Assembly (NCBI GenBank): GCA_036504055.1
Contig: DASXVU010000016.1
Location: 1-64,000, forward strand
Origin: Methanomassiliicoccales archaeon
Lineage (GTDB): Archaea > Thermoplasmatota > Thermoplasmata > Methanomassiliicoccales > UBA472
DNA length: 64,000 nucleotides
Reading direction: 5' to 3'
The stretch's first letter is position 1. Every line of letters begins with the position of its first letter. Shown one piece after another: positions 1 through 64,000 of the stretch. Below the pieces are notes generated by a model, which searched no databases, had not been told where the DNA came from, and saw only the letters and a list, made by a program, of their open reading frames with translations. The translations under genes were made by a program, and so were the position numbers.

Positions 1-990
1 GGCGAAATCCATCGAAATGCGTCTTATGCCAGGCAGTCTGGACGAGATCTTCTCCTCTCCCAGTTGGGTCAGGTCCAGGTCAACGAAGCCACCCACCCGG
101 CCCCGCCCTTGATCTATTTCCATTTGTATCGCCCGGGCCACGATGTCCCTAGGGGCAAGTTCCATGGAATGCTCTGCGTACCGGGTCATGAACCTCTCCC
201 CGGCCGCATTCCTTAGAGTGCCGCCTTCTCCTCTGGCCCCCTCGGTTATCAGCATATTGGTACCGAACAATGTGGTGGGATGGAACTGGACGAACTCCAT
301 GTCCTTAAGAGGCAATCCCGCCTGAAGGGCCATCGCCGCCCCGTCCCCGGTGTTGATGTGGGCGTTCGTGGAATGTGCATAGATCCTCCCATAGCCGCCG
401 GTCGCTAGTAGTAAGGATCTCGAGGAGAAGCCCTCAATGTCGCCAGTGGCGATGTTCAACGCCACGCAACCGGTGCATCTTCCTTTCGTCCTGACAAGAC
501 TGGTGACGAACATCTCATCGTAGAAGGCGATCTTCCTGGTCATGCATTGCTCGTACAGTGTATGGAGGAGGTTATGCCCGGTCCGGTCTGCTGCGTAGCA
601 CGTTCGAGGGAAGCCAGCTCCCCCGAAGGGTCGTTGGGCGATCAACCCCTTCTCGTTCCTGGAGAACACCGTTCCCATGTGCTCCATCTCCAGGACCGCA
701 TGAGGCGCGTTCTGACAAAGGATAGAGACGGCATCTTGGTCAGCCAGATAATCCGCCCCTTTGACGGTGTCCAGCGAATGTGTCTCCCAGCTGTCCATCC
801 CTTTTGAAAGGTTATTACCGAGGGCGGCGTTGATCCCTCCCTGCGCGGCGACAGAATGGGACCTTAGCGGGTGCACTTTGGATACGACGGCGACGTCCTT
901 TTCATGATCGGCGGATGAAACGGCCGCCATTAGCCCGGTCAGACCGCCTCCGATTATCACGATATCATGGGTATGGATGAGGTCCGACAT
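1..990 (-). CDS. Fumarate reductase / succinate dehydrogenase flavoprotein subunit (3' end outside window)
   Basis: Flavoprotein that interconverts fumarate and succinate; in methanogens the related TfrA couples this to CoM/CoB thiols. Translating the minus strand from the ATG at 988-990 gives about 330 residues with no stop before the window edge, so the C-terminal half is missing. Visible are an N-terminal FAD dinucleotide motif (IIGGGLTGLMAA, about residues 12-23), the covalent-FAD histidine motif RSHSVAAQGGINA (near residue 45), an RTCYAADRTGH stretch, and the substrate-loop motif QFHPTTLFG followed by TEGARGEGG. A TATA-like box on the minus strand at about 1036-1045 fits a short leader. 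The electron acceptor cannot be told because the partner subunit is not in view. The start is reasonable but its ribosome site is weak. Confidence 0.9.
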   Translation of the reverse strand, partial: MSDLIHTHDIVIIGGGLTGLMAAVSSADHEKDVAVVSKVHPLRSHSVAAQGGINAALGNNLSKGMDSWETHSLDTVKGADYLADQDAVSILCQNAPHAVLEMEHMGTVFSRNEKGLIAQRPFGGAGFPRTCYAADRTGHNLLHTLYEQCMTRKIAFYDEMFVTSLVRTKGRCTGCVALNIATGDIEGFSSRSLLLATGGYGRIYAHSTNAHINTGDGAAMALQAGLPLKDMEFVQFHPTTLFGTNMLITEGARGEGGTLRNAAGERFMTRYAEHSMELAPRDIVARAIQMEIDQGRGRVGGFVDLDLTQLGEEKISSRLPGIRRISMDFA

Positions 991-1328
991 AGGAATGATC
1001 AACTGCTCCTATCCGTTTCAATTGTCCCCCCGGCGGTATAATTCTTTTGCCAATGGCATGATGTGCTGATAGAGATCCGAGAAGGATGAAGGGATCGTGG
1101 GTATGTATCATATCTATCTACGGTTTTGTCGCGTTGCGAACCTTTGTTGGATGGACCCCATCAAAAATGAACTTAGGATCGTCTCGAACGGTCATTTGGA
1201 TCTGGCCAGTCTTAACATACCCCGATGGATGGATAGACCATCCGTAACAATCTATAATACTGTTCCACCGGAATGATGTGCAGAAATCGTCGAATTCTAG
1301 CTTAACGACGATCTTAGGGAGGAGTATC
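991..1328. promoter_or_regulatory. Divergent intergenic region with two related dyads and promoters
   Basis: No gene is visible here. It separates the flavoprotein gene from the corrinoid operon. On the plus strand a TATA-like sequence (TCTATAATAC, 1251-1260) implies transcription from about 1283 and a short leader ending in the strong ribosome site GGGAGGAG ahead of the ATG at 1329. Two dyads with the same half-site lie upstream: GATGG-ACC-CCATC (1150-1162) and GGATGG-ATAGA-CCATCC (1227-1243). The second ends just before the TATA box, where an activator or repressor could act. The dyads are seen; their function is inferred. Confidence 0.5.
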
Positions 1329-1967
1329 ATGCGCAAGGAAGAGATTCTAGCAGGACTGGAAAAGGCCGTAGTGGCCGGGAAGAAGCAAGAGGCCATTCAG
1401 CATGCCAAGGATGCGATGGCGGCGGGTGTCAAGGCTCTGGACGCGATCGACCACGGGCTCATCAAAGGAATGAACATCGTAGGCGACAAGTATGCTGCCC
1501 ATGAATTCTACCTGCCCCAAGTTCTGCTTGCGGCGGATTCGATGTACGGTGCTCTGGACATCCTTTTGCCGCACATACCGAAGGAGGATGCAGACAAGAG
1601 GATCGGAGTCATAATCGGCGTCGTCGAGGGAGATGTCCACGATATCGGCAAGAACATCGTCAAGACGATGTGCACCGCTGCTGGCTTCGAAGTCCACGAC
1701 CTGGGCCGCGATGTCCCTCCAGAAACGTTCGTGGAAAAGACCAAGGAGACCAAGTCGCAGGTCGTCGCCATGAGCACTCTCATGACCCCCACGATGGACG
1801 GCATGAAGGCGGTCATGGATGGTCTGGTAGAGGCGGGCATCAGGATGAACGTCAAGACGATCATTGGCGGGGCCCCAACCTCACAGGAATTCGCTGACGA
1901 CATCGGCGCCGACCTACATGCGGTCAACGCCCAGGAGGCAGTGATCAAGATCAAGGGGGCTTTGTAA
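1329..1967 (+). CDS. Methyltransferase cognate corrinoid protein (MtbC/MtmC/MttC type)
   Basis: Carries the cobalamin (corrinoid) that accepts a methyl group from a substrate-specific methyltransferase and passes it to a second methyltransferase. The 212-residue product has the usual helical cap (about 1-85) followed by a Rossmann B12-binding domain. The base-off motif GDVHDIG holds the cobalt-ligating His at about residue 104, and a GGAPTS motif lies near 177. The start at 1329 is chosen over upstream starts because GGGAGGAG precedes it at good spacing and it begins the conserved cap. The next gene, a MtaA/MtbA-type methyltransferase, starts two bases after the stop. No substrate-specific MtmB/MtbB/MttB/MtaB gene is in the window, so the methyl donor is unknown. 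Confidence 0.92.
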   Translation: MRKEEILAGLEKAVVAGKKQEAIQHAKDAMAAGVKALDAIDHGLIKGMNIVGDKYAAHEFYLPQVLLAADSMYGALDILLPHIPKEDADKRIGVIIGVVEGDVHDIGKNIVKTMCTAAGFEVHDLGRDVPPETFVEKTKETKSQVVAMSTLMTPTMDGMKAVMDGLVEAGIRMNVKTIIGGAPTSQEFADDIGADLHAVNAQEAVIKIKGAL

Positions 1968-1968
1968 G

Positions 1969-3081
1969 ATGGCTGACACGATGAATCACATCGAACGGGC
2001 GGTCGCCGCCCTTCAGGACCAGCCGGTCGACCGTCTGTCGTCATATCCGCTGGCAATGGGCGTGTGCCGCAGAACCGTCGGCGACGGCAAGATGACCTAC
2101 CGCGACTGGGCCTCAGACCCGAAGAAGTATGCGGCCGGGTTCATACAGGGACAGAAGTACTTCGACTTCGACTGGGCCATCGGCCTGATGGACCTGTCGG
2201 TCATGGCTGGAGATCTGGGAGCCACCGTGAGGATGGACGACCAGAACACCCCGTTCGTCACAGAACCGGCGTTCAAGACCGTGGAAGACTATGAGACGTT
2301 CGAGGTCCCGGATGTTCACAAGGGCCGCAGCGGTGTGCTCCTGGAAGGCACCAAGCTATTCACCGATGAGCTGAAGAGCCAGGTGATATGCGCGGGATTC
2401 ATTGAAGGCCCGCTTCTGGCATTAACGCAAGCGACCGGCGCCGAGAAGGTCTTCATGGACATGTACAACCACCGCAGCGCGATACACAAGGCGCTGACCA
2501 AGTTAACCGAGTTCGACATGAGGCTGATCGACGGCTTCAAGGAGACCGGTTGCGCCGGACTGGTCTGGGACTATCTGTGGGGAAGCTACTCCTGCCTGGG
2601 AGACAAGGAATATGAGGAGTTCGAGGGCAATGACAAGTACGCCCTCAAGCTGAACGCGCACACCTCGGAGCTCGGCATCGCAAGCTGCATCCACAACTGC
2701 GCAGACCTGCCGCACCTGGACACCCAGGTCAAGAAGATGAAGCCAGCGATATTTTCGATGGCGTACTATCCCCTGATCCCAGGAAGCCCCTCACCCAAAG
2801 AGGCCATTGCCAAAGGATACGCGGACGGGACGCTGCTGGCGGGGGATATTGACCCTCAGCTTTTCGTAAGAGGCACGCCGGAAAAGATGCAGAAGACCTC
2901 TATGAACCTGATCCAGGAGGTAAAGACAGCCCTGTGCGAGAGGGGTCTGCACTCAAGATATGTAATATCTTCCGGTTGCGAGGTTCCGCCCACTGTCACC
3001 ACCAAGCTTGAGAACATCAAGATGTGCGTTGACACCGTGAAGCAGTATGGCCAGGTCACCTGCGCCAAGGAAAACGCCTGA
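1969..3081 (+). CDS. Corrinoid-dependent methyltransferase of the uroporphyrinogen decarboxylase family (MtaA/MtbA-like)
   Basis: Family members move the methyl group from a methylated corrinoid protein to a thiol such as coenzyme M, or to a pterin. The 370-residue length and TIM-barrel pattern fit the UroD/MtaA/CmuA family. Candidate zinc ligands are His242 and Cys244 in the IHNC motif and Cys337 in SSGCEVPP, the His-x-Cys...Cys arrangement of MtaA/MtbA. It follows the corrinoid gene with a one-base gap, so the two are co-translated partners. The acceptor cannot be read from sequence, and UroD itself is unlikely given the zinc motif and the neighbour. An intergenic stretch of about 107 bases with T-rich runs follows. 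Confidence 0.88.
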   Translation: MADTMNHIERAVAALQDQPVDRLSSYPLAMGVCRRTVGDGKMTYRDWASDPKKYAAGFIQGQKYFDFDWAIGLMDLSVMAGDLGATVRMDDQNTPFVTEPAFKTVEDYETFEVPDVHKGRSGVLLEGTKLFTDELKSQVICAGFIEGPLLALTQATGAEKVFMDMYNHRSAIHKALTKLTEFDMRLIDGFKETGCAGLVWDYLWGSYSCLGDKEYEEFEGNDKYALKLNAHTSELGIASCIHNCADLPHLDTQVKKMKPAIFSMAYYPLIPGSPSPKEAIAKGYADGTLLAGDIDPQLFVRGTPEKMQKTSMNLIQEVKTALCERGLHSRYVISSGCEVPPTVTTKLENIKMCVDTVKQYGQVTCAKENA

Positions 3082-3188
3082 AGCTGCAAACTCTTTCCAT
3101 TTCCATTCTTTCTTTTGCGGGATTTAGAAATTCAGAAACGTATTTCAGATGACAGCCGTATTAGGACAGCACAGCCATCGGTGAGCCA

Positions 3189-3857
3189 ATGAAGATTGCA
3201 CAGATCGCAGGTTTCCTAGGCAGCGGCAAGACCACATTCCTTATCGAAGTGGCAAAGGAGCTGGTCTCTCGAGGCCACCGGATCGCCATCATCGTGAACG
3301 ATGTCGGCGATATCAACGTGGACGCGAAGTTCATCGAGTCGTACGGGTTGAAGGCCAAGGAGATATCCGGCGGATGCATATGCTGCCAGATAGCCGGCAG
3401 TTTCGCCACGACAGTCGCGACTTTGTATAACACCTTCAAACCGGACATCATCATCGTCGAGCCGTCTGGTGTGGCCATACCATGGGGCCTTAAACGGGCC
3501 GCCGAATACTCCGAAGAAGAGATGGAAGGCAAGATCGAGCATACGCCGGTCCTTACTCTGGTCGATTCGGTCAGGATCGATGTGCTAATGGAGTCGGTCC
3601 GCAGACTGGTCGAGACCCAGATACGCGAGGCTGATGTCGTTCTCATCAACAAGGTCGATGCCTCCACGCCGGAGAAGATCAAGAAGGCGGTGGACCTGGT
3701 GAAGAGCATCAACCCCACTGCTGAGATCCTATACGGTTCCGGAAGGACGCTGCAGGGCGTAAAAGAGATCGCTACGATCATGGAGACCAGGATATCCCCG
3801 CGTTATGATGAGGCGAGCGAGAAGGAGATACTGCGCAAGTCCTACGGGACGAAGTGA
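3189..3857 (+). CDS. CobW/HypB-like P-loop GTPase
   Basis: G3E-family GTPase; relatives insert or deliver metals to metalloenzymes or cobalamin. The 222-residue protein shows a P-loop GFLGSGKTT (8-16), the metal-binding GGCICC (61-66) typical of CobW/YjiA proteins, a VEPSG switch motif and a guanine-specificity NKVD near residue 151. The C-terminal CobW domain is missing, so it is a short form. Placed downstream of the corrinoid methyltransferase pair and overlapping the next reading frame, it probably supports metal or corrinoid loading in that system. That role is inference from context. Confidence 0.82.
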   Translation: MKIAQIAGFLGSGKTTFLIEVAKELVSRGHRIAIIVNDVGDINVDAKFIESYGLKAKEISGGCICCQIAGSFATTVATLYNTFKPDIIIVEPSGVAIPWGLKRAAEYSEEEMEGKIEHTPVLTLVDSVRIDVLMESVRRLVETQIREADVVLINKVDASTPEKIKKAVDLVKSINPTAEILYGSGRTLQGVKEIATIMETRISPRYDEASEKEILRKSYGTK

Positions 3858-3868
3858 GCGGTGAACCC

Positions 3869-4330
3869 ATGGACGAAGAGCTACATCTGGAGATGCACCG
3901 GGCGGCCGACGAGCTGGGCAAATTCTCGATCCATATGAAGGTGCATATGAAGGACCCGATCGACCCCGAGCAGGCCGGGAAGTTCCTGGACCATCTATTG
4001 GTACAGATCACCGAGGAGTGCATGAGGGACGGGGCGGACCTCATCGGGCATGTAAAGGCATTCCTCGAACCTACGAGTGGCGGAACGCTCGGTGCCAGCC
4101 TGGTGGATTTCTCGATCGGGACCCAGCTGAGCAACGGGCTCACCGGACCGGTATCAGACGCCGATCTGACGATCCACGTCATCGTGCATGGGCTATGGGA
4201 CCCGGACGTCCGTCACTCATCTATGGAGATGATCGAGAAGGTGATGGCCGAGGAAGGGGTCAAGTTCGAAGTCATCAAGGATTATTACGAGGTCGAGAAG
4301 TCGATCGCTCATCATCACGTGAAGGGGTGA
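3869..4330 (+). CDS. Conserved-looking protein of unknown function in the corrinoid cluster
   Basis: A 153-residue soluble protein that I do not recognise. It begins MDEELHLEMHRAADELG, is rich in His, Asp and Glu, and ends with a short histidine cluster (SIAHHHVKG), which could bind metal. An alternative GTG start at 3854 would overlap the stop of the GTPase gene by four bases; I prefer ATG 3869, which has GGTGA a few bases upstream. It lies between the CobW-like GTPase and a cysteine-rich zinc-ribbon gene, so a role in metal handling or in the methyl-transfer system is plausible but unproven. Confidence 0.7.
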   Translation: MDEELHLEMHRAADELGKFSIHMKVHMKDPIDPEQAGKFLDHLLVQITEECMRDGADLIGHVKAFLEPTSGGTLGASLVDFSIGTQLSNGLTGPVSDADLTIHVIVHGLWDPDVRHSSMEMIEKVMAEEGVKFEVIKDYYEVEKSIAHHHVKG

Positions 4331-4335
4331 ACTCA

Positions 4336-4650
4336 ATGACAGAAAGATACTACGAGGCGATGCGGCAGAAGGGCTTTTCCAACAACACCATGGACTCGAT
4401 CCGCAAGGTGAAGTGTCCCAAGTGTGGGTTCGAGTTCTCCCTGACCTATGCCAGGACCTTTGCCTGCAGGGGGTGTGCCGAGGCACTGCGCAACTGTCCC
4501 AAGGTCCGATGCGCCAAATGCGACACCGAGTTCTACCTGAAGGAGATGCCGCACATCGCCAATCCATACAAGGAGAGGGCGGTCGCCACCCATATGAACA
4601 AGGTCGTCACCGATTATTATGACGAGAATGGATGGAAGAAGTCAAGGTAG
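4336..4650 (+). CDS. Small zinc-ribbon protein of unknown function
   Basis: A 104-residue protein with three paired-cysteine units in the first 70 residues (CPKCGFEF, CRGC, and CPKVRCAKC), which suggests one or two structural zinc sites. It starts MTERYYEAMRQKGF six bases after the preceding stop, so it is the last gene of the corrinoid operon. The rest is basic and shows no membrane segment or enzyme motif. It may be an adaptor or metal-binding accessory of the neighbouring methyltransferase genes; nothing in the sequence proves this. Confidence 0.72.
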   Translation: MTERYYEAMRQKGFSNNTMDSIRKVKCPKCGFEFSLTYARTFACRGCAEALRNCPKVRCAKCDTEFYLKEMPHIANPYKERAVATHMNKVVTDYYDENGWKKSR

Positions 4651-4814
4651 GACACCATCGCACATCAGTTCCCAATTCGAACATCTGGCCTGAGCAGGTC
4701 GTGTTAGGCTTTTCATTTATCTGACATTGGCGGTAATGATATTTTCGGAAAATCCTACTCTATGGTTAAGTATACGCCATGGTACTTCCATTAAAAGGGA
4801 TTCGCTTGGGGAGG

Positions 4815-6227
4815 ATGAATCGAAGGCGCAAGTTCTGGGCTGTTGCCTCGCTACTTGCCATTGTCATGATCGTATCCATATTGGCTGGTTCTATCCTTAA
4901 TGGCAAACAATCATCAACCGGCGGGATGGATCTTAAGTGGAGGATGGATCTCAATAGCGACGGGTCGTTCATATGCCAATTGAACGACACTCTGATCGTT
5001 CAGGATGAGAGAGCGCATCAATTGAAATCGATCGGCAAGGATGGCAATTCAAGATGGAGCTATTTCTATTCCGATCCTCTGAGCATGTTTGCCCGTGATA
5101 ATAGCTACTTTTGCTTCATTGATCATAGAAATGATACCCAGATCCTGGTATGTTTGGGGGTGAATGGAACCGTAGCATGGAGCAAAGCGGTCTCGGCCCA
5201 AAGCAACGTATTCCGAGGGGAAGATGGAAATTACTATTTGCAGGCCGGTTTTATGCAAATGGACACCAATCATTCAACATGCACCGTGACGTGTCTCGAC
5301 GAGAAAGGCAACGAGAGATGGATTCAAACCAGTGATTCGGGCCTAATCGTTTGGGGCATTTGCAGTGACGGAACCGCAATCCTCAGACAGGATATCTATG
5401 ACCTGAATGTCACCCCGCCAGGAATCATTATCGTCAAGCAAGAATTGATCTCAGTGTCATCGGACGGGAATATTCTCGGAAGGCTGAGCCTTCCCTCGAA
5501 CGCATTCAATGCCTTCAGGCTTTATGAACAGGAAAGCAATGGGACCATCGTTGCCTATTTCGAAGACGTCATGAACTTCACGACCTATCACTACATGGGC
5601 ATGACAGAAGACCTTCAGCACAACTGGTCCTTGAAAACCTCAAATATGGAGGATCGAGGCAAAACCATCGGGTCGGTGACATACAAGATCAACAATACTG
5701 GCGTGGTCGGGGATAATGGAAATACATACAGCATCGCAACCCTTGGCGCCTACAATGCCAGCGATGGAACGCTCTTGTTCAAGACAGATTTTCAGGGAAT
5801 ATCCTTTTACTGGGTAGATGTCAACTCTGGGACGGTCTACGTAGAGGATAGGGCCGGTTCATTCTGGGCAGTGGATCAGGAGGGACAGGCAAATTTTGCG
5901 CTCGGCGCTGCTGGATGGCAGGCATTCGATACCTACGGCAACGGGTTATTATTGTATGGTAGCTCATCGATCAAACTGATCGATGACCAAGGCTCACCTG
6001 AATGGCAATACGATCTTGAAGAAGGCACCATCAAATCCGTCCACGTCGGAACGGATAGCACGATTTATCTGATAACGGATGTCGGAATATCGGCCGTTCA
6101 TAAACCGCAGGTCTCAACCACCATGGTCTACATCGTCGCCCTAATATCAATCGACATTCTCGTTATACTAACCTGCGGATTGTGGCTTATGGACCACAGG
6201 CTGCCCGAGGAAAGGCATGGACCCTGA
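4815..6227 (+). CDS. Membrane-anchored PQQ-like beta-propeller protein, copy 1
   Basis: About 470 residues with an N-terminal hydrophobic anchor (FWAVASLLAIVMIVSILAG), a long extracytoplasmic region of repeated DG/NG-S-x-W units typical of PQQ-like beta-propeller blades (DGNSRWSY, NGTVAWSK, KGNERWIQ, QGSPEWQY), and a second hydrophobic segment near the C-terminus followed by a short charged tail. Many NxS/NxT sequons suggest surface glycosylation. The start at 4815 matches the start of the paralog at 6818; an upstream ATG at 4779 is possible. Function unknown. Such proteins serve as surface sensors, adhesins or assembly scaffolds in other systems. Confidence 0.75.
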   Translation: MNRRRKFWAVASLLAIVMIVSILAGSILNGKQSSTGGMDLKWRMDLNSDGSFICQLNDTLIVQDERAHQLKSIGKDGNSRWSYFYSDPLSMFARDNSYFCFIDHRNDTQILVCLGVNGTVAWSKAVSAQSNVFRGEDGNYYLQAGFMQMDTNHSTCTVTCLDEKGNERWIQTSDSGLIVWGICSDGTAILRQDIYDLNVTPPGIIIVKQELISVSSDGNILGRLSLPSNAFNAFRLYEQESNGTIVAYFEDVMNFTTYHYMGMTEDLQHNWSLKTSNMEDRGKTIGSVTYKINNTGVVGDNGNTYSIATLGAYNASDGTLLFKTDFQGISFYWVDVNSGTVYVEDRAGSFWAVDQEGQANFALGAAGWQAFDTYGNGLLLYGSSSIKLIDDQGSPEWQYDLEEGTIKSVHVGTDSTIYLITDVGISAVHKPQVSTTMVYIVALISIDILVILTCGLWLMDHRLPEERHGP

Positions 6228-6281
6228 GATTCCCTATTCAGGTAAGCATTTCCGTTCCGAGCACACCTAGAAAACTAAATA

Positions 6282-6536
6282 ATGTTGGTAACTCATCAAA
6301 TCAATCCCGTGAACGAATCCCTTTGCGCCCGCGATTCTATCGGACCGGCCGATGACCTTAACATGATTGAGGATGAGGAGACATTTTCGGGAGAAGAGCT
6401 GGATGAGGAAGAAGCAAGGGATCATGGAAGAGGCATTTTGTATCTTGTTTTCGCTGCGGTCATCACAGGTTTCTTCTTATGGCTACTACTGGGATTATGG
6501 GGATTTCTGCAGGAAATGAGCTACGGTCACGGCTGA
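6282..6536 (+). CDS. Small single-pass membrane protein of unknown function
   Basis: An 84-residue reading frame with an acidic N-terminal half (EDEETFSGEELDEEEARD) and one strongly hydrophobic segment (ILYLVFAAVITGFFLWLLLG) near the C-terminus. It lies between two paralogous propeller genes on the same strand. ATG 6282 is used here; ATG 6363 would leave a 57-residue acidic protein and may be the real start. A partner role for the propeller proteins is only a guess. About 280 bases follow with no gene, and an AT-rich promoter-like stretch lies near 6750-6770. Confidence 0.5.
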   Translation: MLVTHQINPVNESLCARDSIGPADDLNMIEDEETFSGEELDEEEARDHGRGILYLVFAAVITGFFLWLLLGLWGFLQEMSYGHG

Positions 6537-6817
6537 TCCATTCGCATAATTGACTCAAACCAACCTAATATTTGAATGGATGATCTTTAACGATCCGCTC
6601 GCAGTATTCACACCAACTGCATTTTGTCTTCTTTACCATCATGTCAGGATATGCCTTGGCGATAATTTTGTGATAGACAGAAGAATGATCCGTTATCGGC
6701 TCAAGGTATCAACCTTGCCCTGATCATGATGGTAGGTTTTCTTAATGGTTATCAGCCGCGATATTAAGATGTCCTCAGAATAAATAACGGCCTCGTTCCT
6801 CCTTTATTGGGAAGAAT

Positions 6818-8260
6818 ATGGAGAAGATCAGACATAAAGAGAGGTTGTGGGCTGTTGCATTGATGGTGGGGATTTTCGTGGTCCTTTCTAGCATTGGCTT
6901 TGCTATGCTCCTGCAGAAGGAGAGAACGACCGGCGGCATGGATGTGCTGTGGAAGCAGACCGGTCTGGGAACAACGACCGACGGTGTCCAATGGATCAAC
7001 GATTCGGCGATAATCAACGATCAGAACGATAAGGAGATCCGGTGCATCGGTCCTGACGGATCGGTCGAATGGATTCATACTTACTCTGAGATCCATATGC
7101 TCATGGCGCGGGATGGGCACATCTGTTTTGCCGAGAACGAGGGCGGTATCACGTTCACCTGCTTGGATCGCAATGGATCGGTCGAATGGACCCGACCTGA
7201 CCCCTGGGTAAATGAGACGCCCATCAATCCCGTCAGTTCAACCTACGGATTGCCAGGTCTCGATGGGAACGTATATCTGTTCGGTCCCTCGGGCCGTTCG
7301 GTCCTTTGCGTCGACGGGTCAGGTTTCGATAGATGGGCCTTTACGGCGGACAACGGGGCCATCGGTTTACCGGTCATCTACTCCGATGGCACGGTATTGA
7401 TTGCTCATGTCATCACAAATGCCTCATCATTGAACTCCGGTCATCCCCAGCTCGGAAATGGGGAGGAGATCGTTGGTGAGGAGCTTATCCGGATATCACC
7501 GAACGGCACTGTCGATGGCCGATTGGAGATCCCAGGGTTCAGGGCCGATCTGCGCAATTCTTTTGATATCGCAGTCAACGGGACCCTCACCTTCAGCTCA
7601 TACAATTTCAGCGATATGACCGGCAGCGTCCTTGGCATATCCGAACATCTTGAGATAGTGTGGTCATCATCCTACAGCGATCTGAACGCCCCAGTCCAAG
7701 GCGAAGGGTCGATCGTGTATTATCTCGAGCACCATTCTGTCGAGATCGATTCCTCTGGGGGTCTGCATCATTTCACCACGTTGTGCGCTTATAACACCAG
7801 CAATAGCAGTCTCCTTTATAGGACGGATTTCTCCGGCACGTTCACCGGCGGGATCATCGTCAGCGGCGACACCGTCTTCCTCAGCGGCAACGACAAGGTC
7901 TGGGCGGTCGGACCGGATGGGGAAGCGCACATCGCTGACTCGTCAGGATGGGCCGTGTTCGGTCCATATGGGGGCGGCCTTCTTCTGTACGACGGGATCG
8001 GGATAAGGCAGATAGGGGCAACCGGTTCAACCGATTGGCAGTTCGACCTGGACAGCGGGACCATCAGGTCGCTTCACCTCAGTTCAGATGGCACGATAAT
8101 AGTGTATGCCAACGATGGGTTCACCGCCATCCACAAGCCTTCCATGTCCACCAACATGATATACATGGTCGGGCTGGTGGCGCTTGACCTGCTGGTCGTT
8201 CTCACGGCAGGGATATGGATATTGGATCGCTGGTCCGCAAAAGAGAGAGGGACACCCTGA
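6818..8260 (+). CDS. Membrane-anchored PQQ-like beta-propeller protein, copy 2
   Basis: Paralog of the protein encoded at 4815-6227, 480 residues. It has the same plan: N-terminal anchor (LWAVALMVGIFVVLSSIGFAM), a conserved TTGGMDVLW after the anchor (STGGMDLKW in copy 1), repeated propeller units (DGSVEWIH, NGSVEWTR, TGSTDWQF), and a C-terminal hydrophobic segment after a conserved AIHKP-S-STNMIYM stretch. The two genes have diverged broadly but keep their ends, which points to an old local duplication. The G+C-richer codon use of this copy compared with copy 1 is visible by eye. Function unknown. Confidence 0.77.
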   Translation: MEKIRHKERLWAVALMVGIFVVLSSIGFAMLLQKERTTGGMDVLWKQTGLGTTTDGVQWINDSAIINDQNDKEIRCIGPDGSVEWIHTYSEIHMLMARDGHICFAENEGGITFTCLDRNGSVEWTRPDPWVNETPINPVSSTYGLPGLDGNVYLFGPSGRSVLCVDGSGFDRWAFTADNGAIGLPVIYSDGTVLIAHVITNASSLNSGHPQLGNGEEIVGEELIRISPNGTVDGRLEIPGFRADLRNSFDIAVNGTLTFSSYNFSDMTGSVLGISEHLEIVWSSSYSDLNAPVQGEGSIVYYLEHHSVEIDSSGGLHHFTTLCAYNTSNSSLLYRTDFSGTFTGGIIVSGDTVFLSGNDKVWAVGPDGEAHIADSSGWAVFGPYGGGLLLYDGIGIRQIGATGSTDWQFDLDSGTIRSLHLSSDGTIIVYANDGFTAIHKPSMSTNMIYMVGLVALDLLVVLTAGIWILDRWSAKERGTP

Positions 8261-8309
8261 GGGCCCGCCATTCCATCAGGGATCCGATCATTCCGGGACG
8301 TTCGAGGGA

Positions 8310-8693
8310 TTAGCCGATCGCTTTCTTGATCGCCTCGACAAATCGTTCTAATTCTTCGTCGCTCGGTTCAGGGAAATCGAAAACCGAGGCATACTCGCAC
8401 GGACCAAGATTCTTTTCTGTGCAGTCGTCCAGGATGACCGAGGTGGCGATCTTCATCCCGTTCCTTTCCATGATGCGGTCGCAGCATTTGTTGCGGCATC
8501 CGTTCACTGCGGTGAGCTTGTCAATTTCCACTCCGCTCATCGACATCATGATCGGGCTGAGACCGACAGTGCACACCGAGAACTGAAGCGATTTTCCATT
8601 TGCCAGGTTCCATTTGGAGAACCTTTCCATGGCCTTCTCCATGAAGACCCCTCTCTCGCCATTGGCGCCGCACACGACCACGCCCTTCCTCAT
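8310..8693 (-). CDS. DGC-domain-like putative zinc-binding protein
   Basis: A 127-residue cysteine-containing protein. The motif NGCRNKCC followed later by ILDDC resembles the DGC family of putative zinc-binding proteins, named for an Asp-Gly-Cys motif. The start codon overlaps the stop of the upstream gene (ATGA), so it is translated with the second DGC-like gene and the large hydantoinase-family gene as one operon. The biochemical role of the family is not established. Linkage to a corrinoid methyltransferase cluster a few kilobases away suggests metal or corrinoid maintenance, by inference. Confidence 0.65.
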   Translation of the reverse strand: MRKGVVVCGANGERGVFMEKAMERFSKWNLANGKSLQFSVCTVGLSPIMMSMSGVEIDKLTAVNGCRNKCCDRIMERNGMKIATSVILDDCTEKNLGPCEYASVFDFPEPSDEELERFVEAIKKAIG

Positions 8694-9037
8694 TGCAGCA
8701 CCTCATCCATCAGCGTCTCGATCTGCTTGGCGGTCCTGACGATCCCTTCCTCATTGACCTGGAAGAACGGCCCCATCATCATCTTGCCCTTGGGCATGAC
8801 ACCGAACTGCATCAGGACCTGCAGGCCGCATAGTCCTTCGCAACCGTCCACCACTATGACCTTCCGGTCCCTGAGGCCGTTCATGTCCTCGACCGCTTTG
8901 GGCAGCTGGGCCAGGGCTGGCGCGACCGTCACCACCCTGATGGGCCTCCTTTTGGAGATGTCCCGGACCGCCGCCCTGAGCACCCGTGCGCCGGGGCTGT
9001 ATCCGGAGCAGATGACGATGTCGACCGTCTCGCTCAT
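8690..9037 (-). CDS. DGC-domain-like protein
   Basis: A 115-residue protein with an N-terminal hydrophobic strand and a CSGYSPGA loop, and the motif VVDGCEGLCG, which carries the Asp-Gly-Cys signature of DGC-type putative zinc-binding proteins. It overlaps both neighbours by four bases (ATGA at each junction), showing tight translational coupling. It differs from the 127-residue neighbour but has the same overall plan, so the two may form a heteromer. No catalytic motif is recognised. Confidence 0.62.
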   Translation of the reverse strand: MSETVDIVICSGYSPGARVLRAAVRDISKRRPIRVVTVAPALAQLPKAVEDMNGLRDRKVIVVDGCEGLCGLQVLMQFGVMPKGKMMMGPFFQVNEEGIVRTAKQIETLMDEVLQ

Positions 9038-11040
9038 CTCTTCGCCTCGAAGAACAGCCTGGGCTTTCCCACCGCCGACACCACGATACGCGATTCCAGC
9101 AGGATCCCTCCTCCCCAGCTTTTACCCAGGTGGCCGATCCTCTCGTCCTTGTCCACCACTATCTCCACCTCGTCCGCACCGGCCTCCAGGGCCCTGGTCC
9201 GGGCGATCCCGGTGGCCCATTCCACGGCATAGGCAGAAGCATCGGTCACCGAAGGAAAATCCTTCTTCTCCGCCGATGAGTGCAGGGAGCATGGCGGGTT
9301 ATCCATGGCCGAGACCCCCGGCTTCGGCCGGATGAGCACTTCCACCGATTCCAGGATGGAACCGGTTATGGCACCTACCGCGTTGCCGACCTCAGAGTGC
9401 TCTAGCAATAGGAGCCTGGTCCCGAAGTTGTCCGCTACGGCCGGCAGGTAAGCTCCCACCGGTGCGCCTATGCCGATGATCGGCTTGTGCAGGGTCAGCC
9501 TGACCGAGTAGTCCTTCCCGGACTCATGGGTGATGAACTTGTTGAACAGATCGTTGCACACATCGCAGCGCGGCACCTTGCCAGTCTCCTCGTAGACCAG
9601 CTTGCGCAGCAGCTCATTGGAGATCTTGTTGATCACTGCTCTCTTGACCTCCGAGCAGAACTGGTGCAGCTCCATCTCCATGTTGGACGCCTGGATGGCC
9701 ACACCGATCGCGGAGGCCTCGGCATCGTACTCGATGTACGATCCGTCCGCATGAAGCACATCCGTAGGGGTCAGACCTATCCTCTGGATCATGCCGAGCT
9801 CCTCCAGTTTTCGTACGTTGAACGAGAAGGGATGCACGTTGGTCATGGCGCCGACCTCATAGATTCCCCTCGGCTCCTCCTTGACCTTCTCCACGAACAG
9901 GCCCTCCTCATTGGACAGGGAGATGTTCGGGACATCCTTGGAAAAGACGAAGAACTCCGTCACTTGGATGACGTTTTCCACAGCCACGTGCCCGGCCTGA
10001 GGGCGGACCTTCTCCGTGACCATTGCCTTCAGCTTCTGCTTGATGGAGGGATAGATCGACGAGGCTATGCATAGCGGCACCACTCTTAACGGTGTAAGAA
10101 CGATCTTGCCGTTGGCCACCACTATCCGGCTATCTCCTCCGATCCCTGAGGTGGAGATATCCGCCGCTTTGACCCTGGTCCTCCAGCCACCGATCATGGC
10201 ACCTTCTGGATCGAGACGGGGCCGGCCATCCCTCAATATCCCGATGTCGGTGGTGGTCCCGCCGACGTCGATGACCACCGCATTGTTCTCCCGGGTGAGG
10301 AACTTAGCCCCAATGAGCGAAGCTGCCGGACCGGACAGGACGGTCTCTACCGGCTTCTCCTTCGCCATGTCCTCCCCCATCAGGGAACCGTCTCCCTTGA
10401 CGATCATCAGCGGGGCATCGATCTGTTTGTCCGCCAGGACCTTTTTGACCGATGCCACAAGCTCTGCTATGATCGGGATCAGCTTGGCGTTCAGGACCGC
10501 CGTGATGGTCCTTTCATGGAAGCCCAGTTTGGATGACAGCTCGTTGCCGCATACCACAGGGTGGTCGGTCATCCGGCCGATCAGATCCTTGATGGCGATC
10601 TCATGCTCTGGGTTCCTGACACTGAGGTATGAAGAGACCGCGAAGCCGTCCACCTTGCCCAATACGCTGCGGACGAACGCTTCCACCTTGGCCATGTCCA
10701 GCGATGCCTTCGCCTCTCCGTTGAGCGTATGACCTCCGGCCATCTCCAGCACATCGTCGACGGGTATCGATCTGGAATACTCGTTCCCGGCCACGATGAG
10801 GGCCACCCGGCATCCCTTACCTTCGACGACCGAGTTGGTGGCCAATGTCGAAGACACCGAGACCAGCCGGATGTCCTTGTATTCCACATCCAGCTTGGCG
10901 ATGGAGTTGGAGATCCCGATGGAAAGGTCGTTCCTGGTGGTGAGCGCTTTTGCCTTGACCACGACCTTTCCCGTGTTCAGGTCGATGATCGCAGAATCAG
11001 TGTACGTGCCGCCAGTGTCTATTCCCAGGCCTAAGTTCAT
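9034..11040 (-). CDS. Hydantoinase/oxoprolinase-family ATPase (HyuA-like)
   Basis: A 668-residue ASKHA-fold protein. The N-terminal phosphate-binding motif GIDTGGTYTDS and a second motif VIDVGGTTTDIG near residue 260 are the two ATP-binding loops of the hydantoinase A/oxoprolinase family. Relatives open hydantoin or 5-oxoproline rings, form acetone carboxylase subunits, or have no known substrate. No HyuB-type partner gene is present; instead two DGC-like genes follow with ATGA overlaps, so the usual hydantoinase reaction is doubtful. ASKHA ATPases also act as reductive activators of corrinoid proteins (RamA/RACE group), but this protein lacks the ferredoxin domain of that group. Start 11040 is preferred over the ATG three bases upstream because of spacing to GGTGA. 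Confidence 0.8.
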   Translation of the reverse strand: MNLGLGIDTGGTYTDSAIIDLNTGKVVVKAKALTTRNDLSIGISNSIAKLDVEYKDIRLVSVSSTLATNSVVEGKGCRVALIVAGNEYSRSIPVDDVLEMAGGHTLNGEAKASLDMAKVEAFVRSVLGKVDGFAVSSYLSVRNPEHEIAIKDLIGRMTDHPVVCGNELSSKLGFHERTITAVLNAKLIPIIAELVASVKKVLADKQIDAPLMIVKGDGSLMGEDMAKEKPVETVLSGPAASLIGAKFLTRENNAVVIDVGGTTTDIGILRDGRPRLDPEGAMIGGWRTRVKAADISTSGIGGDSRIVVANGKIVLTPLRVVPLCIASSIYPSIKQKLKAMVTEKVRPQAGHVAVENVIQVTEFFVFSKDVPNISLSNEEGLFVEKVKEEPRGIYEVGAMTNVHPFSFNVRKLEELGMIQRIGLTPTDVLHADGSYIEYDAEASAIGVAIQASNMEMELHQFCSEVKRAVINKISNELLRKLVYEETGKVPRCDVCNDLFNKFITHESGKDYSVRLTLHKPIIGIGAPVGAYLPAVADNFGTRLLLLEHSEVGNAVGAITGSILESVEVLIRPKPGVSAMDNPPCSLHSSAEKKDFPSVTDASAYAVEWATGIARTRALEAGADEVEIVVDKDERIGHLGKSWGGGILLESRIVVSAVGKPRLFFEAKR

Positions 11041-11184
11041 CATTTCACCCGTCTCATGAATCGTTAGAACAGATCAGAAGATAGGTCGGTACGGCGGTCA
11101 CGGTTTTTAAAGGGTTCGATTTATTCATCTGGATGGTCCATACATCCACAGACTAGCCATCAGATCCTTGTGCGGTCAACCCGT
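11041..11184. promoter_or_regulatory. Intergenic region upstream of the HyuA-like operon
   Basis: About 140 bases without a gene. The minus strand has an AT-rich stretch (complement of TTTTTAAAGGG, about 11103-11113) that can serve as the promoter for the HyuA-like operon. No strong repeat or terminator hairpin is seen. Confidence 0.35.
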
Positions 11185-12306
11185 TCATCCAAGGTTACCG
11201 ACCGCGTCGCCCCGAAGCCCCTTCCTGAACCTTGAGCTCTGTTCGGCTATCTCGTTGAGGTCGGATGGAGACACCCTCCTCACCCGCGGAAGCTCGCCCG
11301 GATAGACTCGGATCAGCTCCCTCTGCAGGTATTCATGCACTAGACCGGAGGTGCGCAATCCCTCCACGCTCCAGTTGTCCACCAGGTCCAGGACCGCGTC
11401 GCGGCCGGTGCGGTAGAAGGCCTCCGCCAGCATCGAGGTGACGATAGTGTTCGTGGACATCACAGCTATGTCCGATTCCCTGACCGCCTGTTTGCTCCCA
11501 TTGAAGGAGATCGCCAGACCGCCGCCCTTCCTCACGAGATGCAATGCCCTGGCGTCGGTGCCGCTGTCGCCCACATACATGCAGTCCTCCAGCGGAACGC
11601 CCATCTTCTTGCATACCTCGACGACCGATGATGCCTTCTCCTCATCCCCGATGGTCTGAGTGTCCATCATGAGCTGATAGCTCTGCATGTCGGTCATTTC
11701 GTTCCAGAACATCTGGTCCATTTTCTGCACCGTCCGCCTGGTGTCCTGCGGCAGGTCCCGTACGCTCCGCGCCGTGCGCGCGACCTCCAGGATCGGCATC
11801 TTGACGATATCCTGTGCCATCCTATGGAGCGATTCCGATTCCCAGGTGTCCATACGCACCGTGTCCAAAGAGAACTTGGTGCAGAAGGCGTTCTCGAACG
11901 GGAACCCTATCTGGTCGCAGACCGCGCTGACATAGTGTTCGTATGATGAGGACACCATGAAGGGGGACATGATCTCCTGTACGAACCTCATGGTCTTGTC
12001 CGCCCCGGCGATGAGCTGGAGATGGTTGCGTGAGTATTCCACCAGTTTGGTGTCAGTGGCGCCATATGCCTTAAGGAAGGGCAAAAGGAGCCTTATCTTG
12101 TCCCCGGATTTGTAACCGTCCTTTTTGAATATGTTTGCCAGTATGTCATCATACTGGGAGAGGATGGTGTAGAGCTTCTCCCCGTTCTCGATGAACTCGA
12201 AGCACATCTCTCGGGCGATATCGTTCTTGGTGATCGGGCCCTCGCAGTCGGTGACGAATATCTTCCCGTCGAAGGGCATCATCTCTTCCAGTCCATCAAA
12301 TTCCAT
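11185..12306 (-). CDS. Archaeal HAD-superfamily phosphatase-like protein
   Basis: A 373-residue protein with HAD-fold motifs: the nucleophile region VTDCEGPIT near residues 18-26 (Asp-x-Glu in place of the classic Asp-x-Asp) and motif IV near residues 240-250 (YVGDSGTDARAL). A long helical insert of about 150 residues separates them as a cap domain. It resembles archaea-specific HAD proteins found in methanogens, some annotated as an energy-converting hydrogenase-associated subunit R; I make that link only tentatively. The start has a GAGGTG ribosome site seven bases upstream. It lies downstream of a PfkB kinase gene in the same direction. Substrate unknown. Confidence 0.68.
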   Translation of the reverse strand: MEFDGLEEMMPFDGKIFVTDCEGPITKNDIAREMCFEFIENGEKLYTILSQYDDILANIFKKDGYKSGDKIRLLLPFLKAYGATDTKLVEYSRNHLQLIAGADKTMRFVQEIMSPFMVSSSYEHYVSAVCDQIGFPFENAFCTKFSLDTVRMDTWESESLHRMAQDIVKMPILEVARTARSVRDLPQDTRRTVQKMDQMFWNEMTDMQSYQLMMDTQTIGDEEKASSVVEVCKKMGVPLEDCMYVGDSGTDARALHLVRKGGGLAISFNGSKQAVRESDIAVMSTNTIVTSMLAEAFYRTGRDAVLDLVDNWSVEGLRTSGLVHEYLQRELIRVYPGELPRVRRVSPSDLNEIAEQSSRFRKGLRGDAVGNLG

Positions 12307-12309
12307 GTC

Positions 12310-12384
12310 TTACACCTCGAGGATGAAGGCGGCGATGATCCGCACCTTCCGGACGCGGCCGTTCGTGGTCACGCTCCGTATCAT
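12310..12384 (-). CDS. Possible 24-residue translationally coupled small ORF
   Basis: The short gap between the PfkB and HAD genes is filled by an in-frame ATG-to-TAA frame of 24 codons (MIRSVTTNGRVRKVRIIAAF...). Its ATG overlaps the PfkB stop as ATGA, and its stop lies three bases before the HAD start, with the HAD ribosome site inside its last codons. It may be a real mini-protein, a coupling device, or the remnant of a longer gene. With no homology seen the call is weak. Confidence 0.25.
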   Translation of the reverse strand: MIRSVTTNGRVRKVRIIAAFILEV

Positions 12385-13346
12385 AGCTCTCCCCTTTCGA
12401 ACTTTTCAAGCATCATTCTGTCGGGATATCCATCCCGTCCCGCCGCGGCGATGCTCGCTGCCGCGGCTTTGGTGGCGAACTCGGCGCAATCCTCCAAGCC
12501 CCATCCGCGGAGCACTCCCGCGAGGAAGCCCGAGGCGTATACGTCGCCCGCGCCGGTCTTGTCCATCACCTTTACTCTCTTGGCAGGGATAAAATGGTTG
12601 CCGCCACCCGAGAACAAGGTCGAACCCGCCGAGCCCATCTTTAGTACCACCGTCTTCGGCCCCATCCGCATCAGGTCCCCGGCCCCCGCCACTCCGTTCT
12701 GTCCGGTGAGCGATCGCAGTTCCCTTTCGTTCAGGAAAATGATGTTGGAACGCTCGATGATCGGATGGATCGCGTCCAGACCTTTCTTGGCATACACCTC
12801 GCCCGGGTCGAAGGAGATGAGCACGTCACTATTGAGCGATCGCACCAACTCGATCTGTTCCTTTAGGGCCGGATCGCCCACGAACGATGAGAGGTGGACG
12901 ATGGAGGAGTCATTCGCAAAGTCCATGTCGTCCTTGGTGACGGTAAGGCTGTCATTGGCGTTGGGCAGCAGTATCAGTGATCGGTCCGTTTCTGCGACCA
13001 GCGATATGCAGGCGCCGGTGGCTTCCGCCCTCTTCACATGGGAGCAATCGACCTTGCCCATGGAGTCGATCAGGAAATCCCCTTCACTGTCGTTGCCGAC
13101 GGTGCCGATGAAGCCGGCGCAGAATCCCATCCGGGACATCGAGTAGACAGCGTTGGCGGCCGAACCGCCCCCGCTCTTCTGCAACAGGTGCCCTTCCCTT
13201 TCCACTTCTTCGAGAACGGACCGGAACTGTTCGGCGGTCCCGATGACCTCGCCGCCCGGTATGAAGGACCTGCCCGCTATCTCGAGCCCCTCGACCTCGT
13301 AAATCAGGTCCTGGTTGAGTGAACCCACTCCGACGATGTCCTTCAT
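12381..13346 (-). CDS. PfkB-family carbohydrate/nucleoside kinase
   Basis: ATP-dependent kinase of the ribokinase/PfkB family, 321 residues. The N-terminal VGVGSLNQDLIYEV, the GGGSAANAVYSMSRMG substrate-binding stretch near residues 55-70, and the C-terminal DKTGAGDVYASGF motif with the catalytic Asp in GAGD are diagnostic. The start at 13346 matches the conserved first strand and excludes seven upstream residues. In archaea such enzymes phosphorylate nucleosides, sugars or ADP-ribose-type substrates; the sequence does not decide which. It is upstream of a HAD phosphatase-like gene, an arrangement that could form a kinase/phosphatase pair for one metabolite. Confidence 0.85.
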   Translation of the reverse strand: MKDIVGVGSLNQDLIYEVEGLEIAGRSFIPGGEVIGTAEQFRSVLEEVEREGHLLQKSGGGSAANAVYSMSRMGFCAGFIGTVGNDSEGDFLIDSMGKVDCSHVKRAEATGACISLVAETDRSLILLPNANDSLTVTKDDMDFANDSSIVHLSSFVGDPALKEQIELVRSLNSDVLISFDPGEVYAKKGLDAIHPIIERSNIIFLNERELRSLTGQNGVAGAGDLMRMGPKTVVLKMGSAGSTLFSGGGNHFIPAKRVKVMDKTGAGDVYASGFLAGVLRGWGLEDCAEFATKAAAASIAAAGRDGYPDRMMLEKFERGEL

Positions 13347-13436
13347 CCGTCCACCCGAACGTTGCAATGGCCAATTAATGTATGTACTGAGGAGCGAAAC
13401 AAATATTCATTGATGCGGTTGACATTCGTGATAAGG

Positions 13437-13928
13437 ATGAACGTGCACATTCGCGATGCCAAAGGATCGGATATCGAGGCGATCAACGACATTTACAATT
13501 ACTACGTGCTGAACTCGACATGTACGGCCCAGACCGAGCCGGAGCCGAGGGAGGGCAGGGAACAGTGGTTCTCCGAGCATACCGGAAAGTACGTGGTCAT
13601 TGTGGCCGAATGGGAAGGACAGGTGGTTGGGTGGGGTTCGCTTTCCAGGTATCATCGGCGTCATGCCTATTGGCCCACCGCTGAGGATTCCATTTACGTT
13701 AAGCACGACATGCTCCACAAGGGGATCGGCAAAATGCTCCTGGAGGCATTGATAAAGAAAGCACGGGAATCCGGTTTCCATAGCCTAATGGGGGTCATCT
13801 CATCGGAGCAGTTGGCCAGCATACGGCTGCATGAGTGTTTCGGCTTTCAGGAGGTCGGCCACCTGAGGGAGGTCGAACTGAAGTTCAATCGCAGGCTGGA
13901 CGTGACCTTCATGCAGCTGATGCTGTGA
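13437..13928 (+). CDS. GNAT-family N-acetyltransferase (phosphinothricin acetyltransferase-like)
   Basis: A 163-residue acetyl-CoA-dependent N-acetyltransferase. The acetyl-CoA-binding motif HKGIGKMLLEALIKKA lies at about residues 98-113, following the SIYVKHDML strand, and the IRLHECFGFQEVG segment near the C-terminus is typical of the Pat/Bar-type subgroup that acetylates amino-acid-like substrates. The start MNVHIRDAKGSDIEAI at 13437 fits the first beta strand; upstream in-frame starts would add a poor extension. It is convergent with the mevalonate-pathway gene, whose stop is immediately adjacent. The substrate is unknown. Confidence 0.83.
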   Translation: MNVHIRDAKGSDIEAINDIYNYYVLNSTCTAQTEPEPREGREQWFSEHTGKYVVIVAEWEGQVVGWGSLSRYHRRHAYWPTAEDSIYVKHDMLHKGIGKMLLEALIKKARESGFHSLMGVISSEQLASIRLHECFGFQEVGHLREVELKFNRRLDVTFMQLML

Positions 13929-14897
13929 TTAGAATAGATGATCGTTCACTATCCGGGCCTCATCTCCGACATGGCATTTCATCACTTCTATGCCGAGCCC
14001 GGCGATCCTCTTGGCCACTTCGTTTGTGTCCTCCAATCTGGAATTGACGTAGACGGTGGCGCCGGTGTCGATGGAGAAGTAGCACTGCAGACCCTCCGAC
14101 CGCATCTTCTTCACCTCCAGTATGATGCTTACCGTATCCGGCCTCCAGAGGAACAGTTCGTCCACCCCGGTCATGGTGATGCCGTGCAGTAGGAGCGTAT
14201 CCAGCTCCGCCAGCTTCCCTATCTGCTCGAAGTTCCTCGAACGTATGGCCTCCTTCATCTGAGGGATGGCGTCCTTGACATACTCCAGTCGGGCCTTGAA
14301 GAATGGCGAGGTCACCACCGAACGGTGCGCGTCCTCAGTGGATTTGTAGGCCGGCACCAGCGCCGCTACGATGCCCATGTCCAAGTCCTTCGAAGAAGCG
14401 ATCCGGGCAGAATAGCTGCCCTGGTCGTTCGTTCCGGCATACCAGATCGAGAACCCACCGGTCACCGCCCTGGATGCCGAACCGGCACCCCGACGTGCGA
14501 AACGTGAGACGCTCTCCAGGCTGAGCCCGAGACCGAGCGCCGAAGATGCCGCAAGGGCCAAGGCGGCGAACCCGGATGCGCTCGCTCCCAGACCGATGTT
14601 CGACCTGAAATTGTTCTGGGAGACCATCCTGAACCCGGTCCTCTCTCCCGCCAGCTCCCGCATCGGGTTGACCACATCCAGGATCCTCTGCGATTCACGA
14701 GGGGAGGCCATTTTGCCGTCGTAGGCACAGGTATCCTCATCGTATCCGAACTCGATCGTGGTGTGGCTCATCAATGGCGCTGTGCAAACGGAGATCGAAT
14801 CGTGATAGGGTATGCGGAGCTGTTCATCCTTGAGTCCATGGTATTTTATCAGTCCCTGGATCGGATACGCCGTCGCCGATGCCTTCGTGTAACTCAC
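13929..14897 (-). CDS. Mevalonate-pathway decarboxylase/kinase of the diphosphomevalonate decarboxylase superfamily
   Basis: A 322-residue GHMP-fold protein of archaeal isoprenoid synthesis. The N-terminal YPIQGLIKYHGLKDEQ matches the IALIKYWGKRD region of diphosphomevalonate decarboxylases. SNIGLGASASGFAALA is the phosphate-binding loop, and IDTGATVYV aligns with the DAGPN-type motif that holds the catalytic Asp. Archaea use relatives as phosphomevalonate decarboxylase, bisphosphomevalonate decarboxylase or mevalonate 3-kinase; the retained Asp argues for a decarboxylase, and the Thermoplasmata setting makes the bisphosphomevalonate enzyme a candidate. It starts at a GTG just after the archease stop, so the two are co-transcribed. 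Confidence 0.75.
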   Translation of the reverse strand: MSYTKASATAYPIQGLIKYHGLKDEQLRIPYHDSISVCTAPLMSHTTIEFGYDEDTCAYDGKMASPRESQRILDVVNPMRELAGERTGFRMVSQNNFRSNIGLGASASGFAALALAASSALGLGLSLESVSRFARRGAGSASRAVTGGFSIWYAGTNDQGSYSARIASSKDLDMGIVAALVPAYKSTEDAHRSVVTSPFFKARLEYVKDAIPQMKEAIRSRNFEQIGKLAELDTLLLHGITMTGVDELFLWRPDTVSIILEVKKMRSEGLQCYFSIDTGATVYVNSRLEDTNEVAKRIAGLGIEVMKCHVGDEARIVNDHLF

Positions 14898-14898
14898 C

Positions 14899-15303
14899 TC
14901 ATATATCGAATATCACCGTCACGGAAGGTTCATCCAGGTCCACCTTCAGCATATGGTATGTGATCGCCTTGATCTCGGTCTTCGGCTGGTGCTTCTCCAG
15001 GTCGAGCCTCTCGCCCCTGGCCTTGCACTTGATTTTGAAACCGTCAATGGTAACATCGAACTCGCACAGGACCAGTCGGGTCACATCGTGCACGTACAAG
15101 AACTCCGAGAGGAAGTTGTAAAGAAGGGATTCATAGTCATGCCCTTCCTGGACTATGTCGATCTCCTGCGTCGGATCGATCGTTGTGGCATCGACCATGG
15201 TGTTGAACAGGGCATAGGCCGCATTGCCGTAACACTCCTCCAATGTCCTGCCGTATGCCTTGATCATGACATCGGCGGTGTGCTCCAGCTGTTCGTATCT
15301 CAT
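14899..15303 (-). CDS. Archease (RNA ligase RtcB activator)
   Basis: A 134-residue archease, the small cofactor that speeds guanylylation of the tRNA-splicing ligase RtcB. The start sequence MRYEQLEHTADVMIKAYG with its EHTAD motif, the ALFNTMVD segment, and a C-terminal Asp/Glu-rich metal-binding end (KVDLDEPSVTVIFDI) are characteristic. The ATG at 15303 is preferred to one seven codons upstream because it begins the family. The downstream mevalonate-pathway gene starts one base past the stop. RtcB itself is not in the window. Confidence 0.93.
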   Translation of the reverse strand: MRYEQLEHTADVMIKAYGRTLEECYGNAAYALFNTMVDATTIDPTQEIDIVQEGHDYESLLYNFLSEFLYVHDVTRLVLCEFDVTIDGFKIKCKARGERLDLEKHQPKTEIKAITYHMLKVDLDEPSVTVIFDI

Positions 15304-15485
15304 CGGCGCTCGTAGGCATTCCACCGATAATATAGCTTGCCAGGCGACATCCTCGGCACATCATTTCCACCCAGCTGTGACTATGAAATTGTCGACCCTC
15401 TCAGGTCCAAAGGTCCTCTGGCCCTCTCGTTCCGACGCAAGTTGATGCGTCACCGTTATATGCCCGCGATACAATGGTGGAGACC

Positions 15486-16304
15486 ATGCGTCTCCTCATC
15501 ATCGGAAGCGGAGCCATAGGCGCGGCATTGGCAAAGGCGATCGACGACATGCCAGAAGTGGACTCGTTCTACATCACGGACAAGAACGAGGAACGCGCCA
15601 TGAAGTGTGTCAAGGGCTTCAGCAAGGCTAAGTTCATTTCATCCACCGATGAGAGCGTCCGGGCCCATCTGAAGAACGTCAACCTGGTGGTCGAGGCGGC
15701 CAGTCAGGACGCGGTCAAACACTATGTTCCGCTTATCCTAGGGCATGGGAACGATGTGCTGGTGATGAGCGTCGGAGCGTTCGCCGACGACGGGTTCCGG
15801 GAGAAATGCTTTGGACTGGCCAAGAGAAAGGGAGGGCGCCTATACGTTCCATCTGGAGCGGTCTGCGGTACCGATGGACTGCACTCGGCATCGGCCGACC
15901 GCATCGATTCGGTCGAACTTCACAGTACAAAAGGTCCGAAAAGTTTCAAGGACGTCCCCTATCTGAAGGAGATCGGCATCGACGTCGATACTCTCACCGA
16001 GAAGACCGTCATCTACCATGGACCGGCCCGCGAAGCGGTGGTCCATTTCCCCAAGAACGTCAACGTCTCAGCGACCATAGCTCTGCTAGGGCTCGGTCTG
16101 GACAAGACCATGGTGACGCTCATCTGCGACCCTACATGCGACTGCAACTCGCACCGCCTGATCGTCAAAGGCGTTTTCGGGGAGATCGATGCCGAGACCG
16201 ACAACGTGCCATTTCCCTCAAATCCTGCCACTTCATACCTCGCAGCGCTATCGGCAATTGCTGCGATAAAGCGCATCGCCGGAAATGTCTGGATCGGGGT
16301 CTGA
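15486..16304 (+). CDS. nadX: L-aspartate dehydrogenase
   Basis: NAD(P)-dependent oxidation of aspartate to iminoaspartate, the first step of NAD synthesis in many archaea. The 272-residue protein has the Rossmann motif LIIGSGAIGAALAKAI at the N-terminus, VMSVGAFADD in the middle, the substrate-loop GAVCGTDGL near residue 125, and the NVNVSATIALLGLGLDKTMV segment of the catalytic domain. The ATG at 15486 is chosen because GGTGGAGA precedes it; the ATG at 15474 lies inside that ribosome site. Downstream genes on the same strand are a peptidase and the TldD/TldE pair. Confidence 0.9.
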   Translation: MRLLIIGSGAIGAALAKAIDDMPEVDSFYITDKNEERAMKCVKGFSKAKFISSTDESVRAHLKNVNLVVEAASQDAVKHYVPLILGHGNDVLVMSVGAFADDGFREKCFGLAKRKGGRLYVPSGAVCGTDGLHSASADRIDSVELHSTKGPKSFKDVPYLKEIGIDVDTLTEKTVIYHGPAREAVVHFPKNVNVSATIALLGLGLDKTMVTLICDPTCDCNSHRLIVKGVFGEIDAETDNVPFPSNPATSYLAALSAIAAIKRIAGNVWIGV

Positions 16305-16362
16305 GGGTCACATTGATCCTGCCTGGTCCTTGACCGGGTATCATCGGAAGAAGGGTTTCGCA

Positions 16363-17451
16363 ATGACAGAAAGGGGAAAGCGGATATTCAGCAAGCTAAA
16401 GGAAGAGATCGATGCCATCGTGCTCATAAACGGCGACGAGCCGAACCTGGACATGGCGTTCTCCTATGCCGCCGGCACCGAGGCCGGGCTTTTCGAGGGC
16501 TGCGTCACCGTGGTCGACCCAGATGGAAAGGTCAGGATGATTTCCAGTCAATTGGAGGAAACCAGCGCCAGGCGTTCCAAGGCTGAGGTCTCGGTGTTCC
16601 AAGGGGCCGAAGACAGGTCGAACCGGATGAAGGATTCGTTCGGCCATGCCAAGAAGATAGGCATCAACGGGAATGGATTGACCTACGCTAACTACATGGA
16701 TATCAAGAATGCCGCCCCTAAGGCGGAGATCGTTGACGTCTCATATGCCATCGCGGCCTCCCGTCTGGTAAAGGACCAGGACGAGATAGGGCGGCTAAGG
16801 AAAGCCTGCCAGATAGCCTCACGGATCGGCGAGGAACTGCCCTCCATCGTCAAGGAAGGGATGCCAGAGTTCGAGGCGGCGGCCGAGGTCGGATACCGCA
16901 TGATGAAGTTGGGCGCTTCGGCAACGTCGTTCACCACCAATGCCTCCTGGGGCCCGAACAGTGCCGAGCCGCACCATGAGCCGGACGACAGCAGGCTGAA
17001 GAAGGGGGACACCGTCCTGTTCGACTACGGCGCATTGTACAACAAATATGGCTCCGACGTCACCAGGACTTTCGTCTTCGGCAAGGCCGAGGACTGGCAG
17101 AAGGAGATCTACGATATCGTATTGCAGTCACAGCTGGAGGCCATAGACGCGGTCCATGCCGGTGCCCGGGCAAAGGATGTCGATGCGGTCGCTCGGCGCA
17201 TTATCGATTCCACGCGGTACAAGGGGCGCTTCATCCATTCGCTTGGTCATGGGATAGGACTGTCGGTACATGACGGCGGAAGGTTCTCGCCCACATCGGA
17301 GATCATATTGGAGGAGAACATGGTGATGACGGTCGAGCCTGGCATCTATCTTCCGGGGAAGGGCGGTGTCAGGATCGAGGACGACATACGGGTGACCAAG
17401 AACGGATGCGAGGTCCTCACCACCGCCAAGAAAGAGTTCATGGTGATCTGA
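16363..17451 (+). CDS. M24-family aminopeptidase (Xaa-Pro dipeptidase-like)
   Basis: A 362-residue metallopeptidase that removes N-terminal residues, typically ahead of proline. The C-terminal pita-bread domain shows all five metal ligands in order: Asp in LFDYGALYN, Asp in GSDVTRTF, His in LGHGIGLSVHD, Glu in TVEPGIYLPG and Glu in VRIEDDI. The first 130 residues are the creatinase-like N-terminal domain. The start MTERGKRIFSKL at 16363 is used; upstream frame extends into the previous gene. The next gene (TldD) starts directly after the stop, so peptidase and TldD/E probably form one proteolytic operon. Confidence 0.9.
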   Translation: MTERGKRIFSKLKEEIDAIVLINGDEPNLDMAFSYAAGTEAGLFEGCVTVVDPDGKVRMISSQLEETSARRSKAEVSVFQGAEDRSNRMKDSFGHAKKIGINGNGLTYANYMDIKNAAPKAEIVDVSYAIAASRLVKDQDEIGRLRKACQIASRIGEELPSIVKEGMPEFEAAAEVGYRMMKLGASATSFTTNASWGPNSAEPHHEPDDSRLKKGDTVLFDYGALYNKYGSDVTRTFVFGKAEDWQKEIYDIVLQSQLEAIDAVHAGARAKDVDAVARRIIDSTRYKGRFIHSLGHGIGLSVHDGGRFSPTSEIILEENMVMTVEPGIYLPGKGGVRIEDDIRVTKNGCEVLTTAKKEFMVI

Positions 17452-18828
17452 ATGGAAGACATACTTGCCAAGGCGGTCCGCTCCATGCAGGACCAGGGCG
17501 CAGAGTTCTGCGATGCCCGCCACCAGGCCATTGACCGGACGTTCATAGCCATGGTCGACGGAAGCGTGCGGATGATCGATAATGGCCGTCTCGAGGGAGT
17601 GGTCCTCCGCTCCCGGTTCAATGGTTCGTGGGGCTATGCTTCGACCGTCGACCTGGGCAACGAGTCGATCATAGATGCAGGCAACCGTTCGGTCGTGAAC
17701 GCCAAGCATGGCACCGCCAAGGGCAAGAGGATCCCGGACCGGAAGGCCAACCGGTCCAAGGTCAATGCAAATGTCAAGCTTCATCCCTCCAAGGTCCCGA
17801 TCGAGGAGAAGGTCGCGGTCATGAAGGACCTGGACCGGGCGCAGAAGATAGACGATCGCGTGGTCAATGTCAACTCGGTCTACCGCGAAGAGGTCAAGAG
17901 CAACCTGCTGGTCTCCTCGTTCGGGGATTCCCTGCAATGGGAGGAGGTCCGGGCCCGTGTGTTCGCCCAGCCAGTGGCTCACGAGGGCGACCGGACCGAG
18001 TACTATTTCGACCTTATCGATGGCACCAAGGGATTCGAGATGGTCAAGGAGGTGGACATCATGGATTTCGGCAGGCGCGCTGCCGAGGAGGCGGTCAAGA
18101 TGCTCAAGGCGAAGAAGGCTCCGTCCGGTCTTCAAACGGTCATCAGCGACCCGATGATATCTGGATTGCTGGCGCATGAGGTCATGGGGCACGCTTCCGA
18201 GGCCGACGAAGTGGTAAAGAAAAGGTCCTTCCTAAGCAGCGTGGTCGGCAAGAAGGTCGCCAGTCCCCTGATCACCATGGTGGATGATGGCACCATCGCC
18301 GGCGCCCACGGATCCATTCCTTTCGATGACGAGGGCACTCCCTCATCCCGGACCACAATCATCAAGGATGGCGTCTACCAGGGATACATGCACAGCTTGG
18401 AGACGGCGGCCGAGATGGGGGTCGAACCGACCGGTAACGGCCGTGCCCAGGATTTCGGGCACCGGGTCTGGGTCAGGATGACCAACACCTTCTTCGATAA
18501 GGGCGACGCCACCTTGGAAGAGATGCTGGAGGACGTGAAGTACGGGGTGCTGACCGACCACATGATCAGCGGCATGGAGGACCCGGTGGCCGGCGGTTTC
18601 GAGGCCAAGGCCTTGCGCGGTTTCCTGATCGAGAACGGGAAAGTGACGGACATGCTCCGCTCCTTCACCCTCACCGGCAACGCCCTGGAGATACTGAAGA
18701 CCACCGATTCGGTGGGAAAGGAGGTGCTGTTCGATGGCGGCACCTGCGGCAAAGGCATTGAGGACTTCGTACCGGTCTCCTCGGGAGGGCCATATTGCCG
18801 TTCCAAGATAACCCTGGGAGGCGGTTGA
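17452..18828 (+). CDS. tldD: TldD metalloprotease subunit
   Basis: Catalytic half of the TldD/TldE heterodimer, which degrades unfolded or modified peptides (in bacteria microcin B17 precursor and the CcdA antitoxin). The 458-residue protein carries the zinc motif HEVMGH (HExxxH) at about residues 243-248 inside LAHEVMGHASEAD, with conserved C-terminal motifs DGGTCGKG and VPVSSGGPYC. The start ATG follows the stop of the M24 peptidase without a gap, and the stop is followed directly by the TldE start. Archaeal substrates are unknown. Confidence 0.92.
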   Translation: MEDILAKAVRSMQDQGAEFCDARHQAIDRTFIAMVDGSVRMIDNGRLEGVVLRSRFNGSWGYASTVDLGNESIIDAGNRSVVNAKHGTAKGKRIPDRKANRSKVNANVKLHPSKVPIEEKVAVMKDLDRAQKIDDRVVNVNSVYREEVKSNLLVSSFGDSLQWEEVRARVFAQPVAHEGDRTEYYFDLIDGTKGFEMVKEVDIMDFGRRAAEEAVKMLKAKKAPSGLQTVISDPMISGLLAHEVMGHASEADEVVKKRSFLSSVVGKKVASPLITMVDDGTIAGAHGSIPFDDEGTPSSRTTIIKDGVYQGYMHSLETAAEMGVEPTGNGRAQDFGHRVWVRMTNTFFDKGDATLEEMLEDVKYGVLTDHMISGMEDPVAGGFEAKALRGFLIENGKVTDMLRSFTLTGNALEILKTTDSVGKEVLFDGGTCGKGIEDFVPVSSGGPYCRSKITLGGG

Positions 18829-20190
18829 ATGCAGCTCGAACCGATCATGAAGAAGGCGATCAAGACCGCTTTGTCGGAAGGAGTGAACGATGCCGAGGTG
18901 TTCGCGGTACGTTCCCGGACGCTGTCGGTCTATGTGGATGACAACTGCATCAAGAACGTCGAAGAGAAGGCGGACCAGGGCCTGTCAGTTCGGGTGATCC
19001 GGGCCAGGAAGGTCGGTCAGGCCTCGTCCACCTACTCGAACATACGGGATTCGGAGAGCTGTGCGGTGAAAGCGGTGAAGCTGGCCGGGATGTCCCAGCC
19101 TGACCCGGCATTCAAAAGCTTCCCTGTTTCCGACAAAGGGGCGGAATCGCCGAACGTTTACGACAAGGCCGTTTCCGCGATGGATGCCGATACCATCACC
19201 GACCTGGCCAAGAAAATCGTGGCCTCCGCCTCGGACGCCGGCAAGGTAAAGGTGCCCAGCGGAATGATCCGGGTCGCGGCCATCCAGTCGATGCTGGTGA
19301 ACACGAACGGAGTGGAGACGGAGAACCGCAATACCATGATATATGCCCATTTCACCTCCATGACGGAAGGGAAGGATCCTGGGGAGGGGGTGCGCAGCTT
19401 CTTCTCGCCCCACCTGTCCGGTCTTGACACCGCCGAGTTCGGCAAACAGCTGGGCCAGGGCGCCATCGACTCGATGAAGGCCGTGCCCTTCGAAGGGGAG
19501 AAGAGGATGACGGTCATCATCCCGCCGATCGAGCTGCAGGAGCTCCTCCACTCGACCGTCTCATATTCCATCAGTGCGGAGAACGTTCACCGGCACCGCT
19601 CCGCCTGGGCGGAGATGGCTGGCAAGGAGGTCGCGTCCCCGGGCATCACCATGGTCGATGACCCCTTCGATCCGAAGGGCATGCTGTCCTGCGGATACGA
19701 TGACGAAGGGGTCCGCACCAGCCGCAAGGTCCTGATCGACCGGGGCGTGCTGAAGACGTTCCTGTACGATTCGTACAATGCGCAGAAGGGAGGCGTCAAA
19801 CCCACCGGCAATGGCATACGTCGCTCCCCAATGGATTCCCAGAACTTGTACCGCAACGGCATCGATATCGACCCGGTCAACCTGGTGGTGAAGCCCGGTA
19901 CGAAGAGCCTGGAGCAGGTCATAGCCGGGATCGACGAGGGATTGATGATAGGGCGCTTGGCCTCCGCCGATGCCAGTGGGATCACCGGAGCGTTCGGGTT
20001 GGAGATCCGCTGTGCCTATAGGATCGAGAAGGGCGCTATCACCGGGACGGTCAACCACGCCTTGGTGGCTGGCAACATGTACGACGCGCTGAAGAATGTG
20101 AGGGATGTGGCGAACGATACCACCGTCATCCGTTCCGGCATATTGCCATCCGTGGCGTTCGAAGGAATGGAGATCATCGGATCGAAATGA
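18829..20190 (+). CDS. tldE: TldE/PmbA partner subunit
   Basis: Non-catalytic partner of TldD, 453 residues, lacking the HExxxH motif as expected. Recognisable segments include the N-terminal FAVRSRTLSVYVDD, the ASPGITMVDD core, a YDDEGVRTSRKVLIDRG stretch matching the same region of TldD, and PTGNGIRR. It begins directly at the TldD stop. Together with the preceding peptidase genes it suggests a peptide-turnover operon. Confidence 0.9.
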   Translation: MQLEPIMKKAIKTALSEGVNDAEVFAVRSRTLSVYVDDNCIKNVEEKADQGLSVRVIRARKVGQASSTYSNIRDSESCAVKAVKLAGMSQPDPAFKSFPVSDKGAESPNVYDKAVSAMDADTITDLAKKIVASASDAGKVKVPSGMIRVAAIQSMLVNTNGVETENRNTMIYAHFTSMTEGKDPGEGVRSFFSPHLSGLDTAEFGKQLGQGAIDSMKAVPFEGEKRMTVIIPPIELQELLHSTVSYSISAENVHRHRSAWAEMAGKEVASPGITMVDDPFDPKGMLSCGYDDEGVRTSRKVLIDRGVLKTFLYDSYNAQKGGVKPTGNGIRRSPMDSQNLYRNGIDIDPVNLVVKPGTKSLEQVIAGIDEGLMIGRLASADASGITGAFGLEIRCAYRIEKGAITGTVNHALVAGNMYDALKNVRDVANDTTVIRSGILPSVAFEGMEIIGSK

Positions 20191-20229
20191 GCTTCGAACG
20201 CCGTCACGTTCCGGCCTAACCTTTATTAC

Positions 20230-20246
20230 TACTATCCGCTATAGTA
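20230..20246. promoter_or_regulatory. Candidate BlaI-type operator, site 1
   Basis: A 17-base dyad, TACTATCCGCTATAGTA, ending four bases before the ATG of the BlaI-like gene. A TATA-like CCTTTATTAC lies about ten bases upstream, so the dyad covers the likely transcription start of a leaderless mRNA. It has the same length and half-sites (TACTA-N7-TAGTA) as the site at 21956-21972. TAC/GTA half-sites are typical for the BlaI/MecI/CopY family. Binding is inferred. Confidence 0.6.
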
Positions 20247-20250
20247 CCAA

Positions 20251-20652
20251 ATGGTCCCAATGGAAGATAAGCCCTACGAAATCCCCCAATACAACCTGAA
20301 CGCAGCCGACCTGGAATCGTTCCTCGGGCCCTTGGAGGCAAGGGTGCTGCAGGCGGTCTGGAGCTTCGAAAGCTACCCTATCACCGTAAGGGATTGCTAC
20401 AAGGTCCTGAACGAGAAGGGCAAGATCGCTTATACCACGGTCATGTCGACCATGGACCGTCTGCACGAGAAGGGCTACCTCGAGCGAACGATTGAGCGCG
20501 GAAAGGGCGGGCTGCTTTACAAGTATTGGCCAAGGATGAGCAAGGACGAGTTCAACTCACACGCCGTCCGAGAGATCATCGGCAGCCTGGTGAACAAGTT
20601 CGGCAAAGGCATGGTCGCCAGTTGCTTCACCGATGAAGTGGCGAAGAAATGA
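20251..20652 (+). CDS. BlaI/MecI-family winged-helix repressor
   Basis: A 133-residue DNA-binding protein. The stretch LGPLEARVLQAVW, the recognition-helix region TTVMSTMDRLHEKGYLER and the GGLLYKYWP wing match the penicillinase-repressor (BlaI/MecI/CopY) family, and the C-terminal helices would form the dimerisation domain. In bacteria these repressors are cleaved or displaced through a BlaR1-type membrane protease, and the next gene encodes a membrane metalloprotease. The gene likely controls itself through the dyad just ahead of its start and the ABC exporter through the matching dyad at 21956. The inducer is unknown. Confidence 0.88.
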   Translation: MVPMEDKPYEIPQYNLNAADLESFLGPLEARVLQAVWSFESYPITVRDCYKVLNEKGKIAYTTVMSTMDRLHEKGYLERTIERGKGGLLYKYWPRMSKDEFNSHAVREIIGSLVNKFGKGMVASCFTDEVAKK

Positions 20653-20714
20653 TGGGATAGGGATCGAATGCATCGGGATGGACAGGGGGAAATGCCACGG
20701 ATGTTCAGAACTGG

Positions 20715-21947
20715 ATGACCCTGCAGTTCTTCCAACCATATTTCTATTACTCCTTGGTCCTGAGCCTGGCACTTTACATTGCGGTCAACTTGACGGTCCG
20801 ATTCACCAGGATCGGGGACCACCGACTGAGGTCCTATCTGTTCGCACTACCGATGCTTTCCCCGATGTTCGTCTATTTGCTGTACCAACCACGATTGGAC
20901 ATACTACTGGTGGAGAGGAACCTGCCCTCGATGCCATTCCCGCCGAATCCGATGAGCCTGATGCAACCCCATCCCCTCCCTCCGGTCACACAGTCAGTGC
21001 TCTCGGTCACCGGGTCGCTATGCGTGTCCGGTATCTCGTTGGGCATATCATTGCTGGTGCTGTGCCTCATCCTAAACCGCTTCGCAACGAGGAGGGGATT
21101 CATACCGCTCTCCGAGGAGGATTTCCCAAAAGCGATCGGCATGGTAGCCAAGCGCTGCAAGCGGTTCGGCATAGAGATGCCACACATCGGGCTCATGGAA
21201 GATCTTCGCCCGAACGCCTTCGTCGGCGGCCACGGACGGTCGGCCGTCCTGGTCTTCAGCCTGGGCATGCTGGAGACATTTGACCAGGAGGAGCTGACGG
21301 TGGCGATAGACCATGAATTGATGCATCTTAAGAACCGGGATACGCTATTTCGGTCAGCGATGGTCGGGCTCATAGCCATGTCGTTCTTCAATCCGATAGC
21401 CTATCTTTCCTATACCGCTACGCTCCGGGAAAGGGAGCACTTGGCGGATGACGGATCGACCCCCACCAAGAGGTCCCGTGAAGCGCTCCGGAGCGCATTG
21501 AGAAAGGCGGCCGAAACCACAAGCTTGATCGAGGGAATGGCATCGATGAGCAACCTTAGGCTGGTGGGGCTGCTTCCGTTATTTCCGCGCAACATGCTGG
21601 CCACACACCCAGCCGAGGAAAAGAGGCTCGAATCCATCAGCCGTCCGAACCGGGAGCGCAAGGCCAGTCGTATGATGGTTTGCATGACTTTGTTGTGTGT
21701 GATCGCATTGTCCGGGGTCCTGCTGACCGTTTTTATGGATACCCGTGACATATTGATCCAAGGATCGTCGTTGGGAATGAATTTACTAGGCGCGGATGAG
21801 CGTCACGTGATGGATCATGCATTCCCCGGCAATGCCAGCATGGTGCTCCATGAAGGCCTTTCTAAAGATTTCACCTTCCTTCCCCCACGGTGGCCGGGGA
21901 ACCAGGCCGAGCGCTCGCTGGCCCAGTTTGGCAACTTCTCAAGATAA
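20715..21947 (+). CDS. Membrane metalloprotease (M48/M56, BlaR1-like)
   Basis: A 410-residue integral membrane protein with hydrophobic segments near 10-30, 40-58, 95-121, 213-232 and 318-335. A cytoplasmic zinc protease core has the motif HELMH at 200-204 followed by the third-ligand region REREHLADD near 238-246, as in M48 and M56 (BlaR1/MecR1) peptidases. It follows a BlaI-like repressor gene, the classic BlaR1/BlaI arrangement. The penicillin-binding sensor domain of BlaR1 is absent; instead about 75 residues follow the last membrane segment. Archaea lack peptidoglycan, so a signal other than beta-lactams is expected. Confidence 0.83.
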   Translation: MTLQFFQPYFYYSLVLSLALYIAVNLTVRFTRIGDHRLRSYLFALPMLSPMFVYLLYQPRLDILLVERNLPSMPFPPNPMSLMQPHPLPPVTQSVLSVTGSLCVSGISLGISLLVLCLILNRFATRRGFIPLSEEDFPKAIGMVAKRCKRFGIEMPHIGLMEDLRPNAFVGGHGRSAVLVFSLGMLETFDQEELTVAIDHELMHLKNRDTLFRSAMVGLIAMSFFNPIAYLSYTATLREREHLADDGSTPTKRSREALRSALRKAAETTSLIEGMASMSNLRLVGLLPLFPRNMLATHPAEEKRLESISRPNRERKASRMMVCMTLLCVIALSGVLLTVFMDTRDILIQGSSLGMNLLGADERHVMDHAFPGNASMVLHEGLSKDFTFLPPRWPGNQAERSLAQFGNFSR

Positions 21948-21955
21948 TTCGTTGC

Positions 21956-21972
21956 TACTATCGTTACTAGTA
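21956..21972. promoter_or_regulatory. Candidate BlaI-type operator, site 2
   Basis: TACTATCGTTACTAGTA, the same 17-base length as the site at 20230-20246, with identical outer half-sites and 12 of 17 matching positions. A perfect 12-base palindrome GTTACTAGTAAC overlaps it. It lies directly upstream of a TATA-like AACTAATAAATAG, placed where bound repressor would block TFB/TBP at the ABC exporter promoter. Function is inferred from position and from the matching site. Confidence 0.6.
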
Positions 21973-22021
21973 ACTAATAAATAGCACAGTATCAATTGTC
22001 CTGACCATAGGAAGGTGCCCC

Positions 22022-23419
22022 ATGGGCTTGGCCAATCGAGCTTTCAAGAGCATTTGGAGAAGAAAATGGAGGACCGGGGTGGCGCTGATCGCGATCGCCA
22101 TCGCAATGGCGATCATGATATCGATACCGGCAGGCCTGAATGCCAATCAAGCTGCCGCGGTGAGCGCAAGGGACAGCATACAAGCATCCCTCGATTCCAT
22201 GAACAACGAGATCACGAACATGTCACTCGTGGTTGAGGTCTCATATGGTCAAGCTGGAAGAGGAGTGCCCGGTGACCGTAACATGACCGCCCCGACTGTT
22301 CCTTCGGTCTCGAACATGAAGACGATCGCTGCCTCTGACGTATCCAACATCAGCTCATTGGACGGAGTCGTGAGCATTGTCAGCTACCTCGAGAAGACCG
22401 AGGGGATGCCGGATATGAGCAGCTTCTCTCCGGGGAGTTTCGCCCCGGGAAGCAGCCCGACACGTACCCAGATGAACTTTAGCGCGGTCTACAGTGTGTG
22501 GGGCATACCTACGGATGTCACCGTCAGCGGGCTTACCCCGTCCATCGTTAGTGGGAGGGCCATCAACGCCAATGAGACCGGCGTCGCGGTGATCAGCCAG
22601 TCGCTGGCCACCAGCTGGGGATTGGGTGTCGGCGACACCAAGACCATCGAAGGGGTCACATTTACCATCGTCGGCATCAGTTCAAGCACGACTTCCACGA
22701 GCTCTACCTCAACGGTCCCTGGCGGGTCGACAATGTCAGACCGCATCGTCTACGTGGACCTGGCCCAGGCTATGTATTCAATGTCAGGCACATACACCAA
22801 TCTTTATGTCTATGCCAATTCCACGGCGTCGGCCGAGACGATCGCGCTGGAGATTGAGACATTGCTTTCCAGCTCTACAGTGACCACATCCACTGAGCGC
22901 GTGGCGCAGCTGAGCGCCTCACAGACCAGGATGACCACATCCCTGGCCAGCCAGAACGCCACCCTCGCCCTGACCCAAGCGACGGCCAACCAAGAGACCG
23001 TTCTTGCCTTGGTCGCCACCAGCGCCATCATATTGTTGATCATGGTGTTCTCGGTCCGGGAAAGGGTAAGAGAGATCGGGGTCATGAAAACCCTCGGTTT
23101 CAGTAACAGGAGCATAGTAAGCCAGTTCATGCTCGAAGGCTTATCCGTGACGTTCCTCGGCTGCATCATCGGTTCGATAGTGGGCATCATGGCATATCCT
23201 ATACTGTCCAGTCTCTTGATGCCGGCGGCAACGTCCAATGCAAGCACAAACGGTGCACAGGCCGTCCAGACGGTTGCAGCGACGGTGACCGCCAGCCCCG
23301 AGCTCAGCATGGTCCTGATCGCCTTCGTGGCCGTCCTTGCCATGGGGGCTGTCGGCAGTCTCTACCCGGCCTGGAAGGCCTCGAGGATCAAACCGGTGGA
23401 GGCGCTTCGCAATGAGTGA
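22022..23419 (+). CDS. ABC transporter permease (FtsX/MacB family)
   Basis: A 465-residue permease. It has an N-terminal anchor (ALIAIAIAMAIMISIPAG), a large extracytoplasmic MacB-type periplasmic core domain (about residues 40-320, Ser/Thr-rich), and three C-terminal membrane segments of the FtsX domain near 335, 380 and 430, including the conserved REIGVMKTLGFS stretch and the terminal LYPAWKASRIKPVEALR. MacB-like systems export lipoproteins, peptides or drugs or relay mechanical force. It overlaps the ATPase gene by eight bases. Placement behind a BlaI-type operator suggests induction by an envelope stress. Confidence 0.88.
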   Translation: MGLANRAFKSIWRRKWRTGVALIAIAIAMAIMISIPAGLNANQAAAVSARDSIQASLDSMNNEITNMSLVVEVSYGQAGRGVPGDRNMTAPTVPSVSNMKTIAASDVSNISSLDGVVSIVSYLEKTEGMPDMSSFSPGSFAPGSSPTRTQMNFSAVYSVWGIPTDVTVSGLTPSIVSGRAINANETGVAVISQSLATSWGLGVGDTKTIEGVTFTIVGISSSTTSTSSTSTVPGGSTMSDRIVYVDLAQAMYSMSGTYTNLYVYANSTASAETIALEIETLLSSSTVTTSTERVAQLSASQTRMTTSLASQNATLALTQATANQETVLALVATSAIILLIMVFSVRERVREIGVMKTLGFSNRSIVSQFMLEGLSVTFLGCIIGSIVGIMAYPILSSLLMPAATSNASTNGAQAVQTVAATVTASPELSMVLIAFVAVLAMGAVGSLYPAWKASRIKPVEALRNE

Positions 23420-24140
23420 TGCAGTACAGGATCTGGCCATAAAGGCGGTCGGGCTCTCCAAGGAATACGATCTGAAATCCCATAAGGTGTTGGCGCTGAG
23501 GAATGCCAGCTTCGAGGTCAGGCACGGGGAATCCATTGCCATAAAGGGACCATCCGGTTCGGGCAAGACCACCCTGCTGACCATGATAGGTCTGCTGGAC
23601 TGGCCCACCTCAGGGAGCATAACCATTGACGGAGTGGACCTGACTAAGATCCACGAGAGCAAATTGCACGAGGTACGCCAGAAGAAGATCGGATTCGTTT
23701 TCCAGAGCTTCAATCTGATGCCATACCTCACCGCCGAGGAGAATGTCGAACTGCCAATGGAATTGGGCGACCTGACCCGGAGCCAAAGGAAGGAGAGGGC
23801 GCTGGAACTGCTCGGCATCGTCGGTCTGGCGGAACGGGTCGGGCACCGGCCCACCAAACTAAGCGCCGGCGAGCAACAACGGGTGGCCATAGCCAGAGCG
23901 CTGGCCAATGGGCCGTCGATCCTTCTTGCGGACGAGCCGACAGGGAACCTGGACTCGAAATCCAAGAAGGAGATAGTGAAGCTGTTCAACCGCCTGAGGC
24001 GGGAACAGGGCATGACCGTCATCATCGTTACACATGATGACAAAGTGGCGAACGACATCGGGAAGGTGATCCGGATGCGCAACGGGAGGCTGCTGACAGA
24101 AAAGGACCAGGAGTTCCTAGAAGACGAGAATGAAGAATAA
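23412..24140 (+). CDS. ABC transporter ATP-binding protein (MacB/LolD family)
   Basis: The 242-residue ATPase partner of the preceding permease. It has the Walker A motif GPSGSGKTT, Q-loop region FVFQSFNLMP, signature LSAGEQQRVAIARAL, Walker B ILLADEPTGNLDS and the His switch IIVTHD. The stretch NLMPYLTAEENVELP is typical of the LolD/MacB subgroup. ATG 23412 overlaps the end of the permease gene, giving translational coupling; upstream in-frame ATG would lie inside the permease. A convergent gene follows after about 140 bases containing a T-rich run (about 24221-24231) that may end transcription. Confidence 0.93.
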   Translation: MSDAVQDLAIKAVGLSKEYDLKSHKVLALRNASFEVRHGESIAIKGPSGSGKTTLLTMIGLLDWPTSGSITIDGVDLTKIHESKLHEVRQKKIGFVFQSFNLMPYLTAEENVELPMELGDLTRSQRKERALELLGIVGLAERVGHRPTKLSAGEQQRVAIARALANGPSILLADEPTGNLDSKSKKEIVKLFNRLRREQGMTVIIVTHDDKVANDIGKVIRMRNGRLLTEKDQEFLEDENEE

Positions 24141-24282
24141 GAACACTTTACGAGGCTGGAACCGTTCTAGTCGTCTCTCCGACAACCTACCCTCTTCCAG
24201 TCTCGGTCCGACCCGCCGATCGTTATTTTTGGGTCTATGCTTTCCTCGAGTTCCGATCGGTCGGCAGGGTCCACTTCCCCAA

Positions 24283-24651
24283 TTACTGGGTGTCCAGAGT
24301 AATGGTCGTTCTGTCGGCCAGTTCCTCCAGCTTTTCCAGATTGGAGATCACCTTTCCCAACGGCGTTACTGGACTGTAGGCCTCCGGAGCTTCTCCAGCG
24401 CTTGCCGGTGTGCGACCGAAGAATATGCAAAAGGCATTTCCTTCTGGCCAATAGGCGACCTCTCCCACCTCCATGATCTTCTTTCCCCGCTCAAGCTTGT
24501 CATGGACCGGTATCTCGAAGTAGATCTCTCCGCCCCAGACATTGATCTCTCTTTCCAAGGGCAGGGCCAGATAAAGTCCGTCGGCGGTGGTGGAATCGTT
24601 CAGCTCGATCACGAACTCGTCGTACCTGGTGCGCATCACTATCTTCGTCAA
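24283..24651 (-). CDS. Cyclophilin-like fold protein
   Basis: A 122-residue protein of the cyclophilin-like group represented by TM1367, common in archaea and bacteria. The segment ADGLYLALPLEREINVWGGEIYFEIPV, read in parts, and the GEVAYWPEGNAFCIFFGRTP stretch are characteristic; the second matches the substrate-channel strands of the family. No peptidyl-prolyl isomerase activity is established for these proteins. Translation starts at a TTG (24649-24651) preceded by GAGGTG, just behind a small zinc-ribbon gene on the same strand. Confidence 0.82.
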   Translation of the reverse strand: MTKIVMRTRYDEFVIELNDSTTADGLYLALPLEREINVWGGEIYFEIPVHDKLERGKKIMEVGEVAYWPEGNAFCIFFGRTPASAGEAPEAYSPVTPLGKVISNLEKLEELADRTTITLDTQ

Positions 24652-24660
24652 CCGAACACC

Positions 24661-24816
24661 TCACTTGATCTTGACGACCTTCACCGTGTATTCGATATCG
24701 ATGGTCAAGGGTCTTTTGCACCTTGGGCATGTCCTCTTAAGCGAGGACATGGAGATCGTCCACAGAGGCAGGTCCTGAGACCCCAAGGTCAGAGTGTGTT
24801 GACAGAAAGGGCACAT
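24661..24816 (-). CDS. 51-residue zinc-ribbon protein
   Basis: A short minus-strand frame from ATG 24814-24816 to TGA 24661-24663. It encodes 51 residues with two knuckles, CPFC at residues 2-5 and CPRC at 30-33, the spacing of a rubredoxin-like zinc ribbon, followed by a basic beta strand (LTIDIEYTVKVVKIK). The stop lies nine bases before the cyclophilin-like start with the downstream ribosome site between them, so they form a two-gene operon. Function unknown. The cysteine pattern and context support a real gene. Confidence 0.65.
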   Translation of the reverse strand: MCPFCQHTLTLGSQDLPLWTISMSSLKRTCPRCKRPLTIDIEYTVKVVKIK

Positions 24817-24946
24817 GATGGAGATATTCTCGCCTGGCAAAAGATCACCGTTATTGTAGCTGATAGGTACTGGAAGCTAGTTATGATTTCGGTCACTCGA
24901 GCATTACAGAAAATTGAAAATGAAGAAGTTTAGGTTTTAGGACCGA

Positions 24947-26089
24947 TCACTTGGCCTTTTTCTTGGCCGGCGCCTTCTTCGGGGTGGCCTTCTTGGCCAC
25001 CGCCTTCTTTGCCGGGGCGGCAGCCTTTGCGGCACCCTTCTTGGCCGGCGCCTTCTTCGGGGCGGCCTTTTTCTTGGCCGGAGCTTTCTTAGCCTTAGGC
25101 GCTCCCTTGATCTCGAATAGGGCACGGATCTCCTTGCCTACTACCTCGATCTTGCTCTCGGCCTCTTTCTTCTCCATGGACTGAAGCTTCTTCATGCCGC
25201 CATTGGCGTCCTTCATCCATTCCTTGGCGAACTTGCCAGCGAGTATGTTGTCGAGAAGCCCTTCCATGGCCTTCTTGGACTCCGCGTTGATGACCTTGTC
25301 ACGGGTGGACAGTCCGCCATACTCGGCGGTGTTGGACACGCTGGTCCACATGTGCATCATGCCGCCCTTCTGGATCAGGTCGACGATGAGCTTAAGCTCG
25401 TGCAGGCACTCGAAATAAGCGATCTCCGGCTGGTATCCTTTCTTGACCAGGGTATTGAAGCCCGCCTCGATCAGCGCAGTTACTCCGCCGCACAGGACCG
25501 CCTGCTCCCCGAACAGGTCGGACGTCGCCTCTTCCTTGAAGGTGGTCTCTATGACCCCTGCCTTGGTTGCGCCCAATCCCTTGGCCAGGCACAGCGCGAT
25601 GTTCTTGGCGTTACCGGTGAAGTCCTGCTCCACGGCGATCAATGCCGGAACGCCGAACCCCTCAAGGTAGACCTGCCTTTCCATCGGCCCTGGTGACTTC
25701 GGGGCCATCATGATGACGTCCACGTTCTTCGGCGGCTTGATGACGCCGAAGGTGATGGCGAAACCATGCGCGAAATCGATGGCCGCCCCTTCTTTAAGGT
25801 TCGGCAGTATATCTTCCTTCCAGACCTGTCCTTGGACCTCGTCCGGGATGAGGATCATGATGACGTCCGCGCCCTTGACCGCGTCAGCGACCGGCGCGAC
25901 CTTCATGCCGTTCTTCTTGGCGTCATCCCAGGACTTGCCGCCCTTTCTCAGGCCGACGGTAACGTCAAGGCCAGAGTCGCGCATGCACATGGATTGGGCC
26001 TTCCCCTGGCTACCGAATCCGATCACAGCCACCTTCTTTCCCTTCAGGACCTTGAGGTCCGCGTCAGCGTCATGGTAGATCTTTGCCAT
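24947..26089 (-). CDS. ilvC: Ketol-acid reductoisomerase with a Lys/Ala/Pro-rich C-terminal tail
   Basis: NADPH- and Mg-dependent conversion of acetolactate to dihydroxyisovalerate in valine, leucine and isoleucine synthesis. Residues 1-329 form a complete class I enzyme: KKVAVIGFGSQGKAQ for cofactor binding, VIMMAPKSPGP, and the metal-binding and C-terminal knotted domain (SNTAEYGGLSTRD). Residues 330-380 are an added tail made almost only of Lys, Ala and Pro, with about 21 lysines in 51 residues and repeated APAKK and PKKAP units, like histone H1 tails. The normal family length is about 330. A ribosome site AGGTGA precedes the ATG, and a TATA-like TTTATATCT in the 74-base gap suggests its own promoter in addition to read-through from ilvB. 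Confidence 0.95.
   Translation of the reverse strand: MAKIYHDADADLKVLKGKKVAVIGFGSQGKAQSMCMRDSGLDVTVGLRKGGKSWDDAKKNGMKVAPVADAVKGADVIMILIPDEVQGQVWKEDILPNLKEGAAIDFAHGFAITFGVIKPPKNVDVIMMAPKSPGPMERQVYLEGFGVPALIAVEQDFTGNAKNIALCLAKGLGATKAGVIETTFKEEATSDLFGEQAVLCGGVTALIEAGFNTLVKKGYQPEIAYFECLHELKLIVDLIQKGGMMHMWTSVSNTAEYGGLSTRDKVINAESKKAMEGLLDNILAGKFAKEWMKDANGGMKKLQSMEKKEAESKIEVVGKEIRALFEIKGAPKAKKAPAKKKAAPKKAPAKKGAAKAAAPAKKAVAKKATPKKAPAKKKAK
24960..25062. repeat. Direct repeat within the ilvC tail
   Basis: An exact 25-base sequence occurs at 24960-24984 and again at 25038-25062 (it begins TTCTTGGCCGGCGCCTTC on the plus strand). It encodes the repeated PKKAPAKK-type units of the IlvC tail. The intervening DNA is also made of GGCC/TTCTT units. 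The pattern indicates growth of the tail by slippage or unequal recombination. Confidence 0.8.
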
Positions 26090-26163
26090 TTTATTTCACC
26101 TATCGCATTTTTCTATTTTTATTCAAGATATCCAGTCAGATATAAACAATGTTTGAGCCGTTT

Positions 26164-27891
26164 TCAGGCCGGGAAAACACCCGGAGATTCTATCTTCGTC
26201 GGGGTCTGAGGCTGGCATTCCTTCCCCCATCTGCACCGGCCCATGATGACGTCCTTCGACGGCTTTCCACCTGGCTGCATCGGCAGCACATCCTCCTCCG
26301 GGTCCACATGGATATCGATCAGGATCGGGACGTCCGATTTAAGACCGGTAACGAAAGCCTCTCGGATCTCGGACGGACGTTCAACCTTGATCCCGCCCGC
26401 CCCAAAGGCCTTGGCCAGCGCAACGAAGTCGGGGTTGATATGGAGGTCCGTTCCGGAATAACGCTTGTCGTTGAACAGCTTCTGCCACTGCTTGACCATG
26501 CCCAGCCATCCATTGTTCAAAAGGCAGATCATGACCGGCAGGTCCTCGTTCATCGCGGTGGCGAACTCATGGAAATTCATCTGGATGCTCCCGTCGCCGG
26601 CGATGTTGACCACCTGGTTCTCCCGGTGCGCATACTTGACCCCGAGGGATGCTGGGAAGCCGAATCCCATGGTCCCGAATCCTCCGCTGGTGATGAAGTG
26701 ATGCGCATGCTTGATCTTCAGCAGATGAGCCGCCCACATCTGATTCTGACCGACCTCGGTGGTGACATAGGCGTGCTCATTGAGGGCCTTTCCCAGCTCG
26801 TACATGACCTTCTGCGGCTTTATCGGCATCTCGCTGATGTCATTGTTGCACTCACACTGTTCATGTAGTTGCTTCATGCGGATTGACCAGGCGTTATCTC
26901 CCCTGGCACGTCCCAGTCCTTTGATCATCTGTTGAAGCCCCTTCTTGGCATCGCCGACCAGTCTGACCTTGGTGTGACTGTTCTTGCCCGCCTCCATGGG
27001 GTCGATGTCCAGATGAATGATCTTGACCGATTCTGGCAGTTCAGACGGCAGACCGGACGAACGGTCCGAGAACCTGGTGCCTATGGCGACCATCACGTCG
27101 CACTCCAGGAACGCCCTACGTGCTATCTCCCGTCCGTGCATCCCGATCATGCCCATGCTCAGGGGGTGCATCTCCGGTATGATGCCCTTGCCCATCATCG
27201 TGGTGGAGACCGGCGCCATGAGCATCTCCGCCAGTTTCATGACCTCCTGGCTGGCATTGGCCCACATGGCCCCGCCGCCGACCAGTAGCATCGGCCGCTC
27301 CGCATCCTTCAGCAGCTTGACCGCTTCCAGTATGCCTGAGAGGTCCTCGAACGGGGCCGGGACAGGGAATTCCTCCTCCATCGCCGCCTCGGTGATCTGA
27401 GCCTTCATGACGTCTGAAGGCAGATCGATATGGACAGGTCCCATGCGGCCGTTCAGTGCGATGCCCCAGCCGCGCTTGATGGCCTCCGGGATCTGTTTCA
27501 CGTCCAGTAGACGGAAGTTATGCTTGGTGATGGGCATCATCAGCGAGAAGACGTCCGCCTCCTGGAACGCGTTATTGCCGATCATGCCGGTGGGAACCTG
27601 ACCGGTGAGCACTATCATCGGAGCGGAATCAGCGTACGCTGTAGCCACTCCTGTGACCAGGTTGGTGGCACCTGGTCCTGACGTTGCCAGGCAGACCCCT
27701 GGTTTCAGCGTGGCTCGGGCGTACCCATCGGCCATGTGCGCGGCGCACTGCTCGTGGCGTACCAAGACGTGGTGTATGCTAGAATCGATCAGGTCATCAT
27801 AGATGGGCAACGCCTGCCCTCCAGGATAACCGAACATCACGTCCACGCCCTGCCTTTCGAGCAATGTCAAGACCGCTTTGGAGCCTTTCAT
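26164..27891 (-). CDS. ilvB: Acetolactate synthase large subunit, copy 1
   Basis: ThDP-dependent condensation of pyruvate to acetolactate (or acetohydroxybutyrate), the first common step of branched-chain amino acid synthesis. The 575-residue protein has the catalytic-Glu region VRHEQCAAHMADGYARA, the ATSGPGATNLVTG motif, and the ThDP/Mg motif GDGSIQMNFHEFATAMNEDLPVMICLLNN. It is closely related along its full length to the gene at 28118-29848, so the pair is a tandem duplication, and ilvC follows 74 bases downstream. No regulatory small subunit gene (ilvN/ilvH) is in the window. The ATG lies inside TTTATGAAAGG behind GGGAGAT. Confidence 0.95.
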   Translation of the reverse strand: MKGSKAVLTLLERQGVDVMFGYPGGQALPIYDDLIDSSIHHVLVRHEQCAAHMADGYARATLKPGVCLATSGPGATNLVTGVATAYADSAPMIVLTGQVPTGMIGNNAFQEADVFSLMMPITKHNFRLLDVKQIPEAIKRGWGIALNGRMGPVHIDLPSDVMKAQITEAAMEEEFPVPAPFEDLSGILEAVKLLKDAERPMLLVGGGAMWANASQEVMKLAEMLMAPVSTTMMGKGIIPEMHPLSMGMIGMHGREIARRAFLECDVMVAIGTRFSDRSSGLPSELPESVKIIHLDIDPMEAGKNSHTKVRLVGDAKKGLQQMIKGLGRARGDNAWSIRMKQLHEQCECNNDISEMPIKPQKVMYELGKALNEHAYVTTEVGQNQMWAAHLLKIKHAHHFITSGGFGTMGFGFPASLGVKYAHRENQVVNIAGDGSIQMNFHEFATAMNEDLPVMICLLNNGWLGMVKQWQKLFNDKRYSGTDLHINPDFVALAKAFGAGGIKVERPSEIREAFVTGLKSDVPILIDIHVDPEEDVLPMQPGGKPSKDVIMGRCRWGKECQPQTPTKIESPGVFPA

Positions 27892-28060
27892 AAACTAATC
27901 TCCCATAATCCAGCAATCATCGAGGACATCCTTGGAAAAAGGATGCCTCGGTTTAAATGACAGTCATCACTACGCTTACACGCAAAATCAAGACGCCAGT
28001 CTCGCACGTGATGCCTGACACAGTTTATCATGATAGAAGGAAACATATATAACATTTCTT
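27892..28060 (-). promoter_or_regulatory. Promoter and leader of ilvB copy 1, related to that of copy 2
   Basis: On the minus strand a BRE/TATA pair (AAGAAATG then TTATATATG, 28060 down to 28044) predicts transcription from about 28022. The leader of about 130 bases contains a block (28022-27978) that aligns without gaps to the copy-2 leader (29974-29930) with 34 of 45 identical bases by hand. A strong hairpin at 27950-27921 follows (GAGG, one-base bulge, CATCCTT stem), 30 bases ahead of the ilvB start. A 39-codon frame from GTG 28007 to TGA 27888 spans the leader and overlaps the ilvB start. It may be a riboswitch-like or attenuator element. Confidence 0.55.
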
Positions 28061-28117
28061 GAAATGAAATCGAGGCTCCCCGAACCGTCACTAATGCCTT
28101 GTCCAGGTGGTTCTTCT

Positions 28118-29848
28118 TCATGACGGAAACACCTTGGGCGCCTCGATCTGTTTCGACGGCTGATACCCGCATTCCTTGGACCAGTTGCATCTGCTGCCCT
28201 TGATGACATCACGGCATCCCATCCCGCCTGGCTGCATCGGCAGGACATCCTCTTCCGGGTCCGTTAGTATGTCGATGATGATCGGCACTTCAGAGTCCAG
28301 CCCCCGGCGGAACGCCTCCTCGAGTTCGGAAGGCCGCTCCACCCGTATGCCGTCCGCACCGTACGCCTTGGCCAGTGCCACAAAGTCCGGGTTCAGGCCC
28401 ATGTCCGTTCCGGAATATCGCCTGTCGTTAAGCAGCTTCTGCCACTGCTTGACCATGCCTAGCCATCCGTTGTTCATCAGGCAGATCATGACCGGGAGGT
28501 CCTCGTTCATGGCGGTCGCCAGTTCATGGAAGTTCATCTGCAGGCTCCCGTCGCCGGCGATGTTGACCACCTGGTTCTCCCGGAAGGCATACTTGATTCC
28601 TAGAGAAGCTGGCAGTCCGAAACCCATGGTCCCAAAGCCGCCGGAACTGATGAAGTGGTGGGGATGCTTGATCTTAAGGAAATGGGCCGCCCACATCTGG
28701 TTCTGTCCGACCTCGGTGGCGACATACGCCTTTTCGTCCAGGGCTCTTGCCAGTTCATACATGACCTTCTGCGGTCTGATCGGCGTCTCGCCCATGTTCA
28801 GGTCGCATTCGCATTGTTCCCGCAGATGCTCCATCCGAAGCGACCAGGCGCTCTCTCCCTTGGCCCGGCCCAATCCCTTGATGATCTGCTGCAGCCCTTT
28901 CTTGGCATCGCCGACCAGTCTGACCTTGGTACGGTGGTTCTTACCCGCTTCCATGGGGTCTATGTCCAAGTGGATGATCTTGACCGTTTCTGGGAGATCT
29001 GAGGAGAGCCCAGAGGAGCGATCGGAGAATCTTGCACCGATGGCAAACATGACATCACATTCGAGGAAAGCCCTCCTAGCAGTCTCCCGTCCATGCATGC
29101 CGATCATGCCCATGCATAATGGATGCATCTCCGGGATGATGCCCTTGCCCATCATCGTGGTGGCGACCGGCGCCATGAGCATCTCCGCCAGTTTCATGAC
29201 CTCCTGGCTGGCATTGGCCCACATGGCCCCGCCGCCGACCAGCAGCATCGGCCGCTCTGCCGATCTGAGCAGTTTGACGGCTTCCAGGACTCCGAACAGG
29301 TCCTCAAACGGCTCGGGAACGGAGAAGGATTCGTCCAGCGCCGATTCGGTGACGTTCTCTCTCATGACATCCGATGGGATATCGATGTGGACCGGCCCCA
29401 TCCTTCCGTTCATCGCGATGCTGAAACCGCGTTTGATCGCCTCGGGGATCTGACCCGCGTCCAAGACCCGGAAGTTGTGTTTGCTGATCGGCATCATCAG
29501 CGAGAAGACGTCCGCCTCCTGGAACGCGTTATTGCCGATCATGCCGGTGGGAACCTGACCGGTGATCACGATCATGGGCGACGAATCCGCATAGGCGGTA
29601 GCCACTCCTGTGACCAGATTGGTCGCTCCCGGTCCCGATGTGGCCATGCAGACGCCCGGTTTACCGGTTGCCCTGGCATAACCATCCGCCATATGGGCGG
29701 CTCCTTGCTCGTGGCGTACCAGGACGTGGTGCATGCTAGAGTCGATCAGGTCATCGTAGATAGGGATGGTCTGAGCGCCCGGATATCCGAACATCACGTC
29801 CACCCCTTGCTTTTCCAGCAACGTCAACACCGCTTTGGAGCCTTTCAT
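28118..29848 (-). CDS. ilvB: Acetolactate synthase large subunit, copy 2
   Basis: A 576-residue homolog of the downstream ilvB, with the same catalytic motifs (VRHEQGAAHMADGYARA, ATSGPGATNLVTG, GDGSLQMNFHELATAMNED). The two proteins are co-linear with no large gaps. Many differences are conservative, and both keep the active-site residues, so both are probably active or form mixed oligomers. The C-termini diverge most (QPSKQIEAPKVFPS here, QTPTKIESPGVFPA in copy 1). It has its own promoter and leader, so the copies can be expressed separately. An ilvN-type subunit is not seen. Confidence 0.94.
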   Translation of the reverse strand: MKGSKAVLTLLEKQGVDVMFGYPGAQTIPIYDDLIDSSMHHVLVRHEQGAAHMADGYARATGKPGVCMATSGPGATNLVTGVATAYADSSPMIVITGQVPTGMIGNNAFQEADVFSLMMPISKHNFRVLDAGQIPEAIKRGFSIAMNGRMGPVHIDIPSDVMRENVTESALDESFSVPEPFEDLFGVLEAVKLLRSAERPMLLVGGGAMWANASQEVMKLAEMLMAPVATTMMGKGIIPEMHPLCMGMIGMHGRETARRAFLECDVMFAIGARFSDRSSGLSSDLPETVKIIHLDIDPMEAGKNHRTKVRLVGDAKKGLQQIIKGLGRAKGESAWSLRMEHLREQCECDLNMGETPIRPQKVMYELARALDEKAYVATEVGQNQMWAAHFLKIKHPHHFISSGGFGTMGFGLPASLGIKYAFRENQVVNIAGDGSLQMNFHELATAMNEDLPVMICLMNNGWLGMVKQWQKLLNDRRYSGTDMGLNPDFVALAKAYGADGIRVERPSELEEAFRRGLDSEVPIIIDILTDPEEDVLPMQPGGMGCRDVIKGSRCNWSKECGYQPSKQIEAPKVFPS

Positions 29849-30015
29849 GGACTAACCCTCTTGTTACAAATTCATTGAAGACACCCTTGAGAAAGGGGCC
29901 TCATTCACAATACGAGCAACACTGCATCTACACGCAAAAGCAGGACGGCGTTTTGGCATGTGGTGCTCGACACAGAAAGTGACAGGTCTTGGTAGATATA
30001 TTAAGATTTCTTGAT
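29849..30015 (-). promoter_or_regulatory. Promoter and leader of ilvB copy 2
   Basis: Minus-strand BRE/TATA (AAGAAAT then CTTAATATATC, about 30010 down to 29995) predicts a start near 29972. The leader holds the conserved 45-base block (29974-29930) and a hairpin at 29903-29876 (GAGG...CCCTT stem, TCTC loop) placed 28 bases ahead of the ilvB ATG, as in copy 1. A 31-codon frame from ATG 29959 to TAA 29864 begins at the position equivalent to the GTG of the copy-1 frame. Both frames encode FAC and SSM at matching places. A regulatory role is inferred from this shared layout. Confidence 0.55.
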
Positions 30016-30147
30016 ATTCGCCACGGATCTCCGATGGATATCTGCCCTTTCCAGTCGGACGAGTCTGTTATCTAAGTTAAGTAACGGATTAATACCTCCC
30101 TGGGATTATTGCGATCGTTGTCTCAGACAGGTTGTTCGGACGCGATC

Positions 30148-30711
30148 ATGATGGTTGACCACGATCCATTGTGGTCGGTCTCCTTTGCTTTAGAGGCATC
30201 ACTGATAAAAGAAGCTCTGGCCGATATACATCCAACCGTCGTGCACATCGGAAGCACGGCCATCCCGGGGATCTGCGCCAAACCGATCATAGACATCATG
30301 GCGGGAGTGGATGATATGAAGGATTGCAGGATAGTATCCAGCCTGGAAAAGATAGGCTATATTTTCCAACCGGATGCGGGCGAACCGGACAGGCTCTTCT
30401 TCAGGAAGGGAGCGACCAGAACCCATCATCTTCACGTTGTGAACATTCATTCTTGGACCTATTCGAGACATCTGATATTCCGTGACTATCTGCTCACGCA
30501 CCCTTCCATATGCGTTCAATACGGTGAGCTTAAGAGGGCTAGCGCGGAGAAATACCGATTCGACCGTACTGCATACACAAATTCGAAAACTGAGTTTATC
30601 GATTCGGTGTTGAGGACGGCAACAGAGATAGCATTTATTAAAGTCAGTGGGCAATATGCTCAGGAGAACGTTTCTCACCCACTGTGTGAATCAGATGTCC
30701 TACGACGTTGA
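30148..30711 (+). CDS. GrpB-like (UPF0157) nucleotidyltransferase-fold protein
   Basis: A 187-residue protein of the GrpB/UPF0157 family, related to nucleotidyltransferases. The hallmark HIGSTAIPGICAKPIIDIM (read as GST-x-(8)-Asp-x-Asp-like motif, about residues 33-51) and the HHLHVV motif near 105 are present. Family members occur alone or fused to dephospho-CoA kinase; their reaction is not known. ATG 30148 begins the conserved MMVDHDPLW region, while a TTG at 30109 would add 13 unconserved residues. The 3' end overlaps the LuxE-like start, so the two genes are probably co-transcribed. Confidence 0.82.
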   Translation: MMVDHDPLWSVSFALEASLIKEALADIHPTVVHIGSTAIPGICAKPIIDIMAGVDDMKDCRIVSSLEKIGYIFQPDAGEPDRLFFRKGATRTHHLHVVNIHSWTYSRHLIFRDYLLTHPSICVQYGELKRASAEKYRFDRTAYTNSKTEFIDSVLRTATEIAFIKVSGQYAQENVSHPLCESDVLRR

Positions 30712-31969
30712 GTCCATCTTTGCCGCTGCATCAACGAGCACGATGCTCAACGACCCACACGTCTCCAGGATGTGGGAACTGATGAACGACACTTCATTGT
30801 TCTCCATGGCCCCAGAGAAACTGGAGAAAATGAGGTTAGAATGCGTTCGTTCATCGCTGGACTTCTTCCGACGAAGGAGCTCCCTGTACAGAAGGATGAT
30901 GGACGATATCGGTATCGTTCCGCAAAAGGCGGGCATCCAAGACCTGGCAAGATTGGCGGTTCCTTCTGATGTCCTGAGAGGGGATGGACATCGTGATCTG
31001 CTCATCGAGGATCATGAGCCGGGAGGTCGCTTCCTCAGCTCCAGCGGGACGTCCAAGAGGGAGCCGGTCAAGGTATACCGCAGTCCGCTGGACCTGGCAA
31101 TGATGGTCCTCGGAAACACGGCTGTACTCGGATATGTGACCGACAACCAGTTCAAGCATGGTCAGGGCATCGGCATGTTCATGGGACCGGAACAGCTCAG
31201 CGGAAAACTGACATTTGTCGTGATCGTGGAGTCTGCACTGGAAAGAAAGGGAATGGAGATCGTCTGGGGAATGGATATGGATGGAGAGGGTACCGGAACT
31301 GTGTGGAACAAAATGGTCCCAAACCGGAACAAGATGGCCCGATTCTTCAAGAGCGACCAATCCCCCAAGATGTTCTTTACGGCCCCGATAGGGCTCCATC
31401 TCCTAAGCCAAAGATTCAGTTCCCAAAAGAGTGCCGTAAGATTCCTCAGCAAGATCAAGATCGGTGCACCGCCCATTGATCTAGGGAAGGGAGGGTTCGT
31501 CACGACTGGTGGGGGAATGAAGGATTTCACCGATCTGCCTGAACTCAATGAGATCATCAGGGCGTCCAAGGGTTTTTTCGTGTCCAAGGACGCGCAGGGC
31601 AACGTCCGCGAGACCCCATTTGTGGATGGGCTGGGGATGACAGAGACCGCTACGATCATGATGGATCGCTTTGGCGTCATGGACAAGGTGCCGCATCCGC
31701 TTTCTCAGGTATTCCTGATGGATCCCCGCACCTTTGAGGTGATAGAGGAGGATGGGAAAGAAGGTCTGCTGGGCATCTTCAACCCATTCGTCACGTCATG
31801 GATGGAGTGTGTATATCCTGGCGATATCGTTACCGCCCACCGGTCGGACCGATATTATGGGAGGGAGTACGTGTTCGTCCGCAGGATGGGGGCCTCTAAG
31901 GCTGTCGGTTCCACGAGGGCTTGTGGAGGAGAGTTGGAGGAGCACATCGAGCGCAATGTGATGGTCTGA
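30695..31969 (+). CDS. LuxE-like acyl-protein synthetase
   Basis: About 424 residues of the LuxE acyl-protein synthetase family, related to ANL adenylating enzymes such as phenylacetate-CoA ligase. The bacterial enzyme activates a fatty acid as acyl-AMP and passes the acyl group to LuxC. The ATP-binding motif LSSSGTSKREPVKVYRS lies at about 114-130, and VDGLGMTETATIM near 310-322 is the second adenylation motif. Start 30695 (MSYDVESIFAAAS) overlaps the GrpB-like gene by 17 bases; an ATG at 30656 is an alternative. A LuxC-like acyl-CoA reductase gene follows. No luciferase (luxAB) or thioesterase (luxD) gene is present. Confidence 0.78.
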   Translation: MSYDVESIFAAASTSTMLNDPHVSRMWELMNDTSLFSMAPEKLEKMRLECVRSSLDFFRRRSSLYRRMMDDIGIVPQKAGIQDLARLAVPSDVLRGDGHRDLLIEDHEPGGRFLSSSGTSKREPVKVYRSPLDLAMMVLGNTAVLGYVTDNQFKHGQGIGMFMGPEQLSGKLTFVVIVESALERKGMEIVWGMDMDGEGTGTVWNKMVPNRNKMARFFKSDQSPKMFFTAPIGLHLLSQRFSSQKSAVRFLSKIKIGAPPIDLGKGGFVTTGGGMKDFTDLPELNEIIRASKGFFVSKDAQGNVRETPFVDGLGMTETATIMMDRFGVMDKVPHPLSQVFLMDPRTFEVIEEDGKEGLLGIFNPFVTSWMECVYPGDIVTAHRSDRYYGREYVFVRRMGASKAVGSTRACGGELEEHIERNVMV

Positions 31970-32135
31970 GGAATGGGCCCATCGGTCCCTGTTCTCTTTC
32001 CTCCGATATTTTTATCCGTTGATACATAAATCATACGCCGGAACGGTTCCTGACAAGTGCATCATAAGGGCAGAGACCGAGTGAGCGGTTTGGTCAATCG
32101 CTTGTAATCCTGGAACGTCCCATCGGGGTATCTAG
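31970..32135 (+). promoter_or_regulatory. Promoter region of the LuxC-like gene
   Basis: 166 bases with no gene. A T-rich stretch (about 32007-32012) after the LuxE-like stop may end transcription, and a TATA-like GATACATAAATC (about 32020-32031) could start a separate luxC transcript with a leader of roughly 85 bases ending in GGGGT before the ATG. Confidence 0.4.
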
Positions 32136-33614
32136 ATGGCGATAGAACCGTATTCAGGACAAGAGCTTGACACCAGCACGGAAAACGGCGGCGGGGTCTC
32201 GGTCAAAGTGATCAATAGGGGCGGCTTGGACCAATTCTTGGCACGTTCCCGTTCGATCCAGGAAAGGCTACTGTCCATACCGGTCCTGGACCGCATTCAG
32301 TTGGCGGGCCGTTTGGGGGATAAGCTGACAGAGCGCATCGACCAGGGAGACCTCCAGGAACTGATGGTCGACCTTTCCGATTCCACTGGCTACTCAGAAA
32401 GGCTGATCGAGGGCGAGCTAGCCTTCATTCCCTCGTTCCTTTCTTCGGAGAACATGGCGAGGTGTTTCAGCGCCTCGCTGGTCGGGGCACCCTCTAGCCT
32501 CGACGGGTTCACCGAGATCAACTGCAACGAGTCCATATGGCATCTGCCGGCCGGACCTTCTATGATCGTGAGCTCCGGCAACTCGATCATCCCGACCGTT
32601 GTCCCTACAATGATATCCCTTCTGTCGGGGAACGCCACCTTTCTAAAACCGTCCTTCTCTAACTGCGCGGGAGTTGTAGAAATATTCCGTACTCTGGATC
32701 GATTACCCGCTGGTATTGCCAGAGACGCCATGAGGGAGGCCTTGGCCATCAGCTACTATCCTCACGACAGCCCGGTGCTGAAATATGCCCTGGGCCAGGC
32801 AAAATTTGGTGTGATCAACTTCTGGGGAGGGGGAACTGCCAGGGCTTCAATAAAGAGACTGGTCACGGAGAATCCGAATCATCCGCGTTTCTTTGTGAAC
32901 GGACCGATGACCGGCGCCATACTCATCGACACCGAATCCGCGTCCAACCATAACGCCGAAAGCCTGGCATTGAACATCGCTCTGTATGACCAGCAATTGT
33001 GTTCGTCACCGACCATAGTCGTTTTCACCGGCGAGGTCGACCGGGCGTTCGAGTTCGCCAAAGGAGTGGCGGCAAACATGGAAGGGATCGGCTCGACAAT
33101 GCCGATGAAAGAGGACGTAGTTGATGATTATTCCCTTCACGGTGCCCGTAGGTACCTGCACATAACGGGTTCCAGGATACTTCATTCATCTTCACTGGCC
33201 AATCCTTGGACCATAGTTATCTCTGATCAAAGAAGCATTCTGGACGAAATGGTCCTGAGATTCCCGACCATGAATTTCCATGGAAGAAAGAGGTTCATCG
33301 AGATCATCGCCGTCGACTCGCTTGAAACAGGGATAGAGCTCTTGGATGTGCTTCCGAAATCAAAGGCGTTCGAAGGGATTGACAGGGTTCAGACGGTGGG
33401 CATCGCTCTCGCCGAAAGCAAGATGGAACAAGCCCTGCGTGAATTGGCGCTGAAAGGTGTGTTCCGAACTGTTCCATTGCGGGGAATGGCAATGCGATCC
33501 TCAATAGAGCCATACGATGGCACCGCCTTGCCTACACTCTTCACGTATACGTCCTACGTAAGGAAAAAAGACATCTTTCCTAGCGGTCAGATCAATGATG
33601 TCTTCCAAGCCTAA
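32136..33614 (+). CDS. LuxC-like acyl-CoA (fatty acyl) reductase
   Basis: A 492-residue member of the LuxC acyl-CoA reductase family (aldehyde dehydrogenase fold), which reduces an enzyme-bound acyl thioester to aldehyde with NADPH. The segment LPAGPSMIVSSGNSIIPTVVP (about 138-158) begins the nucleotide-binding core, FWGGGTARASI follows near 229, and the predicted catalytic Cys is residue 289 in YDQQLCSSP, close to the active-site Cys of Vibrio LuxC. It pairs with the upstream LuxE-like gene. Because archaeal membranes use isoprenoid ethers, the acyl substrate is an open question; branched or short-chain acyl groups or an imported fatty acid are options. Confidence 0.85.
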   Translation: MAIEPYSGQELDTSTENGGGVSVKVINRGGLDQFLARSRSIQERLLSIPVLDRIQLAGRLGDKLTERIDQGDLQELMVDLSDSTGYSERLIEGELAFIPSFLSSENMARCFSASLVGAPSSLDGFTEINCNESIWHLPAGPSMIVSSGNSIIPTVVPTMISLLSGNATFLKPSFSNCAGVVEIFRTLDRLPAGIARDAMREALAISYYPHDSPVLKYALGQAKFGVINFWGGGTARASIKRLVTENPNHPRFFVNGPMTGAILIDTESASNHNAESLALNIALYDQQLCSSPTIVVFTGEVDRAFEFAKGVAANMEGIGSTMPMKEDVVDDYSLHGARRYLHITGSRILHSSSLANPWTIVISDQRSILDEMVLRFPTMNFHGRKRFIEIIAVDSLETGIELLDVLPKSKAFEGIDRVQTVGIALAESKMEQALRELALKGVFRTVPLRGMAMRSSIEPYDGTALPTLFTYTSYVRKKDIFPSGQINDVFQA

Positions 33615-33781
33615 GCCCGAATTATTGAGTGAAATTCAGTCTCATCTTTCTATCTCTCCCAAACAGGTCCTGGTGAATACTAATCGGCATAATGTGGTTT
33701 CGGAGTAGCCAATATCTCATCCATATTTCGAAAAGTATATATTCACTCGAGAACCGATATATTGTGCACAGGGGGAATATA

Positions 33782-34045
33782 ATGGCAGAGAATGTGGCAT
33801 TTAGAATTCAGGTGATGGATACGATCGCAGCTTTGATGACCGCCGCGTTCGGACTAATAGCGGCATTGGCTTGGAACACGGCCATAGCGGATGCAGTGGC
33901 GCAGGCATTTGCCAAACCTGGTGACAAGTTGATGGGTGAATTTGTCTACGCAGTGATCGTCACGATACTGGCAGTTTTGGCTGTAGTATTGATTGGCAGG
34001 GCAATAGCAAAGCTCAAGTCAAAGGTCGCGCCTGAGAAAAAGTGA
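33782..34045 (+). CDS. Small two-helix membrane protein (DUF5654-like)
   Basis: An 87-residue protein with two hydrophobic segments (about residues 12-30 and 53-75, the second FVYAVIVTILAVLAVVLIG) separated by a short loop and followed by a basic tail. It resembles small archaeal proteins grouped as DUF5654; the match is from memory of the pattern and is moderate. A clear TATA-like AAAAGTATATATTC (33732-33745) and the ribosome site GGGGGAA ahead of ATG 33782 support expression. Function unknown. Confidence 0.68.
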   Translation: MAENVAFRIQVMDTIAALMTAAFGLIAALAWNTAIADAVAQAFAKPGDKLMGEFVYAVIVTILAVLAVVLIGRAIAKLKSKVAPEKK

Positions 34046-34265
34046 AAACGGTATACTGAAATCCTTTCCTTATTTTCATGGCATTTTCGATGATACCAAT
34101 TGCCTGCTTGGTTTTCTTCAGGATCAATCCCTTCTCCATCATAGCCATTCTCTTCATCCTGCAGTTCAGAAATCCAACTATCTACCATATGCTTAGCACT
34201 GTTCTGCCGCCCCGTTCACCGCAAACCAAAAATCCCTCTTCTGCTTGAGCAGAGGTGGTGTGATT
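34046..34265. other. Intergenic gap with no gene seen
   Basis: About 220 bases between two small membrane-protein genes. Only scattered AT-rich runs are visible; no RNA gene, repeat or clear terminator hairpin was recognised. Confidence 0.4.
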
Positions 34266-34571
34266 GTGATTTACCTTTCAATAGTGAGCCTAATCATTGG
34301 AGGAATCCTTATTTTTGTCGGAGCCGCCACCCGCAGGGGCTCGGAAATGCTGATCAAGTTCAAGAAGGATAAGATCGCGGATCTGGAGACGGCCCAGCGC
34401 TATGTCGGCAACAACATCATGGTCCTTGGTTTCATAGGCGTGATCGCGGGCGGGGCCACCCTGGCCCAGGGGGAGGACAACTTCTTGGTCTTCTTTGCAT
34501 ACCTAGTGTTCATCGCTTTGTTCATACCCTTGCTCAAGGTCGGCCTGAAGACCTTCGAGACGATTAAGTGA
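34266..34571 (+). CDS. Small membrane protein of unknown function
   Basis: About 101 residues with three hydrophobic segments (near 3-22, 52-70 and 76-95) and a charged loop KFKKDKIADLE between the first two. A GTG start at 34266 is preferred because GAGGTGGTG precedes it; a TTG at 34245 is the longest option. I do not recognise the family. It lies just upstream of the GAPDH gene on the same strand with a 56-base gap. Confidence 0.6.
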   Translation: MIYLSIVSLIIGGILIFVGAATRRGSEMLIKFKKDKIADLETAQRYVGNNIMVLGFIGVIAGGATLAQGEDNFLVFFAYLVFIALFIPLLKVGLKTFETIK

Positions 34572-34627
34572 GTCTCACCGCAAGGGTGATAAAAGATGAC
34601 TGGGATGCAGGGACATAGGTGGACCGA

Positions 34628-35644
34628 ATGAAAGTAAAGGTCGGTGTCAACGGATACGGTACGATCGGCAAGAGGGTAGCCTCGGCAGTCTCCAAGCAGA
34701 ATGACATGGAGATCGTGGGGGTCACCAAGACCAGGCCTAGCTTTGAGGCTGACATTGCCGTCAGGGAAGGCCATCCGCTATATGCCGCCGGCCCGGACGA
34801 TGTTGCCAACTTTGAGAAGGAAGGCTACAAGGTCAACGGGACCTTGGATGACCTCATCGGGAAGGTGGACATCATCGTCGACACCACACCGGGCGGGATC
34901 GGTGAGGCCTACAAGAAGAAATATGAGGCGGCAGGGATCAAGGCGATCTTCCAAGGGGGAGAGGAGCACGGATTGGCTGGCATCTCCTTCAATGCGTTGG
35001 CTAACTACCACGAGGCCTGGGGGGCCAGGTTCGCCCGGGTCGTTTCCTGTAACACCACTGGTCTGGTCCGAACCCTGTTCCCGCTGGATAGGGCGTTCGG
35101 CATTGACCGGGTGACCGCCTCCCTCATACGCAGGGGTGCCGACCCGGGGGATAAGAAAGGGTCCATGCTAAATTCCATCGAGCCATCGCTCAAACTGCCG
35201 ACGCATCATGGGCCAGATGTTCAAACGATAATGCCCTGGATCAAGATCACGACCATGGCGGTGGTCACTCCTACCACACTGATGCATGTCCACTGCATCG
35301 CCGCCGAGCTCAAGAAGAAGGTCAAGGAATCCGAGGTTCTGGAGGTCTGGAACTCGGCTCCCCGGGTCAAGTTGGTCTCGGGAAGGGAAGGTATCAAGTC
35401 CACCGGTCAGGTGATGGAGTTGGCCAGGGATCTAGGTCGCACCCGCGGTGATTTCAACGAGATCGTTGTCTGGAAGGATGGCATAAAGGTGGTGGACAAC
35501 ACACTTTACTACTATCAGGCGGTCCATCAGGAAAGCGATGTCGTTCCGGAGAACGTGGATTGCATCCGGGCAATGATGAAGGTCGAGAACGACCCGATGC
35601 GTTCTATCCACATGACCGATAAGGCCATTGGCATTGGCAAGTAA
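34628..35644 (+). CDS. gap: Type II glyceraldehyde-3-phosphate dehydrogenase
   Basis: Archaeal NAD(P)-dependent enzyme interconverting glyceraldehyde-3-phosphate and 1,3-bisphosphoglycerate. The 338-residue protein has the Rossmann start VKVGVNGYGTIGKRVASAV, the archaeal TKTRPSFEA loop, and the catalytic Cys in VVSCNTTGLVRTL near residue 140. The shared HHGPDVQTIMP segment distinguishes it from bacterial type I enzymes. ATG 34628 is used rather than the GTG nine bases upstream. Phosphoglycerate kinase, the next pathway enzyme, is encoded 1.4 kb downstream. Confidence 0.95.
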   Translation: MKVKVGVNGYGTIGKRVASAVSKQNDMEIVGVTKTRPSFEADIAVREGHPLYAAGPDDVANFEKEGYKVNGTLDDLIGKVDIIVDTTPGGIGEAYKKKYEAAGIKAIFQGGEEHGLAGISFNALANYHEAWGARFARVVSCNTTGLVRTLFPLDRAFGIDRVTASLIRRGADPGDKKGSMLNSIEPSLKLPTHHGPDVQTIMPWIKITTMAVVTPTTLMHVHCIAAELKKKVKESEVLEVWNSAPRVKLVSGREGIKSTGQVMELARDLGRTRGDFNEIVVWKDGIKVVDNTLYYYQAVHQESDVVPENVDCIRAMMKVENDPMRSIHMTDKAIGIGK

Positions 35645-35655
35645 GGGATCTTATT

Positions 35656-36696
35656 TCAACCTGGCCGGCGGAACTTGCCGGCCGGTACGGTTATTTCGAA
35701 ACGAGCGCCTCTGCCTGGTATGCCATTCTCAACAATGGTCAGTCCGGTTATCCCGAGCACTTCGACGGTCATGTACAGTCCGTACCCGGTGTTCTTACCG
35801 TAGCCGCGCTTGAAGATGACCTCCTTCTCTTCTGTGATAACTCCTTTACCATCATCCTGGAAGATCAGTTTCATGTTCCCGGAGACTGACTGATCGCTGA
35901 CCGTGACCGTCCTAACCTTCTCCCCATGCCTCAACGAGTTTTCCAGCAAATTGTAGAACACCCGCTCGATCATTGGGTCGGCGTAGACCTCGACGCCTTC
36001 CACCTCGATACTGATGCTCACGTCGCTCCTTGAGAGCGAACCCAGCATCCCCCGGATGGTGTGCTCGACATTGATCCAGACTGGCCGTTTCGAGCCGATC
36101 TCCTGATAGAGCTTGGTGAACTCCATCTGCTTCTTGATCACCTCGCTCGCTGCCCTGGCCTTCTGTATATATCTGAGAAGTATCTCATCGTGGGTCTTGG
36201 ACTGGGCAAGTTCCAGATATCCGAACAGGCCGGTCAAGGAGTTCAATACGTCATGCCTTGTGGCCGAGCCCAGGATGTTGAGCTTCTTGTTCGCCAGCTC
36301 TAAGGCGAATTCCGCCTCCTGGTGGTCGGTGATGTCCAAGGCATGAACGACCAATCGCCTTTGACCCTGAGAATCGATGACCAAGATGCCATGACATTCT
36401 ATCCATCTCCAGCTCCCATCCGAATGGATGACCCTGAGGACCGTTGACTTGGCAGTCCCGCCTTCCAGTACCCTTGTCGATGCCTCGACGAGAATTGGAA
36501 CGTCGTCGATATGGATGAAATCCAGGATCTTCTTACCCACCAACGAACCGGGGTCCATACTGAGTATCTTTTTCACCGTGGTGTTGGCGAACAGGATGTT
36601 CATTTTCGGATCGATGATGGTGATGATGTTCGGAGAATCATCTACCAGTGCCGGGAAATAATTATCATCTCTGCAGAAGTCGTTCTTGGTGCCCAA
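35656..36696 (-). CDS. PAS-domain sensor histidine kinase
   Basis: A predicted soluble histidine kinase of about 346 residues. A PAS domain (about 15-125, SPNIITIIDPKMNILFANTT...) precedes a phosphoacceptor helix with the motif ATRHDVLNSLTG and a C-terminal HATPase_c domain with N-box FYNLLENSLRHGE and G-box IFQDDGKGV. No membrane segment is seen and no response regulator lies next to it, so it is an orphan. The longest frame starts at a TTG (36744) that coincides with a TATA-like TATTTAAAAC; I prefer the TTG at 36696, which has AGGGGAA upstream. Confidence 0.86.
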   Translation of the reverse strand: MGTKNDFCRDDNYFPALVDDSPNIITIIDPKMNILFANTTVKKILSMDPGSLVGKKILDFIHIDDVPILVEASTRVLEGGTAKSTVLRVIHSDGSWRWIECHGILVIDSQGQRRLVVHALDITDHQEAEFALELANKKLNILGSATRHDVLNSLTGLFGYLELAQSKTHDEILLRYIQKARAASEVIKKQMEFTKLYQEIGSKRPVWINVEHTIRGMLGSLSRSDVSISIEVEGVEVYADPMIERVFYNLLENSLRHGEKVRTVTVSDQSVSGNMKLIFQDDGKGVITEEKEVIFKRGYGKNTGYGLYMTVEVLGITGLTIVENGIPGRGARFEITVPAGKFRRPG

Positions 36697-36744
36697 GTTG
36701 CGTTCCCCTATCAATAAATTGATGGCTTCCCGTTTTAAATACAA

Positions 36745-37062
36745 TTCGAATCAATTTCCGTCATTGATATGACACAGTGTCCAGGCATACCAATTGGACG
36801 ATCTCATGTTCATCGGGGAGGGCCGATCGGCGCTCAGAATCAGCCCATCGATGAGGCGGTCATGATCGGAGAGCCTTACCATCGATCAGCCTCTATCGTT
36901 CCGCCTCCTTCTCGTTCATGCATCGAGGTCGATATATCTATTGGTGACAATAACATCCGAGGCACCTCGAAAGAATAATCTAGGACAAGGTGATTGCTCT
37001 TCAAGAATCGGCGTGGGAGTTGGCCACATGTGTGTCCGCATCTCCTGTTCGGGGTATTTCCG
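36745..37062. promoter_or_regulatory. Divergent intergenic region (histidine kinase / pgk)
   Basis: About 320 bases with no supported gene. A TATA-like GATATATCTA at 36931-36940 would start the pgk transcript near 36962 and leave a leader of about 100 bases. The kinase promoter is at the left edge (about 36732-36742, minus strand). Short inverted segments (GGCCGATCGGC near 36826-36836, a self-complementary 11-mer) are present; their role is unknown. Confidence 0.4.
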
Positions 37063-38307
37063 ATGAAAGAATTCAACACTCTCGACGATTTCAATTTCAA
37101 GGACAAGACTGTCATACTCAGGGTGGACATCAATTGTCCGTTGAACAAGCAGGACCTGTCCCTGGAGGACGACAACCGTATCGTTCAAGTGTTGCCCACG
37201 ATCAGGGAGCTCTTGGAGAACGGTGCTAAAGTCGTGATCATCGCCCATCAGGGCCGTATGGGGGATTGGGACTATTGCCCATTGGACCAGCATGCCAGGG
37301 CTCTGAGCGAGCACCTTGGTTTCGAAGTACCCTATGTGGACGATCTGTATGGTGAAGAGGCCAAGAAGGCGATCCGATCGATGCGATCGGGCAGTGCCAT
37401 CGTTCTTAAGAACGTTCGGTCCATGGAATGTGAGCAGGAAAAGATGACCATGGAAGAACATTCCAGGTCCGACCTGGTGCAGAACCTGGCGCCGCTGGCC
37501 GATTATTATGTTTCCGACGCCTTTGGGGCGGCACATCGGGCCCACTGCTCCCTTATCGGCTTCCAGGCCATCCTGCCCTCCGCGGCCGGAAGGTTGCTGG
37601 AGAAGGAACTCACTGCGCTGGGTGAGGTCTTTGACCAGCCGAAGAGGCCGTGCGTGTTCGTCCTGGGCGGTTCGAAGTTCACCGATTCGATCAAGGTCAT
37701 CGACCGGGTCCTTAACATGAAGATCGCTGACTGGGTTATATTGGTGGGCCTCTCGGCCAATGCTCTCCTGAAGGCAAGAGGTGTCGACCTCGGGCCGGCA
37801 AGCGAGGAGATACTGATGAAGGAGTTCACCCCCGAGAACCTGGACGCGGCGAGGAAACTCTTGCACGAGAAAGGGAGCAAGATCCTGCTCCCTCACGATG
37901 TCGCTGTGGATGCCAAGGGAAAGAGGCTCGAGGTAAAGGTCGGGGATCTGCCTTCCGAATACCCGATAATGGATATCGGTTCCCATTCGACGGCTAAGTT
38001 CTCCAAGGTCGTCCAAGGCGCTGGCACCGTGTTCATGTCCGGTCCGGCCGGTGTCTTTGAGCGCGAGGAGTTCTCCATCGCGACCAAGGAACTGATGAAC
38101 GCAGCCGTTTCTGGGCATGCCTTCACCGTGATCGGAGGCGGGCACACCGTGAGCGCCGCGGAGAAGTTCGGGCTATTTGACCGATTCTCCTATGTGAGCA
38201 CCGGGGGAGGGGCGCTGGAGACATATCTTCTCGGCAAACCGATGCCAGTGGTTGAGGCGCTCAAAGTTGCGTACGAGCGCGAACTGGCAAAATGCAAGGC
38301 CAAGTAA
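37063..38307 (+). CDS. pgk: Phosphoglycerate kinase
   Basis: ATP-dependent interconversion of 1,3-bisphosphoglycerate and 3-phosphoglycerate. The 414-residue protein begins MKEFNTLDDFNFKDKTVILR and keeps the VDINCPLN substrate motif, the basic-patch HQGRMGDWDY, SDAFGAAHRAHCS, FVLGGSKFTDSI and the C-terminal GGGHTVSA nucleotide motif. Archaeal-type start and spacing are used; a TTG at 36994 would add a 23-residue extension with no match to the family. It is followed by a gap and the convergent lysine operon. Confidence 0.95.
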   Translation: MKEFNTLDDFNFKDKTVILRVDINCPLNKQDLSLEDDNRIVQVLPTIRELLENGAKVVIIAHQGRMGDWDYCPLDQHARALSEHLGFEVPYVDDLYGEEAKKAIRSMRSGSAIVLKNVRSMECEQEKMTMEEHSRSDLVQNLAPLADYYVSDAFGAAHRAHCSLIGFQAILPSAAGRLLEKELTALGEVFDQPKRPCVFVLGGSKFTDSIKVIDRVLNMKIADWVILVGLSANALLKARGVDLGPASEEILMKEFTPENLDAARKLLHEKGSKILLPHDVAVDAKGKRLEVKVGDLPSEYPIMDIGSHSTAKFSKVVQGAGTVFMSGPAGVFEREEFSIATKELMNAAVSGHAFTVIGGGHTVSAAEKFGLFDRFSYVSTGGGALETYLLGKPMPVVEALKVAYERELAKCKAK

Positions 38308-38450
38308 GGCGGTCAAACCCCTGATCTGTGTTCCGGGTCATTTCGGCTCGAGCCATCTCGTTCCAAACATCAATATTTCAAGAAAAATTGCAGGCTGGTC
38401 CACATCGTGATGGACCAGCTGGTTTTGGTGGGGGGAATCCCCATGCGATC

Positions 38451-39608
38451 TCAGAGGACCTTCCGCATCCTTTCCAACGCCTCTTCGATACGCTCCGCCG
38501 GCTGGGTCGTTGCCATGCGAATGTATCCTTCGCCACCTTCCCCGAAGCCGACCCCCGGAGTGACGACCACCCCGACGCTGAGCATTTTCTCGGCGAACTT
38601 CATGGAGCTGCCATCTATCTTAAGCCAGAGGTAGAATGTCCCCAGGGGCGGATCGACCTTGAAACCGAGCTTCCGCAGGCCGCCGACCAGTACGTCCCGG
38701 CGGTGCTGGTAGATCTCTATGTTCTTCTTGACGCACTCCGGTTTCTCCTTGGTCGCATACATGTTCAGGGCCATGACCATGGCCTTTTGGATGAACTTGG
38801 GCGCTCCGGAGTCGATCTGGGACTTGGTCTTCTTCAGTCCGGCGATCAGGTTCGCGTCGCCGACCGCATAGCCGATACGGTAACCGGTCATGTTGAACGT
38901 CTTGGACAGCGAACCGAACTCGATGGCCTCGTTGCTCTTGCAGCATTCCAGTACACTGGGGGCCTCATAGCCATCGAAGGTCATTTCCGAATATGCGTTA
39001 TCGTAGCAGAAGATGGTGTCCGTCTCCAATGCCCACATGGCCGCCTTCCGGAGGAAATCCCTCCCGCAGGTAGCTCCGGTCGGGTTATTCGGATAGTTCA
39101 GGTACAGCATCCTTGCATCGGACGGCAGATGGTCCAGGTTGGGGAGGAATTTGTTCTCCGCCCGGAGCGGGAACCTCACCGGAACCGCGTCACATAGGGT
39201 CGCCGCTCCCGCCGAATAGACTGGATATGCCACATCTGGGCATAGCACCTTCTCGCCTGGATTGACAAAGGCCCGGCATATGTTCGCCAGTCCCTCCTTG
39301 GAACCGATGAGTATGGCCACCTGTCCCTGCGGGTCCACATTGACCCCGAAGCGCCTCTCGTACCAATCCGCCACCGCCTGGCGCGCGTCAGCCTCGCCGC
39401 TGCTGGACGGATAGCGATGGTTCTCCGGGTCGTCCAGCTGCTTCTTGATCTCCTCGATGATCGGGGCCGGGGTCGGCAGGTCGGGGTCCCCGATGCCGAA
39501 ATCGATGATGTCCAGTCCCTCGTTCTTCTTGACCCTTACCTTTTCCTCGATCTCCGCGAAAAGATATGGTGGTAACTTCTTCAATCTGGTAGCTTGTTCG
39601 AACGCCAT
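38451..39608 (-). CDS. dapL: LL-diaminopimelate aminotransferase (DapL-type)
   Basis: PLP-dependent aminotransferase, 385 residues. In the DapL route it converts tetrahydrodipicolinate directly to LL-diaminopimelate with glutamate, bypassing the succinylated or acetylated steps. The FGIGDPDLPTP N-terminal segment, YLNYPNNPTGATC (Asn for PLP), FCYDNAYSEM, and EFGSLSKTFNMTGYRIG with the PLP-lysine in SLSKT are conserved. It is the last gene of the lysine operon, which contains no dapD, dapE or dapC, and this supports the DapL assignment over other class I aminotransferases. Start at 39608 follows GGTGTGGGAA. Confidence 0.87.
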   Translation of the reverse strand: MAFEQATRLKKLPPYLFAEIEEKVRVKKNEGLDIIDFGIGDPDLPTPAPIIEEIKKQLDDPENHRYPSSSGEADARQAVADWYERRFGVNVDPQGQVAILIGSKEGLANICRAFVNPGEKVLCPDVAYPVYSAGAATLCDAVPVRFPLRAENKFLPNLDHLPSDARMLYLNYPNNPTGATCGRDFLRKAAMWALETDTIFCYDNAYSEMTFDGYEAPSVLECCKSNEAIEFGSLSKTFNMTGYRIGYAVGDANLIAGLKKTKSQIDSGAPKFIQKAMVMALNMYATKEKPECVKKNIEIYQHRRDVLVGGLRKLGFKVDPPLGTFYLWLKIDGSSMKFAEKMLSVGVVVTPGVGFGEGGEGYIRMATTQPAERIEEALERMRKVL

Positions 39609-39617
39609 TTCCCACAC

Positions 39618-40445
39618 CTACTCCGTTTCGCCCTGGAACACTCTGGCCGCCGGGCCTCTCATGGTCACGGAACCAAGATCCTTTGATACCGCGATCCACA
39701 GGCTGCCTCCGGGCAATCTGACCTCGATCTCACTCTCGTACGGGACTAGTCCCTGGAGGGCGGCGGCGACCGCCGTCGCGCACGCGCCGGTCCCGCAGGC
39801 CATGGTCCAGCCAGCGCCTCTTTCGAGCACTTTGACCGTCAATATTCCATTCGATGATTTAACGAATTCTACGTTCGTTCTCTTGGGGAACGAGTCATCT
39901 GACTGGATTAGGGGGGCGAGCCTCTCCTGCTCTTCGTCAGTGAACTCCTGGAACGTGATGAAATGGGGGTTTCCCATGGAGACCGCGGTCCCCCGGATCT
40001 TCCTGCCGCCGATCTCCAGCACAGAATCGATGAACTTGCCAGGACACCTCATCGGGACCTTGGAGCACTCCAGCTCGGCGGCTCCCATGCCCACCTTGAC
40101 ATCGGTGACATGGTCCCCGGTCACCGTACATTCGATGGTCTTGATCCCGGCCAGTGTATCAATGGTCATGTGCTTCTTCTTGACCATGCCGAAGTCGTAA
40201 AGGTGCTTTGCCATACATCGGATGCCATTTCCGCACATCTCCGCCACGGAACCGTCTGAGTTCAGGATGCTCATTGTGGCATCGGCCCGGGCTGAGCGTT
40301 CCACGTATAGTATGCCGTCCGCCCCTATACCGAAGCGGCGGTCGCACACCGACCTCACCCATGCCGGGTCCTTGTTGGCGCTGCCGTCGAAATTGTCCAA
40401 GATAACGAAATCGTTGCCGATCCCGTGATACTTCCAGAACTTCAC
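39618..40445 (-). CDS. dapF: Diaminopimelate epimerase
   Basis: Converts LL- to meso-diaminopimelate without a cofactor using two active-site cysteines. The 275-residue protein has KYHGIGNDFVILDN at the start, one catalytic Cys in VAEMCGNGIRC and the other in WTMACGTGACAT. It begins at a GTG (40443-40445) that overlaps the lysA stop by four bases, and dapL follows nine bases later, confirming the operon. Confidence 0.95.
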   Translation of the reverse strand: MKFWKYHGIGNDFVILDNFDGSANKDPAWVRSVCDRRFGIGADGILYVERSARADATMSILNSDGSVAEMCGNGIRCMAKHLYDFGMVKKKHMTIDTLAGIKTIECTVTGDHVTDVKVGMGAAELECSKVPMRCPGKFIDSVLEIGGRKIRGTAVSMGNPHFITFQEFTDEEQERLAPLIQSDDSFPKRTNVEFVKSSNGILTVKVLERGAGWTMACGTGACATAVAAALQGLVPYESEIEVRLPGGSLWIAVSKDLGSVTMRGPAARVFQGETE

Positions 40446-41701
40446 ACCATCAGCCTTCCCGGTACTTTCTGGTGGGCGGTAAGGTCGTCCAGCGTTTGAG
40501 CCTCCCGGATCCGGTTCATCTGGCCATCCTTGACCAGTACCTCCGCCGGAAGCGGTCTAGAGTTATAGTTCGAGGCCATCGTGAATCCGTACGCCCCCGC
40601 GTCGTATACCGCGATGAGGTCCCCGAGCTCGATCTGGGGCAGCATCCTGTCCCGGGCGATGAAGTCCCCGGTTTCGCAGATCGGTCCGACGATGTCGTAG
40701 TTGAACGTCGCCCTGGCCCCGAACTTGTTGGCCACTGCCACATGGTGGAAGGAGCCGTAGAAGGCGGGCCGTATCAGCGTGTTGAACCCGGCGTCCACTC
40801 CGGCAAAGGTCTTCTCCGGATGCTCCTTGATGTCCCCCACCGTGGTCAGCAGGACCGTGGTGTCGGCCACCAGGTAGCGCCCCGGTTCGATGGCCAGTTT
40901 CCTCACATAGCAGTTCTTCCTGATGTAGCCGGTCACTTCGGAGGACAGAGCGTCAACGTCCATGTGGTTGTCCTCCAGATGGTAGGGAATGCCGATCCCC
41001 CCTCCGATATCGATCGTCTCCAGGGTCAGCCCCAGATTCTCCCGGATGCTGTTGGCGATGTCGACCAGTACCTGGGTGACCTGGAGGAAGGGCCCGGTCT
41101 CCTGCACGCCCGCCCCGATGTGGGCGTGGATGCCGAACGGCTCGAATCCCAGGGAAAGCGCTTCCTGATATGTGTCGAGGATCTGTTCCTTAGGAACGCC
41201 GAACTTCGTGGTCTTGGCCCCGGTCACCACATGCTGGTGATGCCCTGCTCCCACCCCGGGATTGACCCGGAACGATATGGGATGTTTATTGTCCATTACC
41301 GCCAGCCGTCTCAGCTGGTTTATCGAGTCCACATTGATGGGGATGCCCAGGTCGACCACTTGCTGCATCTCCTTGTCCGAGACCATTACCCCGGTGTAGA
41401 GGATCCGGTCCGGGGCGAACCCGGCCTGCAGGCACAATCTGGCCTCATACACGGACACGGCGTCGATGCAAGACCCTTCCTGCTGCAGGATGCGCAGCAG
41501 GGATAGGTTGGTGTTCGCCTTGCATGCATAGTGGATCCGCGTGGGCATGTTCTTCTGGAATGCCTTGTCGATGCGCTGGAAATTGCCTCTAAGAGCATCC
41601 TCGTCGGTAACATAGACCGGAGTACCGTATTTTGCGGCGATATCGGTCGCCTTCACTCCGCCAATGATCATCTGACCCTTGTCACTCTTGAAATCTCTCA
41701 T
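40442..41701 (-). CDS. lysA: Diaminopimelate decarboxylase
   Basis: PLP-dependent decarboxylation of meso-diaminopimelate to lysine, the last step of the pathway. The 419-residue protein has YACKANTNLSLLRILQQEG with the PLP Lys, the GVGAGHHQHVVTGAKTTKFG loop, DIGGGIGIPY, EPGRYLVADT for phosphate binding, and GPICETGDFIARD with the catalytic Cys. The start MRDFKSDKGQMII at 41701 is preferred; upstream frame runs into lysC. The stop overlaps the dapF start (GTGA). Confidence 0.95.
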   Translation of the reverse strand: MRDFKSDKGQMIIGGVKATDIAAKYGTPVYVTDEDALRGNFQRIDKAFQKNMPTRIHYACKANTNLSLLRILQQEGSCIDAVSVYEARLCLQAGFAPDRILYTGVMVSDKEMQQVVDLGIPINVDSINQLRRLAVMDNKHPISFRVNPGVGAGHHQHVVTGAKTTKFGVPKEQILDTYQEALSLGFEPFGIHAHIGAGVQETGPFLQVTQVLVDIANSIRENLGLTLETIDIGGGIGIPYHLEDNHMDVDALSSEVTGYIRKNCYVRKLAIEPGRYLVADTTVLLTTVGDIKEHPEKTFAGVDAGFNTLIRPAFYGSFHHVAVANKFGARATFNYDIVGPICETGDFIARDRMLPQIELGDLIAVYDAGAYGFTMASNYNSRPLPAEVLVKDGQMNRIREAQTLDDLTAHQKVPGRLMV

Positions 41702-41706
41702 CCAAA

Positions 41707-43059
41707 TCACCCTATGTACATCTCGTGAAGTTTTCTTATCACATCTATGGCCCTGGAGCTGGGAACGACGAAGTTGAGCGCCACGTCCGACGCCCCCTCC
41801 GAGATCATCTCCACGTTCGCTCCCACTGCCGCCACCGCGGCGAACACCTTCGCAGCGGAACCGACGTTCTCCAGCAGTCTGTCGCCTACGGCGCATATGA
41901 GCGCCATGTCCTCCTTGACGGTCACCGACTCAATGTCCTCTTTGAGGGAACCGACCCGCTCCATGACCTCGGCGATCGAGGAGGAGGGCAATGCTACCGC
42001 CAATGTGGATAGTGATGTTGATACCGCATAGGTGGATACGCCGTTGGCATTGACCGTTTCCAGTAACCTGGTCAACAGGCTCGGCTGGTAGGCGATCTCC
42101 GATGAATAGAACTTGACCACTACCAGATCGGTCTTCATCGCTACGCTCCTTAATAGCGTCGTCCCGGCGGTCTTCATGCTGAATATCTTGGTGCCATAGG
42201 CGTCCGGCTTGAAGGTGTTCTTGACCCAAACGGGAATGTTCTTGCGCTTTGCTGGCTCGATGGTGCGGGGATGTAAGACCTTGGCACCGAAGTACGCCAG
42301 TTCGGCCGCTTCACCATAATCCATATCATGTATGGTCTTGGCCTCGGGAACGATGCGCGGATCCGCGCTCATGAAACCGGTCACGTCCGTCCATATCTCC
42401 AGGACATCGGCATCGAGGCCGTTCGCCACGACCGATCCGGAATAGTCCGAGCCGCCACGGCCGAACGTGAGCGGCCGGCCCAACCGTTCGCAGCCGTAGA
42501 AGCCGGTGATGATCGGGACCCACCCCTCGTTGATCATCGGCGCGATCGTCGCCATCAGGTTCTTGGAGGTCGCCATCAGGTCAGCCGTGCCGTTTCCCGG
42601 CATGCCAGTTGCCACGATGCCCGCCTCCTCAGACAGGATCGGGACAGCCTCCACGTCCTTGGAGCGGAGGATGTACGTAAGTGTCAAGGAGGACAGCCTT
42701 TCTCCCCACGACTGGACCGCATCCTGGATCATGATCCGGTCCTCGTTCTTGTGGTAGAACTCCAAGAGGTCGTGCAGTTTCTCCAGCCGATCGTCCAGCC
42801 TGAGCTGGAATGCAGCCATGTTGTTCTCGTCCATCCTGCCGGTGGCGGCCTGCATGTGCTTTTCTCTCAGCTTTTCCACCATGCCGCGCGGCTCCGATTC
42901 CATGTCCTTCATGGCAGCGATAAGGGAATTGGTGACCCCTGACATGGCTGAAACGACCACTGCCTTCTTCGCTGGTTCTCTCTTGATTATGTCGGAGGTA
43001 CGCTCCATGGCCTCCCCGGAACCAACGCTGGTGCCTCCGAACTTCATGACCTTGATCAT
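41707..43059 (-). CDS. lysC: Aspartate kinase
   Basis: ATP-dependent phosphorylation of aspartate, the entry step to lysine, threonine and methionine. The 450-residue protein starts MIKVMKFGGTSVGSGEAM, the kinase core with KFGGTS, and keeps FGRGGSDYSG for aspartate/ATP binding. About 150 C-terminal residues form paired ACT domains (VVKFYSSEI... and ALICAVGDRLL...), which suggests lysine feedback control. ATG 43059 overlaps the dapB stop by four bases. Placement inside the dap cluster marks it as the lysine-dedicated enzyme. Confidence 0.95.
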   Translation of the reverse strand: MIKVMKFGGTSVGSGEAMERTSDIIKREPAKKAVVVSAMSGVTNSLIAAMKDMESEPRGMVEKLREKHMQAATGRMDENNMAAFQLRLDDRLEKLHDLLEFYHKNEDRIMIQDAVQSWGERLSSLTLTYILRSKDVEAVPILSEEAGIVATGMPGNGTADLMATSKNLMATIAPMINEGWVPIITGFYGCERLGRPLTFGRGGSDYSGSVVANGLDADVLEIWTDVTGFMSADPRIVPEAKTIHDMDYGEAAELAYFGAKVLHPRTIEPAKRKNIPVWVKNTFKPDAYGTKIFSMKTAGTTLLRSVAMKTDLVVVKFYSSEIAYQPSLLTRLLETVNANGVSTYAVSTSLSTLAVALPSSSIAEVMERVGSLKEDIESVTVKEDMALICAVGDRLLENVGSAAKVFAAVAAVGANVEMISEGASDVALNFVVPSSRAIDVIRKLHEMYIG

Positions 43060-43841
43060 AATCCTAGCACCTCCGCCATGGTGTGGATCCTTCCGTCCTT
43101 CTTGGATACGACCCATCCGATGGCGGTGATGCATCCCTCAGCGAACGCTTCCCGGGAATGGGCCCGGTGGGTAAGCTCGATCCTTTCCCGGTTGCCCGCA
43201 AAGATCACGGTATGCTCTCCCACGACATCACCGGCACGTACCGCGTGTATGCCGATCTCCCGGCCTCTGGCCCCGACGACGCCTTGTCTACCATAGACGA
43301 ACTTGTCGACGTCGGTGGCCTTGGAGATGATCTCCGCTGCCTTCATGGCCGTTCCAGATGGAGCATCCTTCTTCTTGTCATGGTGCACCTCGATGATCTC
43401 CACCTCATAGCCCTCCAGTGATCTGGCCAGAACATCACAGGCCTTCCAGAACACATTGACACCGACAGAGAAGTTGGGTGATACCACTGCCGAAGTGCCT
43501 GACCGGCTCACCCTCTCCGAGAGATCGTTCAATGTTCCCTCACCGATACCGGTGGTGCCGACCACGCAGTTCACTCCCATGGCCGACGCAATGGCCAGGT
43601 TCCCCGGGGCCACCGCTGGATTTGTGACGTCGACAAACACATCGGTCTCCCGGAGGGCGGCCTCGAGGCCTTCTGGCCCGACAGCCTTGACCCCGGGGGC
43701 GATCTCTTTGCCAACGTGGCCGCCGCTGGCGGACACTATCGCCCCGACCAGGCGCATGTCCGAACGGGCCTGGACCAAAGAGCATACCATGGACCCGAGT
43801 TTACCGGTGGCTCCGGCCACGCACACACGAATCGTGTCCAT
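43056..43841 (-). CDS. dapB: 4-hydroxy-tetrahydrodipicolinate reductase
   Basis: NAD(P)H-dependent reduction in diaminopimelate synthesis. The 261-residue protein has VCVAGATGKLGSMVCSLV at the N-terminus, GTTGIGEGTLNDL, VVSPNFSVGVNVFWKACD and the substrate motif EIIEVHHDKKKDAPSGTA with catalytic His and Lys. ATG 43841 starts just after the dapA stop with GAGGTG overlapping the start context. The stop overlaps the lysC start (ATGA). Confidence 0.95.
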   Translation of the reverse strand: MDTIRVCVAGATGKLGSMVCSLVQARSDMRLVGAIVSASGGHVGKEIAPGVKAVGPEGLEAALRETDVFVDVTNPAVAPGNLAIASAMGVNCVVGTTGIGEGTLNDLSERVSRSGTSAVVSPNFSVGVNVFWKACDVLARSLEGYEVEIIEVHHDKKKDAPSGTAMKAAEIISKATDVDKFVYGRQGVVGARGREIGIHAVRAGDVVGEHTVIFAGNRERIELTHRAHSREAFAEGCITAIGWVVSKKDGRIHTMAEVLGL

Positions 43842-43845
43842 CACC

Positions 43846-44718
43846 TCATAGCAGTCCAAGGTCGGTCAGCGTCTTGCGCAGGACCTCCTGGTTATTTTGG
43901 TCCATCTCGCACAGCGGCAAGCGGAATATGCCTGACGGCCTCTTCATCATGCGTACCGCGGTCTTGACCGGGATCGGATTGCTGTCGATGAACAGGTTGG
44001 TGAACAGGGGCAGCAGCTTGAAATGGATGTCCCTGGCCTTGGAGTATTCTCCGGCCATTACATGGTGGGTCATATCGGATACGAGCTTCGGTGCCACGTT
44101 GGACGCTACCGATATCACTCCCTTCGCCCCCATGGCCATCATCGGGAACGTAAGGGAATCATCTCCGGATATCACGTCGAAAGATTTCGGGACCTCCGCC
44201 AATATCTGCATGATCTGGTTCAGGTTACCAGAGGCCTCCTTGATGCCCACGATGCCCGGTATGTCCGCCAGCTTCTTCACTGTCGTTGGGGCTATGTTCG
44301 AACCGGTACGGCCTGGAACATTGTATACGATGATCGGGATGTCCACCGCCTTCGCCACGGCCTCATAGTGCATGAATATGCCTCTCTGGGTGGGCTTGTT
44401 GTAGTAAGGCGATATCGACAGCACGGCATCGACACCGAGGTCTTTGGCCGCCTTCGTGAGATGTATCGCTTCATGGGTGGCGTTGCTCCCCGCTCCCGCG
44501 ATGACCTTGGCCCTCTTCACCTGGTCGACCACTATCTCGATCACCTTGACATGCTCCTTGTGCGTCAGGGTGGCCGATTCGCCGGTCGTTCCGCAGGGAA
44601 CGATGGCGTCCACGCCTCCTTCTTCCTGCAGTCTCACCAGTTCGCGCAGGCCTTCCTCGTCGACCTCTCCATTGTCCTTGAACGGTGTGATGATCGCCGT
44701 TGCAGTTCCTTTCAACAT
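43846..44718 (-). CDS. dapA: 4-hydroxy-tetrahydrodipicolinate synthase
   Basis: Condenses pyruvate with aspartate semialdehyde. The 290-residue TIM-barrel has the GTATAIITPFKDNGEVDE start, PCGTTGESATLTHKEH with the catalytic Thr pair, SPYYNKPTQRG, YNVPGRTGSNI and the Schiff-base Lys in VGIKEASGNL. ATG 44718 is preferred to the in-frame GTG at 44724 because GGAGG lies nine bases upstream. The preceding Lrp-family gene ends three bases before this start, so regulator and enzyme are co-translated. Confidence 0.94.
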   Translation of the reverse strand: MLKGTATAIITPFKDNGEVDEEGLRELVRLQEEGGVDAIVPCGTTGESATLTHKEHVKVIEIVVDQVKRAKVIAGAGSNATHEAIHLTKAAKDLGVDAVLSISPYYNKPTQRGIFMHYEAVAKAVDIPIIVYNVPGRTGSNIAPTTVKKLADIPGIVGIKEASGNLNQIMQILAEVPKSFDVISGDDSLTFPMMAMGAKGVISVASNVAPKLVSDMTHHVMAGEYSKARDIHFKLLPLFTNLFIDSNPIPVKTAVRMMKRPSGIFRLPLCEMDQNNQEVLRKTLTDLGLL

Positions 44719-44720
44719 TT

Positions 44721-45149
44721 TCACTCGCCTCCAAAGTGTTCTTTCAGGATCAGTCTGGTCCTTGTTGATTGTACGTTGTCGAAGCGGCGTATCCTTTCGA
44801 TGATCTCGTTAAGCTGGGGCGACGAGGTCACATCGATTATCGCTACGATGTCCTCCTCTCCCGTGACCTCGAATACCTCGGACACTCCTTCGAACTTCGC
44901 AATGTTTCCTGCGACTTCCGACGTGTTAACGTTCACATCGATCTTCACCTCGATCAGGGCCTTGACATTCTTGCTGCTCGTTTTGATGGTGAAGCTCTGG
45001 ATAACCCCTTCTTCGAAGAGCTTTTTCACCCGGCTGCGTATCGTTCCCTCTGATACGTTGAGCTCCGTGGCTATCTCCACGAAGGGCCTCCTGGAATCCT
45101 TTTTCAATATCTCTATGATCTTGTCGTCGAGATGATCGATCAAACGCAT
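44721..45149 (-). CDS. Lrp/AsnC-family regulator (LysM-like)
   Basis: A 142-residue feast/famine regulator. The N-terminal helix-turn-helix (HLDDKIIEILKKDSRRPFVEIATELNVSEGTIRSRVKKL, about 5-45 in pieces) is followed by an Lrp-type ligand-binding domain with the GEEDIVAIIDV strand. It heads the lysine operon dapA-dapB-lysC-lysA-dapF-dapL. In Sulfolobus, LysM regulates lysine genes; by position this is probably a lysine-responsive regulator of its own operon. ATG 45149 is preferred to a TTG at 45173. The AT-rich upstream region (45174-45264) holds possible promoters such as CTTTTATGTG and a near-dyad CAATACGAAATC/GATTG. Confidence 0.87.
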   Translation of the reverse strand: MRLIDHLDDKIIEILKKDSRRPFVEIATELNVSEGTIRSRVKKLFEEGVIQSFTIKTSSKNVKALIEVKIDVNVNTSEVAGNIAKFEGVSEVFEVTGEEDIVAIIDVTSSPQLNEIIERIRRFDNVQSTRTRLILKEHFGGE

Positions 45150-45264
45150 CCCTTCTTCGATTTGTCGCAACAATCTTAATTGATTTCGTATTGCATCTCA
45201 CATAAAAGTTAGGATACTATTTTAATTCTTCCGAAAGTCATGGATTCCCGCGTATTGGTCGATA

Positions 45265-45738
45265 CTATTTCAACTTGAGCTGTTCCACGAATTGCAGCCA
45301 TCTCCTTTCGTCCCTGACCTTCGCCATCAGAGCGGTCTTCTGATACACCGCTAGGTCTCCATGAGAATTCCTGAGCTCGTCCACTCCCCTCAGAAGGCCG
45401 CAAATCTCGTCCAGCAGTCGATATGCATTTGCTTTGGTCACTTCATGGTCGCTCAACTGTTTCTCCAGATCTCGCGCCTTCTTCTCAAGTAGGTCCGCCA
45501 GGTCCTTGGCGCCTTGGATATCCTCGGGCGTTGGTTTCTCCTTGGATATGAATTGAAAGATCACATCCCTCAGGTCGATCTGTCTACCCTCGACGATCTC
45601 ATGTTGGGGGACCAGTTTGCCCACCCAGAAGAGCAGTGAATGGATCCGGGAGATGATGGCCCTCCTTTCGCTTTCAGTAAGATGTTCTGAACCGTTCCCA
45701 TCTCCATCGCCTTTGGCCATATCAATGACGTATTGCAT
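45265..45738 (-). CDS. Uncharacterised archaeal protein (DUF5788-like)
   Basis: A 157-residue, largely helical and charged protein. The segment ERRAIISRIHSLLFWVGKLVP followed by DLRDVIFQFI and a long helix of coiled-coil type (LADLLEKKARDLEKQLSD) resembles a family of archaeal proteins that I recall as DUF5788; treat that match as tentative. No enzyme motif or membrane segment is seen. Function unknown. It is separate from the lysine operon and lies 3' to 3' relative to nothing nearby, just downstream of the panE region on the same strand. Confidence 0.6.
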   Translation of the reverse strand: MQYVIDMAKGDGDGNGSEHLTESERRAIISRIHSLLFWVGKLVPQHEIVEGRQIDLRDVIFQFISKEKPTPEDIQGAKDLADLLEKKARDLEKQLSDHEVTKANAYRLLDEICGLLRGVDELRNSHGDLAVYQKTALMAKVRDERRWLQFVEQLKLK

Positions 45739-45769
45739 CTTTCCGGGTTAATAACCATTCGGACAGTCT

Positions 45770-46660
45770 CTAAGGTGAGAGTGCAGACACCAGACGGACC
45801 AGCATCGTGTTGACCTGAAGATCGAGGCCGGTCAGGGCTCCTTCTCGGACGATCTCCCCGTTGATGTGATCGATCTCTGTCCTCTTGCCTCTTTCCACAT
45901 CCTGGAGCATGCTGGAACGGTTCCCGGCCGTTGCCCGCACTACCTTTTCCACATCCGAGAACGTCATATCCTCGGGCCCAAGCTGGCCAGCGGTCACTCC
46001 GGTGTTGAAAGACTCCTTAAAACAGATCCTTGCCAGGTGATTGATCTCCGTGTCGTCCACGAGGATGGCGTTCCGCTTCCTGGTGAGGGCGGTGATGGGA
46101 TTGATGCAGGAGCTGATGACTCCTTTTTTCCAGACGTCCGGTCGGATGTCGGCGGATCGGCGGTACGGAATTCCGGTGCAGCGTAACGACTCCATCGCCT
46201 CTGAGACCGGGTCATCGGGATCTTCTGGATTCCCTATGGCGATCTCCCCCAGGCCGGTCAGCCTGACATGTCCCGGTCCTATATAATCGGCACCCAGGCT
46301 GGCTATTCCTACCGATGCTCCAGGCCGCAGTTCCTTCACATCCCTCAATATGGTCAGTCCGTTCTGGATGATGAGAAGGGATGTGTCTGGACCCATAAGG
46401 CCGGCGATCGCACGCAAAGCGATTCTGGTATCGTAGGCCTTCACCGTGACAATGATCAGGTCCTGGACCGGCAGTCCGTCGACTCGCACCTCTGCCTTAG
46501 GGAACGCCTTCTTCTCCACCAATCCATCCAACCATAGGCCGTCCGCATTGATCTCCCGGGCATGGTCATCGCGGCAGACCATGGTCACAGTGTGGCTTTC
46601 AGCCATCATCCCTCCGAGCACGCTTCCGAGCGCCCCCGCCCCGAATATGGTGATCTGCAT
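45770..46660 (-). CDS. panE: 2-dehydropantoate 2-reductase (ketopantoate reductase)
   Basis: NADPH-dependent reduction of ketopantoate to pantoate for coenzyme A synthesis. The 296-residue protein has the Rossmann motif ITIFGAGALGSVLGG, the VKAYDT and IIQNGL segments, and the catalytic-domain motif RPDVWKKGVISSCINPITAL with the conserved Lys and Asn. The MQITIF start at 46660 has GGAGGG upstream, and the upstream ATG (46663) is also possible. The start overlaps the stop of the Ogt-EndoV gene, so they are co-transcribed even though their roles differ. Confidence 0.9.
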   Translation of the reverse strand: MQITIFGAGALGSVLGGMMAESHTVTMVCRDDHAREINADGLWLDGLVEKKAFPKAEVRVDGLPVQDLIIVTVKAYDTRIALRAIAGLMGPDTSLLIIQNGLTILRDVKELRPGASVGIASLGADYIGPGHVRLTGLGEIAIGNPEDPDDPVSEAMESLRCTGIPYRRSADIRPDVWKKGVISSCINPITALTRKRNAILVDDTEINHLARICFKESFNTGVTAGQLGPEDMTFSDVEKVVRATAGNRSSMLQDVERGKRTEIDHINGEIVREGALTGLDLQVNTMLVRLVSALSP

Positions 46661-47667
46661 CATCCCTCCATCGCCATTGAGGTCCTGCGCTGTTCCTTCG
46701 ATAGCCGGTCCGCGATACCCAACGGATCCCTGGCCCGGTCCTTTGTAGCCTTGCGGACCAAATCCACCGCGGTCTCGAGGGAGACCCGATGACCCACCGA
46801 GATGTAAAGGGGATGTCGGTGCGGCAAGGTCAGCCTGATTCCCAGGACCTCTCCCTCGAGCAGTATGGGCGACTCTTCTGAACCGTTCTCCTCGACCTTC
46901 CCCACGAGGAGGCTCTTGGCCACTCCAACCGTGGGAACGTCCATACAGACACCGAGATGACAAGCGATCCCAAACCTCCGCGGATGCAGCATTCCCTGTC
47001 CGTCGATGAAATGGATCATTCCTTGCATGGTCCTGTCGATCAAACGCGAAAGGATGGGCAGCTCCCGGTAGGTAAGGTAGGTCGGTACGTACGGGAACAG
47101 GACCTTTGCCTTTTCCAGGCCGCTGCCCACTATCTCCCCGGTCGAAGCGTCTTGGATGACCTTGACCGCATACCCATCGTTGCCTCGATAAGCAACATCC
47201 AATCCTGCGAAGGCGTTAGGCTCGGCGAAGTCATCCTCCCTCACCACCTTCGGGCTCAGTTCCTCCTGCCTCAGCCGCATCTTGGTCAGCAGAGGTTCGA
47301 TGTCAAAATCCAGAAAAAGGCGATCTTTGAGATCGACCACTTGACCCTCATTGATATCGATCCCTTCTTCACGCAGCAAGGACTCCTTCCTTTCCCTTCC
47401 GCATCCTTTGCCTGCATACCAGCCCACCTTCCCATCGTTGTAGACGATCCGGTGGCAGGGCACTACGATGGGGGTCGGGTTCCCGGAGAGGATCATGCCG
47501 ACCGCCCTTGCCGCTCTGATGTCCCCCAGCGCCCGGGCAATTGCTCCATAGGTCGAGACCATCCCTCTGGGGATCTGGGTGGTGGCCTGATAGACCAGTT
47601 GGGCCATATCATGGTCCTCAAGATCGAATGCGACAGAAACGCTCGGCCCAGAAGTGATCTCCGCCAT
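46660..47667 (-). CDS. O6-alkylguanine-DNA alkyltransferase / endonuclease V fusion
   Basis: A two-domain DNA repair protein of 335 residues. Residues 20-100 are an Ogt/MGMT DNA-binding domain with the alkyl-accepting Cys71 in VPCHRIVYNDGKVGWYAG. Residues 140-335 are endonuclease V, which cuts near deoxyinosine, with catalytic candidates Asp157 (FAGLDVAY), Glu202 (LTYRELP) and Asp222 (DGQGMLHPRRFG). The N-terminal ribonuclease-like domain of longer Ogt proteins is missing. A fusion of the same order has been characterised from Ferroplasma acidarmanus. The ATG at 47667 is chosen; longer frames add more than 80 residues with no domain match. The stop overlaps panE. Confidence 0.92.
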   Translation of the reverse strand: MAEITSGPSVSVAFDLEDHDMAQLVYQATTQIPRGMVSTYGAIARALGDIRAARAVGMILSGNPTPIVVPCHRIVYNDGKVGWYAGKGCGRERKESLLREEGIDINEGQVVDLKDRLFLDFDIEPLLTKMRLRQEELSPKVVREDDFAEPNAFAGLDVAYRGNDGYAVKVIQDASTGEIVGSGLEKAKVLFPYVPTYLTYRELPILSRLIDRTMQGMIHFIDGQGMLHPRRFGIACHLGVCMDVPTVGVAKSLLVGKVEENGSEESPILLEGEVLGIRLTLPHRHPLYISVGHRVSLETAVDLVRKATKDRARDPLGIADRLSKEQRRTSMAMEG

Positions 47668-47836
47668 GATAATGCAATGGACGGTCCCGGTATTAGGGAT
47701 TTGGATGGGCTTCCGGAGAGCACATTGTAAGATGAATCTAATATATCGCATGAATTCGGACGTGATGACCATTCCCACACCATGAACGGTCGGAGCGGCT
47801 CTCCCGCAGCAACTTTTGCGGGAACTCGAAAAGGGA

Positions 47837-48340
47837 TCACTCTGCCTTGTTTCCGTACGAGTCCCAGAAAACAAGATCGTCCATCGCCTTGCGGGATCGA
47901 GCCTCGGGAGATTCATTGGGATATCCTAGGGCCAGACAAACCGTTATCACCTTGTCCTTAGGCACTTCCAGATAGGCTGCCAGCTTTTCCGGGTCGAATG
48001 CCCCCACCCAGCAGGTCCCTAGTCCATGCTCCAATGCGGCCAATGTAATATGGTCCATTGCGATGGATAGGTCCACCCTGTTCCATTTCTGCTGTGGATC
48101 ATCGACACCGGCTATGAAGACTGAGGCTTCCCCAACGAACTGCTGGTTCTTGCACAATGGGACCAATCCCTTCTTTTTCTCCGGGTCGGTGACCACAATG
48201 AGCTGGAACGGCTGCCGGTTCGCTCCGGAAGGGGCCAGCCGTGCCGCTTCAAGGACCCGGAGCAGAACGTCCTGGGGTATCTCTTTCGCTTGGTACTTTC
48301 TGATGCTCCTTCTGTTCTCGATCGTCTCCATAGCGCCCAT
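47837..48340 (-). CDS. Nitroreductase-family flavoprotein
   Basis: A 167-residue FMN-binding oxidoreductase. The N-terminal ENRRSIRKYQAKEIP binds FMN phosphate, APSGANRQPFQLIVV is the family signature, and LAALEHGLGTCWVGAF and VCLALGYP are the C-terminal FMN motifs. The family reduces nitro, quinone or related compounds with NAD(P)H, or acts in flavin and iodotyrosine metabolism; the substrate is not evident. It is upstream of the Ogt-EndoV gene on the same strand with a 169-base gap holding no gene. Confidence 0.88.
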   Translation of the reverse strand: MGAMETIENRRSIRKYQAKEIPQDVLLRVLEAARLAPSGANRQPFQLIVVTDPEKKKGLVPLCKNQQFVGEASVFIAGVDDPQQKWNRVDLSIAMDHITLAALEHGLGTCWVGAFDPEKLAAYLEVPKDKVITVCLALGYPNESPEARSRKAMDDLVFWDSYGNKAE

Positions 48341-48433
48341 GATAACACTCTCGGTATACTCGCAATCGTAGCTTCCAACTTAAGCCATTTCCGGCTGGAA
48401 CCGGGAATGGAGTGAGGTTCCAGAACCCCAAGA

Positions 48434-50002
48434 TCACTCTTTCTTGGCCGCCTCGTTCGCCTCGTGGAGCCAGACCACGGACTGCGGGAACGGGATCTCT
48501 ATCCCGGCCTTGTTGAACTCCCTCAGGATCGCCTCGCGATAGTCCGAGCCGACCTTGAACTGGTTCTTGACATCGTCCACCCAGAGGAATATCTTGAACA
48601 ACAGGTCTGAAGCCTCGAAATCGCTGAAGCGGACCACGGTCTTGTGGCCTTCGGTGTTAAGGACGTTCGGGTGCTTCGCTGCTTCCTCGAGCAGGATCCT
48701 CTTTACCTGCTCCACGTCCGATCCATAGCCCACACCGACCTTTACCGTGACGATCAGTTTGCGGTCCGGCTCTACCATGTTGACGATCTTGTTGTTGGCT
48801 ATCTGGTCATTGGGTATGATGACCTCTTCATGGGTGAAGGTGTTGTAGAGAACGGTCGATCTCATCCCTATCCGGGTGACCTCGCAGATGTCACCGCCCT
48901 CGATCTCCAGCAGATCCCCGATCTTGAACGGACGGTCGACCAGCATCTGCAGCCCAGCGAAGAAGTTGGCCAAAGTGGACTGGGCCGCGAAACCGATGAC
49001 TATACCGAGGAATCCTACCCCTGCCAGCAGGACCGTCACATCATAGCCGAACATGTTGAAGATGGCGATGAGCGCGAGGACCGGTATCAGGACCTGCCCT
49101 AGCTTCTCCATCACCGGGACTATGACGTCGTCTATCTCGGTGTCTGTCTTCTTGGAGAATTCCTTGGCATAGTATAGAACGACCTCGTCAAATATCTTAT
49201 AGGCCACGTACGCGACCAGGAGGATGATTATGAGGCCATAGGCCGTCTCTATCATCTTCACGTAGTTTCTCGGGAGGTTGAGGATCTCCAGTGAGTTGAT
49301 GACTATTCCGTAAGTAACGATAAAGACGAATACCGGGTATCTCAGGATCCTAAGCAATATATCGTCCAGATCGGTCTCGGTCTTGCGGGTGGCGAAGTGT
49401 ATGAGCGGGTCCACCACGAACATGACCACCAGGGCGATGGCTATCCATCCCAGCAATGTTACCACAAAGGCCCCGTAGTTGGATTCGAATGGGGAAGGCA
49501 GATTGTTCTGCCACACACCGAATATCTTGTTCTGGCCGGCCTTGGCTCCATAGGTGGAATCGATGTGCAGCGACACCTGCTTCGTGATGGTGATGTTCTG
49601 GCTCGGATCGTTCATCTGCGTGAACGCGAACACTACATGAAAGGTCATATCGGTGGTGACCAGGTCCGGGTTGGGGATAAGGGTCAATTTCACAGTCGGC
49701 GCTTCCCCCGGGTTGATGGCAGTGAAGTTCTGCTCGAACGTCGGAGTGATATCATCGGTGTTAAGGCCGGTTACGTTAACCTTGAGCAAGAAGGGGGAAC
49801 TGTCGTTATTGTAGACGAGCCACTCGAAAGTGGCATGGTCTGCTGCGTCGATGCTGCGGTTGTAGTTCTTCTCGTCGACATTGAAAACGCTTACTCCGCT
49901 GGCCTGCACGGTCGGCGCGACCGACGCAAGCACCAGCAGCATGATGAAAGGCACGGCCATAAGCCAGACCATTCTTTTGCTGTTTCCCTCAGATTTCCTC
50001 AT
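48434..50002 (-). CDS. MscS-family mechanosensitive channel with an extracytoplasmic N-terminal domain
   Basis: About 522 residues. An N-terminal signal anchor (MVWLMAVPFIMLLVLASVAP) is followed by about 150 residues of beta-rich extracytoplasmic domain (DHATFEWLVYNNDSSPFLLK..., NPGEAPTVKLTL), then membrane segments near 180, 220, 260 and 300, and the MscS pore helix GVGFLGIVIGFAAQSTLANFFAGL with the following DRPFKIGDLLEIEG beta domain. The extracytoplasmic part is of the NEW3/CARDB-like type often found on surface proteins. It releases solutes under osmotic shock. The start at 50002 fits the signal; upstream frames add a weak extension. A TATA-like TTTTTAATATTG is at 50048-50060 (minus strand). 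Confidence 0.85.
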   Translation of the reverse strand: MRKSEGNSKRMVWLMAVPFIMLLVLASVAPTVQASGVSVFNVDEKNYNRSIDAADHATFEWLVYNNDSSPFLLKVNVTGLNTDDITPTFEQNFTAINPGEAPTVKLTLIPNPDLVTTDMTFHVVFAFTQMNDPSQNITITKQVSLHIDSTYGAKAGQNKIFGVWQNNLPSPFESNYGAFVVTLLGWIAIALVVMFVVDPLIHFATRKTETDLDDILLRILRYPVFVFIVTYGIVINSLEILNLPRNYVKMIETAYGLIIILLVAYVAYKIFDEVVLYYAKEFSKKTDTEIDDVIVPVMEKLGQVLIPVLALIAIFNMFGYDVTVLLAGVGFLGIVIGFAAQSTLANFFAGLQMLVDRPFKIGDLLEIEGGDICEVTRIGMRSTVLYNTFTHEEVIIPNDQIANNKIVNMVEPDRKLIVTVKVGVGYGSDVEQVKRILLEEAAKHPNVLNTEGHKTVVRFSDFEASDLLFKIFLWVDDVKNQFKVGSDYREAILREFNKAGIEIPFPQSVVWLHEANEAAKKE

Positions 50003-50146
50003 GATCCCGGCATCCCTTACCAAATGGAACATAGAGGCATCGTTTGACAATATTAAAAACTTCAGACTGACTCCAGTTGCTTGAATTATACCAGGCGATA
50101 TCAGGACAACAAAGGTATATAATCGAAAATTCTTTGAGCAGGACGC

Positions 50147-51034
50147 ATGGATTGGCTTCCCCTTGTCAGGCTCGGCGTGGCCTTGGCCATCGCCTGCATC
50201 GCCTCGATCTCCGATTGGAGAAAGAGGGAGGTCTCGGACCTTCATTGGGTCGCGATGGGATTGGCCGGTCTGGCATTGTTGGCGGTACAGATCATCCAGG
50301 ACAATGTGGACCTTACCTACCTGCTTTTCCTGTTACCCATGGCGTGGTTCTTCTTCGATATGCTCATAGAACGACGGGGCATGTTCGAGGACGGCATCAA
50401 TCCGCTGCCGATAGCCCTCTATCTGGGAAGCTTTGCCATAATCGCCTATCTGCTCTCGGTCTTCTGGAGCGATGGCTACATGTGGCAATTGTTGGTCATC
50501 CCCATAATGTTCGTGCTCTTCTTCTTCCTGTACCAGTTCAATGTCATCAAGGGAGGGGCGGACGCGAAGGCCTTGATCGCCATCGCGATGCTGGTCCCCC
50601 GTTATCCGATCATTGGTCCCTTCCCCCTGATCCACGTCACCATGGACGCCACCCAATACATCATGCCGTTCGCCATACTGGTGCTTTTCAATGCCGCGGT
50701 CCTGACCCTGACGGTCCCGGTGGTCATGTTCTTCCTCAACCTGTACAGACGTGACCTGCGGTTCCCGACCATGTTCTTCGGTTACATGATGGACCTTCCC
50801 CAGGCCAGGGAGAAATTCGTCTGGCCCATGGAGTACATCAAGGACGGGGAGCTTAAGATATCCTTTTTCGTCAGGCCCGACGAAGCGGTAGAGGATCAGA
50901 TCAACCAGCTGGAGGCGGCAGGAATGACCCGGATATGGGTGACCCCCAAGATCCCGTTCCTGATCCCCATCACGGTGTCGCTGTTGTTCTCCACCATCGT
51001 CGGAAACATCATCTTCTTTCTGGTAGCAAGATGA
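50147..51034 (+). CDS. Archaeal prepilin/prearchaellin peptidase (A24 family)
   Basis: A 295-residue integral membrane aspartic peptidase that cuts class III signal peptides of archaellins or pilins. Hydrophobic segments fill most of the first 190 residues. The catalytic Asp pair is predicted at Asp23 (SISDWRKREVSD) and Asp139 (KGGADAKALIAI), the archaeal form of the family motifs. A further C-terminal soluble domain and final membrane helix follow (GELKISFFVRPDE, then IPITVSLLFSTIVGNIIFFL). A strong TATA-like GGTATATAATCG at 50114-50125 suggests an almost leaderless mRNA. No pilin genes are nearby. The 3' end overlaps the convergent glycosylase gene by 26 bases. Confidence 0.85.
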   Translation: MDWLPLVRLGVALAIACIASISDWRKREVSDLHWVAMGLAGLALLAVQIIQDNVDLTYLLFLLPMAWFFFDMLIERRGMFEDGINPLPIALYLGSFAIIAYLLSVFWSDGYMWQLLVIPIMFVLFFFLYQFNVIKGGADAKALIAIAMLVPRYPIIGPFPLIHVTMDATQYIMPFAILVLFNAAVLTLTVPVVMFFLNLYRRDLRFPTMFFGYMMDLPQAREKFVWPMEYIKDGELKISFFVRPDEAVEDQINQLEAAGMTRIWVTPKIPFLIPITVSLLFSTIVGNIIFFLVAR

Positions 51035-51665
51035 ACACGCACTCCAGTGCCATAGGGCATTCGGCGCATAACGGGACCGAACGGCACACCTCCTTGGAAT
51101 GCTGGACCATCAGGGCATAGAGGTCACGGTACTCGTTTGGGCCCCCTGTCAGCGTCCTCTCTACGAACGATTGCACATCATCGTAGTCATCGGAACCAAG
51201 AACCCCTATTCTTTTCAGTATCCTGCGAGAGTATGCCGCGGCTACGAACTTCCCCCTCCCCGCCCCGAACACCATTATGGAATCGGCTGTTTCCTTTCCT
51301 ATCCCTTCCAATGAAAGGAGTTCTCTTCTCACTGAATCAGTCGGTCCGCATAGCAACCGCATTGGGTCCGATCCATACCTCTCCACCAGGTAAGAGGCCA
51401 GGGCCTTGATCCTTCTGGCCTTCTGCCGGTAGAAACCGGCCGGTCTGACGATGGATTCTAAGACCGGGGTCTCGACCGAGGCCATGCGATCTATTTCCAA
51501 GAGGCCTTCCTCCCGGAGCCGGTCCAGAACCTTTGCCACGCTCTCCCAGGTGGTCTGTTGGGTCAGGATCGCCCCGACCATTACTTCGAACGGGGATTCC
51601 GAAGGCCACCAGTCCTTTACGTCATAGTTGATTCGCAACAGGTGCAGAAGTCTGTCGAGGTCCAT
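51009..51665 (-). CDS. Endonuclease III-like HhH-GPD glycosylase with altered active site
   Basis: A 218-residue protein of the HhH-GPD superfamily with a C-terminal [4Fe-4S] motif CRSVPLCAECPMALEC (about 195-210). It has EVMVGAILTQQTTWESV at the N-terminus and the helix-hairpin-helix LSLEGIGKETADSI (about 118-130), which lacks the catalytic Lys of bifunctional endonuclease III. In related monofunctional glycosylases the next strand reads about FVVDAY with the catalytic Asp; here it is FVAAAYSRRIL (about 140-150), so that Asp appears replaced by Ala143. The DNA codons are GCC GCG GCA, not a simple base error. It may be inactive or altered in chemistry. Convergent with the peptidase gene. Confidence 0.82.
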   Translation of the reverse strand: MDLDRLLHLLRINYDVKDWWPSESPFEVMVGAILTQQTTWESVAKVLDRLREEGLLEIDRMASVETPVLESIVRPAGFYRQKARRIKALASYLVERYGSDPMRLLCGPTDSVRRELLSLEGIGKETADSIMVFGAGRGKFVAAAYSRRILKRIGVLGSDDYDDVQSFVERTLTGGPNEYRDLYALMVQHSKEVCRSVPLCAECPMALECVFILLPERR

Positions 51666-51694
51666 CGGGCATCATACGATTCGAAGCGCTTCCA

Positions 51695-52693
51695 TTACAT
51701 AATCATGTTCAGCGGTTCGCCGCATTTTCCGCAATTTCCGTTCTTGTCCATTGCCACGATCTCAGTGTAGAACCCCAGGCGTCTGACCGCAAGAGAACCG
51801 CATTTCGGGCAAACGGTGTTCTCCCCGTCGGCCGCCGCCATGTTACCCAGATAGATGAACCTCAGGCCTGCCTCCACCGCTTCAGCGCGGGCCATATCCA
51901 TGGTCTTGATGGGGGTGGCGGGAACATCGTTCATCAGATAGTCGGGATGGAAACGGGAGAAATGGACCGGCATACTGGCATCGATCCCGGCCGCCCAGCG
52001 GCAGAAGTCCCTGATCTCCTCCATGGAGTCGTTCCTTCCGGTGATGATCAGGTATGTGAGCTCGACATGGATCCCCAGATCATGAGCCAGCTCCACCGTG
52101 TCCAGGACCGGCTGAAGACGGGCCTTGCATATCTTGCGATAGAACTCGTCCCGGAATCCCTTCACGTCGATGTTGGCGGCGTCGATGACCTCGGCCAGTT
52201 TCCTGACCGGCTCTTCGTTTACGAAACCGTTGGTCACGAAAACTGTGAACTGTCCGTTCGCCCTGCAGGCCTTCGAAGCGTCGTAGACGAATTCGTGCCA
52301 CATGGTTGGCTCGTTGTAGGTCCAGGCCACGCCTTCACAGGTGGATTTATGGCATAGTTCCGGAACATCGTCCGGCGTAAGGTCGCGGAGATGCACATCA
52401 GCGATCTTGGCCTGCGATATGGTGAAGTTCTGGCAATGGAGGCACCCAAGGTTGCAGCCCACGCTCCCGAACGACAGGACCTGTTTCCCTGGGTGGAAAT
52501 GGAACAGTGGCTTCTTCTCGACCGGATCGACCGCCATCGAGGACGCGCGGCCATAGCTCAAGGCGATCAGCTCGCCTTCCATGTTCTTCCTCACTCCGCA
52601 GATGCCGGTCTTGCCGTCCGCTATGCGGCATTCATGCGGGCATAGATGGCAGGCCACCTTGCCTTCGGCAGTGTCCCAGAACCTCGCCTTCAT
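51695..52693 (-). CDS. Radical SAM enzyme of the AmmeMemoRadiSam type
   Basis: A 332-residue radical SAM protein related to pyruvate formate-lyase activating enzymes. The SAM cluster motif GCNLGCLHCQN is at about residues 79-89. An N-terminal CHLCPHECRIADGKTGICGVR motif and a C-terminal rubredoxin-like pair (CPKCG...CGKCG) give two more metal sites. This architecture defines the AmmeMemoRadiSam radical SAM protein, usually linked to AMMECR1 and Memo homologs; neither is in view here. The start at 52693 is placed six bases behind the GGGGTGA that also ends thiL, so it is coupled to thiL. Confidence 0.86.
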   Translation of the reverse strand: MKARFWDTAEGKVACHLCPHECRIADGKTGICGVRKNMEGELIALSYGRASSMAVDPVEKKPLFHFHPGKQVLSFGSVGCNLGCLHCQNFTISQAKIADVHLRDLTPDDVPELCHKSTCEGVAWTYNEPTMWHEFVYDASKACRANGQFTVFVTNGFVNEEPVRKLAEVIDAANIDVKGFRDEFYRKICKARLQPVLDTVELAHDLGIHVELTYLIITGRNDSMEEIRDFCRWAAGIDASMPVHFSRFHPDYLMNDVPATPIKTMDMARAEAVEAGLRFIYLGNMAAADGENTVCPKCGSLAVRRLGFYTEIVAMDKNGNCGKCGEPLNMIM

Positions 52694-52698
52694 ACTTT

Positions 52699-53661
52699 TC
52701 ACCCCTTGAAATGTTCGAACCCCTTCTTCTCCAGGGGAAGCAGCTGTCCGCTCCTCTTGACGACGTTGGGCCCGTCCTTTCTGACCTCACCGACCACGGT
52801 GAAATCCTTATTCAGCATCTGGTGCAGTTCCTCGACCCGGTCACGTTCCACCGTGAACAGCAGCTGGTAGTCGCCACCGGAGTAAAGCACCATATCCTCC
52901 ACCGGCATCAGCTTGAGCTCGGAGATCTCATAGACATCGTTGGGGATGGGCAGGGAATCCCAGTTTAGCATGAAATTGACCCCGCTGGCCTTAGTAAGCT
53001 CATGGATGGAAGAGGCCAGACCGTCAGATGTGTCCATGCAGGACGTGACGAAGCCTGAGGCGGAGAGCAAGGCTGCCTCCTTTACCCTGGGGATCGGCTC
53101 CAGAAGGGCCTTCCTCGCCCTGGGATGTTTGTTTTCCAGCGTGAGGTCCTCGAAACCGGCACCCGCCAGTCCGGCGGTGCCGGTCATTGCAAGCAGGTCT
53201 CCGGCCTTCGCTCCACTACGAAGAAGTATGCCGTCCTTGCGCACCGTTCCCACTGCCGTCCCGGCCAAGGCCATCTCATAGCATTCCTTGGTATCTCCTC
53301 CGACATAGTCGGAGGCCACCATCTCTGAGCATTCCTTGATGCCCCTTGCCACATCCTTGACATAGGAGATGTCGGTCTCCTTCGGGAATCCCATGGAGAC
53401 CACGAAGCAGAGGGGAATGGCACCCATGGCCGCTATGTCGCTATAGTTGACCGCAGCCACTGTCCATCCTACCTGCCTGGGGGTCATGATGTCCGGTACA
53501 TGGGTGTGCTTGGCGATCATGTCCGTCGTGATCACCAGATAGCGGTCTCCCAGATCGATCGCCGCAGCATCATCCCCCGGACCGATCACGCCGCAATTGC
53601 CGGCCAATTTGATCAGGTCATCGACGGCGGCTTTCTCTCCCATATCCATCAATCGGCTCAT
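52699..53661 (-). CDS. thiL: Thiamine-monophosphate kinase
   Basis: ATP-dependent phosphorylation of thiamine monophosphate to the pyrophosphate cofactor. The 320-residue protein has GPGDDAAAIDLGDRYLVITTDM, VAAVNYSDIAAMGAIP, GGDTKECYEMAL and CMDTSDGLASSIHEL, the Mg-ATP-binding motifs of ThiL. Its product is used by the ThDP enzymes encoded at 26-30 kb. The downstream radical SAM gene starts within the overlap region, so the two share an mRNA. Confidence 0.93.
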   Translation of the reverse strand: MSRLMDMGEKAAVDDLIKLAGNCGVIGPGDDAAAIDLGDRYLVITTDMIAKHTHVPDIMTPRQVGWTVAAVNYSDIAAMGAIPLCFVVSMGFPKETDISYVKDVARGIKECSEMVASDYVGGDTKECYEMALAGTAVGTVRKDGILLRSGAKAGDLLAMTGTAGLAGAGFEDLTLENKHPRARKALLEPIPRVKEAALLSASGFVTSCMDTSDGLASSIHELTKASGVNFMLNWDSLPIPNDVYEISELKLMPVEDMVLYSGGDYQLLFTVERDRVEELHQMLNKDFTVVGEVRKDGPNVVKRSGQLLPLEKKGFEHFKG

Positions 53662-53763
53662 CGCTATGTCACGGTAGGAGGGTGGATAAAATGATTGCCA
53701 CGCTCTTCTGACGGTAAATGTGCCAATCTTTTAGAACCCGAGGGTCATTAGAGGCCAGCGCAC

Positions 53764-55011
53764 ATGAGAATCGAAGTACCATATGGCAAGGAAGGCCATC
53801 AATCCCTGACCATTCCGGAAGCCAATTACCTTGGGACCTTGAGGCCCAACGAGCTCCCCCACTCGGATGAACAGTGGGAACTGGACCGGGCTCTCCAGAA
53901 CCCGATCTCATCGGATCGGATAGAGGATTTCCTGAGAGGGGGCAAAGATATCGTCTTCATCGTCAACGATGGGACGCGTCCGACCCCCACCGCGTCGGTG
54001 CTCCGGGCATTATCGAAGAGGATCGACCTCAAGGGCGTCCGATTCCTGATCGCCACAGGCATCCACCGGGAACCGACCGAGGACGAGTACCGCATGATAT
54101 TCGGGGAACTGTACGATTCGTTGAAGGACCAGATCCATTCACACGATTCACGTAAGGATCCGATGGTCCTGTTGGGTCATTCCAAGAACGGGACCGAGAT
54201 GTCGGTCAATGAGATCGCCGTGAACGCCGACCGACTGGTCATCATCACCAGCGTGGAACCGCACTACTTCGCCGGCTATACCGGCGGACGCAAATCGTTC
54301 CTGCCTGGCGTAGCTTCCTACAGAACCATAGAGCAGAACCACAAATTGGCCATGGGTTCCGAAGCCCAGGCCATCGCGCTGGCCGGCAACCCGGTCCACG
54401 AGGACATGATGGACGCTCTGCAGATGGTCAAAGGGAAGAAGATCTTCTCCATACAGGCGGTGTTGGACCGGCACCAGCACGTGTATCGGGTGGCGGCCGG
54501 GGACCTGAACCTGTCCTTTGACCAGGCTGTCAAGTGGGCCAACGATGTCTTTTCCGTCGAGATCGGGGAGAAGGCGGACGTGGTGGTGAGCGTCGCCCAA
54601 TATCCCATGGATATCGACCTGTACCAATCCCAGAAAGCGCTGGACAACGGGAAGTGGGCGCTCAAGGAGGGCGGAACACTGATCCTCGTATCTAAGTGCC
54701 GCAAAGGGGTAGGTGACGAGGTGTTCTGCAACCAACTGTCACTTTCCACCGACCCGTTCCAAATACTGAAGAATCTGACCCAGGAATACAAGCTTGGTTA
54801 CCATAAGGCGGCCAAGGTGGCCGAGATCATGACCTGGGCCAAGATATCCGCGGTAACCGACCTGGACCCGGCGTTGATCAGAAGGATCAACATGATGCCC
54901 TTCAAAGAAGTCCAATCGGCAGTGGACCAGGCAATAGAGAACGGTCCGGAATCAAAGGTGATGGTCATCCTGGACGGAAGCGTCTTGGTACCGAGGCTGG
55001 TGCAGCAATGA
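53764..55011 (+). CDS. LarA-like nickel-pincer racemase family protein
   Basis: A 415-residue member of the LarA (lactate racemase/2-hydroxyacid racemase) family, whose enzymes use a nickel pincer nucleotide. The motifs NDGTRPTP, ATGIHREPT (catalytic-type His), HDSRKDP and EPHYFAGYTGGRKSFLPGVASY, with the cofactor-linked Lys of GGRKS, are present. The cofactor-making LarB, LarC and LarE genes are not in the window. The next gene is an HdrD/GlcF-like Fe-S protein that overlaps by four bases, suggesting use of a 2-hydroxyacid in respiration or redox metabolism. A TATA-like ATCTTTTAGAAC at about 53728 fits a nearly leaderless start. Substrate unknown. Confidence 0.85.
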   Translation: MRIEVPYGKEGHQSLTIPEANYLGTLRPNELPHSDEQWELDRALQNPISSDRIEDFLRGGKDIVFIVNDGTRPTPTASVLRALSKRIDLKGVRFLIATGIHREPTEDEYRMIFGELYDSLKDQIHSHDSRKDPMVLLGHSKNGTEMSVNEIAVNADRLVIITSVEPHYFAGYTGGRKSFLPGVASYRTIEQNHKLAMGSEAQAIALAGNPVHEDMMDALQMVKGKKIFSIQAVLDRHQHVYRVAAGDLNLSFDQAVKWANDVFSVEIGEKADVVVSVAQYPMDIDLYQSQKALDNGKWALKEGGTLILVSKCRKGVGDEVFCNQLSLSTDPFQILKNLTQEYKLGYHKAAKVAEIMTWAKISAVTDLDPALIRRINMMPFKEVQSAVDQAIENGPESKVMVILDGSVLVPRLVQQ

Positions 55012-56117
55012 GCGATTTCATCGAGGCCGAGAATCTGAAGGAAGCCAAGAAGACGATGATGACCTGCACCTACTGTGGGTTCTGTAAATCGGTCTGCCCG
55101 GTCTTCGAAGGGATCGGATGGGACCCAAGCGTGGCCCGCGGCCGGATGATCCTTTCCTACGGTCTGCTGCAGAAGGACATCCCGGCGGACGAATCGGTGA
55201 TCGAGAATCTGTACCAGTGCACCACCTGCAAGGACTGCGAGAGGCGGTGTCCATCCAACATCGAGGTGGTGGACGTGGTGGAGCGGGCCAGAAAGGACCT
55301 GGTCGCGGCCGGGAAGATGATGCCCAAGCACCGCGCCGTGGTGGACAATGTGCTCAAGCATGGCAACCCCTTCGGGGAGAAGGCCAGCGTGCCGAAGACC
55401 TTGGGTAGGGAGCCGAAGAGCTCAGAGCTGGGATATTTCGTCGGATGCACCGCCGCTTACCGCAACAAGAGCACATCGGCGGCGACACTATCGATACTGG
55501 ATAAGATCGGCGAGGATTTCACCGTGATCGACGAGATCTGTTGCGGAAGCGTCCTCCAGCGCGTTGGTGTCGACGACGAAACAGTCGAGACCATCATGGA
55601 AAAGAACGTTCGAGCCATGTCCGACCTGGGAGTGGACGAGGTGGTCCTTTCCTGTGCCGGCTGTTACCGCATGTTCAAGGAGGAGTATCCAAAGCACGTA
55701 AAGGTGCCCTTCAAGGTGAAACATATCTCAGAACATCTGGCCGAGCGTGACCTCAAGCTGCGCCCCTACAAGGCGGTGATAACCTATCACGACCCATGCC
55801 ATCTCGGGAGGCACAGCGGTGTCTATGAGGCGCCCCGGGAGGTGCTACGCAAGATACCGGGGACAGAACTGAGGGAGATGCCGAGGAACCGCTCGACCGC
55901 ACGTTGCTGCGGTGGCGGCGGAGGGGTGCGTTCAGCTTATCCAGATCTTTCGTCGAAGATCGCCGCCAAGCGGGTGGACGAAGCGCAGTTCGCCGACCTG
56001 CTGGTCACCACGTGCCCGTTCTGTGTGAACAACCTCAACGTAGGAAAGCAGACGAGCGGGTCAAAGGTAGAGATTATCGACCTGGTGGAACTAGTCGACT
56101 CGTTGATGGAGGAATAA
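55008..56117 (+). CDS. HdrD/GlpC-like Fe-S protein with two CCG domains
   Basis: A 369-residue redox protein. Two [4Fe-4S] ferredoxin motifs lie near the N-terminus (CTYCGFCKSVCP, about 20-31, and CTTCKDCERRCP, about 69-80). Two CCG domains follow: the first with ICCGSVLQRVG and SCAGCYRMFKEEYP, the second with HDPCHLGRHSGVY, RCCGGGGGVR and TTCPFCVNNL. This is the HdrD / glycolate oxidase GlcF / lactate LutA family that moves electrons to quinone, methanophenazine or disulfides. With LarA upstream and no flavoprotein subunit beside it, the electron donor is unclear. The start ATG overlaps the LarA stop (ATGA). Confidence 0.88.
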   Translation: MSDFIEAENLKEAKKTMMTCTYCGFCKSVCPVFEGIGWDPSVARGRMILSYGLLQKDIPADESVIENLYQCTTCKDCERRCPSNIEVVDVVERARKDLVAAGKMMPKHRAVVDNVLKHGNPFGEKASVPKTLGREPKSSELGYFVGCTAAYRNKSTSAATLSILDKIGEDFTVIDEICCGSVLQRVGVDDETVETIMEKNVRAMSDLGVDEVVLSCAGCYRMFKEEYPKHVKVPFKVKHISEHLAERDLKLRPYKAVITYHDPCHLGRHSGVYEAPREVLRKIPGTELREMPRNRSTARCCGGGGGVRSAYPDLSSKIAAKRVDEAQFADLLVTTCPFCVNNLNVGKQTSGSKVEIIDLVELVDSLMEE

Positions 56118-56118
56118 G

Positions 56119-57291
56119 ATGGCTAGAGTCCGTACATATGCGACCTATGACGAGGCGGTTTCGGAGTGGCGAAGGAATGGGATTCCGGAAGAATATATCG
56201 ATCGGAAACGGCTCTTCGGCCGCACCATCGTGTTCCGGGATGACCTCCGCATTGACGACGCCGAGAGGCTGGTGGGATTGGTCAGGTCAGCCGGAGAGGA
56301 TGCCTTCCTCTGCCGAAAGGCAAAGGTACCGCGGGTAATGGTGTCCTGCAAGCCGTCGTTCTTCGACCAGGTATCGGTCAACGAGGGCGACCTTGGGACT
56401 TTGGGCAGACCCCTGGCTGAGGCGTTCCGCAACTTCCATTCAGATTATGTGCAACCCCTGAGGTTACGAAGGAGAGAGCTTCGCTTCGATCGGACCCTGG
56501 TCATGGGCATTCTGAACACCACTCCCGATTCCTTCTCGGACGGCGGAAAGCATCGCTCCGCGGATCAGGCGATCGAACACGGGTTGGGGATGGTGGACCA
56601 AGGTGCGGACATCATCGACATCGGAGGCGAGTCGACCAGGCCTGGAGCGGCGCCTGTCAGTGCCGAAGAGGAGCTGGCAAGGGTCCTTCCTGTTATCAAG
56701 GGACTGGCCCCTTCCGTTGGCATACCGATCTCCATCGACACCAGGCATGCCGAGGTTGCCCGTAGGGCGGTCGAACTGGGAGCGGATATAGTCAACGACG
56801 TCTCAGGTCTCCGCGGAACCGCCATGATCTCTGTCCTTAAAGATACCGGAGCGGCGGCCATCGTAATGCACATGCGGGGCGAGCCGGGTGACATGCAATC
56901 GAATACTGTCTATGATGATGTCGTTGGCGACATAGGGACAATCCTGGCCTCCAAGGTTGAAGAGGCGGCGGGAATGGGAGTCGACCCTTCCCGCCTTGCG
57001 ATAGATCCCGGTATCGGTTTCGGCAAGGATGTGAAAGGCAACCTGGACATCATCCGCCGGCTGCGCGAGTTCCGCAGCTATGGCCGTCCCATATTGTTAG
57101 GCGTGTCACGAAAGGGATTCATAGGCAAGATCGTGGGAGGAAACCCCGATGAACGCCTCACAGGCTCACTGATCTCCGCCACCGCTGCGATCATGAACGG
57201 AGCCAACATCATACGGGCGCACGATGTCGCGGAAACGGTGAAGGCAGCAAGGATGGCCGACGCCATCCGGCTGCCTAACTACAAAGGTTAG
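56119..57291 (+). CDS. folP: Dihydropteroate synthase with an N-terminal extension
   Basis: Joins pterin diphosphate to p-aminobenzoate-type substrates in folate or methanopterin synthesis. The C-terminal 270 residues show the DHPS motifs VMGILNTTPDSFSDGGKH, DIIDIGGESTRPGA, ISIDTRHAEVA, DIVNDVSGLRG, IAIDPGIGFGKD and LGVSRKGFIGKI. About 120 N-terminal residues (RTYATYDEAVSEWRRNG... to about residue 120) precede them and do not match DHPS; similar extended DHPS proteins occur in methanogens. It starts two bases after the HdrD-like stop, making it part of the same operon. Whether it makes folate or tetrahydromethanopterin precursors is not decided by the sequence. Confidence 0.9.
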   Translation: MARVRTYATYDEAVSEWRRNGIPEEYIDRKRLFGRTIVFRDDLRIDDAERLVGLVRSAGEDAFLCRKAKVPRVMVSCKPSFFDQVSVNEGDLGTLGRPLAEAFRNFHSDYVQPLRLRRRELRFDRTLVMGILNTTPDSFSDGGKHRSADQAIEHGLGMVDQGADIIDIGGESTRPGAAPVSAEEELARVLPVIKGLAPSVGIPISIDTRHAEVARRAVELGADIVNDVSGLRGTAMISVLKDTGAAAIVMHMRGEPGDMQSNTVYDDVVGDIGTILASKVEEAAGMGVDPSRLAIDPGIGFGKDVKGNLDIIRRLREFRSYGRPILLGVSRKGFIGKIVGGNPDERLTGSLISATAAIMNGANIIRAHDVAETVKAARMADAIRLPNYKG

Positions 57292-57292
57292 T

Positions 57293-57496
57293 TCATCCAC
57301 CGAGCACGTAGACCGTGAGCGATATCAGCACCACGATAACGATGGCCGCGATGTAGAAATAGTTCATCCGCCGGGCCTCCTTCTTGACCTTGGAACGGTA
57401 ATCGTCCCGGCACTTGTCGGAACAGAACTCCTCGCCCACTGGAATGGGCTCATCGCACATGATGCAGTGGGTATGGTCGGGCAGGATGTCGGTCAT
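57293..57496 (-). CDS. Small zinc-ribbon membrane protein (DUF2116-like)
   Basis: A 67-residue protein with one zinc knuckle pair, CIMCDEPIPVGEEFCSDKC (about 11-29), and a C-terminal hydrophobic helix YFYIAAIVIVVLISLTVYVL. This plan matches the archaeal DUF2116 zinc-ribbon family, whose role is unknown. It is convergent with folP and the two stops are two bases apart. A single membrane anchor with the zinc site in the cytoplasm is predicted. Confidence 0.8.
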   Translation of the reverse strand: MTDILPDHTHCIMCDEPIPVGEEFCSDKCRDDYRSKVKKEARRMNYFYIAAIVIVVLISLTVYVLGG

Positions 57497-57525
57497 GTTC
57501 GGTGTCTCCCATGCTCACCGGGGAC

Positions 57526-58116
57526 TTAATGTTTGCTGGGAATGAGCACCGAGGCGACGGACGAAGCCACCACTACCTTCAATGCGTCAATGACCACGAA
57601 CGGGAGGAATCCCAAAGCGAAAGCGGTCAGCAGGTCCGTATGCATGATCAGGCCGATCTGGAGCGACCCTAGGCTCAAGATGATCGCATCTGCCACCATC
57701 AATGACAGCAATATTTGGCCATGGCTCATTCCGTTCCGCCGTTCCACCACTTCTCCCAGGAAGAACGAGGCCGCCAGGAACCCGAACAGGTATCCGCCGG
57801 TGATCCCTGACAACGCCGCAAACCCCACCATGCCGGTGAACCAACCGAACGTGCCCGCCATTCCGATGAACATGAGTTGGCTTATCAACCCGTAGCGGCC
57901 GATCACGACCGCTGCCAGCAGAACGACCAGCACCTGACCGGTGAAGGGGACTGGAGTAAATGGCAAAAAGAAGCGTATCTGAGCTGCCAAAGCGGTCAGG
58001 ACCGCAAAGAAGAACGCTGCGCCCAACTTCTCCATCACTGTCGCTTCGTTGCGCCAAAGGTATAGCGATCCGCCGATGTGATCCCGGAACTGACCATAGG
58101 CAATTGCGCTGTTCAT
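57526..58116 (-). CDS. bioY: BioY biotin transporter S-component
   Basis: Membrane substrate-capture protein for biotin, working alone or with an ECF energising module (EcfA/T, not in view). The 196-residue protein has about six hydrophobic segments, the TPVPFTGQVLVVLLAA motif near residue 50, and MFIGMAGTFGWFTGMVG and GGYLFGFLAASF stretches typical of BioY. An ATG at 58116 is used; the internal ATG (MEKLGAAFF) would remove a 28-residue soluble extension. An AT-rich TATA-like ATAACTTTTATC lies just upstream on the minus strand. The organism probably takes up biotin. Confidence 0.88.
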   Translation of the reverse strand: MNSAIAYGQFRDHIGGSLYLWRNEATVMEKLGAAFFFAVLTALAAQIRFFLPFTPVPFTGQVLVVLLAAVVIGRYGLISQLMFIGMAGTFGWFTGMVGFAALSGITGGYLFGFLAASFFLGEVVERRNGMSHGQILLSLMVADAIILSLGSLQIGLIMHTDLLTAFALGFLPFVVIDALKVVVASSVASVLIPSKH

Positions 58117-58295
58117 CAAAACGCTCTAATGGAGTGCCGCCTGATAAAAGTTATCATGTAGCAACATCCAGCAGCCTTGATTTTAGTCATAAAGTAATGG
58201 ATAATTCTTGCAAAGTTTTATAGTGGACAAGCAGTTGAACGGCATCGACGGGATTCTATTTCAGGGCGGCTCCGTACGATCTTGGTGGCAACGAT
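58117..58295. promoter_or_regulatory. Divergent promoter region (bioY / CooF-like ferredoxin)
   Basis: About 180 bases without a gene. Minus-strand TATA-like ATAACTTTTATCAGG (about 58140-58156) serves bioY; plus-strand AGTTTTATAGT (about 58213-58223) serves the ferredoxin operon, giving a leader of about 50 bases that ends with GGTGG before ATG 58296. I looked for a BirA-type operator and did not see one. Confidence 0.45.
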
Positions 58296-58796
58296 ATGAG
58301 AAGGGTGTTGGTTCGCTCGGAAATCTGTGTAGGATGCAGGTCATGCGAGATCGCCTGCATGAACCACCATATGACCGATATCGAATTCGACCCCAGTTCC
58401 AGGCCATTGGCGGTCCCCCGGGTGAAGGTAGAATCAGGATTGCTGGACCGGGCCCCCTTCCAGGCAGATGAGCACGATGGCAATGGTTCCAGAGGGAATC
58501 TGCGCAAGACGTTCGTTATCCTGTGCCAGCACTGCGATGAGCCGGAATGTGTCGGGGCCTGCATCGCAGGTGCCCTGACCAAGGATCCAGATGGGGCCGT
58601 GCGGCATCACCCGGAGCTTTGCGTCGGTTGCCTTATGTGTATCATGGCCTGTCCCTATGAGGCGATGCGCCGCGACCCGGTGGGCAAGACGGTGGTCAAA
58701 TGCGACCTATGCGGAGGCAAGGAAATTCCATCCTGTATCGAGGCCTGCAAGGTCGGGGCGCTTTACCTCGAAACGGAGACCGACGGAGGCAGCTGA
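58296..58796 (+). CDS. CooF/HycB-like four-cluster ferredoxin
   Basis: A 166-residue iron-sulfur electron carrier of the CooF/HycB/DMSO-reductase-beta type. Four cysteine groups are seen: CVGCRSCEIAC (11-21), CQHCDEPECVGAC (about 78-90), CVGCLMCIMACP (about 109-120) and CDLCGG...CIEACKVGAL (about 134-152). It would pass electrons between a catalytic partner and the flavoprotein encoded next, whose start lies two bases past this stop. No CODH, formate dehydrogenase or hydrogenase gene is adjacent. Confidence 0.88.
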   Translation: MRRVLVRSEICVGCRSCEIACMNHHMTDIEFDPSSRPLAVPRVKVESGLLDRAPFQADEHDGNGSRGNLRKTFVILCQHCDEPECVGACIAGALTKDPDGAVRHHPELCVGCLMCIMACPYEAMRRDPVGKTVVKCDLCGGKEIPSCIEACKVGALYLETETDGGS

Positions 58797-58797
58797 A

Positions 58798-60060
58798 ATG
58801 CGTTCCTACCGATACATCATCATTGGGAATAGCGCCGCTGGCATAGCGACCGTGGAAGGCATCCGCAAACGAGATCGCGAGGGTTCGATCGCGATCATTT
58901 CACAGGAAGATGGAGGCATATACTCCAGACCCATGCTCTCCCATTATCTTTCCGGAAAGATACCAGAGGAAAAGCTGAACTTCAGGCAGGAGGACTTCTA
59001 CACCCGGAACGGGGCCGAGACCTTCCTGGGAAGATGCTTGATCAAGGTGGACCCGGTCAAGAACCGAGCGATCCTGACGGACGGAGAGGAGTTAACGTTC
59101 GAAAAGGTGATGATCGCTGCCGGGGCGCACGCGAAACGACATGAGATGCCCGGCGGCACTCTCAAGAATGTGTTCACGCTGCACAATCGGAAGGACGCAA
59201 AGGAGATAGGGGCGGCGGCGGCCCCTGGCATGCGGGCCGTCGTCCTAGGGGGTGGGCCGGTCGGGATGGGTGCCATACAGGCGTTGAGGACCAGGGGTCT
59301 GGACGTGACGATAATCATATCGTCCGGAAGACTGATGTCGCAGTTGCTGGACGATGAGGGTTCAGAGATCGTCAGGGAAAGGATCGAGAGGAACGGCATC
59401 AAGGTCCAATTCAACTCGACCGCCGTGGAGATACTGGGAAAGGACAGGGTCACCGGATTGCGGTTGGATGATGGAAGCGAGGTCCCCAGCGATCTCGTCG
59501 TGTTCTGCAAAGGGGTCGTTCCGAACATAGGATTGGTCAAGGGCACCGACATCGATGTCCGTCAGGGCATAGTGGTAAACAGCAGGATGTGCACCAACAT
59601 CCCGAACGTCTATGCTGCTGGCGACGTTGCCGAAGCCCTGGACATCCTTTCAGGCGGATGGAGCAGTCATTCGATCTGGCCCAACGCCACCGAACAGGGG
59701 CGCATCGCGGGCGAGAACATGGCCGGAGGGGAGGTCGACTACCCGGGGGCCATTGCCATGAACTCTGTGAACGTGTTCGGCCTGCCAATGATGGTGATGG
59801 GATCGGTCCGTCCCAAGGATAGGGATGGGGTCTCATTCATGCGCAGCGGGAGCGGTGAGCAGTACAAATGCATCACGTTGAAGGGCGACCGCATCATCGG
59901 CACCCTGCTTGTCGGCAAGGTGAGCAATGCGGGCATATACTCGATGCTGATCAAACGAAAAATGGACATCTCAAAGGTGAGAGGCATCCTTCTTTCGGAC
60001 GATTTCGACCGGGGCAAATTGATAGACCAGGGCGTCATCGACGAGAACGACGCCATCTGA
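58798..60060 (+). CDS. NAD(P)/FAD-dependent oxidoreductase
   Basis: A 420-residue flavoprotein of the class that includes NADH oxidases, rubredoxin reductases and nitrite reductase FAD domains. It has an N-terminal FAD motif YIIIGNSAAGIATVEGI, a central NAD(P) motif RAVVLGGGPVGMGAIQAL (about residue 145), and the C-terminal FAD signature PNVYAAGDVAEALDI. It has no redox-active CxxC. ATG 58798 sits right behind the ferredoxin stop, and the two likely form an NAD(P)H:ferredoxin-type couple, as in CODH-linked CooF/FNOR pairs. The redox partner here is unknown. Confidence 0.88.
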   Translation: MRSYRYIIIGNSAAGIATVEGIRKRDREGSIAIISQEDGGIYSRPMLSHYLSGKIPEEKLNFRQEDFYTRNGAETFLGRCLIKVDPVKNRAILTDGEELTFEKVMIAAGAHAKRHEMPGGTLKNVFTLHNRKDAKEIGAAAAPGMRAVVLGGGPVGMGAIQALRTRGLDVTIIISSGRLMSQLLDDEGSEIVRERIERNGIKVQFNSTAVEILGKDRVTGLRLDDGSEVPSDLVVFCKGVVPNIGLVKGTDIDVRQGIVVNSRMCTNIPNVYAAGDVAEALDILSGGWSSHSIWPNATEQGRIAGENMAGGEVDYPGAIAMNSVNVFGLPMMVMGSVRPKDRDGVSFMRSGSGEQYKCITLKGDRIIGTLLVGKVSNAGIYSMLIKRKMDISKVRGILLSDDFDRGKLIDQGVIDENDAI

Positions 60061-60242
60061 CGTTATTGCTCAATCCCTTCATCCACTGAATATCAACATC
60101 GCCGATATGCGGACCCTTGAAAATCCTCTACCAGAATATCACCAATATTTTTATGCAACGCATCCAATGTATAGACCAATAGAGGTCATCCAGTAAATCG
60201 GCTACAGAAATATTGAATAACACCTGCACATACTTCAGGTGT

Positions 60243-60656
60243 ATGTGGAAGGTTTTCGGGGTCGCCACCAATCTGGTGGCAGTGGGGGATGTCTGGCAGT
60301 CACAACTGGACAAGCTAGCCGGAAGGAAGAAGGACAAGGAAAGGTTCCTTGATCTGAACCATAAGGCAGAGGTCAGCCATGCGTTCGACACGATCAGGGA
60401 GGTGCACATCTTCTATGCCAAGTTCCCGGAGGACACGCTCATGGAAGACCTCAAGTTCTACGAGCATTTCGTGCTGAGGATCACCAAGGCGGCCAAGGAC
60501 CCGACCATCGAGTTCCAGGGAGTGCCCCAGAAGTTCATGGTCGTGATCAGCGCCGAGACCGAGCTGAACGAGTATATGGTCCGTCAGGAGACCAGGGAAG
60601 AGCGCAACCAGGCCAGGGAAGAGATGCTGAAAAAGGAGGAGCAGGCGTACAAGTAG
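60243..60656 (+). CDS. Uncharacterised protein with C-terminal coiled coil
   Basis: A 137-residue protein. It starts MWKVFGVATNLVAVGDVW, has a central helical/strand region (FDTIREVHIFYAKFPEDTLME, FQGVPQKFMVVISAETEL), and ends in a charged helix (RQETREERNQAREEMLKKEEQ) likely to form a coiled coil. A TTG start at 60213 would add ten residues. I do not recognise a family. It is convergent with trpD and has a 182-base upstream gap with AT-rich promoter-like sequence. Confidence 0.55.
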   Translation: MWKVFGVATNLVAVGDVWQSQLDKLAGRKKDKERFLDLNHKAEVSHAFDTIREVHIFYAKFPEDTLMEDLKFYEHFVLRITKAAKDPTIEFQGVPQKFMVVISAETELNEYMVRQETREERNQAREEMLKKEEQAYK

Positions 60657-60685
60657 GCCTCGACGCCCGCTCAGGTTTTCGTTTT

Positions 60686-61804
60686 TTAGGAGATCGCCTG
60701 GGCGGACTCGAGCATCAGCTCTAGCTTCTCCGCCTTCATCTTGGGGTCGGAGCTTTGTTCTCCCACCCACTGTTTCAATTTCTTGATCGCCCGGCCGCTG
60801 TCGATGATGTCGGCAGCCTTGGCCATGCCTTCCCGCAGATCGGCCGCATGGCCAGTGATGACCAGGATCGGCGCGGTGTTGGCCAGCACGATGTCCCGCC
60901 GGGAACCCTTGTCCTGACCCGATAGCAGTCTGAGCAGCAGCAATGCCTCCCTGGACTTGTCCAGACGGCACAGCAGATCGTCCTCGCTGGCGTTCTTGAT
61001 GCCCAGGTCCTTCGGGTCCAGGGTATACTCCTCGATGGTGCCGTCCTCCTTTAGGTCGGCGACGTAGGTCTTGCCGACCGTGGACAGTTCGTCCATGCCC
61101 CTGGTCCCTTTGGAGTCCAGTCCGTGGACGACATAGGCCCTGTGGTAGCCCAGTTCCTTCATCGTCTTGGCGATCGGCAGCACCATCTCCTTGGCGTAGA
61201 CACCGCGGACCGCATAGGTCGGCATTGCCGGATTTGCGAGCGACCCGGCCATGTTCAGTATCGTTCCGAACCGGATCTGTGATAATATCCTTCCCAGCGC
61301 CTGAGGGTGCGTCTTCCCGCTCATTCCGTTGAACAGGCCGATGCCGGCGTTCTCGATGCTCCTCTTGACCACCGAGGCATCGCACTCCACATCCACGCCC
61401 AGGGCCTCCACGATGTCCACCGTTCCGCACTTGGACGTGATCGCCCTGGCCCCATGCTTGGCCATGTAGATGCCGTCCGCTGCCGCAACGATGGAAGCGG
61501 CGGTCGAGATGTTGAAGGTCTTTATGGTGTCCATTCCGGTCCCGCAGTTGTCCACCAGCGGGCCGTTCACCTCCGGTCTGACCTTCACCGTGTCGATCTC
61601 ATAGATGGCTTCCCAACTTCCCGCGATCTCCTCCGGAGTCGCTCCCTTGGCCGTTATTGCCGCCAGGAACGCCCCCTGCTGCAGGTCGGGCTGTTCGTTC
61701 AGGAGCACCTGTCGGAACATCTCCTTTGCCTCGCTCCGTGAAAGGTCCTTGTGTTTGATCAGCTGGTCCACCTTTCCCCCGAAATACTTCAATTTCTCCT
61801 CCAT
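60686..61804 (-). CDS. Anthranilate phosphoribosyltransferase-family protein (TrpD-like)
   Basis: A 372-residue member of the TrpD family, which transfers phosphoribose from PRPP. The GTGMDTIKTFNISTAASIVAA motif (PRPP binding, GTGGD variant with Met), KHGARAITSKCGTVDIVEALGV, and the central MSGKTHPQALG region match. Position two of the classic GTGGD has changed to GTGMD and the SSK-x-G-x-AD stretch reads TSKCGTVD, so the substrate may not be anthranilate. No other trp gene is present; the gene is directly downstream of an alcohol dehydrogenase gene, nine bases away. A non-tryptophan role is possible. Confidence 0.72.
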   Translation of the reverse strand: MEEKLKYFGGKVDQLIKHKDLSRSEAKEMFRQVLLNEQPDLQQGAFLAAITAKGATPEEIAGSWEAIYEIDTVKVRPEVNGPLVDNCGTGMDTIKTFNISTAASIVAAADGIYMAKHGARAITSKCGTVDIVEALGVDVECDASVVKRSIENAGIGLFNGMSGKTHPQALGRILSQIRFGTILNMAGSLANPAMPTYAVRGVYAKEMVLPIAKTMKELGYHRAYVVHGLDSKGTRGMDELSTVGKTYVADLKEDGTIEEYTLDPKDLGIKNASEDDLLCRLDKSREALLLLRLLSGQDKGSRRDIVLANTAPILVITGHAADLREGMAKAADIIDSGRAIKKLKQWVGEQSSDPKMKAEKLELMLESAQAIS

Positions 61805-61813
61805 TTCCTCACC

Positions 61814-62848
61814 TCAGAAGACTATCACCGATTTCATGCCCCGGCGCATCGCGGTATGGTCGATGGCGCCATGGACCTCTTTCAAGTTGCATCTGTGCGT
61901 CACGATCCAACTGAGATCGACCTCACCGGAACGGATCAGCATGACCGCTTCCCTGTCATGCGATGAAGAGCAACCATAGGCACCGACCATGGTCTGCTCC
62001 TTGTAATGCATAGAGCGGACATCGATCGGGGCTTCGTACTCGCCCTTCCTCGGACCGGAGAACACACACAATCTGCCGTTTGACGCCAGCAGGCTCATCA
62101 GATACTCATCAACACGGACCTCTGGGGTTGCCGGCAGAATGACGTCGATCCCTTTTCCCTCGGTCTCATCCATGACCGTTTTGGCCAGGTCCTCGGTGGA
62201 ATGGTCGATGACCCTGTCAGCCCGATCGCGTAATAAGGCGATGCGGTTGGGCATCCTCTCCGAAACGATCACCTTCTCCGCTCCCTTTTGTTTGGCCAAG
62301 GCTACATGGATGGCCCCCACCGGACCGCCTCCCAGGACAAGCACCCGGTCCCCTTCCGACACTCGGGTCAGAGCTTGACCGTTCAAACAACAGGCAAGAG
62401 GCTCGGAAAGTGCCAACTGGACCGGGTCGTCCCTTTCTTCGACCCGATTCAGTCCTCCATGTTGGACATTGCCCGAAGGAAGGGCCACGTACTCGGCGTA
62501 ACCTCCATCCACGTTGAAACCTAAGATCCCCTGCGATTCGCACTGGTTGTCGTTGCCGCGTGAACAGGGACGGCATTTACCGCAGGATATTCCAGGCCAT
62601 ACCTGGACCCGATCACCTATGGCCAGGCCTCCTTCCTCTGTCTCCAGCTCAATGATCCTGCCGACGATCTCGTGACCCAGGACCCTTGGATACCTCAGGT
62701 CCCTGTGGCCGTGCTCAAGCATCTTCACATCGGTGCCGCAGACCGCGCAGGCCTCCACCTTGACCAAGGCGCCTCCAGGGGGGCAGAACGGGTCTGGAAT
62801 GTCATCCAGCAACAGTTCTCCGGGACCTTTCATCAAGGCTGCTCGCAT
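61814..62848 (-). CDS. Zinc-dependent medium-chain alcohol dehydrogenase
   Basis: About 344 residues of the MDR family (sorbitol, threonine or alcohol dehydrogenase type). Catalytic zinc ligands are in ACAVCGTDVK and GHEIVGRI (about residues 39 and 62), the structural zinc motif is CGKCRPCSRGNDNQC, and the nucleotide-binding motif is VLVLGGGPVGAIHVAL. The cofactor is NAD(H) or NADP(H). The start MRAALMKGPGELLLDD at 62848 follows GAGAG and a TATA-like ATTTAAAT at 62878-62885; in-frame ATG 62872 is an alternative. A TrpD-like gene follows in the same operon. The substrate is unknown. Confidence 0.86.
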   Translation of the reverse strand: MRAALMKGPGELLLDDIPDPFCPPGGALVKVEACAVCGTDVKMLEHGHRDLRYPRVLGHEIVGRIIELETEEGGLAIGDRVQVWPGISCGKCRPCSRGNDNQCESQGILGFNVDGGYAEYVALPSGNVQHGGLNRVEERDDPVQLALSEPLACCLNGQALTRVSEGDRVLVLGGGPVGAIHVALAKQKGAEKVIVSERMPNRIALLRDRADRVIDHSTEDLAKTVMDETEGKGIDVILPATPEVRVDEYLMSLLASNGRLCVFSGPRKGEYEAPIDVRSMHYKEQTMVGAYGCSSSHDREAVMLIRSGEVDLSWIVTHRCNLKEVHGAIDHTAMRRGMKSVIVF

Positions 62849-62948
62849 AACTCTCAGAATGGGGAGGGCCATGTAATTATTTAAATTGGATGTATCATCC
62901 AACTAAGAGCTCAACCCTTGAGATCGGCTACCCTAACGACCGGTCTCA

Positions 62949-63446
62949 ATGACAACCGATATCTCCGCGCCCGCCCATCACCTCACCATGAGACAGGCCG
63001 AGAGGGAGATCAAGGACCGCGGCGCGATCGACGACCTGATAAAGAGAGCGATGATCTGCCGGCTGGGGTTGATCGATGGGGATGAACCCTATATCGTGCC
63101 GATGAACTTCGGATATGATGGCAAGAGCCTATACTTTCACTGTGCCAAGGAAGGTCGGAAGATCGACATCCTCAAACGAAGCGACCGGGTCTGCTTCGAG
63201 ATGGACCTGGATACGGAGTTGGTCAAGGGCGATGTGGCCTGCAAATGGAGCATGCGTTACCGAAGCATCGAGGGTGTGGGACGTGCTGTCCTGATAGACG
63301 ACGCCGAAGGCAAAAAATACGGTTTGAACCTGATAATGTCCCACTATGCCAAGGGGCCGTTCGAATACGCGGAAAGGGGTTTCAATCTGGCCCTCATCAT
63401 CCGGGTGGACATCGAGAGCATCTCCGGGAAAAGGTCCCAACACTGA
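62949..63446 (+). CDS. NimA-like pyridoxamine 5'-phosphate oxidase-fold flavoprotein
   Basis: A 165-residue split-barrel FMN-binding protein of the pyridoxamine phosphate oxidase-like superfamily, close to nitroimidazole resistance (NimA) proteins. The N-terminal MICRLGLIDGDEPYIVPMNFGYDGKSLYFHCAKEGRKIDIL is the typical core (shown here by its landmarks CRLG, YIVPMNFGY and KEGRK). Family members reduce nitro groups or bind haem or flavin; no specific substrate can be named. A conserved RYRSIEGVGRA strand follows. Convergent with the truncated ferredoxin gene, whose stop is directly adjacent. Confidence 0.83.
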   Translation: MTTDISAPAHHLTMRQAEREIKDRGAIDDLIKRAMICRLGLIDGDEPYIVPMNFGYDGKSLYFHCAKEGRKIDILKRSDRVCFEMDLDTELVKGDVACKWSMRYRSIEGVGRAVLIDDAEGKKYGLNLIMSHYAKGPFEYAERGFNLALIIRVDIESISGKRSQH

Positions 63447-64000
63447 CTAAGGCACCATTACCGCTTCGCCGCCCTCTATCATTACCACATATTCGGTCAA
63501 AGGGACCTGCCTGCCGGAGCGCTGCAACGCCGTCAGGACTAGTTTCTTGAGCTGTCGGCAACAGGGCACCTCCATATGCACCAGCGTGATGTCCTTGATC
63601 GGATTGGTGGACAATATATCGGTCAGCTTCTGGACATAAGCATCGTTATCGTCCAGCTTTGGACAGCCTATCAAAGCTACCTTCCCTTTAACGAACTGTC
63701 CTTGCATGGACCCGCACGCGAAGGCAGTGCAATCGGCAGCGATCAGAAGGCTGGCGTTCCATAGGTATGGTGCGTTGGTGGGAACGAGCCGCAATTGTAT
63801 GGGCCAGGTGGAAAGCTGAGAGGGGTTTGCCACATTCTCGGCAGGTCCTTCCCTTACCTTGAACACACGAGGTCCGGAGGATGGACAGGCGCATGGCGTG
63901 AGGGTCAGGTCCTTTTTCCTCTCTAGGTGCTCCTTTACCTGGGTATCGCTGAACTCTGGGGCTTCACGCTCCTCGATGGTCAACGCGCCGGTGGGGCATT
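63447..64000 (-). CDS. Fe-S protein with ferredoxin domain, 5' end outside window
   Basis: The minus-strand frame is open to the window edge. The first visible codons at the edge encode CPTGALTIEEREAPEF, the end of a [4Fe-4S] ferredoxin motif, so the gene begins beyond 64000. The rest (about 184 residues in view) has CACPSSG, then AADCTAFACGSMQG, a GCPKLDD strand and a VPCCRQLKKL motif. This plan is that of two-domain ferredoxin-type proteins common in anaerobic bacteria and archaea, in which the C-terminal domain binds a further metal or cluster. Its function is not known. Confidence 0.8.
   Translation of the reverse strand, partial: CPTGALTIEEREAPEFSDTQVKEHLERKKDLTLTPCACPSSGPRVFKVREGPAENVANPSQLSTWPIQLRLVPTNAPYLWNASLLIAADCTAFACGSMQGQFVKGKVALIGCPKLDDNDAYVQKLTDILSTNPIKDITLVHMEVPCCRQLKKLVLTALQRSGRQVPLTEYVVMIEGGEAVMVP

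Follow-up and report, generated by a model that had tools for sequence, protein, structure and literature searches.

A LuxE-LuxC-type gene pair in a Methanomassiliicoccales archaeon: a probable carboxylic-acid reductase from a family spread over several archaeal phyla

The closest described counterpart of the genes treated here is the LuxC-LuxE fatty acid reductase of luminous bacteria, represented by the 7xc6 complex and by the Pfam families PF05893 (LuxC) and PF04443 (LuxE). In this route an acyl-AMP gives rise to a thioester on the LuxE residue Cys364, the acyl group is passed on to form a second thioester with a LuxC cysteine, and reduction by NADPH then releases the aldehyde (PMC8301110). 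Among archaea, LuxE-domain proteins have been mentioned in ammonia-oxidising members (PMC11442133), and beyond that mention the open-licence literature yielded nothing on LuxE or LuxC in archaea. As far as the same literature shows, the three-gene set described below, consisting of LuxE, LuxC and an extended SDR, appears to be undescribed.

The window, meaning the whole 64,000-nucleotide stretch that was analysed, carries a LuxE-like and a LuxC-like open reading frame in direct succession on the forward strand, both confirmed from the sequence and the list of open reading frames where an earlier note on this DNA had placed them. The LuxE-like frame (30695 to 31969, from the ATG to the stop) encodes 424 amino acids, a predicted acid-activating, AMP-forming acyl-protein synthetase with 45–49% identity to its relatives. 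It contains the adenylation motif SSGT (residues 116–119, S116 S117 G118 T119; 31040 to 31051), embedded in the longer string SSSGTSKREP, an A5-like adenylate-binding motif GMTET (residues 314–318; 31634 to 31648) and, close to the C-terminus, Cys410 within RACGG (31922 to 31924), predicted to be the acyl acceptor. The LuxC-type frame (32136 to 33614) encodes 492 amino acids, with a predicted catalytic Cys289 in YDQQLCSSP (33000 to 33002). The gap between the two genes measures 166 bp (31970 to 32135), whereas in relatives they overlap or lie at most about 45 bp apart. Upstream, a GrpB-family gene for a nucleotidyltransferase-fold protein (30109 to 30711, forward strand; PF04229, E 6e-47) runs 17 bases into luxE at its 3′ end, an overlap that the earlier note had also seen, and a grpB gene occupies the same place in five relatives of the window's family. 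The absence of luxA, luxB and luxD, likewise noted earlier, extends to all the neighbouring genes read, in the window and in the loci of its relatives.

By family, LuxC is firmly a PF05893 acyl reductase, as judged from sequence profiles and a predicted structure. The window protein scores 112 bits against PF05893 (E 4e-32), for which the Pfam gathering score is 21, and the sole family matched in a PDB profile search is LuxC itself (7xc6_A, the LuxC chain of the LuxC-LuxE complex; 3.8e-17), with the cysteine of YDQQLCSS aligned to that of YDQQACFS. The AlphaFold model (pLDDT 91.8) has 7xc6_A as its top fold match (TM 0.77, E 2.7e-20), ahead of the best aldehyde dehydrogenase (E 1.4e-17, TM 0.65–0.69). 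LuxC thus fits better than the ordinary aldehyde dehydrogenases named in the earlier note as the competing assignment, by PDB profile and by fold alike. The motif QQxCSS, catalytic Cys included, is present in 53 of 53 LuxC rows aligned.

The pair is not peculiar to this genome. High-scoring homologues of both proteins occur in about 25 of 150 Methanomassiliicoccales genomes, and in a sample of 390 Thermoplasmatota genomes all 12 carriers fall within this order. Searching 84,980 species with the LuxC alignment gave 48 loci, every one of them archaeal; the search patterns were built from an archaeal alignment, so that bacterial relatives at greater distance would escape them. Carriers belong to Methanomassiliicoccales, Methanomethylicota, Brockarchaeota, Nitrososphaeria, Odinarchaeia, Sulfolobales, Thermofilales, Zestosphaera and Methanofastidiosia. 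Chance is ruled out for the pairing: the roughly 25 relatives, and 27 loci from archaea of other groups, have these two proteins side by side in identical order. A bacterial plasmid relative was considered and set aside; its LuxC is just about 25% identical and its LuxE gives no match. Mean identity across phyla is higher for LuxE (0.63) than for LuxC (0.45), and this stronger conservation of the acid-activating partner suggests that the family may act on one specific acid.

A third gene usually completes the set, as the survey of other archaea suggested in the earlier note brings out: the pair recurs in several phyla and its customary downstream neighbour is an extended SDR. This gene lies directly 3′ of luxC in all 23 relatives from the order that have readable DNA beyond luxC and, outside the order, in 27 of 29 loci. 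The SDR belongs to PF01370, retains the catalytic S and YxxxK, and has as its nearest solved structure 3wj7 (2.7e-48), labelled a ‘putative oxidoreductase’ of the extended SDR type, which we take to be the Gluconobacter carbonyl reductase Gox2253. When relatives are compared in pairs, the identities of the three proteins rise and fall together (r = 0.905 for LuxE with LuxC, 0.835 for LuxE with the SDR and 0.843 for LuxC with the SDR). Within the window's family, a UbiA prenyltransferase gene comes next after the SDR and a divergent radical-SAM gene after that; across the order, 13 loci have UbiA behind the SDR. Losses separate the trio from these neighbours. In genome G004 a fusion remains, in which the 41 N-terminal residues of LuxE run straight into the 48 C-terminal residues of the SDR. 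G007 no longer has luxE or luxC, and its SDR survives as a 5′-truncated remnant containing two stops; G014 has lost the whole trio cleanly. All three genomes keep UbiA and the radical-SAM gene, and UbiA also stays in further trio-less genomes (f5 and f6). Since both genes remain where the trio has been lost, the trio is taken as the functional unit and the two as mere neighbours, and their candidacy as pathway partners is ruled out. Two loci, L105 and L148, have LuxC without an SDR ortholog. In the window LuxE and LuxC are adjacent and no SDR lies directly downstream, making this copy a derived member of the set.

The reading that we consider probable is that the LuxE-like protein and LuxC together form a two-protein, ATP- and NAD(P)H-dependent carboxylic-acid reductase, and that in the window the SDR has been lost and LuxE reshaped. 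By analogy with the bacterial system, LuxE would convert a free acid and ATP to an acyl-AMP and transfer the acyl group to its own C-terminal Cys410, from which it would pass to Cys289 of LuxC, where NAD(P)H would reduce it to an aldehyde. The adjacent SDR of most carrier archaea would then turn this aldehyde, or a carbonyl derived from it, into an alcohol. In the window genome, its SDR lost, the aldehyde would be the output or would go to some other, unrelated reductase, and LuxE, which would select the acid, has most likely been reshaped for a different one. The genes, the motifs, their conservation, the loss of the SDR and the asymmetric change in LuxE are observed.

Synteny, with ilvC, ilvB and grpB upstream and DUF5654 and GAPDH downstream, identifies the window locus with that of the relatives. 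The stretch from 33615 to 33790 corresponds to the site of the SDR, UbiA and radical-SAM genes in relatives of the same family; the window locus shows no trace of the three, nor any scar left by the SDR. From the window genome (99.9% complete) an SDR ortholog is also absent, the best match reaching 9e-25 compared with 1e-156 to 1e-164 in carriers, as is a UbiA of the same family. A canonical LuxE encoded on contig C27 of this genome was considered as a substitute and rejected, being of a different lineage, with no LuxC-sized open reading frame beside it. The LuxE that remains in the window is an outlier. Its end branch in the tree is 1.65 against a median of 0.083, and that of LuxC is 0.85 against a median of 0.17. 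At 110 LuxE columns that are fixed (at least 98% conserved in the 51 other archaeal rows), the window protein is changed at 28, compared with at most 4 for each other row left out in turn. The changed residues cluster at 144–180 and near FTAP-G (232), TGGG (270, 277) and GMTET (310, 312, 319, 321), positions that, by analogy with ANL enzymes, probably border the acyl pocket. The position of the window LuxE in the tree is uncertain: a grouping restricted to G006 and G002 can be rejected (p 0.005), but one with the nine rows of the same-family clade cannot (p 0.33).

The strongest alternative, to which we give a smaller though real share of belief, is that the chemistry is unchanged and the window copy is merely decaying, loss of the SDR having relaxed selection and left LuxE drifting towards loss itself. 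Several genomes from the same family have lost the trio, the longest branches are those of the window copy, and the SDR, UbiA and radical-SAM genes have already gone from the locus. Both open reading frames are nevertheless full length, with intact catalytic motifs and coding-like GC at the codon positions, and LuxC keeps 51 of 53 fixed positions, only 2 being changed; change is concentrated in LuxE and is not shared. General decay would be expected to affect LuxC too, for which reason a changed acid is favoured over simple drift, as far as these sequence comparisons can indicate. Two points count against the favoured reading here. L105, without an SDR ortholog, has an ordinary LuxE, so that loss of the SDR need not be what altered LuxE in the window; and the fast change of LuxE could be relaxed selection preceding loss, the trio being often lost in the window's family.

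A second alternative concerns the nature of the LuxE-like protein, which could be a PaaK-like acyl-CoA ligase, the acid then proceeding by way of acyl-CoA to the aldehyde. Fold comparison leans in this direction: in a Foldseek search with the LuxE model, PaaK-type and acyl-CoA ligases rank first, the 50 best matches do not include LuxE (7xc6_E), and weak PaaK scores are also obtained in NCBIfam and in the PDB. Because PaaK-type ligases lead by fold, fold alone does not settle the matter. In Pfam, PF04443 gives no match for the window protein, and of 24 relatives one alone reaches even 0.003 (best E 0.0032). Profile comparison points the other way. The alignment of these 24 relatives matches the PDB profile of LuxE (7xc6_E) at 4.5e-5 and that of PaaK at 2.8e-3, and hhalign pairs it with canonical PF04443 LuxE, represented by proteins from the same archaeal order, at 4e-19 over 352 columns, the RGC cysteine region included. 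When canonical LuxE is cut down to three sequences, the values are 5e-15 to 6e-16, with about 345 columns aligned; three PaaK sequences, a set that is small and less diverse (Neff 1.3), give 8e-7, with 172 columns aligned in the N-terminal part. In the same alignment RACGG, with Cys410, falls opposite the canonical RGC, which in turn aligns with KGC364 of Photobacterium phosphoreum LuxE, whose Cys364 is the site of acyl transfer (PMC8301110). This C-terminal R[AGS]C motif is found in 52 of 52 LuxE rows, SSGT and GMTET are likewise invariant across the family, and the adenylation and catalytic cysteine motifs, Cys289 of LuxC among them, are kept throughout, bearing out the conservation in relatives on which the earlier note had made its assignment depend. 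We therefore call the protein a member of a divergent archaeal LuxE-like clade, on the strength of its sequence, and do not file it under PF04443; the earlier LuxE assignment was right by profile comparison and acyl-cysteine motif, though Pfam LuxE does not recognise it, and LuxE fits better than PaaK by sequence profile. An acyl-CoA ligase is accordingly judged unlikely. Further observations counted against the acid-reductase reading are the Foldseek ranking, the LuxE C-terminal segment modelled at pLDDT < 50 from residue 399, and the Pfam LuxE miss.

That the alcohol made by the cassette is turned into a prenyl ether by the neighbouring UbiA, for instance in the unusual butane- or pentanetriol tetraether backbones of the order, is very improbable and was set aside: UbiA does follow the SDR in the order, with the radical-SAM gene after it, and Methanomassiliicoccus makes butanetriol tetraethers (PMC13003381), but UbiA outlasts the trio in the genomes described above, is missing from the window genome, which keeps LuxE-LuxC, and does not stand beside the trio in other phyla, and Bathyarchaeia, reported as makers of such lipids in work cited in PMC13003381, were not found by title among the 48 carriers.

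A more far-reaching version of the acid-reductase reading is offered tentatively, as a possibility that we hold well below that reading itself. The trio may be an undescribed archaeal acid-to-alcohol pathway with one ancient substrate, fixed across several phyla, and the window may record its re-purposing, in which the SDR was lost, LuxE switched acid and the output became an aldehyde. An acid reductase that is driven by ATP and conserved across several archaeal phyla would imply that the metabolism of archaea includes an unnamed acid, aldehyde or alcohol, because archaeal membranes are built of isoprenoid ethers. The earlier note had raised this question of substrate, and its interpretation stands as regards the families, the catalytic cysteine and the lack of luciferase genes alongside; its ‘fatty acyl’ is not established. 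Missing from it were the multi-phylum archaeal family, in place of one odd acquisition, the usual third gene and the outlying LuxE. The clade escapes the Pfam LuxE model, and the window copy, with its 28 changes at positions fixed elsewhere, provides a naturally occurring comparison from which residues that set specificity could be pinpointed. Furthermore, the scarred losses show that the trio is dispensable, which makes its role testable by comparing metabolites between carriers and non-carriers.

Among known systems, the partner SDR shares the PF01370 fold with HpnA, SdmB and OleD, which give its best NCBIfam scores; these scores lie far below the curated cut-offs, and the neighbours are LuxE and LuxC rather than hopanoid, sterol or olefin genes. 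With the PaaK phenylacetate-CoA ligase family the LuxE-like protein has the ANL/PaaK fold in common, differing in a weaker profile match that is limited to the N-terminal part and in the pairing of its gene with luxC. Canonical PF04443 LuxE-LuxC clusters of other Methanomassiliicoccales (L183 and L187–L192; L027 and L028) come from the same archaeal order, likewise have LuxE and LuxC side by side and carry the R[AGS]C motif; they constitute a separate lineage, in which LuxE scores 100–177 bits to PF04443; in L027 LuxC is fused to a PaaK-like domain, and in L028 it is followed by a FabG-like SDR. The LuxC-LuxE reductase of luminous bacteria shares with the archaeal pair the LuxC fold, the YDQQxC context, the LuxE adenylation motif, the C-terminal acyl-transfer cysteine and the adjacency of the genes. 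The archaeal pair differs in having 16% identity in the LuxC fold alignment, a LuxE unseen by Pfam, no luciferase or luxD alongside, the gene order E-C and, as its usual partner, an extended SDR.

Upstream of the LuxE-like (30695-31969) and LuxC (32136-33614) genes of the window, on the opposite strand, lie two tandem acetolactate synthase (ilvB) paralogues (26164-27891 and 28118-29848) adjoining ilvC. At six Methanomethylicota loci (L113, L116, L117, L118, L144 and L151), the trio of LuxE, LuxC and extended SDR is followed 3', on the same strand, by genes for two proteins recognised by eye, one small and glutaredoxin-like, the other resembling ferredoxin-thioredoxin reductase.

In one same-family relative that lost the trio (G007, locus L171), a degenerating piece of the SDR gene, interrupted by two in-frame stops (about 7102-7653), persists between grpB and the prenyltransferase gene UbiA, at the site of the deletion. 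As in the window's genome, the SDR ortholog is missing from the genomes of two other archaea with LuxC loci, L105, where the LuxE is ordinary, and L148, where no LuxE was found.

The window's own genome encodes a second LuxE, of the canonical lineage (PF04443, 81 bits), on contig C27 (about 23431-24792; L101/L102). No LuxC-sized neighbour stands beside it; downstream are a 325-aa ORF and a CDGSH-like protein, the former transglutaminase-like, both assignments being made by eye. Similar LuxE proteins occur in other genomes of this family. Elsewhere in Methanomassiliicoccales, canonical LuxE-LuxC clusters are present in families f6 (L028, L183, L187) and f2 (L027, L189, L191), one accompanied by a FabG-like SDR (L028) and another in which LuxC carries a fused PaaK-like domain (L027). 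These clusters constitute a second lineage of LuxE-LuxC pairs within the order.
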